DNA of 34,504 bases from Coriobacteriia bacterium (lineage in GTDB: Bacteria > Actinomycetota > Coriobacteriia > Anaerosomatales > PHET01), in assembly GCA_009779675.1 (NCBI GenBank), contig WRDS01000010.1, forward strand, positions 1-34,504, given 5' to 3'. The notes under the pieces are model-generated. The model saw only the letters and a list, made by a program, of their open reading frames with translations. It was not told where the DNA came from and did no database searches. Position 1 is the first letter of the stretch, and every line of letters begins with the position of its first letter. The position numbers and the translations under genes are program-made. Shown piece by piece: positions 1-34,504 of this stretch.

Positions 1-654
1 GCACGATAACGCAAGCGCAGCCACCATCCCAAAAAACAACGCCTTGATCCGAGGCTCCGGGGAGTTCAGTACCGGGCTGTCCGGATGAAGCGCCCGCCCC
101 GAGCCGAGAAGGGCGCGCGCAAGGAGCACCATCACCATGCCCACAAAGGCGAGGTCGCAGGCGGACCGCCATGTGCTGTTGTCAGTGATGAGCCCGACCG
201 CGAGCAGGGCAAGCCCCGCTAACAGGATCCAGAACTGCGCCATAAGCCGAGGGTCAGCGAGGACCGCGTCCATCGGCGAGGATTCCGAGGCGCTGAAATC
301 CCAGGTCTTTAAGGCAGCAAGCAGCCCAAGTACGGTGCCCACCACCCACATCGCCACACTTGCTTTGCGCAGTGCCGCCTCGTATCGCAGCACATTTGCC
401 AAACCGGGCTTTTCCACAGAACCGGCCTCGACCGAGCGCCTGATAAGCGCAACGAGCGCCGTTACGCCGAGCGCCGCAAATACCGCAATGTTCACCCAGG
501 TAAGCGCCCCATGAAAGACGGGCATACGAACCCGCGTCCCAAGGCCCGCGACCGGCGGGAACGAGAGCGCAAGCAAGACGGCGACCGCCAGTCCAGTGCC
601 CGCAAAAGCAACACCGATGGCTCGGAGTCTCAGTCGGGGTTTCAGGAAGCTCAA
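1..654 (-). CDS. Cytochrome c assembly (CcmC/CcsA-like) membrane protein, N-terminal part
   Basis: Partial gene: 218 codons are visible and the frame runs off the left edge. I start it at a TTG at 654 because GGAG lies 6 nt upstream and an in-frame stop at 673-675 excludes anything earlier. The protein is multi-pass: hydrophobic segments lie near residues 9-35, 48-70, 100-118, 138-158, 165-180 and 198-218. A KTWDFSAS stretch after a glycine-rich helix resembles the tryptophan-rich WWxWD haem-handling loop of CcmC/CcsA proteins, and the helix before it has the same placement. That family delivers haem for cytochrome c maturation at the outer face of the membrane. The assignment rests on this loop and on topology only. 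Another polytopic protein is possible because the C-terminus and the later histidines are outside the window. Confidence 0.5.
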   Translation of the reverse strand, partial: MSFLKPRLRLRAIGVAFAGTGLAVAVLLALSFPPVAGLGTRVRMPVFHGALTWVNIAVFAALGVTALVALIRRSVEAGSVEKPGLANVLRYEAALRKASVAMWVVGTVLGLLAALKTWDFSASESSPMDAVLADPRLMAQFWILLAGLALLAVGLITDNSTWRSACDLAFVGMVMVLLARALLGSGRALHPDSPVLNSPEPRIKALFFGMVAALALSC

Positions 655-687
655 TGGGGTCTCCGAAAACTCTCAAGGGGTATGGCT

Positions 688-739
688 CTGGTGTCCGCTT
701 GCGGTCCGGTATCCGCTTACTGCTGGTGTCCGCTTGCGG
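688..739. repeat. 17-bp direct repeat, 35-bp period
   Basis: CTGGTGTCCGCTTGCGG occurs at 688-704 and again, identically, at 723-739. It lies just upstream of the TTG start of the membrane protein, so it falls in that gene's promoter or leader. It could be a protein-binding repeat or a slipped-strand duplication. Confidence 0.7.
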
Positions 740-768
740 CCTTGCTAACAACCGATAGTACCAAAATA

Positions 769-810
769 AACATGTGGCGAAACCGTTTGGATCTGGTTTC
801 GCCACATGTT
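769..810. promoter_or_regulatory. Perfect 16-bp inverted repeat (operator or hairpin)
   Basis: AACATGTGGCGAAACC (769-784) and its exact reverse complement (795-810) flank a 10-nt loop. Read on the minus strand the second arm is followed by TTTATTTTGG, a weak T-rich tail, so this could be an intrinsic terminator of an unseen minus-strand transcript. The half-site ACATGTGGCGAAA could equally be a large operator for a dimeric regulator. No open frame covers it sensibly. Confidence 0.6.
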
Positions 811-843
811 ATGAACCGGTTACCTGGAAGTTGTACTCCAAGA

Positions 844-887
844 TGCTGCGTTTTATCGGCTAGTTTTGTCGGAGTCTGCTGCATTTT
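844..887. repeat. Paired TGCTGCRTTTT boxes 33 bp apart
   Basis: TGCTGCGTTTT at 844-854 and TGCTGCATTTT at 877-887 are 33 bp apart, about three helical turns, with a further TAGTTTTG between them. Same-face spacing is typical of cooperative repressor or activator sites. No regulator can be named. Confidence 0.4.
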
Positions 888-962
888 GTGCTACATGAAA
901 AAAGTGTGTCGGCCGGTCCGAAAACAAAAGATCGGCAGCTCGCCTCAGTCCAGAGGAGTGGG

Positions 963-992
963 TTGGTAGACGAGAAACACCTGCCGTATAAT
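963..992 (+). promoter_or_regulatory. Sigma70-like promoter
   Basis: TTGGTA (963-968), an 18-bp spacer and a perfect TATAAT (987-992) point rightward. The next rightward gene is the FMN-barrel protein at 1287, so the transcript would carry a leader of about 290 nt containing the CRP/FNR-type dyad. Confidence 0.5.
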
Positions 993-1086
993 GTTTTCCC
1001 CTACTAGCACCACCTCCAAAACATCCTGTTCATAGAGAGGTTATCGTCTGGATTCAGGGGACATTAAGAAGCCGGGCCCATGGGTC

Positions 1087-1102
1087 TGTGACCCCCATCA
1101 CA
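1087..1102. promoter_or_regulatory. CRP/FNR-type dyad
   Basis: TGTGA(1087-1091)-N6-TCACA(1098-1102) matches the classical CRP half-sites exactly. A TACAAA hexamer at 1125-1130 would serve as a -10 with a start near 1136, placing the dyad centre at about -41.5, the class II activator position. The likely target is the gene at 1287. Confidence 0.45.
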
Positions 1103-1286
1103 CCTCAAACGCATTGCGGTTGCCTACAAATAGTTGCCCTGAGCCGAATGGTTGCCCCTCGAGCAGCACGGCGGGCGAGAAGCGGGAGGCACGCACCTGA
1201 CAAGACGATCTCAACCAGACTGTCAACCAGACGATGCTGCCGACATATTGAGCGGTACAACGCATGAGAAACGGGGAGCGACCGAG

Positions 1287-1715
1287 ATGATGCGAGACCC
1301 AGAACAGACCATCGGCAACCTCATCGACAAGCAGAGCGTGACGTTTATATCCTCGGTGGACGCAGATGGCTTTCCCGGCATAAAGGCGATGCTGGCACCG
1401 CGGAAGCGCGAGGGCATCCGAGAGTTCTGGTTCACCACCAATACCTCTTCAATGCGGGTGGCGCAGTACCGAGCAAACCCGAAAAGCAGCATCTATTTTT
1501 GCGACAGACGATTTTTCCGGGGAGTTATGCTGCGAGGCACAATGGAGGTCTTGGAAGACACTGCGTCAAAAGAGATGATTTGGCGGGACGGCGACACAAC
1601 CTACTACGTCGGCGGCGTGACCGACTCAGACTACTGCGTGCTGAAGTTCACGGCATCGTCGGGACGCTATTACGCGAATTTCAAGTCCGAGGATTTCCCC
1701 GTGCCCGCAAGCTAG
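1287..1715 (+). CDS. Pyridoxamine 5'-phosphate oxidase-family (FMN split-barrel) protein
   Basis: A 142-residue protein of the general-stress-protein-26 / PNPOx-like split-barrel group, which bind FMN or F420 and act as small cytoplasmic reductases or oxidases. The visible signature is the early strand VTFISSVDADGFPGIKAM, then FWFTTNTSSMRVAQYRANPKS and SSIYFCDRR, the usual order of nucleotide-contacting strands. I chose ATG 1287 (GGGGAG 7 nt upstream, an adjacent ATG at 1290). The frame is open 45 codons further upstream, but that extension is low-complexity and lacks a ribosome-binding site. Its stop overlaps the stop of the convergent membrane-protein gene by 4 nt. True PdxH enzymes are longer, so a vitamin B6 role is not implied. 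The upstream CRP/FNR-type dyad suggests redox or energy control. Confidence 0.8.
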   Translation: MMRDPEQTIGNLIDKQSVTFISSVDADGFPGIKAMLAPRKREGIREFWFTTNTSSMRVAQYRANPKSSIYFCDRRFFRGVMLRGTMEVLEDTASKEMIWRDGDTTYYVGGVTDSDYCVLKFTASSGRYYANFKSEDFPVPAS

Positions 1716-2206
1716 GGGTCCTCCCCAGCGAAAACCGCTTGCCAGAAAACGCGATCAGCAAGCAGCAGCGCCAGACCCACTCCGATATAGACGGCACCAA
1801 GAATACCGGCACCGACTAGACCAGGATGCACGAAGATGTTGCGCAGGGTGATGCCCCCACCCATCATCACCGCTACCAGCAGCCAGGAGCGCGCCGAGAA
1901 GAACCCGAACACCTGGGCAGCACCCCGCTCGCGGATGCGTCGAACGGCCTTGCGTGCTACCTGATCCAGCAACGCACGCGACTTGATGACCCCTAAGGCC
2001 AAGCCTGCGGAAAGCGCCCAGGCGTGCCAGTATCGATCATGGAGGTAGCCGATGCCGCGCACAAGCAAAATAACGGCACCCACGAGCCACATGAGCGCCG
2101 CCAAAACAAACTGCATGCGTACACTGGCCTTTGGGATGAACTTCGATGCCTGTATGACCGCCTCCGGCTTTATCGACCTAAGACCCCAGCTCAAGCTCCA
2201 GCCCAA
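1712..2206 (-). CDS. Small membrane protein of unknown function
   Basis: The protein has 164 residues with four hydrophobic stretches (about 31-51, 60-75, 103-122 and 128-150) separated by a basic loop rich in arginine (KAVRRIRERG near 86-95). The listed start is a TTG at 2206 that overlaps the end of the upstream fusion-protein gene by 16 nt and has no clear Shine-Dalgarno. An ATG at residue 31 (position 2116) is the other candidate and would place the first membrane helix at the N-terminus. No catalytic motif is visible. The overlap with the upstream gene suggests co-transcription. I do not recognise the family. It is not the nucleotidyltransferase toxin AbiEii expected beside a canonical AbiEi antitoxin. 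Confidence 0.7.
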   Translation of the reverse strand: MGWSLSWGLRSIKPEAVIQASKFIPKASVRMQFVLAALMWLVGAVILLVRGIGYLHDRYWHAWALSAGLALGVIKSRALLDQVARKAVRRIRERGAAQVFGFFSARSWLLVAVMMGGGITLRNIFVHPGLVGAGILGAVYIGVGLALLLADRVFWQAVFAGEDP

Positions 2207-4431
2207 ACCGGATGCACTTGTTCTAAAAGGAGCGCTACATCCGCATCGCCGCGCTGCCTGTAAGCACCGACGATGTCCTCAACCGATGACTCCTCGGGCA
2301 AGCATACCGCTTCAGCAAGATACTTCCTGGCAGCAGCCGCATCGGAGACTTCGGGCGCCCCGATGAGAGCCAGGGCATCCGCCAGCGGATCGCCTATCAA
2401 TGGCCGAGCAGAGATACACCTGAAGGTGCCATCGTCACGGATAGCCAAGAACACCTCTGCGCCTACCTTGATCCCATACTCTACCAAAAGCCGCCGGATA
2501 CTCCCAAGCGTAGGGCTTATCCCGGTCCAGGCCACCTTTTGCAACCCCAGCTCAGACTCGAGCTGCACTGTCTGGCCAAACCGGATGCAAAGAAGGGTGG
2601 CTACGGCCATGGGTGCCGGCATGCCACTGCCTCGAAGATGGTCCGAAGTGACCCTTATCCGGTAAACCCAGGCATCGGGCATCCGGTAAAACTTCTTCGT
2701 ATGCCCGGGCGCTTTAGTCGCCTCAAGCCCACAGGGGCCGATACTGCTGACTACACCATCCTTGCACTGGAAGGGAGGAGCGCCCGCATACGCCTTGACG
2801 CTGGTCTCACTGACGCCAAAAGCCACTGTCAACTCTGAGATCAGATCAGTGAGATAAATCGGCCCACCGCTTTTGTCCAACTTCTTCTTGATCTCTCCCC
2901 GAATGCCCGTATAGACTTCCAGCCCCCACTCTTTGAGCGCCCACGTCTCTCGGCCTGCACGCTCAAACCGCGGATCAGCGCTAAGCTGATTGGCGAGCGA
3001 CCTTGAATCCCGCTTATAGGCAAACAGGCCCACTATCTCCTCGGGAGAGAGAGGCTCGCCGACAACCGATAGGACAGCAGCAGCGTAATCCCCGACTGAT
3101 CGCGTTTGCGTACAGACGATGCCATCGGCAACTGCCAACCCGCAGTACTTCAGCCAAGCAGCACGGATATCAATGCTCCTTTGGAGGTCAAGCGACGACA
3201 GAAGTGTGACCTCTGCCAGATCCATAGCGCCGTACCCGTTGGAATGCTCGGCAACCCAGGAGAGCGTCGCCTCTTTTGCCGACGCTATAGTAGGTTTTGC
3301 ACACCAGCCATCAGCAATCTCGACCGATGAGTCGAGGACGTACAGGATGCGCCACGCTGGCTGCTGCACGGATATGACAGTCTCGGCAAAGGCTGGATAC
3401 TGCGACAGCACCTCATCCAAAGGCCGCACAAGAAAGTCTGACTCGCGAAAAACAGAAGCGGCTAGGTGAAGGAACTCATGCGGTTCGATCGCAGCATGAA
3501 ATGCCTCTTTGGCCTTGATCTCCAGCTGCCGAACGCGTTCCCTCGTTATCCCAAGCTCTTGGCCGACTTGCTCCAAAGTGGCTTTCTTCTCAGCAAATAG
3601 GCGTCTTGAAAGTATGTAGACCAAGCGGGAATCCAGCTCGATAATGGCCTCGTCAAGGCGCTCGGCTAGCGTTAGCCCGGCTTCACGCCCATTCAACAGG
3701 CCTGGTGCAAACAGGCGTTTCTGCGCTAAGGACGCACTCTTCGACGAACCAAACGGCAATGGCGCTCCGGCTATCGCCTGCTCTGTGAGCCCAAGCGTTG
3801 CCAGCCACGGCGTAATGCTCTGGAGGCCTTGCGCGGTTTGTTCCGTTTGGCTGGTCAGGCACGAGAAATCGGCAAGGAGGCTCGAGACCTTCTCGCGGTC
3901 AAGGCCCTCGACAACGCTGGCTACATTAGCGAGAAGCGATTGGTCGGCCCCGGCCCTGACCAGAAGATCGACAACAGTCTGTGCAGGCGTGGTAACCGGC
4001 AGGCCGTCCCAGATCATCACGCCGTCAGCAGGAAGCCTTCGAACACGAAAGACGAACTCGCCTCGCTGCGCCTGCTGGCGTGCAAGGACCGTGAACTCGA
4101 AGGGCTCTGGCGCGGAGCTGCTAGCACCTAACAGATGAGCGGCGGTTGCTCCGGAGACAACCTCATCCGGATGCGCAGCTGCACAGCGCTCCTTCGCGGT
4201 CAGCTTTGGGTTAAGCGACAACCAGGCCGCCCTGATCCCCTCAAAACGATCTGCGGGAACCCCGGCAGTCCGATAAACCCCATGCCCCAGATGCTCCAGC
4301 TGACCTTTATCGGCTAGCTGGAAAAAAACATCCGGTTCAATACCGTTACGGACAGCTTGCACAGCCGTCGCCATTCCCCACTGCGAAGCAGCAAGGCCTT
4401 CAAGCAACCTAAATGCGTCAGTCTTTCCCAT
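2191..4431 (-). CDS. AbiEi-like winged-helix protein fused to a sigma-70 region-4 HTH
   Basis: The protein has 746 residues. Residues 1-170 look like AbiEi-type antitoxin/regulators: an N-terminal winged helix ending in LEHLGHGVYRTAG, then an AAWLSLNP helix, VVSGATAAHLLG and the DGLPVTTPAQTVVDLL motif. Residues about 254-310 carry a sigma-70 region-4-like helix-turn-helix (ATLEQVGQELGITRERVRQL), the part that reads -35 elements. The remainder holds winged-helix-like modules (RFERAGRETWALKEWGLE; FGVSETSVKAYAGAPPF) known from actinobacterial 'sigma-factor-like HTH' proteins. Regions 2 and 3 of a true sigma factor are absent, so it is probably a regulator or defence-linked DNA-binding protein. 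A TACAAT -10 ends 6 nt before the ATG and there is no Shine-Dalgarno, so the mRNA may be leaderless. Function is inferred from domains only. Confidence 0.75.
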   Translation of the reverse strand: MGKTDAFRLLEGLAASQWGMATAVQAVRNGIEPDVFFQLADKGQLEHLGHGVYRTAGVPADRFEGIRAAWLSLNPKLTAKERCAAAHPDEVVSGATAAHLLGASSSAPEPFEFTVLARQQAQRGEFVFRVRRLPADGVMIWDGLPVTTPAQTVVDLLVRAGADQSLLANVASVVEGLDREKVSSLLADFSCLTSQTEQTAQGLQSITPWLATLGLTEQAIAGAPLPFGSSKSASLAQKRLFAPGLLNGREAGLTLAERLDEAIIELDSRLVYILSRRLFAEKKATLEQVGQELGITRERVRQLEIKAKEAFHAAIEPHEFLHLAASVFRESDFLVRPLDEVLSQYPAFAETVISVQQPAWRILYVLDSSVEIADGWCAKPTIASAKEATLSWVAEHSNGYGAMDLAEVTLLSSLDLQRSIDIRAAWLKYCGLAVADGIVCTQTRSVGDYAAAVLSVVGEPLSPEEIVGLFAYKRDSRSLANQLSADPRFERAGRETWALKEWGLEVYTGIRGEIKKKLDKSGGPIYLTDLISELTVAFGVSETSVKAYAGAPPFQCKDGVVSSIGPCGLEATKAPGHTKKFYRMPDAWVYRIRVTSDHLRGSGMPAPMAVATLLCIRFGQTVQLESELGLQKVAWTGISPTLGSIRRLLVEYGIKVGAEVFLAIRDDGTFRCISARPLIGDPLADALALIGAPEVSDAAAARKYLAEAVCLPEESSVEDIVGAYRQRGDADVALLLEQVHPVWAGA

Positions 4432-4437
4432 GCGTAA

Positions 4438-4443
4438 ATTGTA
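4438..4443 (-). promoter_or_regulatory. -10 element for a leaderless transcript
   Basis: TACAAT on the minus strand ends 6 nt before the ATG at 4431. A transcription start at or next to the A of the ATG would give a leaderless mRNA, common in actinobacteria. No good -35 is visible at 16-18 bp. Confidence 0.4.
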
Positions 4444-4517
4444 TCCTTGTTGTGGTGGTTTTATCCACTCGCTTTTTCTTTAGTTTTTGCAAAAAGGTGC
4501 CCAATTATCTTTTTTGC

Positions 4518-4949
4518 TCAATCATTGATCGCTTCGATGCCGAGGCGCCGGAACTCGTTGAGACGATCCCGCATCTCTTGAAGCACCTCCGGGGAATGCC
4601 CTTCCCAGCCGAGTACCTCGCCGATTACCCGTAACGGCTGCCTTGTGCGATAGGACTTCGTCGGGTTGCCGGGGAATTTCTTATCCGTCAGATTGGGGTC
4701 ATCCTCGATCGGCCCCGTAGGCTCCACGCAATAAATCCTTTCAGCGCTCTCGCCCACCGCAAGCTCTGCCCCCCAGATGGCTGCATCCATGGTGGCAGTC
4801 AGATAGACGAAGTTTGCTTTCCTTCGCTCCCCGTAGTTAGAGCTATAACCGGGCCCTATCAAGTCCCCTGGATTCAGAACGGCCCTTGTGCCGTGATAGA
4901 AGGCCTGATCCTGACCGCTTTCCGTGATCGGCTTTTCATCCTGTCCCAT
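4518..4949 (-). CDS. arr: Rifamycin ADP-ribosyltransferase Arr
   Basis: A 143-residue enzyme that transfers ADP-ribose from NAD to the C23 hydroxyl of rifampicin-type antibiotics, inactivating them in the cytoplasm. The whole family pattern is present: FYHGT near residue 17 (NAD-binding histidine), GYSSNYGE, FVYLTATMDAAIWGAELA, then EDDPNLTDKKFPGNPTKSYR and GEVLGWEGHSPE. Length equals that of known Arr proteins. The ATG at 4949 has GGAAGGGG about 10 nt upstream. It stands alone between the AbiEi-sigma4 gene (86-nt gap) and tRNA-fMet, with no resistance-cassette neighbours, integron site or transposase in view. It could be a resident chromosomal arr or an old acquisition. Antibiotic resistance is established for the family, not shown for this copy. 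Confidence 0.95.
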   Translation of the reverse strand: MGQDEKPITESGQDQAFYHGTRAVLNPGDLIGPGYSSNYGERRKANFVYLTATMDAAIWGAELAVGESAERIYCVEPTGPIEDDPNLTDKKFPGNPTKSYRTRQPLRVIGEVLGWEGHSPEVLQEMRDRLNEFRRLGIEAIND

Positions 4950-5127
4950 AATACCCGTACCCCTTCCGCCGCTTCCCGCACGCGAGCTCTCGCCTCTCCG
5001 CGTTCTACATACAAATACTGCAGAGACCGAGAGAGATAATAGAGGATATGGGCTACAGGGTGTTCAGGTTGCAGAGCAGGCTGTTCAGCACATCTTGTAG
5101 CGCAAACCATCAAAGAGATGGACAAAA

Positions 5128-5147
5128 ATTGCCCACTGATTGCCCAC
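5128..5147. repeat. Two 9-bp repeats one helical turn apart, beside tRNA-fMet
   Basis: ATTGCCCAC occurs at 5128-5136 and 5139-5147, an 11-bp period, about 70 nt beyond the 3' end of tRNA-fMet. Such repeats next to a tRNA 3' end can be integrase arm-type sites. No integrase gene is present, so this may be a remnant or a chance repeat. Confidence 0.4.
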
Positions 5148-5175
5148 CTGGCGAAATTCGACGAGAAATGAGAAA

Positions 5176-5205
5176 GGCCAGAAGCCCCAAACAGCACCTC
5201 TGACC
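5176..5205 (-). terminator. Probable terminator of tRNA-fMet
   Basis: On the minus strand GGTCAGAGG (5205-5197) pairs with CTTCTGGCC (5184-5176), 9 bp with two G-U pairs and a 12-nt loop, followed by TTTCTCATTTCT. It starts about 10 nt after the tRNA. Confidence 0.55.
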
Positions 5206-5215
5206 TGCACTTTCT

Positions 5216-5292
<77 letters not shown>

Positions 5293-5426
5293 CTGTCCGC
5301 TGCCGCCGCAACACGCAGCAACAGCATAGAATGAGCTATTTAGATTACCTTGCAGGTTTCTTTGCCGCAAGTGCAAATGTTGGATTTCGCCGAATTCGCC
5401 GAATTTATCTGCGTTTTATCTGCGGG

Positions 5427-5454
5427 CCGGATGCGTGACACCGGATGCGTGACA
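5427..5454. repeat. 14-bp perfect tandem duplication
   Basis: CCGGATGCGTGACA is present twice head-to-tail (5427-5440, 5441-5454), upstream of the NlpC/P60 gene. Confidence 0.75.
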
Positions 5455-5461
5455 CCTTAAT

Positions 5462-5502
5462 GCGCACGTGTGGTGCCCCATCAGCGCACGTATGGCACCC
5501 CA
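5462..5502. repeat. 19-bp direct repeat, 22-bp period
   Basis: GCGCACGTGTGGTGCCCCA (5462-5480) and GCGCACGTATGGCACCCCA (5484-5502) differ at two positions, and CCACGTGCCCC follows at once. Two turns of spacing and a core CACGT suggest a possible regulator-binding array in front of the cell-wall hydrolase gene. Confidence 0.6.
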
Positions 5503-5611
5503 CCACGTGCCCCCTCGGCCTTGCCCACATGAAATACATATACCCGCAGATTTTGTGTAGACTGCCCTGCCGGACTCGTCCGCCAGCACGTATCCGGTTA
5601 AGGTAGTACGC

Positions 5612-6841
5612 ATGCAGATCTTCACCAACATAAAAGCACTAAAGCGCACATGCGCACTGCCGCTTGCTATTGCGCTTCTCGTTTCCGCTTTTACCGCACC
5701 TGCGGCTGTGGCTGCACCTGCGGCAAGCGGCACGCCTGCGGCTGCCAAGCCCTCGGCGACAAACAGCTCAGAGATCGACATCGCAGCCGACAAGGACACC
5801 GAGGAGTTCCGTGACGAGCTTGCGCAGCGACAGGCCCGGCTTCAAGAGTTCGAGGCCCAGCTTCTCGCCCTCGACCGCGAGCTTGAGCTTGCCACCGAGG
5901 AATACAACGCCGCTGCAGAAGAGCTGGCCAAGATAAAAGAGGACATCCAGGCAAACAAGAGCGAGCTTGCTGACGTACAGGCGGCCTATAACGCGCAAAC
6001 GGGGCTGCTCGGCAACCGGGCGTCCAGCATATACCGCACCGGCCCCTTAAACACCGTCGAGGTGCTGCTCGACTCCTCGTCGATGAGCGACCTCTTTGCC
6101 CGAGTCAAGTTCCTCAACACGCTCAGCACGCGCGATGCCGAGATCGCGGCCTCTTTAAAAGCGCAGAAGGAGCTGCTGGACAGACGCATGATAGAGCTTC
6201 AAAGCGCCGAGGCGGCTGCCGAGTCGCTTGAGTTCGAGCTCAAGACCCGGCGGATCGATGTCATGCTGCGGGTAGAGGAGCGCCAGGAGGCGTTTGCCGA
6301 TGCCCGGAACGAGCTGCTGGAGCTGCTCGATGCCGAGGCTGCCCGGCATCAGGCCGAGCAAGACCAGCTCCTCGCCGAGATACTCTCTGGCGTGAGCAGC
6401 AAAGGCATCGTCGTTAAGCCAGGTACTCCGGTTGAGACCGCCCTCGCCTATCATGGCGTCCCCTACCTGTGGGGCGGGGAGACGCCTTCGGGGTTTGACT
6501 GCTCTGGGCTCGTGCTCTATGTCTTCGCGCAGCATGGCGTGAAGCTCCCGCACTACTCAGGGTCACAGTTCCAACTGGGTGATAAGGTCACACGGGAGGC
6601 ATTGGTGCCTGGCGATGTCGTCTTCTTCGGCTCGCCGATCCACCACGTGGGCATCTATATCGGCAGCGGGTATTACATCCACGCACCGCGTACCGGTGAT
6701 TTCGTGAAAATCAGCAGGCTCGCAGACCGCAATGACTACGCAGGCGCACGGCGATACCCCTGGCGCTACCGCGTTGCGCCGCCAAAAGAAGCGGTCGTCT
6801 CGACTGACGAGGTACTTTCAAAATACAATCAGCCACGTTGA
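5612..6841 (+). CDS. Secreted NlpC/P60 peptidoglycan endopeptidase with coiled-coil domain
   Basis: A 409-residue exported cell-wall hydrolase. The signal peptide covers residues 1 to about 32 (basic start, hydrophobic core, AVAAP). A long coiled coil follows (about 55-255, heptad-rich in E, A, L), of the PcsB/CwlO type that usually keeps the enzyme inactive until a membrane complex such as FtsEX engages it. The NlpC/P60 domain at about 275-395 has the catalytic Cys297 in GFDCSG, His345 in HVGIYIG and a third polar residue at His357 in YYIHAP. These enzymes cut the gamma-D-Glu to diamino-acid bond in stem peptides. AAGG lies about 8 nt before the ATG. The coiled coil resembles that of the M23 protein at 14057, so the two may act in parallel in daughter-cell separation (inference). 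Confidence 0.9.
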   Translation: MQIFTNIKALKRTCALPLAIALLVSAFTAPAAVAAPAASGTPAAAKPSATNSSEIDIAADKDTEEFRDELAQRQARLQEFEAQLLALDRELELATEEYNAAAEELAKIKEDIQANKSELADVQAAYNAQTGLLGNRASSIYRTGPLNTVEVLLDSSSMSDLFARVKFLNTLSTRDAEIAASLKAQKELLDRRMIELQSAEAAAESLEFELKTRRIDVMLRVEERQEAFADARNELLELLDAEAARHQAEQDQLLAEILSGVSSKGIVVKPGTPVETALAYHGVPYLWGGETPSGFDCSGLVLYVFAQHGVKLPHYSGSQFQLGDKVTREALVPGDVVFFGSPIHHVGIYIGSGYYIHAPRTGDFVKISRLADRNDYAGARRYPWRYRVAPPKEAVVSTDEVLSKYNQPR

Positions 6842-6880
6842 CCAAATGCCGAGTCAGGCCATAACGCGAAGGGGAGACGC

Positions 6881-8323
6881 GTGAAAGAGGTCATCGCCAC
6901 GGCACTGAACGCCGCCCAACTGGCAGGTGCCAGTTATGCTGACGTGCGCATTGTCGACATATCAAGCGAGAGCATCCTGGTGACAGGCGGCCGGGTCGAG
7001 GCAATCGAGCAGTCGAGCAGCTTCGGCATGGGTGTCCGTGCGCTGGTGAACGGCGCATGGGGGTTTGCCGCCGCCTCGGGAGTGAGCGCCTCCAAAGCAA
7101 GCGACCTTGCAAAACAGGCCGCCGCCATTGCCCGCAGCTCGGCAATCGTGCAGCGCGGGCCGCTAAGGCTCGCCGAACTCAAGCCGGAGACAGGCATCTG
7201 GATTGGCTCGGCGCTCAAAGACCCGTTCGACGTGCTGCTTGAGGACAAGCTCGCCCTGCTCTTTGCCGCTGATGAGGCACTGCGCGCCCAAGCGCAGGTG
7301 AGCATCACCAAGGCATCGTGCTCGTGCCACCGCTTCCACAAGTGGTTCGGTTCCACCGAGGGCACCCTCACCGAGCAGTCCTGGACCGAGACCGGTGCCG
7401 GCATCGAGGCGTACGCGGTCTCAGGCGGCGAGGTGGTGACCCGTTCCTACCCGAACTCCTTTGGAGGTGGCTGGGCGCAGGCAGGCTGGGAGCATGTGGA
7501 GGGACTCGGCCTTGCCGAGGAGGCCCCAAGGGTCGCCCAAGAGGCTGCGGCCCTGCTCTCGGCAGCTGAATGCCCTCGCGGGACGTGCGACCTCATCATC
7601 GGCGGAAGCCAGATGGCCCTGCAAGTGCACGAGTCGGTGGGGCACCCGCTCGAGCTCGACCGGGTGCTCGGCGAGGAGGCGGCATTTGCCGGCACGTCGT
7701 GGGTCGGCCTCGGCGATTTGGGTGCGCTGCACTATGGAAGCGACCACATGACCGTCTCGGCGGATGCCACGATCCCAGGGTCGCTCGGCACCTTTGGGTG
7801 GGATGACGAAGGGGTTCCGGCGCAGCGCGAGTTGCTCATCGATCGCGGGATGCTCACCGGTTTCCTTTCGAGCCGGGAGACGGCACCGGAGATCGGGCGA
7901 GCCAGCAACGGATGCATGCGCGCCGACGGTTGGAACCGCATCCCGCTCGTGCGCATGACGACGGTCTCGCTTGAGCCGGGGACGTGGGATTTCGACGACC
8001 TTGTCGCCGACACCGAGCACGGGCTTTATGTCGAAACGAACAATTCCTGGTCGATCGATGACAGGCGGCTGAACTTCCAGTTCGGCTGCGAGATCGGCTG
8101 GGAGATCGAGAACGGGAAGCTCGGCAGGATGATCAAGATGCCCAACTACACCGGCATCACCCCTGAGTTCTGGGCGAGCTGCGATGCGGTGTGCTCGGAA
8201 AAGCATTGGGACGTCTGGGGGCTCGCGAACTGCGGGAAAGGCGAGCCGATGCAGGTCGCGCATGTTGCGCATGGCGCAGCACCGGCGCGTTTCCGCAACG
8301 TTGCCGTGGGGGTGGGACGCTGA
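6881..8323 (+). CDS. tldD: Metalloprotease TldD
   Basis: 480 residues, the catalytic half of the TldD/TldE (PmbA) heterodimer. This cytoplasmic zinc protease trims unfolded or small peptides and is known for maturing microcins and degrading CcdA-type antitoxins. The zinc site is visible as HESVGH (residues 250-255) followed by PLELDRVLGEEAAFAGTSW. The C-terminal half has the conserved NNSWSIDDRRLNFQFGCEIGWEIENG. Translation starts at GTG 6881 with AAGGGGAG 4 nt upstream. It overlaps tldE by one base (TGATG), so the two subunits are translationally coupled. The partner gene lacks the HExxxH site, as expected. No peptide substrate gene is apparent in the window. Confidence 0.95.
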   Translation: MKEVIATALNAAQLAGASYADVRIVDISSESILVTGGRVEAIEQSSSFGMGVRALVNGAWGFAAASGVSASKASDLAKQAAAIARSSAIVQRGPLRLAELKPETGIWIGSALKDPFDVLLEDKLALLFAADEALRAQAQVSITKASCSCHRFHKWFGSTEGTLTEQSWTETGAGIEAYAVSGGEVVTRSYPNSFGGGWAQAGWEHVEGLGLAEEAPRVAQEAAALLSAAECPRGTCDLIIGGSQMALQVHESVGHPLELDRVLGEEAAFAGTSWVGLGDLGALHYGSDHMTVSADATIPGSLGTFGWDDEGVPAQRELLIDRGMLTGFLSSRETAPEIGRASNGCMRADGWNRIPLVRMTTVSLEPGTWDFDDLVADTEHGLYVETNNSWSIDDRRLNFQFGCEIGWEIENGKLGRMIKMPNYTGITPEFWASCDAVCSEKHWDVWGLANCGKGEPMQVAHVAHGAAPARFRNVAVGVGR

Positions 8324-9663
8324 TGCTTTCCGCCAAGGACGCGCTGGAGCTCGCCGCCCACGCAATAGCATTCACGCCGGCCGATGAGGCCGAGGCACTC
8401 GTCTCCGCCGAGCAAAACGCACTCACGCGCTTTGCGAACAACCGCATCAACCAAAACGTCGCCGAGCAAAACGTCACCTTGAGCGTGCGCGCCATCGTTG
8501 GCAGACGCGTAGGTGTGGCAGGCACAGACCGTATGGACGAACGCTCGATCAAAGCCTGCTGCGATGCGGCGGTGGCCGCCGCCCGTATGGCACCCGAGGA
8601 CCCCGCATTCCCCGGCCTGCCCCAAGCGACTGCAGCAGGAGCAGCGAGGCCCTCCGACCGCGCACATGCGGGCGGGCGCGGCTTTGATGCCGAGACGCGT
8701 GCAGAAGCGGTGGCGGCGATGGTGGATGCCGCCCGCTCGCACGGCCTTACCGCTGCCGGAAAAGTGCGCAGCGCCGTAAACGTGCTGGCAGTTGCCAACA
8801 GCCAAGGGATCGGCGCAGCCGGCGCGATCAGCGGCATCCAGGCCACGGTGCTTGCCGCGGGCGCGGGCACCGGATGGGCGAGCTTCCTTGGTCGCGACGC
8901 ATCCGGATTCGATCCCGCTGCTTTGGGCATCCAGGCCGCTGACCTGGCTATCCGCTCGGCAAACCCCGGCACGCTTGATGCCGGCACCTACCCGGTGGTG
9001 CTGGCACCCGAGGCGGTCGCAGACATCCTAGACTTCCTAGCGTATACGGGTTTCTCGGCAAAGGCGTATGCCGAGGAGCGCTCATTCATGTCCAAGCACG
9101 TCGGCGACGAGCTGATGAGCCCCCTGGTGACGATCTTTGATGATGCGCCCGCACCGCACGCGCTGGGCATGACGTTTGATTACGAGGGCGTGCCAAAAAA
9201 ACGTGTCGTGCTTATTGAGAACGGTGTCGTGCGCACTCCGGTGACCGACTCGTACTGGGCGGTGCGCACGAATACGGAAAACACCGGGCACGCATTGCCT
9301 GCGCCCAACCAGTTTGGACCGATGCCGCTCGATCTCGAGATGGCAGCGGGTGATGCCACCGGCGAGGAGCTTGTCGCACGTGTGAAGCGAGGCGTCTACG
9401 TGACGCGTTTCCACTACGTCAACGTTGAGGATCCCATAAGAGTCACTATCACGGGCATGACCCGTGACGGCACCTTCCTGATCGAGGACGGCCGCCTCAC
9501 GCGCCCGCTCAAAAACCTGCGGTTCACGCAAAGCGCGATCGATGCACTGCGCTCGTGCACAGGCGTGAGCAGCACGCGTCAGTTTGTAGGGACAGAAGAG
9601 AGCGCGACGCTCGTCCCAACAATACTTTGTGAGGAGTTCGCGATCACCGGACAGACGCGGTAA
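8323..9663 (+). CDS. tldE: TldE/PmbA, non-catalytic partner of TldD
   Basis: 446 residues. I start at ATG 8323, which overlaps the TldD stop. The frame is open 44 codons further upstream, but that part reads through TldD in another frame with arginine-rich shadow composition. The protein shows the U62 peptidase-family architecture: an N-terminal domain with NNRINQNVAEQNVTLSVRAIVGRRVG and a C-terminal domain with GTYPVVLAPEAVADIL, GEELVARVKRGVYVTRFHYVN and GTFLIEDGRLT. It has no HExxxH motif, consistent with TldE forming the chamber and TldD carrying zinc. Its function depends on pairing with the upstream gene. Confidence 0.93.
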   Translation: MLSAKDALELAAHAIAFTPADEAEALVSAEQNALTRFANNRINQNVAEQNVTLSVRAIVGRRVGVAGTDRMDERSIKACCDAAVAAARMAPEDPAFPGLPQATAAGAARPSDRAHAGGRGFDAETRAEAVAAMVDAARSHGLTAAGKVRSAVNVLAVANSQGIGAAGAISGIQATVLAAGAGTGWASFLGRDASGFDPAALGIQAADLAIRSANPGTLDAGTYPVVLAPEAVADILDFLAYTGFSAKAYAEERSFMSKHVGDELMSPLVTIFDDAPAPHALGMTFDYEGVPKKRVVLIENGVVRTPVTDSYWAVRTNTENTGHALPAPNQFGPMPLDLEMAAGDATGEELVARVKRGVYVTRFHYVNVEDPIRVTITGMTRDGTFLIEDGRLTRPLKNLRFTQSAIDALRSCTGVSSTRQFVGTEESATLVPTILCEEFAITGQTR

Positions 9664-9671
9664 AATGAGCT

Positions 9672-10565
9672 ATGACCGAGTCCGCCGACAATGCCGTCCA
9701 AGAGGCCGCCCCAAAACCGCAGCGTGATCAGGCAACCGTTGCCGCCATTGTAATGGCGGTGATTGTGCTGTGTGTCGGTTTGGGGCTGACAGCGCTGTTC
9801 TGGGCACCTCTGCCCGCAGCCACGCCGGTAAAGACACCTGCATCCGGTACCAGCCAAAAAAACGTAGGGCCGTCTTCCGAGGCCGAGAATCCTGAGCCTG
9901 GGTCTGGGTCTGCTGCCACCCAGGTTCCGGCTGCTACCCCGATCTTTGCAAACTACAAGTCGCTTCAGCTGCATCTTCCCGTCGCCGTTGAGTCGCTCTC
10001 TGAAATAGGCTTCCATCAGGCATCTTATGGCTGGGCCCTGCCAATCGAAACGCCTCTTCCCGACGCAGACATGAAGGCGGCGAAGGGCAAGGGAACCGGC
10101 AGAGACGCTACCAAGCAGCCTTCGGGTGACGGTGCCACCCTTATCGGCTCGGTGCTGAGGATGTGGCGCAACGGTCGCTCGGGCGAGCCGAATACCGCTG
10201 TCGACATTGCCGCCGAGCCAGGCACCCCGATCCTTGCACCGGTCGACGGCATCGTCGTTCTTGTAAAAGCGTATGACCTGTACGGGAACCCGGACATCCC
10301 GGATTACGAGGTACACATCCGCCCGAATGACATGCCCGATGTCGATATCGTTCTCATCCACATCGACAACCCTAAGGCCTCGGCAGGTGACACGGTCGTT
10401 GCCGGCGTGACACCGATCGGGGAGGTCCGCAAACTTGCGGGCAAGATGAACCTGCAGATCGGCGATTACATGACCGGCGAAGGCAATCATACGCACATGC
10501 AGGTCAACAACCCCAAAAACCCAGAGTACAAAGGGCTAGAAGGGGCGCTTAAAATCGATCCCTAG
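9672..10565 (+). CDS. Membrane-anchored M23-like (LytM) domain protein, probably non-catalytic
   Basis: 297 residues: a cytoplasmic lead (1-22), one membrane helix (about 23-48), a Pro/Ala/Ser-rich linker, then an extracellular domain of M23 (lysostaphin/LytM) type (about 170-290). The fold is recognisable by AEPGTPILAPVDGIVV and GNHTHMQV, where the HxH zinc ligands are kept. The first ligand motif HxxxD reads NTAVD, with Asn replacing His, and the central insert around YEVHIRPNDMPDVDIV is unusual. Zinc binding is therefore probably incomplete. Degenerate LytM proteins such as EnvC or NlpD activate other hydrolases, which is a reasonable but unproven role. It begins 8 nt after tldE and its 3' end overlaps the convergent DUF951 gene by 17 nt. 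Confidence 0.75.
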   Translation: MTESADNAVQEAAPKPQRDQATVAAIVMAVIVLCVGLGLTALFWAPLPAATPVKTPASGTSQKNVGPSSEAENPEPGSGSAATQVPAATPIFANYKSLQLHLPVAVESLSEIGFHQASYGWALPIETPLPDADMKAAKGKGTGRDATKQPSGDGATLIGSVLRMWRNGRSGEPNTAVDIAAEPGTPILAPVDGIVVLVKAYDLYGNPDIPDYEVHIRPNDMPDVDIVLIHIDNPKASAGDTVVAGVTPIGEVRKLAGKMNLQIGDYMTGEGNHTHMQVNNPKNPEYKGLEGALKIDP

Positions 10566-10854
10566 CGTTTTTTGCGCCTGCATCCCCTGCGGCACCTGCG
10601 TCCTCCGCGCCTGCGCTCCCTGCGCCCGTGCCCCCCGCGCCTGCACGCTCCCTGTCCTCGGCGCGCTGGATAAACCCTCTGAACCGCCGGTCGAACTCAT
10701 ACCGCTCAAGCATGACGCTGCGGCCACAACTACAGCAATGCAGACGGATATCGGCCCCGAGCCGCACAACCTCCCACTCGTTGGCTCCGCAAGGATGCGG
10801 TTTTTTGAGCCTCACTGTGTCCCCAAGCCCCACGGGCGTAATGGGGATTGCCAA
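10549..10854 (-). CDS. DUF951 family protein with extended Ala/Gly tail
   Basis: About 101 residues. The N-terminal 60 match the DUF951 pattern: VGLGDTVRLKKPHPCGANEW, then RLGADIRLHCCSCGRSVMLER, with paired cysteines and an R-x-x-FDRRFRGF end. I use a TTG at 10854 as start because GAGGGGG lies 9 nt upstream and the protein then begins like other family members. A GTG at 10863 is also possible, and the first in-frame ATG (10926) would overlap the regulator gene upstream and add an atypical stretch. After residue 65 comes a low-complexity tail rich in Ala, Gly, Glu and Asp, not usual for the family, encoded by degenerate GCGCCTGC repeats. The function of DUF951 is unknown. Cysteine spacing hints at a small metal- or nucleic-acid-binding domain. 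Confidence 0.8.
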   Translation of the reverse strand: MAIPITPVGLGDTVRLKKPHPCGANEWEVVRLGADIRLHCCSCGRSVMLERYEFDRRFRGFIQRAEDRERAGAGGTGAGSAGAEDAGAAGDAGAKNARDRF

Positions 10855-10879
10855 CCGTCCCACCCCCCTCGTAAAACAC

Positions 10880-11530
10880 TCAGATCCCGATCGCCTCTCG
10901 AAACTGGCGTGCCTGGCGACGGGCAACGGGAATCCGGGTCTTGCCTCGGTCGTCCATGACGATCAGGCAGCTGCCACTTCGTCGCTGTACCTCTTTGATT
11001 CGATCCAGGTTCACCAGATGGCTGCGATGCACGCGCATAAAAGACTCAGGCGCAAGCCGCTCCTCAAGCCCGGCAAGCGTCATATCGACAATGAAGCTGT
11101 CCTCCGAGGTGTACGCGTACGTCTGTTTGTAATGGGCTGACAGAAAATGGATCTCCTCTACTGCAAGGAAAATGATCCGCGTGCCGTCGCAAACCGCAAG
11201 TTTGTCAGACCCTACGCCTCCGCGTACGCCTTCGTCCGAACGGAAGGTGCCCTGACGTGTCAACCCGTGCATAAGGCATCTTGCCTGACGGGTCAACGAG
11301 GCAGCATCCACCGGCTTTGAGGTGCCGAGGACGACGAGGTCAAAGGGCTGCCCCTCTTTGCAAAGCGCAGCCATATCCTCATCGCACCCCGTCATGCAGA
11401 CCACCGCCACCTCGGCATCAACGCCAGCCGACGTGATCCCGCGCAGCAGCGCCTCGCGTGCCGCAGCATCGTCCTCAACGATAAGCACGCGCATAGGCAC
11501 GTGCGGTGTCCGTGGGCAGGGCTCAGACAT
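10880..11530 (-). CDS. LytTR-family regulator with a degenerate, shortened receiver domain
   Basis: 216 residues. Residues 13-85 start like a response-regulator receiver (MRVLIVEDDAAAREAL), but the phospho-acceptor position in DLVVLGTSKP is Gly instead of Asp, and the strands that would carry the conserved Thr/Ser and Lys are missing. Residues about 108-215 form a LytTR DNA-binding domain (VEEIHFLSAHYKQTYAYT, FMRVHRSHLVNLDRIKEV, RIPVARRQARQFRE). It is therefore likely a phosphorylation-independent transcription factor. The ATG overlaps the stop of nfnB by 8 nt, so it is translationally coupled to a redox enzyme. An internal ATG at residue 13 is an alternative start. No histidine kinase is adjacent. 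It may sense redox or metabolic state or autoregulate the operon (inference). Confidence 0.85.
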   Translation of the reverse strand: MSEPCPRTPHVPMRVLIVEDDAAAREALLRGITSAGVDAEVAVVCMTGCDEDMAALCKEGQPFDLVVLGTSKPVDAASLTRQARCLMHGLTRQGTFRSDEGVRGGVGSDKLAVCDGTRIIFLAVEEIHFLSAHYKQTYAYTSEDSFIVDMTLAGLEERLAPESFMRVHRSHLVNLDRIKEVQRRSGSCLIVMDDRGKTRIPVARRQARQFREAIGI

Positions 11531-13016
11531 GACCCGTCCCCGCCCTCAAGGCGCGATCCATGGCAGCCGCCGCACGTTTACCAGCGCCCATCGCAAGGAT
11601 GACCGTGGCCGCGCCGGTGACTATGTCGCCGCCTGCCCATACCCCAGAAAGCGAGGTCGCACCGTCCTCATCGGAAACGACGTAGCCCCTGGGCGATATA
11701 GCGATGCCCGCTGCGGCCGAGGCCACCAACGGGTTCGCACGGGAACCCACCGCGATGATGACGGTGTCGCACTCGGCATTAAACTCAGATCCTGAAACGG
11801 GCACCGGCGACCGGCGATCGGAAAAGTCCGCCTCTCCAAGCTCCATTCGAATGGCTTTTACCCCGATGACCCGCCCGTCATGACCGATGACCCGGGTCGG
11901 CGCGGCGAGCATCTCGAAGCGCACCCCCTCCTCGAGCGCATGCGCGACCTCCTCGCGTCTCGCCGGCATCTCGCGCTCAGTGCGGCGGTACATGAGCACG
12001 ACTTGCTCGGCACCAAGCCGAACCGCGGTACGCGCCGCATCCATCGCAACGTTACCGCCGCCCACGACCACGACCCTGCAGCCACGCTTGATCGGCGTGT
12101 CTGTGCGCGGGAACTCGTAAGCACGCATAAGGTTCACGCGGGTCAAGAACTCATTTGCCGAGTAAACACCGGCGAGATTCTCCCCCGAGACACCCATGAA
12201 CACGGGGAGCCCCGCGCCGCTGCCCACAAAGACCGCCTCGAAGCCCTGCTCGGCGATCAGCTCTTCGATGGTCGAAAGACGCCCCACGACGTGGTTGGTG
12301 ACGACCGTGACACCCATCCGTTCAAGCAGCGCGATCTCGGCTGACACGATGCTTTTAGGAAGCCGGAACTCGGGGATGCCGTACACGAGCACCCCACCGG
12401 CAGCATGAAGCGACTCGAAGACGGTGACCTCATGGCCGAGCCGAGCAAGCTCGCCGGCGCAAGCGAGGCCCGCTGGGCCGCTACCTACGATCGCACACCT
12501 CCCGCCGGTGCCTGGGGCGATCATCTCGGGCATGCAGCGCGACCCGGCATCACGCGCAAGGTCCCAGTCCCCTAAAAAGCGTTCCAACCGTCCGATGGCA
12601 ATCTGCTCGCCCCTGCGGGCAAGCACGCATGCAGACTCGCACTGCTCCTCCTGCGGGCACACCCTTCCGCAGACAGCTGGCAGGGCATTGCGCGCCTTGA
12701 TGATAGCGATCCCCTCGGCAAAATCGCCGTCGATGACTTCGCGGATGAACCCGCGGATGTCGATACCCACCGGACAGCCGTTCTGGCAGGTCGGATTGGC
12801 GCACTGCAGACAGCGCCGTGCCTCGGATACCGCCTCAGCCTCAGAGTACCCGAGCGCAACCTCGGCAAAACCACCGATCCGCTCGGCTGGATCGCGTTCG
12901 GGCATCGGCGTACGCGCCCCTCGGACAGGCCTATGGCGCTCGCGCTCGGCGGGTGTGCGGCGACCTGGCGCGTGCTGACCGGATGCGCCTCGATCCGACT
13001 CATCTAGGTGTGACAC
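11523..13016 (-). CDS. NfnB / GltA-type NADPH-dependent oxidoreductase (glutamate synthase small-subunit family)
   Basis: 497 residues. The N-terminus holds two cysteine clusters for [4Fe-4S] centres (CLQCANPTCQNGCPVG near 69-84, CGRVCPQEEQCESAC near 115-129). Two dinucleotide folds follow: GSGPAGLACAGELARLGHEV binds FAD, VVVVGGGNVAMDAARTAVRLG binds NADPH, and the family ending is GVWAGGDIVTGAATVILAMGAGKRAA. In anaerobes this protein pairs with NfnA as the electron-bifurcating NADH-dependent ferredoxin:NADP oxidoreductase. It can also act as a glutamate synthase small subunit, but no GltB large subunit is nearby, so the Nfn role is favoured. Start is GTG 13016, overlapping the nfnA stop by 13 nt. 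An ATG at 12905 with GAGGGG upstream is the alternative. Confidence 0.88.
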   Translation of the reverse strand: MSHLDESDRGASGQHAPGRRTPAERERHRPVRGARTPMPERDPAERIGGFAEVALGYSEAEAVSEARRCLQCANPTCQNGCPVGIDIRGFIREVIDGDFAEGIAIIKARNALPAVCGRVCPQEEQCESACVLARRGEQIAIGRLERFLGDWDLARDAGSRCMPEMIAPGTGGRCAIVGSGPAGLACAGELARLGHEVTVFESLHAAGGVLVYGIPEFRLPKSIVSAEIALLERMGVTVVTNHVVGRLSTIEELIAEQGFEAVFVGSGAGLPVFMGVSGENLAGVYSANEFLTRVNLMRAYEFPRTDTPIKRGCRVVVVGGGNVAMDAARTAVRLGAEQVVLMYRRTEREMPARREEVAHALEEGVRFEMLAAPTRVIGHDGRVIGVKAIRMELGEADFSDRRSPVPVSGSEFNAECDTVIIAVGSRANPLVASAAAGIAISPRGYVVSDEDGATSLSGVWAGGDIVTGAATVILAMGAGKRAAAAMDRALRAGTGHV

Positions 13017-13843
13017 GAGCAGCTCCGGGCAAACTCGGCATCGGCCTCACGTTCCTCATCGAGATAGATGCGCTGGCGGCTCATGAACTCCTCCCAATCC
13101 ACCGCATGCCCATCGAAGTCCGGCCCGTCCACGCAGCCAAACCGCGTCTCCCCTCCAACGCTCACCCTGCACGCCCCGCACATTCCGGTGCCATCCACCA
13201 TGATCGGGTTCAGCGAGACTGTTATGGGCATCCCAAACCCTTCTGCGGTAAGGGTGCAGGACTTCATCATAGCCGCCGGCCCGACGGCAAACACGTGATC
13301 GATGGACCCGGTCTCGGCCATCCGTTTGAGCGGGGCAGTCACAAGCCCCTTCTCTCCAGCCGAACCGTCGTCGGTGACAATGGCGAGCGACGCAAGCGAC
13401 AGCGCCCGGAGTTCCTGCTCAAGCACAACCAGGCCAGCGTTGCGCGCACCCACGATCACGTGCACCTCGCATCCGGCCTCAGTCATGCCGCGTGCGACAG
13501 GGTAGGCCGCCGCTACCCCGACCCCTCCCCCCACCACTGCCACCCGGCCAAACCCATCAAGCCGAGTGGGAACGCCGAGCGGCCCGACGACATCAGCGAT
13601 CTCGTCGCCGGGGACAAGATGCGACAGCCTATGCGTGGTCTTGCCCACCCGCATGTAAATGGTCCGGATCCAGCCTTCCTCGGCGCTCCAATCCGAGAAC
13701 GTGAGCGGAATGCGCTCGCCGCCCTCGTCCAATCGAAGCATCAAGAACTGCCCGGGTTGGACGCGACGGGCGATATCAGGCGCTAAAACGCCCATTTCAA
13801 AGACCGTGTCGGACAGCTGGCGTGTGTGGATTATGGGAAGCAA
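13004..13843 (-). CDS. NfnA-type ferredoxin:NADP oxidoreductase subunit (FAD, 2Fe-2S)
   Basis: About 279 residues of the PyrK/FNR-like family. The N-terminal barrel has RIPLTFSD for FAD, the Rossmann part has VVGGGVGVAAAYPVARGM for NAD(H), and the C-terminal MVDGTGMCGACRVSVGG with FGCVDGPDFDGHAVDW supplies the [2Fe-2S] ligands, including the Asp seen in NfnA proteins. With the next gene it should form the NfnAB complex exchanging electrons between NADH, NADPH and ferredoxin. The region just upstream has GGAGG followed closely by two TTG codons (13846 and 13843). I take the second because its spacing is less cramped. It is first in a four-gene overlapping set ending in DUF951. A TATACT (13893-13898, minus strand) may be its -10, but no -35 is convincing. 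Confidence 0.88.
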   Translation of the reverse strand: MLPIIHTRQLSDTVFEMGVLAPDIARRVQPGQFLMLRLDEGGERIPLTFSDWSAEEGWIRTIYMRVGKTTHRLSHLVPGDEIADVVGPLGVPTRLDGFGRVAVVGGGVGVAAAYPVARGMTEAGCEVHVIVGARNAGLVVLEQELRALSLASLAIVTDDGSAGEKGLVTAPLKRMAETGSIDHVFAVGPAAMMKSCTLTAEGFGMPITVSLNPIMVDGTGMCGACRVSVGGETRFGCVDGPDFDGHAVDWEEFMSRQRIYLDEEREADAEFARSCSCHT

Positions 13844-13858
13844 CAATCCTCCATTGGA

Positions 13859-13868
13859 TTAGCGCTAA
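13859..13868. promoter_or_regulatory. TTAGCGCTAA palindrome in the nfnA leader
   Basis: A perfect 10-bp palindrome lies between the candidate TATACT -10 (13893-13898) and the GGAGG ribosome-binding site (13848-13852) of nfnA. That position suits a repressor site; the downstream LytTR regulator is one of several possible binders. Confidence 0.35.
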
Positions 13869-13950
13869 AGTAGTGAAATGGGAGACCGAAACAGTATAGC
13901 AACAGGTTTTTCGGCAAAGCGCATCACCACCTGCTCATCGCACATCCGCC

Positions 13951-13979
13951 TTTAAATGACCGGCCATACCAGGTATACT
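13951..13979 (+). promoter_or_regulatory. Promoter of the M23 endopeptidase gene
   Basis: TTTAAA (13951-13956), 17-bp spacer, TATACT (13974-13979), pointing right. The leader to the ATG at 14057 would be about 70 nt. Confidence 0.5.
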
Positions 13980-14056
13980 ACAAATGAATGATTGCGCCTT
14001 CCGGGATTATACAACTTTGGCATAACCGTACGCAGCAGCCGGAGGATTGAGAAGCA

Positions 14057-15259
14057 ATGCATCGTAGCCGCGCAACTATATCGCTACTTGTTGCCGCAGT
14101 CGTTTTCTTTGCGGCTGTGTCTCCTGCGCTTGGGGCGACAAGCTCCGACATCAAAAAGCACCAGGATGCTGCTGAGAACGCCCGCAAGCAGGCCGAGCAG
14201 GCCGAGGCGATAGCTGCAAAGCTCGCCGAGGAGATCTCGGCGCTCAGTACCGAGATAAAACGCCTTGAGGACTCGGCGCGCGCCCTGGAGCCCCAGATTG
14301 CAACCGCTACCGAGCGGACATCGCGCATCCAGCAGGAAGTGGACCAGCTGCAGGCCGAGATCGACGCGACCGAGGCCGAGATCGACGCGACCGAGAAGGA
14401 GTACAGCACCCAGCAGGGACTGCTCGCGGAGCGCGTGAACTCGGCGTACCGGCAGGGCTCGTGGCACTTATTCGAGCTTCTTCTCGAAAGCAAGGACATA
14501 AGCGATTTTGTTGCGCGCACCGAGTTCGTGAACCGCGTCATCAAATCAAACAACGATGCCGCCACCAGCCTCAAGCTGACCGCTGAGAGCCTATCGCGTG
14601 CAAAAACGAAGCTTGACCGATCACTTAACTCAGTCGAGATCAAGCGCCAGGAGGCCGCACAGGTCGAACAGGGCCTGCGCGACCTAAAAAACGATCGCGA
14701 CCGTGCGGCCAGACAGCGCGAGACCGCCCAGAACCAAAAATCCAAGCTGATGGCAGAGAGCAAGGACAGCGCAAAGCGTCTCCGTGCCCTTGCCGAGGCA
14801 GAAGAGGCGGAGTCGGTCCGCATTGCCGCAGAGCTATCTGGAAAGGACGGCTCTGGGATCTACGTCGGCACCATGGCGTGGCCGGTACCGTCCTCGCGAA
14901 GGGTCACATCCTACTTTGGCTATCGGACGCATCCCATCTTTGGGGATCGCCGTCTGCACACCGGGCTCGATATCGGGGCATCGCAAGGCAGTGTCATCGT
15001 CGCCGCCGGCAGCGGCACCGTTATCTATACCGGTTACCGAGGCGGCTACGGAAACACCGTCATGATCGACCATGGAAACGGCGTCGTCTCACTCTACGCC
15101 CATCAGGCGAACGGCTCGATCATGGTTCAGACAGGCCAGAAAGTGGCAAGCGGAGAGCAGATCGGGAAAGTCGGCAGCACCGGTAACTCGACCGGCCCGC
15201 ACCTTCATTTCGAGGTGCGCGTCAACGGCACGCCTAAAAACCCTCTCAACTACCTGTAG
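14057..15259 (+). CDS. Secreted M23 peptidoglycan endopeptidase with coiled-coil domain
   Basis: 400 residues. The signal peptide spans residues 1-26 (ending LGATS). A long coiled coil at about 28-255 is alanine- and glutamate-rich and includes a direct internal repeat EAEIDATE near 110. The M23 (LytM/lysostaphin) domain occupies about 285-400. All zinc ligands are present: HTGLD near 304-308, then YAH, and GPHLHFEV near the end. Such EnvC-like enzymes cleave peptide cross-bridges during division or activate amidases through FtsEX; this copy looks catalytically complete. GGAGG lies 11 nt before the ATG and a promoter is seen upstream. It is monocistronic, convergent with pth, and followed by a strong hairpin. 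Confidence 0.92.
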   Translation: MHRSRATISLLVAAVVFFAAVSPALGATSSDIKKHQDAAENARKQAEQAEAIAAKLAEEISALSTEIKRLEDSARALEPQIATATERTSRIQQEVDQLQAEIDATEAEIDATEKEYSTQQGLLAERVNSAYRQGSWHLFELLLESKDISDFVARTEFVNRVIKSNNDAATSLKLTAESLSRAKTKLDRSLNSVEIKRQEAAQVEQGLRDLKNDRDRAARQRETAQNQKSKLMAESKDSAKRLRALAEAEEAESVRIAAELSGKDGSGIYVGTMAWPVPSSRRVTSYFGYRTHPIFGDRRLHTGLDIGASQGSVIVAAGSGTVIYTGYRGGYGNTVMIDHGNGVVSLYAHQANGSIMVQTGQKVASGEQIGKVGSTGNSTGPHLHFEVRVNGTPKNPLNYL

Positions 15260-15270
15260 GGGCCTGACCC

Positions 15271-15297
15271 GCTTGCAGGTGGCACCCACTTGCGAGC
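15271..15297 (+). terminator. Strong hairpin after the M23 gene
   Basis: GCTTGCAGGTGG (15271-15282) pairs with CCACTTGCGAGC (15286-15297) over 12 bp (two G-U) with a 3-nt loop, 12 nt after the stop. There is no T-run, so it may be a Rho-assisted end or an mRNA-stabilising hairpin instead of a classical terminator. Confidence 0.4.
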
Positions 15298-15353
15298 CAA
15301 CCTGTAGACCTGGCCGGCTTATGGCTTAGAGCCGTCCTGGCCGAGCCTATGGC

Positions 15354-15980
15354 TTAGCCGTTATCCTGCCCATCGCTTTGGCCGCCGTCCTGCCCACCGC
15401 CTTGCCCGCTTATCGGCCTATCTGCGTTGTACTCCTGCATAGCGCTTTCGATGCCATGTCCAAGGATGTGCCGCACCGCCTGTGCAGCCGTCGGCACCAT
15501 CGACTGAAACTCTGCAAGCGCATCGCCACGCAGCTGCTGCAATACCCAATCAGCCGGATCCATGCGTCCTGGCGGTCGCCCTACCCCCACTCTCACCCGC
15601 AGATACGCGCCACTGCCAACCCTATCGCTAAGCGACCGCAGGCCATTGTGCCCACCATGCCCGCCACCACGCTTACAAAGGATCCTCCCGACAGCAATGT
15701 CGATATCATCATGGATGACAACCATATCAGAGGCCTTAGCGCAAAACTCGGCAAGCAACCGACTGACCGGCCCTCCGGAGGCATTCATGAACGACTGAGG
15801 CTTTACAAGCGCAAGATCCTCGTCGCCCAAGCGCACGAACGCCACACGGGCACCCGCCATATCTTTCCAGTAGGCAGCCCTTAACTCCTCGCCGAGAAGG
15901 TCAATGACCTTGAACCCGGCGTTATGACGGGTCTCGCTATACTCCCTGCCCGGATTGCCTAAGCCGACAATGAGCCTCAT
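15354..15980 (-). CDS. pth: Peptidyl-tRNA hydrolase
   Basis: 208 residues. Releases peptides from peptidyl-tRNA that drops off the ribosome. Catalytic landmarks are visible: GLGNPG (Asn), TRHNAGF (the catalytic His), HDDIDIAVG (Asp) and GGHGGHNGLRS (Asn). I start at ATG 15980, with GGAAG 10 nt upstream; a TTG six codons earlier is also in frame. The C-terminus carries an extra Gly/Gln/Asp-rich tail after the normal end of the fold. It is the last gene of the conserved glmU-prs-ctc-pth run, 84 nt after rplY, as in Bacillus (spoVC). Confidence 0.95.
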   Translation of the reverse strand: MRLIVGLGNPGREYSETRHNAGFKVIDLLGEELRAAYWKDMAGARVAFVRLGDEDLALVKPQSFMNASGGPVSRLLAEFCAKASDMVVIHDDIDIAVGRILCKRGGGHGGHNGLRSLSDRVGSGAYLRVRVGVGRPPGRMDPADWVLQQLRGDALAEFQSMVPTAAQAVRHILGHGIESAMQEYNADRPISGQGGGQDGGQSDGQDNG

Positions 15981-16029
15981 CGCAGATGGACTTCCCAAAA
16001 TGCGGCGAACGCAGACCCGAGAGGCTCAG

Positions 16030-16041
16030 GCGCACGTGCGC
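16030..16041. repeat. 12-bp palindrome between rplY and pth
   Basis: GCGCACGTGCGC is a perfect palindrome in the short gap between the two genes. It may be an operator or a small hairpin; too short to judge. Confidence 0.25.
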
Positions 16042-16064
16042 AGATACGCCGAGCGGCAGATATG

Positions 16065-16700
16065 TTATGCCTCCTCGCCTTCTTCCTTACCGACCAGCTC
16101 CGGCTCGGCCTCCTCGCCTTCGACCTCATCCTCTGCCTCAAAGCGTGGGGCCTGCACTGAGACCACAACGGCCTCGGGGTCGCCCATGATGGAGACGCCT
16201 TTTGGAGCCACTACGTCGGAAACCGTAAGCGAATCGCCGATCTCAAGCGCAGAGACATCCACCGCGATGGCCTCGGGCAGGTCGGTCGGCTTGGCCTCGA
16301 TGCTGAGCTCGCGCATGATGACGGTAAGCACTCCGCCCGCCTTCACGCCGATAGGATCATTGACCAGACGCAAAGGCACGACCGTAGAGACCGACTTGTC
16401 CATCGAGATCGCCAGGAAATCCACATGCAATATGGTGTTTTTCACGGCCGCATACTGCACATCACGGACCATCGCCGGAATAGGCTTCTTTTTCCCCTCG
16501 ATCACCAGGTCGATAATCGTCGAGCCGAGGGCCCTGCGGGCAGCAAACAGCTCGAACGCACGTCGGCTGACCGCAAGGGGAACCGGATCCTGCTTGGGCC
16601 CATACAGGACGGCGGGTATCTGATCGCTTTGGGCAAGCTTGTGGCTGGCCTTTCCGATCTGTGTTCTTTCGGTTGCATTAAGTGTATTTGCAGCAGTCAT
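16065..16700 (-). CDS. rplY: 50S ribosomal protein L25, general stress (Ctc) form
   Basis: 211 residues, the two-domain CTC/TL5 form. Residues 1-95 are the 5S-rRNA-binding L25 domain (IPAVLYGPKQDPVPL, then HVDFLAIS at its end). Residues about 96-190 form the C-terminal domain with VPLRLVNDPIGVKAGGVL and GDSLTVSDV. The last 20 residues are strongly acidic (repeated E and D), a common feature of actinobacterial CTC proteins. AAGGAG lies 9 nt before the ATG. It lies 119 nt downstream of prs and upstream of pth, the conserved order, and is probably expressed with them. Confidence 0.95.
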   Translation of the reverse strand: MTAANTLNATERTQIGKASHKLAQSDQIPAVLYGPKQDPVPLAVSRRAFELFAARRALGSTIIDLVIEGKKKPIPAMVRDVQYAAVKNTILHVDFLAISMDKSVSTVVPLRLVNDPIGVKAGGVLTVIMRELSIEAKPTDLPEAIAVDVSALEIGDSLTVSDVVAPKGVSIMGDPEAVVVSVQAPRFEAEDEVEGEEAEPELVGKEEGEEA

Positions 16701-16819
16701 ATACTTTGGCTCCTTCTGTCTTTTCTCATCGCTGGCATTTTATCTTTGCTCAGCGTTATCGTCACTGCTCTTCTGCTCTTATCGTTGCCGCTTTCAGTGA
16801 TCGTAGCCGATCAGGACAG

Positions 16820-17779
16820 CTACAACTGAAAATCGGGGTCGAACAGCTCTGAGACACTCTCGTCATTGAAAACGTTTTGGATCGCACGCGCAAACAGCGA
16901 CGCAACCGACAGCACGTGTATCTTCCCGTTCTGCCTCTCGGGCGGGATGGGAACCGTGTTGCATACTACAATCTCTTCGATAGGTGCCGAGTCAAACCGA
17001 TCGAACGCCGGCGGGGAGAATATCCCGTGGGTGGCCGTGATATACACCTTGGCAGCACCCGCCTGCATAAGCGAGTCCACGCTAGCAATCATCGACCCGC
17101 CGGTATCTATCATGTCATCGGCGATGATACATGTCCCGCCGGAGACATCCCCGATAACCTGGACCACCTCGACGGCGTTATGCACCGGGCGCTCCTTGTG
17201 CATGATCGCAAGGTCTGCGCCAAGCATGTCCGAAAGCTTCTTGCAGACCTTTGCCCTGCCCACGTCCGGCGAGACCACCGTGCAGTTCTCGAGGTTAAGC
17301 GAGCTGAAGTAGTCGGCAAGGATCGGCAGCGCGGTCAGATGGTTTACCGGCTCGTCAAAAAAGCCCTGTATCTGACCCTGGTGCAGATCCATCGCAATCA
17401 CACGATCGACCCCGGCAACACTGAGGAGGTCCGCAACGAGCTTCGCGGTGATGGGCTCCCTGGCTGCACTCTTCTTGTCCTGCCTCGCGTAGCCATAATG
17501 GGGGATCACAGCGGTGATCGACCGAGCCGAGGCACGCTTGGCTGCGTCGACCATGATGAGCAGCTCCATCAAGGCATCGTTTATCGAACCACAGATCGAC
17601 TGCACGATGAAGACATCGGCGCCGCGCACGCTTTCCAAGTACCGCACATAGATCTCTCCGTTGGCAAACTGGCTGATCTTCACATCGCCCAGCCCAATGC
17701 CGAGGTGACGGGCAATCCCCTCGGAGAGTCCGATATTGCTCGTTCCGCTAAAGACGATCATCCGCGTGCTGTTCGGCAT
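16820..17779 (-). CDS. prs: Ribose-phosphate pyrophosphokinase
   Basis: 319 residues from the ATG at 17779, close to the family norm; the frame is open 27 codons further upstream but that lead is not conserved-looking and an AGGAG precedes the chosen ATG. The enzyme makes PRPP from ribose 5-phosphate and ATP for purine, pyrimidine, His, Trp and NAD synthesis. Visible motifs are FANGEIYVRYLESVRGADVF, the metal/ATP-site DLHQGQIQGFFDEPVNHL, SPDVGRAK, and the PRPP loop CIIADDMIDTGGSM. It follows glmU by 84 nt, the standard glmU-prs-ctc arrangement linking wall-precursor and nucleotide supply. Confidence 0.96.
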   Translation of the reverse strand: MPNSTRMIVFSGTSNIGLSEGIARHLGIGLGDVKISQFANGEIYVRYLESVRGADVFIVQSICGSINDALMELLIMVDAAKRASARSITAVIPHYGYARQDKKSAAREPITAKLVADLLSVAGVDRVIAMDLHQGQIQGFFDEPVNHLTALPILADYFSSLNLENCTVVSPDVGRAKVCKKLSDMLGADLAIMHKERPVHNAVEVVQVIGDVSGGTCIIADDMIDTGGSMIASVDSLMQAGAAKVYITATHGIFSPPAFDRFDSAPIEEIVVCNTVPIPPERQNGKIHVLSVASLFARAIQNVFNDESVSELFDPDFQL

Positions 17780-17863
17780 AGTATTGCGCAGCTCCTTTTG
17801 CCTCGTCCTGCCCTGTGCGAACCCTACCGCACGTACCCTTCCCGCGCACAAGGTGCCCAAATC

Positions 17864-19243
17864 TCAACTTCGGCCCCCGCTACCGGCCCGCCTCCTTGCA
17901 ACCCAACCTTCAATGATCTTCTGTTCAGCTCGTTCAAGGGCAAGGGCACCGTCAGGGACATCCCTTGTGATCACGCTACCGGCACCGATCAGCGCACCTG
18001 CCCCGACTTTGACCGGTGCAACAAACATCGTATCAGAGCCGACAAAGGCACCGTCCCCGATCATCGTCGGATGCTTGGTCAAACCGTCGTAATTGCACGT
18101 GATGGTGCCAGCCCCGATATTAACACCAGTCCCCACCGTCGCATCCCCGACATAGGACAGGTGTGAGACTTTGCTGCCACGCCCGATCGTCGAGTTCTTT
18201 ATCTCGACGCACGTCCCCGCCTTCGCCTCTGCTTCAAGCACCGCTCCTGGCCGCAAATAGGCGACCGGGCCAACGCTTGCATCGACCCCGACCTCCGCGC
18301 CGATGAGCACGCTTGCATCGACACGCGCACCCTCTTTGATAACCGAGTCCGTCGCCCGCACTCCTGGGCCAAGGACAGCGCCGTCACCGACGATGGTCTT
18401 GCCGAGAAGGGTCGTCATCGGCCATATCTCCACATCACAGCCGACTGAGACCTCCGGGCCGACCCACACAAGGTCGGGATCGATCATGGTCACCCCTTCG
18501 AGCATGAGCCCATGGTTGATCCGCTGCTGGAGGGCTTTTGTCACTTGCGCCAGCTGTAAGCGGGTGTTGACACCCATCACCTCGATAACATCCGCTGCCT
18601 GGACTGCCGTGATGCCAAGCCCGTGCGCACGAAACACCCCGACCATGTCCGTGAGATAGTACTCCCCCTGCGTGTTGGCGGTGGAAAGCTCGTTTAAGTG
18701 CGCCAAAAGGCTGGCAGCATCAAAACAGTAGATCCCCGTATTCACCTCGTCGGTCATACGCTGCTCGGGCGTACAGTCCTTCTCTTCGATGATCGCCCTC
18801 ACGCCTCCGGCATCATCCCGGACGATACGCCCATAGCCGAGAGGGTCTTTCATGCGCGCAGTGAGCAGGGCGACAGCGGCACCAGCGCTTTCTCGGGCCT
18901 CGGCAAGCTTGCGTATCGTCTCTGGCCGAATGAGCGGTATGTCGCCCGACAACACGATCAGCGCACCACTCTCGCTGACGGCCTCACGGGCGCACATGAC
19001 CGCATGGCCAGTCCCAAGTTGATGCTCCTGGCGCACAAACCCGCTAACGTCGCCGACGATGGCTTCCACCTCTTCGGCTTTGTGCCCGGTTACCGTAAGG
19101 ATCCGGCCACATCCGCCGCGGACAGCCGCATCAACGACGTAACGTATCATCGGAAGCCCTAATACCTCGTGAGCGACTTTTGGCTTGCCGGACTTCATCC
19201 TAGTGCCCTCGCCTGCAGCGAGGATCAAGGCGGTGACCGTCAC
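17864..19243 (-). CDS. glmU: Bifunctional UDP-GlcNAc pyrophosphorylase / GlcN-1-P acetyltransferase
   Basis: 459 residues. The N-terminal nucleotidyltransferase begins TALILAAGEGTRMKSGKPKV and contains VLSGDIPLI. The C-terminal left-handed beta-helix (from about 260) shows hexapeptide repeats and the acetyl-CoA site region NIGAGTITCNYDGLTKHPT. It makes UDP-GlcNAc for peptidoglycan in two steps. I use GTG 19243 because AAGGAG sits 6 nt upstream; the frame stays open further upstream, but that part reads through the tRNA-Gln gene. The gene is therefore immediately behind tRNA-Gln, 48 nt away, and is probably co-transcribed with it. Confidence 0.96.
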   Translation of the reverse strand: MTVTALILAAGEGTRMKSGKPKVAHEVLGLPMIRYVVDAAVRGGCGRILTVTGHKAEEVEAIVGDVSGFVRQEHQLGTGHAVMCAREAVSESGALIVLSGDIPLIRPETIRKLAEARESAGAAVALLTARMKDPLGYGRIVRDDAGGVRAIIEEKDCTPEQRMTDEVNTGIYCFDAASLLAHLNELSTANTQGEYYLTDMVGVFRAHGLGITAVQAADVIEVMGVNTRLQLAQVTKALQQRINHGLMLEGVTMIDPDLVWVGPEVSVGCDVEIWPMTTLLGKTIVGDGAVLGPGVRATDSVIKEGARVDASVLIGAEVGVDASVGPVAYLRPGAVLEAEAKAGTCVEIKNSTIGRGSKVSHLSYVGDATVGTGVNIGAGTITCNYDGLTKHPTMIGDGAFVGSDTMFVAPVKVGAGALIGAGSVITRDVPDGALALERAEQKIIEGWVARRRAGSGGRS

Positions 19244-19291
19244 GAGCACTCCTTTTTGACAGACAGCATCCGGTTTTACGGCTCTGTTATT

Positions 19292-19365
19292 TGGCTGGGG
19301 CACCAGGATTCGAACCTGGATTGCGGGAACCAAAATCCCGAGTCCTGCCGTTAGACGATGCCCCA
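19292..19365 (-). tRNA. tRNA-Gln (anticodon TTG)
   Basis: A full 74-nt cloverleaf on the minus strand including encoded CCA (19292-19294). The acceptor TGGGGCA pairs with TGCCCCA, the anticodon loop is ATTTTGGTT (TTG) and the T-arm is CCAGG-TTCGAAT-CCTGG. It lies directly upstream of glmU in the same direction. Confidence 0.95.
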
Positions 19366-19380
19366 ATCTGACGCTCAGCC

Positions 19381-19409
19381 AGTTTAAGAATGCCAGCCCC
19401 GAACGTCAA
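19381..19409 (-). promoter_or_regulatory. Promoter of tRNA-Gln (and probably glmU)
   Basis: On the minus strand: TTGACG (-35, 19404-19409), 17-bp spacer, TAAACT (-10, 19381-19386). The expected start is about 9-15 nt before the mature tRNA 5' end. Confidence 0.6.
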
Positions 19410-19547
19410 ACGCCGCTTTCGCGGACACCTCCAATTGAGGCACTGCGATGCCTCGACCAGGTCTTATTTTGACGCGATACGACATCCGCCAACCATCCCT
19501 GATGATGCACTACGGCACAATCAAGGACAAAAAGGGAGCGGGCAACG

Positions 19548-19853
19548 CTATGCCTCGAAAAACCCCTCGGCGAAATCGGGCGCACCTGAAAGCCCATCGT
19601 CCTCACTCTTGCTGAGGAACGCGTCAAGCACCGACTGCTGGATGTGGTTGCGCGCCTGCGAGTTGATCGGGTGGCAGATGTCACGGAAATCACCGTTGGG
19701 GAGCTTTCTTGACGGCATTGCAACAAACAGTCCCTTTTCGCCATCCACAATGCGTAGGTCATGAACGACAAAACAATCGTCGATGACGATGCTTGCGATG
19801 GCAACAACCTTATTCATAGCGACTGATCGGAAAGTCACTTTTGTAATCTGCAT
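19548..19853 (-). CDS. spoVG: SpoVG family RNA-binding regulator
   Basis: 101 residues. The family core is clear: VAIASIVIDDCFVVHDLRIV, GLFVAMPSRKLPNGDFRDI and CHPINSQARNHIQQSVLDAF. SpoVG is a small dimeric protein that binds RNA and DNA and tunes sporulation, virulence and envelope genes in Firmicutes; in non-sporulating actinobacteria its role is not settled. GAGGGGGAG lies just 2 nt before the ATG. It stands between the nucleotidyltransferase gene and tRNA-Gln/glmU, the same place relative to glmU as in Bacillus. The C-terminal tail (SKSEDDGLSGAPDFAEGF) is acidic. Confidence 0.95.
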   Translation of the reverse strand: MQITKVTFRSVAMNKVVAIASIVIDDCFVVHDLRIVDGEKGLFVAMPSRKLPNGDFRDICHPINSQARNHIQQSVLDAFLSKSEDDGLSGAPDFAEGFFEA

Positions 19854-19913
19854 GGCTCCCCCTCATAAAAACACATGCTTCCGAGCTGAAAGTTGTCTCT
19901 TCGTAAGTATTAT

Positions 19914-20684
19914 TCAGGAAACTTTAATCCTATTCTCATTCTGATACAAAACCCTCTCCGCGACTATCACGTCAATAGGTTTGTCCACATCTGCTCCAAT
20001 ACACGCATGCTCGATATTGATCGCAGCACATTTCCCGCCGAGAAGCTCCGAAAGCCTTGCCTCGGCTTCTTCAAGCTCTAGGCGTCCCGAGATGAGCTTG
20101 AAAACAAATGGGACCCCGACGGCTTGCGCAAGCCCGAGCGGGTTTTTGCGCAGATCAAACAGCCGCTGGGCGAACTCGACGTTCTTTTTGACCATAGCCG
20201 GTGTGACCACGGTAAGGTTGCCGCCGGTGACCCGACCCGCCTTGATCTTGATATACGTGCGTTGAGAACCAGGAAAACCCTCTTCCATGACCTTCTGGAA
20301 GATAAGCGGGTACGCTAGCTCGGCATCAGCATTCTCAAAACTCGTCACGAAAGCGTCAACCGCCTCGGGAGTAAGCGCCGGAAGATCGGCCGTGGCGATC
20401 ACTACCGCCCGCCTTCCGCCAAAAGCGTCAATGCCTGCAACAACGTTGTCAGCAAAGCGCCCATCGGATATGACGACCTCGTCCACTTCGTCGACCCACT
20501 TCCCGAGCCCAGTGGCCGTGGGCACCACAACAGCGATACCGGAAACAGTGGTTGCGGCACGCATCGCATCAATAACCCACTCGACCATCGGGCGGCCCGC
20601 AATTGCCACGAGCCCCTTGACCTGAACGGCAGGGTCGATAACCGCCCCATCCCCCCCCGCAAGGATGACCGCGTCGACTGTCAT
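19914..20684 (-). CDS. Nucleotidyltransferase family protein (MobA/IspD-like fold)
   Basis: 256 residues from ATG 20684, which overlaps the ispE stop (ATGA). The N-terminus has the GT-A signature AVILAGGDGA, followed by KGLVAIAGRPMVEWVIDAM and ATADLPALTPEAVDAF, the nucleotide- and metal-site positions of NTP-transferases. The C-terminal half has RTYIKIKAGRVTGGNLTVV and an IGADVDKPIDV end, found in a group of uncharacterised sugar-nucleotide or cofactor-type transferases. The first motif lacks the usual Arg (GGxGxR), so substrate and activity are uncertain. It takes the place of purR-yabJ in the Bacillus order; coupling to ispE may hint at isoprenoid or wall-precursor metabolism (inference). 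Confidence 0.75.
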   Translation of the reverse strand: MTVDAVILAGGDGAVIDPAVQVKGLVAIAGRPMVEWVIDAMRAATTVSGIAVVVPTATGLGKWVDEVDEVVISDGRFADNVVAGIDAFGGRRAVVIATADLPALTPEAVDAFVTSFENADAELAYPLIFQKVMEEGFPGSQRTYIKIKAGRVTGGNLTVVTPAMVKKNVEFAQRLFDLRKNPLGLAQAVGVPFVFKLISGRLELEEAEARLSELLGGKCAAINIEHACIGADVDKPIDVIVAERVLYQNENRIKVS

Positions 20685-21571
20685 TGCCCCTCTCTCCCGT
20701 CGACAAACACGCCACGGGCGCTTGTGCTTGTGGCACACGCCCACCAGCCCTCTTCGGCGAGGGCCTCTTTTGCTATGCGGTCTGCAGCCTCGGCATTCTC
20801 CGCTACTGCAAATACCGCCGAACCCGAGCCCGCCACATCTGCCCCGAGCACCCCTGGTTGCTTGCGCAGCCAGGCCAGCGCCTCGCCAACCACCGGCGCG
20901 ACACGTACCGAAGCCTCGGCAAGGTTGTTTGTGAGTGCCCTGCCGAGACGGACAGCATCGCCATCATACAGGGCACCGACCACATTGTTGCTGGAGGCCG
21001 ACGGAGCGGGATCCTCGTCAAAGGCCGAATAGACCCGGGCTGTTGGCGCTGGCACGCCGGGCCAAACGATAGCAATAGCCGCATCAAGTGGAGGCAGAAG
21101 GGTATCGACCGCGTCACCCTTCCCCTTCATTAAGGCCGCACCACCATAAAGGAAGAACGGGACATCGGCGCCGATACCGGCCGCCGCATCAAGGCAACGT
21201 TGGTCGAGCCGGTCAATCCCCCAGATGTGCGCCAGCCCGGTAATCACCGCAGCAGCGTCACTTGACCCTCCGCCGAGGCCGGCAGCGTGTGGGATGCGCT
21301 TGGTGATCCCGATCGAGAACGAAGGATCGCGACCAGCCGCATCCGCAAACACCCGCGCAGCTTGATACGCAAGATTCTGCTCGCTTTGCACCCCGACATC
21401 AGGCGCACAGCCCACACTGAGTGCCGGCGCGTCTTGTAGCACGATGCTGTCGTGAAGTGAAAGTGTGTGCAACACAGAACACACCTGATGGTACCCATCA
21501 CTCAGACACGTGCCCACTCCAAGGTGGAGGTTGATTTTAGCAGGCGCTACGACGCATATTCTTTGTGACAC
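20681..21571 (-). CDS. ispE: 4-diphosphocytidyl-2-C-methyl-D-erythritol kinase
   Basis: About 296 residues of the GHMP kinase family; phosphorylates CDP-methylerythritol in the MEP isoprenoid pathway. Motifs: APAKINLHLGVG at the start, GYHQVCSVLHTLSL, the ATP loop PHAAGLGGGSSDAAAVI, and the C-terminal GSGSAVFAVAE. I prefer GTG 21571 (AAAGGG 5 nt upstream), which starts the protein ten residues before PAKINL; an ATG at 21592 is also possible. Its stop overlaps the start of the nucleotidyltransferase. It follows veg by 87 nt, as in the Bacillus order. Confidence 0.93.
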   Translation of the reverse strand: MSQRICVVAPAKINLHLGVGTCLSDGYHQVCSVLHTLSLHDSIVLQDAPALSVGCAPDVGVQSEQNLAYQAARVFADAAGRDPSFSIGITKRIPHAAGLGGGSSDAAAVITGLAHIWGIDRLDQRCLDAAAGIGADVPFFLYGGAALMKGKGDAVDTLLPPLDAAIAIVWPGVPAPTARVYSAFDEDPAPSASSNNVVGALYDGDAVRLGRALTNNLAEASVRVAPVVGEALAWLRKQPGVLGADVAGSGSAVFAVAENAEAADRIAKEALAEEGWWACATSTSARGVFVDGREGQ

Positions 21572-21658
21572 AAAAGCCCTTTCGCTTTGCATGCGCAGTG
21601 CCCGAAGAAGAAATAGCACAAAAGCACGAACGACGAGAAAGCCCCGTTCAGCCTGAGA

Positions 21659-21940
21659 TCAGCTGAGCCAGGGGAAAACACTCTCCCCGCTCTCAGGATT
21701 GGTGAGTTCCACGGTGCCCGTCAGCACATCAACGTATTGATACGAGGCCCGAGCGGTCCGTTCGCGTTTTTCCTGCACCTCGACAACGAAAAGCGCAGGA
21801 TGTGTTTGTGTGAGAACCCCCTCGCGCTCGATAATCTTCGAGCGTCCCATGTTCGCCTTCACCCGGATGCGACTGCCAGTAAGCTCTTCAAGGTTTGACC
21901 GGATGCGCCCGACGACCTCGGCTTGGCGCGCAAGATCCAT
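21659..21940 (-). CDS. veg: Veg family protein
   Basis: 93 residues. Typical Veg pattern: VVGRIRSNLEELTGSRIRVKAN, GRSKIIEREGVLTQTHPALFVV and RTARASYQYVDVLTGTVELT. In Bacillus, Veg affects biofilm matrix expression and germination; its biochemical role is unknown. I use ATG 21940 because GGGAGG lies 10 nt upstream; an ATG three codons earlier is too close to that site. It lies directly after rsmA, the conserved ksgA-veg neighbourhood. Confidence 0.92.
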   Translation of the reverse strand: MDLARQAEVVGRIRSNLEELTGSRIRVKANMGRSKIIEREGVLTQTHPALFVVEVQEKRERTARASYQYVDVLTGTVELTNPESGESVFPWLS

Positions 21941-21996
21941 TAACAGCATACCTCCCTCGGCTTGATGCATCAGTATAGCACAAAAATGCAACAGTT

Positions 21997-23025
21997 TCAG
22001 CTGGATTTTGGCGACCGCGGGTTTTGGCCTGATGTTTGGCCTGGATCTTGGCGGCTGTCGCTATCAAGCGATATTGTCACTGGATCCTGGCGGTTGGATT
22101 CTGGCAGCGTGCCCATGAGCGCATCCATAAGCGCATAGCCGAGGTCGATGAACGAGGCAAGCGACAGCTCCTCGGCACGGATGCCAGCGTCGATGCCCGC
22201 TTGCGCAAGGATCTGATCGACCCTCTCATCAGACATGCCGAGGCCTGCGCGCAGTGAGTTGCGTATGGTCTTGCGCCTCTGCGTAAAAGCCGCATCAGCA
22301 GCCCGGACAACGTGCGCACGGAGATCCGGCGAGAACGTCTCCGTGCCCCGTTCAAGGCGGATCACGGTCGAGCTTACCCGTGGTGGTGGCAAAAAACAGG
22401 TAGCCGCGACATTGAACCGGGCTACCGGCTCGGCAAGCATCCGGAGTTTTACGCTGTACGAGCCCCAGTCCTTGGAGCCAGGGGTGGCGGCTATGCGGTC
22501 GGCGACCTCGGCCTGGACCATCACCGTAGCGTGCCGTAAGGTCGGTATCTCCTCAAAGAACCGCAATATGACCGTGGCGGCCACCTGGTACGGGAGGTTT
22601 GCGACAAGGGCTGTCGGCGACCCGAACGGACGCTCAAGATCGGCAGTAGCGACTTTGGTGGCATCCGCCGACACGAGCGCGAACTGCCTGTATGGAGAGG
22701 TGGTCTCCTTGAGCGCTGGATCAAGCGTCATGTCGCGCTCGACCGCCACAACCGCACCTGCTGCCTCACAAAGCGCAACGGTCAACGTCCCGATGCCGGG
22801 ACCGACCTCGACCACAACGTCATCTGCCGTGAGTGCCGCGACCTGCAAGATGCGGACAACGACGTTCTCGTCCACGAGGAAATGTTGGCCAAGCCGCTTT
22901 TTCGTGTGGAGCCCATGCCGCTCAAGAAGCTCGATCGTTGCAGACGGCCTTGCCAGCCAAGAAACGGGCACGTGCGCGATGTCCGCTAATCCAAGATCGT
23001 GATCGTGACCGAGCGGCGACCCCAT
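21997..23025 (-). CDS. rsmA: 16S rRNA dimethyladenosine methyltransferase
   Basis: 342 residues (ksgA). Dimethylates A1518/A1519 of 16S rRNA late in small-subunit assembly. Motifs: KKRLGQHFLVDENVV, the SAM site VVEVGPGIGTLT, the catalytic NLPYQVA and PPPRVSSTVIRLE. The C-terminus is extended by a Ser/Asp/Gln-rich tail. ATG 23025 has GAGG 7 nt upstream and overlaps the yabE-like gene by 40 nt, an unusually long overlap. The first 25 residues are not typical of the family, so a later start is possible, although no other good ribosome-binding site is seen. Confidence 0.95.
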   Translation of the reverse strand: MGSPLGHDHDLGLADIAHVPVSWLARPSATIELLERHGLHTKKRLGQHFLVDENVVVRILQVAALTADDVVVEVGPGIGTLTVALCEAAGAVVAVERDMTLDPALKETTSPYRQFALVSADATKVATADLERPFGSPTALVANLPYQVAATVILRFFEEIPTLRHATVMVQAEVADRIAATPGSKDWGSYSVKLRMLAEPVARFNVAATCFLPPPRVSSTVIRLERGTETFSPDLRAHVVRAADAAFTQRRKTIRNSLRAGLGMSDERVDQILAQAGIDAGIRAEELSLASFIDLGYALMDALMGTLPESNRQDPVTISLDSDSRQDPGQTSGQNPRSPKSS

Positions 23026-24071
23026 CTAACGGCCTCATCGACCGTATCGAAGCATAGGTCGATGTGCGCCCCCTTGACACCGCCTCCTGTGTCGGCTGCC
23101 ACCGCCTCGCCATAACCGGGGACGTATATCCGCGTACCAAGCGGGATGACGCTTTTATCCACTGCGACCACGCCACGCCGGGCCAGGGCCCCTGTCGCTG
23201 TCCTTGAGTTCATGCCGGACTGTTGGGGGGAGTAGCCGGTTGCCACAACATCCATCTTGGTGCCCGAGTACGTGCCCGAATGCGACCGCGATGAGGACCT
23301 TGATGCATGTTCCGAGTGCTCGGTCTCAGACCGCCTTCCCGATCTTGAGGACGACGGGCCTGAGGACGATGCCGAGCCCACCGCGACAAGCCTCGGACGC
23401 GGCTCGACTACAACCTGCTCGTCTGTAAGCACCGGAATGCCCTCGATGCCGTTCACCACAAGGATCCGGTAGATCTTGAGCAGGGTGCCTGGGCTACCCT
23501 CGTCTAAGACCCGCATGGCACCCTGTGCAAGTGTAGGGTCGTCCTGCTCCTTGGTGCCCGCAGCGATCACCGACTCCTCACACTTGATCTTCGCGACCGC
23601 GTCAGGAACGGCAATGCTCATGCCCGGCATCAGCGGGCTTGAGATGTCCGGTGTCACACCTGGGACGCCAGCCGGGTCAACGCCTGCGGCCACAAGCGCA
23701 TCCGCCACCGTCTCGCCCACCACAGCAAGCTCGACAAGCTCGGTGCCGAACCTGACAGTGACCGGCACCGCTTTGCGCACGATGATCGTCATGCCCTGTT
23801 TGAGCCTCTGCTCAAGGGATGGCCCCACGACATCCGCATCATCAAGCCTGATGCCGGCATCCTCAAGCGCACCGGCAACATTTGATGCCTGCGTCTTCAT
23901 CTCACGTGAATGCCCGTCAACAACAACAGTGATCTCGGTTTGCGCAAAAACGAATCCCGCAATACTGAGCACGACTATCAGCGCAGGCACCGCCGCAACA
24001 ACAAAAAGATTCCGCGTTAAAAGATTCCGCGTTTGCAAAAGCCCTATCAGCCTGCTTGACCGGAAACGCAC
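22986..24071 (-). CDS. YabE/Rpf-like secreted wall protein (DUF348, G5, 3D domain)
   Basis: 361 residues from GTG 24071 (AAAGGGG upstream). One membrane/signal helix is at about 22-44, followed by DUF348-type segments (TEITVVVDGHSREMKTQASNV; VRFGTELVELAVVGETVADAL), a G5-like part (VVNGIEGIPVLTDEQVVVEP), a Ser/Arg-rich linker and a C-terminal 3D domain (about 275-360) with GYSPQQSGMNSRTATG, VDKSVIPLGTRIYVPGYG and ADTGGGVKGAHIDLCF. The 3D domain, with its conserved aspartates, is shared with MltA/YocH-type hydrolases and suggests a lytic transglycosylase-like wall function. No Rpf lysozyme-like domain is present. The N-terminus carries an in-frame 15-bp duplication. It precedes ksgA as yabE does in Bacillus, but rnmV is missing between them. 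Confidence 0.9.
   Translation of the reverse strand: MRFRSSRLIGLLQTRNLLTRNLFVVAAVPALIVVLSIAGFVFAQTEITVVVDGHSREMKTQASNVAGALEDAGIRLDDADVVGPSLEQRLKQGMTIIVRKAVPVTVRFGTELVELAVVGETVADALVAAGVDPAGVPGVTPDISSPLMPGMSIAVPDAVAKIKCEESVIAAGTKEQDDPTLAQGAMRVLDEGSPGTLLKIYRILVVNGIEGIPVLTDEQVVVEPRPRLVAVGSASSSGPSSSRSGRRSETEHSEHASRSSSRSHSGTYSGTKMDVVATGYSPQQSGMNSRTATGALARRGVVAVDKSVIPLGTRIYVPGYGEAVAADTGGGVKGAHIDLCFDTVDEAVRWGRRSVTITILD
24004..24033. repeat. 15-bp in-frame tandem duplication
   Basis: AAAAGATTCCGCGTT is present twice head-to-tail (24004-24018, 24019-24033), duplicating five codons (TRNLL / TRNLF) just before the signal helix of the YabE-like protein. Confidence 0.8.
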
Positions 24072-24409
24072 CCATACCCCTTTGGCTTGGCAACAGATCC
24101 GCCATTAGATGACATCTTGGCAATAATAGCCTACCGCGACAAACGGCTTCAGGCAAATGCGCAGGTCGCATCATGGATGTGCGGGCTGCCAATGGATCTG
24201 CCTCCACAGATCTGCCCTCATGGGTCTAGCCGAGGCGGTAACCTGGCCGAAGTGGCACTCGGCACATCGAGGTAGAGTCACTGACATTGTTTTCAAGTGC
24301 AGGTGTTTTGGCTGAAAGCCCTTGTCTTGACTTCCAGTTCTCGATTGTCGGGCTTGCCGAGCAGGGATCGCCTGCGACCTCTTGGGGCAGGCGACCCCCC
24401 TTCACGGCG
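24072..24409. other. Intergenic region upstream of the YabE-like gene
   Basis: 338 nt without a gene. It holds a small inverted repeat (GATCTG-N6-CAGATC, 24195-24212) and a larger hairpin (24364-24397, arms of about 11 bp around CGCCTGC with one bulge) after the end of the membrane-anchored protein gene. The hairpin lacks a T-run on the minus strand. A promoter for the YabE-like gene could be TTGCCT-17-TAGGCT on the minus strand, but the match is weak. Confidence 0.45.
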
Positions 24410-25279
24410 CTACTTCTCATACACGCTTTTATATCTATCCCTATCCCGTATCTCTGGCGGCAGCTTCGCCTCTGCGCCTTTGTTGTTGGCAGCAGCAACA
24501 TACCGAGCGAACACCTCTGACTTCTTGAGGTGCTCACTGATCGATTTCTGTTTATTCGACCCTGCGGCTTTTTCGATACGGTTCAACTCGGCTACGATAC
24601 CGTCTTCCAGAGGAACGGTGCCAAAGGGGCCAACGACCCCCAGCGTCTTTCTGTCTGATTCGACTATGGCTGAAAACACATAGACCCCTTCAGGCTCTAG
24701 CAAGAAATCGTTTCTGTAGAGGAGTTCTGCGCGCAATCCGTCTTTTGAAATGCCCCCTCGCTTCGTTATGAAGACCATCTGCCCTGTCTTCATATTTCCC
24801 TTAATTACCTCCAAGACGGTCACATTGTGGTCGGTCGTGGGATACGGCAGCGAATCGGGGTGCCGCGTGCCCACACACCTCTCGACGCGACCGACAAATA
24901 CGTAATCCCTGGCTGCGACAAATAAATCGGGGTTGCTCTCATCGAACGAGGGTTGCGAGTGATTGCTGAACACAGGAAGCCCGTTGATCGTGCGCTCCCC
25001 ATTCTCCGGCTCAAGGTAAGAAAGATCCGGGTTGCCCGCCGGATCCTCACGTAGGACAGTCCCGCGTATTGCTGCAGCAACATCCACCTCCCTAAGCGCG
25101 TTCTCCGAGCCCGTACGGGGAAACGCCCCTTGCTCCGGGGCGGGGGCACCTGTCGCCTCGCGCACCGAGACGGGGACACCCGCCTTCTCGCGCACGTTTT
25201 GACCCGCCCTCCATGCAACGAGGGCCAACGCAAGCACCAGCAGCACTGCAAGTGCCGATGCCAGTTTTTTGCAAGACAT
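24410..25279 (-). CDS. Membrane-anchored protein with putative OB/NTR-like domain, coupled to the giant protease
   Basis: 289 residues. Residues 1-25 are a signal or anchor helix (LASALAVLLVLALALVAW); there is no lipobox. The exposed core (about 115-225) reads YVFVGRVERCVGT, VTVLEVIKGNMKTGQMVFI, GGISKDG, LEPEGVYVFSAIVES and GPFGTVPLEDG. This strand order recalls a group of secreted Gram-positive proteins of unknown function and, more loosely, NTR/TIMP-like OB folds. The C-terminal tail (230-289) is helical and basic. GAGGAG lies 6 nt before the ATG and overlaps the stop codon of the giant gene, so its translation is coupled. A role as inhibitor or localiser of the upstream protease is an inference from position and fold resemblance. 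The N-terminal Cys that real TIMPs use is absent. Confidence 0.7.
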   Translation of the reverse strand: MSCKKLASALAVLLVLALALVAWRAGQNVREKAGVPVSVREATGAPAPEQGAFPRTGSENALREVDVAAAIRGTVLREDPAGNPDLSYLEPENGERTINGLPVFSNHSQPSFDESNPDLFVAARDYVFVGRVERCVGTRHPDSLPYPTTDHNVTVLEVIKGNMKTGQMVFITKRGGISKDGLRAELLYRNDFLLEPEGVYVFSAIVESDRKTLGVVGPFGTVPLEDGIVAELNRIEKAAGSNKQKSISEHLKKSEVFARYVAAANNKGAEAKLPPEIRDRDRYKSVYEK

Positions 25280-25289
25280 TGTCTACTCC

Positions 25290-30875
<5,586 letters not shown>

Positions 30876-30906
30876 ATGCCTGGCGCTTCGTGCATGCCTT
30901 CGTAAG

Positions 30907-30922
30907 CATCTTAAGACCTCCC
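30907..30922 (-). promoter_or_regulatory. Strong ribosome-binding site and ATG, out of frame with the giant gene
   Basis: GGGAGG (30917-30922) then 7 nt then ATG (30907-30909). Read from this ATG the frame passes through the GA tract and stops at TAA (30829-30831) after 26 codons. The distance from the ATG to the first codon of the main frame (30875) is 34 nt, so +2 or -4 bases (one repeat unit gained or two lost) would join it in frame to the 1,850-residue body. Confidence 0.75.
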
Positions 30923-31092
30923 GGGGCTAGAACCTGCGGCACCTGCTTTTTTGCATCTTGCTAAGCGGATCACTCCAGTGGTTGAGCTGAATACTACCAT
31001 TTCCGCCAACATCGCGCATAGATCACGCATCGCTAAGCAATAAAAACAATCGCTGATGACTGCCCGAGCCTGCATGGGCCACCAGGGCTGTT

Positions 31093-31734
31093 TTATCCCA
31101 ACCGCCCCAGTCCCTCGTAGGTCGATTGCGCCCGCGCTATGTTCGAGGCGCGCACAAGGTCTGCGCCGATCGACTCGGCCTGGGCAATGGCTCCCGGATG
31201 CATCTCAATATCCCCTGGCTTGTCGACCTCTGTGAACTCGGCAAGGTGGCTCATTTCAACGCCGAGGACCCCGAATACGCTTTTTGTGGACGTGACCGCG
31301 CACTGGGCACCAAAGGGATCGCCGCCTCCGGCTACCAGAAGCAGTGCGCCTGGCCGCTTCGCGCCGGTGCGCTCCTGGCGCAGGACATACCTGCGCGCCC
31401 AATAGGGCTGGCACCTGTCGTAGAACGCCTTAAGCTGCGCTGGCACGCCCGCGAAATAAACCGGGCTGACAACAGCCACCGCGCAGGCCGTCTCCAGCAG
31501 CGGGTAGATATCCTCCATGCCGTCGTGTACTGCGCACATACCTGTGCGCTCGCAGGCACCACATCCCTTACAGGGCGCTATTTCTGCAAGGGGGACGGCC
31601 ACCGGGACGGCCACGCCCCCCTCGGCACCCACGCCGCGTGCCAAGGCATCGGCGAGGCGGTCGGAGTTCCCCCCTCGGCGAGGGCTTCCGACGATGCATA
31701 GGATGCGCGGGGCGTCTGCGGGCTCGGCGCTCAC
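31093..31734 (-). CDS. Flavodoxin-fold NADPH-dependent FMN reductase / iron-sulfur flavoprotein
   Basis: 213 residues. FMN phosphate loop GSPRRGGNSDRLADAL (near 16-31), the cysteine cluster CKGCGACERTGMC (near 54-66), which in the archaeal and clostridial ISF proteins binds [4Fe-4S], and the isoalloxazine loop VVSPVYFAGVPAQLKAFYDR. The enzyme is a cytoplasmic electron carrier or quinone/FMN reductase of anaerobes. Only four cysteines with close spacing are seen, so an iron-sulfur centre is probable but not certain. It starts at GTG 31734, overlapping the tatD stop (GTGA), so the three genes metG-tatD-flavoprotein form one operon. This gene is not part of the usual Bacillus-type order. Confidence 0.88.
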   Translation of the reverse strand: MSAEPADAPRILCIVGSPRRGGNSDRLADALARGVGAEGGVAVPVAVPLAEIAPCKGCGACERTGMCAVHDGMEDIYPLLETACAVAVVSPVYFAGVPAQLKAFYDRCQPYWARRYVLRQERTGAKRPGALLLVAGGGDPFGAQCAVTSTKSVFGVLGVEMSHLAEFTEVDKPGDIEMHPGAIAQAESIGADLVRASNIARAQSTYEGLGRLG

Positions 31735-32678
31735 GGGCGCGCCCTGTCAAGCAGCCCGATCGCAGAGGAATAGGCGCTCTCTAAGAAGCTGTCTGCCGGT
31801 TCGGGCCGAACCCTCGTGAGGGCAGCCGCCGTGAAAGCCACCAGCGCAGGCTCGCCCCGGCATCCCCTGAAGGGTTCCGGTGCCATGAATGGGCAGTCCG
31901 TCTCGGTGAGGACGCGGTCAAGCGGGGCGGCGGCGGCGGCGAGCCGGATGTCCTCGGCCTTCTTGAACGTCACCAGCCCCCCAAACGCCACATGACATCC
32001 CAGCTCCAGGAAGGGCAGCATCTGTTCCGGGCCGAGCGTGTAGCAGTGCAGGATCGCTCCGGCCTCGGGCATCCCGACAGAGCGGAGTATCCCAAGCCCG
32101 TCGTCATGCGCCTCCCTGAGGTGGAGCACGGCGGGCAGCGCAAACTCGTGGGCAAGCTCCAGGTGCCTCTGGAACCGATCCCTTTGCACCTCGCGGGGAG
32201 AATGGTCGTAGTGGTAGTCAAGACCGGCCTCACCCAGCGCACACGTCAGCGGGTGCGCGAGAAGCGCGCGCAGCTCGCGCTCCGCGCCCGCACCGTAGTC
32301 CTTGGCGTTGTGTGGGTGCGCCCCTACGATCACCCGGACACGTGGCACGGGGGATGCATCGCCGAGCGCATCACCGCCCCGCGGGGGCGCGTGCCCGCCG
32401 AGCATCTCCGCCGCCGCCTGCGTCCAGCGGTCGAGCTCGGCGTAGGTGCGGGCAGCGTCCTCGGTCACATCGGCAACCGTCGCAATGAAACCCACGCCCG
32501 CACGTGCGGCACGCGCAAGTGCGCACGCGGGATCGTCAAGCATGTCGAGGTGCGCATGCGTGTCGGCCACCGGCGCGCCGAGCTGCGGCAAAGCGACCGG
32601 CCGTCCTTTCGAGTCAGCGAACAGGGGTTCCGCCGCCGTGTCCGCGACCCCTTCTTTGCACTGCTCCCCCACGGTCAC
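31731..32678 (-). CDS. tatD: TatD family metal-dependent hydrolase (DNase)
   Basis: 315 residues. TIM-barrel metal ligands are all visible: DTHAHLDML, GEAGLDYHYD, VLHLREAHDD, HCYTLG and TETDCPFMAP. TatD proteins are Mg-dependent 3'-5' exonucleases or DNases linked to DNA repair and RNA quality control. The N-terminal 35 residues and an insert near 85-110 (GGHAPPRGGDALGD) are longer than the usual 255-residue family. GTG 32678 overlaps the metG stop by 4 nt (GTGA). The metG-tatD pair is widely conserved and equals metS-yabD of Bacillus. Confidence 0.93.
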   Translation of the reverse strand: MTVGEQCKEGVADTAAEPLFADSKGRPVALPQLGAPVADTHAHLDMLDDPACALARAARAGVGFIATVADVTEDAARTYAELDRWTQAAAEMLGGHAPPRGGDALGDASPVPRVRVIVGAHPHNAKDYGAGAERELRALLAHPLTCALGEAGLDYHYDHSPREVQRDRFQRHLELAHEFALPAVLHLREAHDDGLGILRSVGMPEAGAILHCYTLGPEQMLPFLELGCHVAFGGLVTFKKAEDIRLAAAAAPLDRVLTETDCPFMAPEPFRGCRGEPALVAFTAAALTRVRPEPADSFLESAYSSAIGLLDRARP

Positions 32679-34252
32679 ACAGCGTCTTTTTCGATGCGAG
32701 GAAAGAGCGGGTCGCCCTTCTCGACATGGCTCCCAGGCCGAGTGCCTCCCCAGCGGGACTCCTCGGCAAGTGTGGTCACCGCGTTGATATCGCCGAGCCC
32801 CAGGCGTCGCCAGACCTCTGCCGAGGTCTGCGGCATGACAGGCGCGATGAACAGGGCAGCGATCCTCACCGCTTCAAGGGCGTTATATATGACCGTCTTT
32901 AGACGCGGAGTGGTCTCGGGCGACTTCGCCAGGTTCCACGGCGCGGAGTCCTCGATGTAGCGGTTGGTCGCCTTGACCAGATCCCAAGCGCTCTCAAGGG
33001 CAGCGCCGTAGTCGAGGCGCGCCATCGCCTCGTCGTAGCGGCCCGGAAGGTCGCGGGCGACGGCGGCCAGCACACCGTCCGCGGCGTCGACGGCATCGCC
33101 CCCGGGGTCAGGGACTGCGCCGTCAAAATACTTGCCCACCATGTTAAAGAGCCTGGAGCAGAGGTTCCCCCAGTCGTTGGCAAGGTCCCCGTTATAGCGC
33201 TGCACCATCGACTCGATCGAGATCGAGCCATCTTGGCCAAATGAGACGTCCCTCAAGAAGTAATACCGATACGCATCCGCCCCGAACTGCCGGACGAGAT
33301 CCGCGGGCGCAACCGCGTTACCTTTGCTTTTGCTCATCTTCTCGCCTTTGGCGAGCAAGAAGCCGTGCGCGAACACCCGCTGCGGAAGATCCAGACCCGC
33401 AGCCATGAGCAACGCCGGCCAGATGACGCAATGGAACCGGATGATGTCCTTGCCCACAAAGTGGATGTGCGCCGGCCAGCAACGCGCAAACTCACCCGCG
33501 TCGTCCGGATCACCATAGCCCACGGCGGTCACGTAGTTGATGAGCGCATCGAACCAGACATACACCGTGTGAGAGGCATCCCACGGCAGCGGTATGCCCC
33601 ACTTCACGTTGGCGCGCGAGATCGAAAGGTCCCTCAGGCCACCTCGCACAAAGCTCAAGACCTCGTTGCGCCTGCTTGGGGGGCCGATGAAGTCAGGGTT
33701 CTCCTCGAAATACCCGAGCAGCCGGTCCTGGTACGCCGAGAGACGGAAGAAGTAGTTCTCCTCACGCACGAGCTCGACATCACGCCCGCATTGAGGGCAT
33801 TTCCCGCCCTCAAGCTGCTCCTCGGTCCAGTAGGTCTCGTCAGGGACACAGTACCAGCCATCATAAAGCCCCTTGTATATGTCGCCCTGGTCATAGAGGG
33901 TCTTGGCAAGCGTTTGGACCGCCCGTACATGCCGAGGCTCTGTCGTACGGATAAAGTCGTCGTTCGTGATGCCGAGCAGCTCCCACGCACCGAGGAACTT
34001 CTCGGCAAGGTTGTCGCACCACTCCTGAGGCTCTATGCCGTGCTCGACCGCCGCCTGTTCGACCTTCTGGCCGTGCTCGTCCAAGCCGGTGAGGAAGAAC
34101 ACATTATCGCCGAGAAGACGGCGGTACCTGGCAAGGGCATCCGCCGCTATCGTGGTGTATGCAGTCCCCAGATGGGGCACCGAGTTCACGTAATAGATGG
34201 GCGTGGTGAGGAAGAAGCTGGGCTTCGGGGGAATCGGCGTTGTTTTAGGCAT
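32675..34252 (-). CDS. metG: Methionyl-tRNA synthetase
   Basis: 525 residues, class I synthetase charging both Met-tRNAs, including the tRNA-fMet seen at 5216. HIGH-type motif HLGTAY (near 27-32) and KMSKS (near 307-311) are present, with FVGKDIIRFHCVIWPALL before it. The zinc-knuckle region shows WYCVPDETYW and KCPQCG, that is three of four cysteines, with Asp where the second Cys usually stands. It lacks the C-terminal tRNA-binding EMAP/Trbp111 domain. The ATG at 34252 follows a leader with a GACCGC-CTTGC-GCGGTC hairpin. First gene of a tight operon with tatD and the flavoprotein. Confidence 0.97.
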   Translation of the reverse strand: MPKTTPIPPKPSFFLTTPIYYVNSVPHLGTAYTTIAADALARYRRLLGDNVFFLTGLDEHGQKVEQAAVEHGIEPQEWCDNLAEKFLGAWELLGITNDDFIRTTEPRHVRAVQTLAKTLYDQGDIYKGLYDGWYCVPDETYWTEEQLEGGKCPQCGRDVELVREENYFFRLSAYQDRLLGYFEENPDFIGPPSRRNEVLSFVRGGLRDLSISRANVKWGIPLPWDASHTVYVWFDALINYVTAVGYGDPDDAGEFARCWPAHIHFVGKDIIRFHCVIWPALLMAAGLDLPQRVFAHGFLLAKGEKMSKSKGNAVAPADLVRQFGADAYRYYFLRDVSFGQDGSISIESMVQRYNGDLANDWGNLCSRLFNMVGKYFDGAVPDPGGDAVDAADGVLAAVARDLPGRYDEAMARLDYGAALESAWDLVKATNRYIEDSAPWNLAKSPETTPRLKTVIYNALEAVRIAALFIAPVMPQTSAEVWRRLGLGDINAVTTLAEESRWGGTRPGSHVEKGDPLFPRIEKDAV

Positions 34253-34288
34253 GATGATTGCGCTCCGAACGTGATGTGGTTTTTATGT

Positions 34289-34305
34289 GACCGCCTTGCG
34301 CGGTC
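34289..34305. promoter_or_regulatory. Small hairpin in the metG leader
   Basis: GACCGC (34289-34294) and GCGGTC (34300-34305) pair around a 5-nt loop, about 37 nt before the metG ATG. No T-box specifier or ACCGC-antiterminator layout was recognised, so its role is open. Confidence 0.35.
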
Positions 34306-34326
34306 TGCATCTCGAAGCATACCTTA

Positions 34327-34364
34327 ATAGCAGGCACACGGCAGGATAGCAGGCACGCAGCAGG
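34327..34364. repeat. 19-bp tandem repeat upstream of metG
   Basis: ATAGCAGGCACACGGCAGG and ATAGCAGGCACGCAGCAGG lie head-to-tail (34327-34345, 34346-34364), two mismatches, in the promoter region of metG. Confidence 0.65.
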
Positions 34365-34421
34365 TATGCGATGCGGCAAAATGTCACATCGTGCGGGTTG
34401 TCGTTTGAGATTTTGCATGCG

Positions 34422-34483
34422 GCTCGTGCGCGATGCGGTAGATGCGCGATGCAGCTAACGCAGCTCGTGCGCGATGCGGTAGA
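34422..34483. repeat. 21-bp direct repeat, 41-bp period, at the right edge
   Basis: A 21-bp sequence beginning GCTCGTGCGCGATGCGGTAG occurs identically at 34422-34442 and 34463-34483, with a partial copy (GCGCGATGC) at 34444-34452 between. With the 19-bp tandem next to it, the whole metG upstream region is repetitive. No gene is visible from 34253 to the end of the window. Confidence 0.7.
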
Positions 34484-34504
34484 CCGCGTTCCGGGAAAGC
34501 CCCA

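Follow-up and report, generated by a model that had tools for sequence, protein, structure and literature searches.

Does the LytTR regulator gene that follows nfnAB in this locus, and whose receiver looks unable to accept a phosphate, represent a general way of controlling the Nfn enzyme, or is it a peculiarity of one lineage? The locus lies in what we call the window, i.e., the whole stretch of 34,504 nucleotides that was analysed, which belongs to a 1.89-Mb genome of 105 contigs with 94.2% completeness. Three minus-strand ORFs stand there in tandem: nfnA (13004..13846; NfnS, the small FAD/[2Fe-2S] subunit, with a TTG start at 13846 or 13843), nfnB (11523..13016; NfnL, the large FAD/2x[4Fe-4S] subunit), and the LytTR regulator gene with a remnant receiver (10880..11530). 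These three ORFs, and overlaps of 13 nt between nfnA and nfnB and 8 nt between nfnB and the regulator gene, had been proposed from the sequence, and the ORF coordinates agree. The 8-nt overlap requires the regulator's first ATG, and a second in-frame ATG (11494, MRVLIVEDD) would leave a 28-nt gap. The second ATG is the better fit to the N-terminus of the relatives, and a GGGGA stretch upstream speaks for the first.

The assignment of the first two genes to Nfn was confirmed. NfnA reached 361 bits with NCBIfam PRK06222 (cut-off 220) and NfnB 565 bits with TIGR01316 (cut-off 472), and the best PDB matches were the two chains of T. maritima Nfn, 4ylf_A (281 bits) and 4ylf_B (531 bits). For NfnB, scores fell from this 531 to 469 with NfnI, 441 with 5vj7, and 274 with GltD; for NfnA, T. 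maritima Nfn at 281 and NfnI at 262 bits compare with 197. We take 5vj7 to be NfnII/Xfn. The Fe-S motifs (DGTGMCGACRV and CGRVCPQEEQCE) align to 4ylf with every Cys, Asp, and Glu retained, these residues presumably being the cluster ligands. Judged by these matches, the enzyme is a standard NfnI-type NADH-dependent ferredoxin:NADP+ oxidoreductase, and electron bifurcation is predicted.

The LytTR DNA-binding domain reported for the third gene product is also clear (aa 118-214, 10889..11179, minus strand; Pfam PF04397 at 87 bits, cut-off 22.6), and its structural model was matched by VIA-align to 3d6w (Z 17.8) and to DNA-bound AgrA, 3bs1 (Z 13.6). In the N-terminal part, about 100 residues long, the receiver scored 13.6 bits with PF00072 against a cut-off of 30.2 (E 0.076). 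The phospho-Asp is absent from the window regulator in every alignment made, just as the original prediction had it, and the further claim that the protein cannot work as a standard phosphorylation-dependent output is supported.

The relatives give a different picture. The window belongs to the order Anaerosomatales (formerly OPB41; Coriobacteriia), which is described in PMC9686372; the term Nfn is absent from that text. Our sample comprised 69 genomes of the order, with three others from the window's family and no other from its genus. A strong regulator match (E<=4.2e-28) was present in 62 of the 69 genomes including the window's, that is, in 61 of the 68 others, leaving seven without one. 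All 59 aligned relatives have the Lys-Pro motif as well as the phospho-Asp, the latter within sequences like LDIMMP, and the Asp is kept in all 61 relatives that cover the site (the 59 aligned plus G044 and G027); the regulator fragment of G056 does not span the site and was left out of the 61. Phosphorylation-blindness as a trait of the Nfn-linked regulator is thus not borne out: the proposed check for a missing Asp in relatives returned intact receivers, the result that had been named beforehand as refuting. With 61 of 61 relatives retaining the Asp, the blindness is a loss confined to one lineage and does not characterise the system.

Conservation of the linkage itself, which had also been put forward for checking, held up well. 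In 55 of 59 relatives examined, nfnB lies on the same strand directly upstream of the regulator ortholog. Regulator and nfnB share a contig at a distance of 8-12 kb in G037 and G039; in G041 the regulator match is near a contig start with nfnB on a different contig, and in G018 the regulator is on a small contig with a partial nfnB on another. G027, one of the seven genomes lacking a strong match, carries part of the regulator next to nfnB where a contig ends. The pairing is not obligate, since G033 carries nfnAB with no regulator (other genes come after nfnB there) and since the pairs of G037 and G039 are separated. Five genomes lack both nfnAB and the regulator and were considered as cases of co-loss, a reading we rejected: in G001, G061, and G035 the contigs break at the locus, and pth was also not found in G058 and G043, so co-loss cannot be claimed. 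The flanking genes prs, rplY, pth, and two M23 peptidase genes are conserved as well, and because the whole neighbourhood is conserved, the linkage is weaker functional evidence than 55 of 59 implies and may partly be general synteny. No regulator ortholog was found outside the order at E<=1e-35 in 227 genomes of the class. A scan of named genomes gave 14 loci, five of them close over most of the protein and in actinobacterial records, the other nine being weak N-terminal matches elsewhere. By position, the window regulator is orthologous to a response regulator that stands beside nfnAB throughout Anaerosomatales/OPB41. Our literature searches listed no paper on an nfn-LytTR pairing.

Spacing sets the window apart within this arrangement. 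With the regulator starts of relatives picked by hand from candidates, the regulator-nfnB distance has a median of 114.5 nt (range 58-741, four above 500; n=54 of the 55 linked), whereas the window has -8 or +28 nt, and the coupling of the regulator to nfnB may accordingly be tighter here. Upstream of nfnA, a -10 element (TATACT, 13893..13898, minus strand) could be located in 46 of 49 upstream regions including the window's, with 43 TATACT, two TATAAT, and one GATACT among the 46; beyond it few positions are informative, and by eye no operator-like repeat stands out in the 49 regions. A promoter scan of the region returned one site, against 0.7 in shuffles, and that site is not the nfnA promoter. 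The palindrome TTAGCGCTAA, suggested as a binding site, does exist in the nfnA 5' leader (13859..13868, unstranded) and is not conserved, the window's own being the only one of the 49 upstream regions to have it; we rejected it as an operator for this reason. Allowing one mismatch, it occurs at three places in the window versus 0.48 expected (1 of 100 shuffles had as many), and it is slightly enriched in the window and not part of the conserved system.

What remains of the receiver can be traced only in parts. Residues 13-35 (beginning MRVLIVEDDAAAREALL; 11426..11494, minus strand), corresponding to strand 1 and helix 1, are the one part clearly similar to the receivers of relatives (score 20.0, 0 of 200 shuffles as good), and residues 36-108 are barely recognisable. 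As one block of either receiver half, residues 36-108 were rejected, signal coming from single blocks only. One such block, SKPVDAASLTRQARCLM (aa 71-87, 11270..11320, minus strand), is a probable Lys-Pro motif plus helix 5, equalled by 8 of 5000 shuffles; of the eight receiver blocks so tested it alone is convincing. Another, FDLVVLG (aa 63-69, 11324..11344, minus strand), is a possible strand 3 that 174 of 5000 shuffles equalled; a Gly at the relatives' phospho-Asp position is weakly suggested by it. When alignment with one free jump was allowed, the two main solutions scored 18.5 and 15.7, while shuffles reached 13.9 at most (0 of 60 as good as 18.5), and omitted 46 or 49 profile positions. 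Both the MAFFT alignment, which agrees with the first of these solutions, and the second solution align the window's SKP with the TKP of relatives; they disagree on the part that was lost, either strand 2 to helix 3 or a segment that starts right behind the Asp position and runs to strand 5. A fragment alignment (A2) was left out, its N-terminal pieces being apparently misplaced.

The original wording, that the later half of the fold is lacking, was not confirmed as given, since residues 71-87 match the Lys-Pro/helix-5 end. With this 17-residue block in place, the better fit is an excision of roughly 50 residues from within the receiver, and we hold with moderate confidence, from the sequence comparisons, that the middle of the receiver was probably excised. 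A frameshift relic was considered and rejected: translation in the remaining frames and a tblastn search with proteins of relatives gave short off-frame matches only (best E 8.5e-4 among the matches listed), and by eye no receiver half could be recognised in them. AlphaFold run with no alignment gave a mean pLDDT of 46.8; with rows for the LytTR domain only, LytTR blocks reached 71-91 and the remnant stayed poor (about 40-64). In the absence of alignment rows for it, the remnant was modelled at low confidence as strand-helix-strand-helix-strand-helix, FDLVVLG being a strand of low pLDDT in both models. Residues 10-93 of the model align to whole receivers at Z 5-7, where a Z below 8 may reflect merely a common arrangement. 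That the remnant derives from a receiver is likely on the basis of orthology.

The LytTR domain has also diverged. In a LytTR tree the nfn-linked clade (98/93) takes in the window regulator, whose end branch measures 1.24, about 16 times the median of 0.075; the other LytTR gene of the window genome has an end branch of 0.44, and the genome is fast-evolving in general. The domain is 50% identical to those of relatives, which are 77% identical among themselves. As an identity outlier the LytTR domain (z -10.6) lies further out than any other tested gene, including nfnB (-4.9), nfnA (-3.8), and pth (-2.0). Nevertheless, against a profile whose only input was 21 other LytTR proteins from this order, it scores 93.7 bits versus 105.1±5.0 for relatives, and relatives' domains neutrally decayed to the same identity score 22.7±10.7 (maximum 51.5; 0 of 200 reach 93.7), in a simulation that forbids stops and has no selection and thus tests plain drift alone. 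Among columns that both LytTR groups conserve, the window keeps 22 of 27; among those specific to the nfn-linked clade, it keeps 20 of 35. The near-normal profile score and the kept shared columns indicate that selection still holds the DNA-binding fold: the LytTR domain is under purifying selection, with clade-specific residues let go.

As for an upstream partner, 63 of the 69 genomes of the order have one PF06580 kinase each, and in 57 of these 63 it adjoins the other LytTR gene; in the window's family kinase and other LytTR gene are not adjacent (4 of 4 genomes). By eye, no kinase was seen among the ORFs beside the nfn-linked regulator in three relatives, so the regulator looks like an orphan.

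We favour, at a probability of roughly 55%, an NfnI operon with a long-standing orphan LytTR neighbour that has become a phosphorylation-independent LytTR regulator in the window lineage. Across the order, the regulator retains an intact receiver and is encoded about 115 nt behind nfnB. In the window lineage, on this reading, some 50 receiver residues including the phospho-Asp were lost in frame and the regulator gene closed up against nfnB; the LytTR domain has retained the majority of the residues required in LytTR domains generally, and many of the clade's special ones have changed. Most likely, the regulator would now be a phosphate-independent LytTR transcription factor whose activity tracks its own amount, that amount being set through co-transcription and translational coupling with nfnAB. 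Phosphate-free DNA binding, co-transcription, and nfnAB or redox genes as targets are all parts that we infer.

The closest competitor, distinctly less probable yet to be taken seriously, is that the gene is decaying: its receiver is gone and the remainder is drifting into a pseudogene, the genome being a reduced one. The long end branch, the hardly recognisable residues 36-108, and the genome size of 1.89 Mb would all fit, as would a cysteine content of six in 203 residues (mean 0.37, maximum 2 in 59 relatives), given that neutral drift at the window's G+C yields about 3% Cys. A decaying gene is harder to reconcile with a LytTR domain that scores as a working one, far from all 200 neutrally decayed copies, and with a frame that is open and coding-like in its G+C by codon position. 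Because the truncated form occurs in no second genome, assembly error or very recent decay keeps some probability. The reading that faulty assembly or base calling took away part of a receiver gene that is in fact intact draws on this single observation in a genome of 105 contigs and 94.2% completeness. We regard it as very improbable, since a local deletion artefact would not make the LytTR domain diverge from all relatives, and tblastn with the relatives' proteins recovered no missing receiver half in another frame.

The cysteines (positions 45, 49, 57, and 85 in the remnant; 114 and 188 in or beside LytTR) raise another reading, namely a pseudo-receiver in which a new Cys switch regulates the protein by disulfide or metal and reads the redox state set by Nfn. 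Their gain is restricted to the regulator among nine proteins, the eight neighbours being within or near the relatives' range; the neighbouring enzyme is a redox enzyme; and Cys-switched pseudo-receiver regulators including RitR and HP1021 exist (PMC12632262). Against this, drift alone would be expected to give about 3 Cys per 98 aa, which accounts for the remnant's four, and no relative has the same Cys pattern. The six cysteines are suggestive of redox sensing but expected from drift, over which we do not favour it, and we consider such a switch unlikely; the narrower version, in which excision of the phospho-acceptor segment left a Cys-rich remnant (C45, C49, C57, C85, C114) to serve as the input that reads the Nfn-controlled redox state, seems slightly less likely again. 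Control by a protein partner is a further reading, with strand 1, helix 1, and helix 5 of the remnant preserved as a surface for dimerisation or docking; these elements can still be recognised, and the model of residues 10-93 aligns to whole receivers. The remnant's low pLDDT, the Z values in the range of a merely common arrangement, and the fact that no partner gene was seen make this improbable.

The window holds an ordinary Nfn operon and, beside it, a blind variant of a conserved, apparently orphan regulator that selection still maintains. The conserved nfnAB-LytTR pairing is a candidate for transcriptional control, other than by Rex, linked to a bifurcating transhydrogenase, in an order known mostly from uncultured genomes. 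With intact and blind forms at one locus in related families, the step from a phosphorylated to a phosphate-independent regulator becomes testable by direct protein comparison, and the pair bears on both the origin and the working of pseudo-receivers.

Among known Nfn systems, T. maritima NfnAB/NfnSL (4ylf, 4yry) and P. furiosus NfnI (5jca) have the same nfnA-nfnB order, both subunits align full-length, and the Fe-S motifs are common; the window's operon differs in its third gene, the LytTR regulator. A review of Nfn (PMC6405883) describes nfn clusters linked to Rex. In comparison with the LytTR response regulators AgrA, ComE, and BtsR, the modelled LytTR domain is a close structural match to AgrA and ComE, and the window's relatives keep a full receiver as these proteins do, whereas in the window lineage it has been excised and no LytS-type kinase gene stands beside the regulator. 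Pseudo-receivers are a second point of reference: according to PMC12632262, 2.0% of PF00072 domains lack the Asp, and just two of the 20 bacterial atypical regulators described there are not orphans. Its main text does not contain the terms LytTR and LytR. The window regulator is likewise probably receiver-derived, without the phospho-Asp, and an orphan like most characterised atypical regulators, but its fragment is too degraded for the PF00072 cut-off. Finally, the LytTR Regulatory Systems HdrRM and BrsRM (PMC6193735) resemble the window in having a LytTR regulator without phosphosignalling; the gene next to the regulator encodes a membrane inhibitor in those systems, and in the window this inhibitor gene is absent downstream and a DUF951 protein (89 bits) is encoded in its place.

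Directly downstream of the regulator, the LytTR gene with a remnant receiver, the window carries an adjoining DUF951 gene (10549-10926, minus strand). In the relatives G002, G003 and G036, the regulator and the DUF951 gene are separated by an opposite-strand gene, which in G003 (locus L066) encodes a DUF711 protein. The gap between these two genes has thus been closed in the lineage of the window.

The interval between nfnB and the regulator is filled by other genes in G037 and G039 (loci L129 and L130). In G033, the regulator is gone and other genes, glycosyltransferase-like as judged by eye, occupy the stretch behind nfnB (L158, 3464-8284). G036 has an ApbE-type flavin transferase gene (L038, 3094-4161, minus strand) between the M23 peptidase gene and nfnA, on the opposite strand. 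G021 carries two tandem copies of the regulator gene (L044, 2274-3688, plus strand), the first of which is truncated within LytTR; this duplication could be an assembly repeat.

The LytS-type kinase adjoins the other LytTR gene in 57 of the 59 kinase-bearing genomes outside the window's family. Within that family (G000, G001, G002 and G003), the two lie on separate contigs in 4/4 genomes; in the window's genome these contigs are G000:C53 and G000:C7.

Two other proteins are encoded on the minus strand of the window. The 1861-aa product of 25290-30875, which is probably secreted, contains right-handed beta-helix repeats; at its C-terminal end a stretch resembling matrixins, HELGHCLGLYHG, scores 24.5 bits with PF00413, against a cut-off of 24. 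The 746-aa product of 2191-4431 has AbiEi antitoxin-type domains followed by a sigma-70 region 4 domain, a pairing that is an unusual combination.
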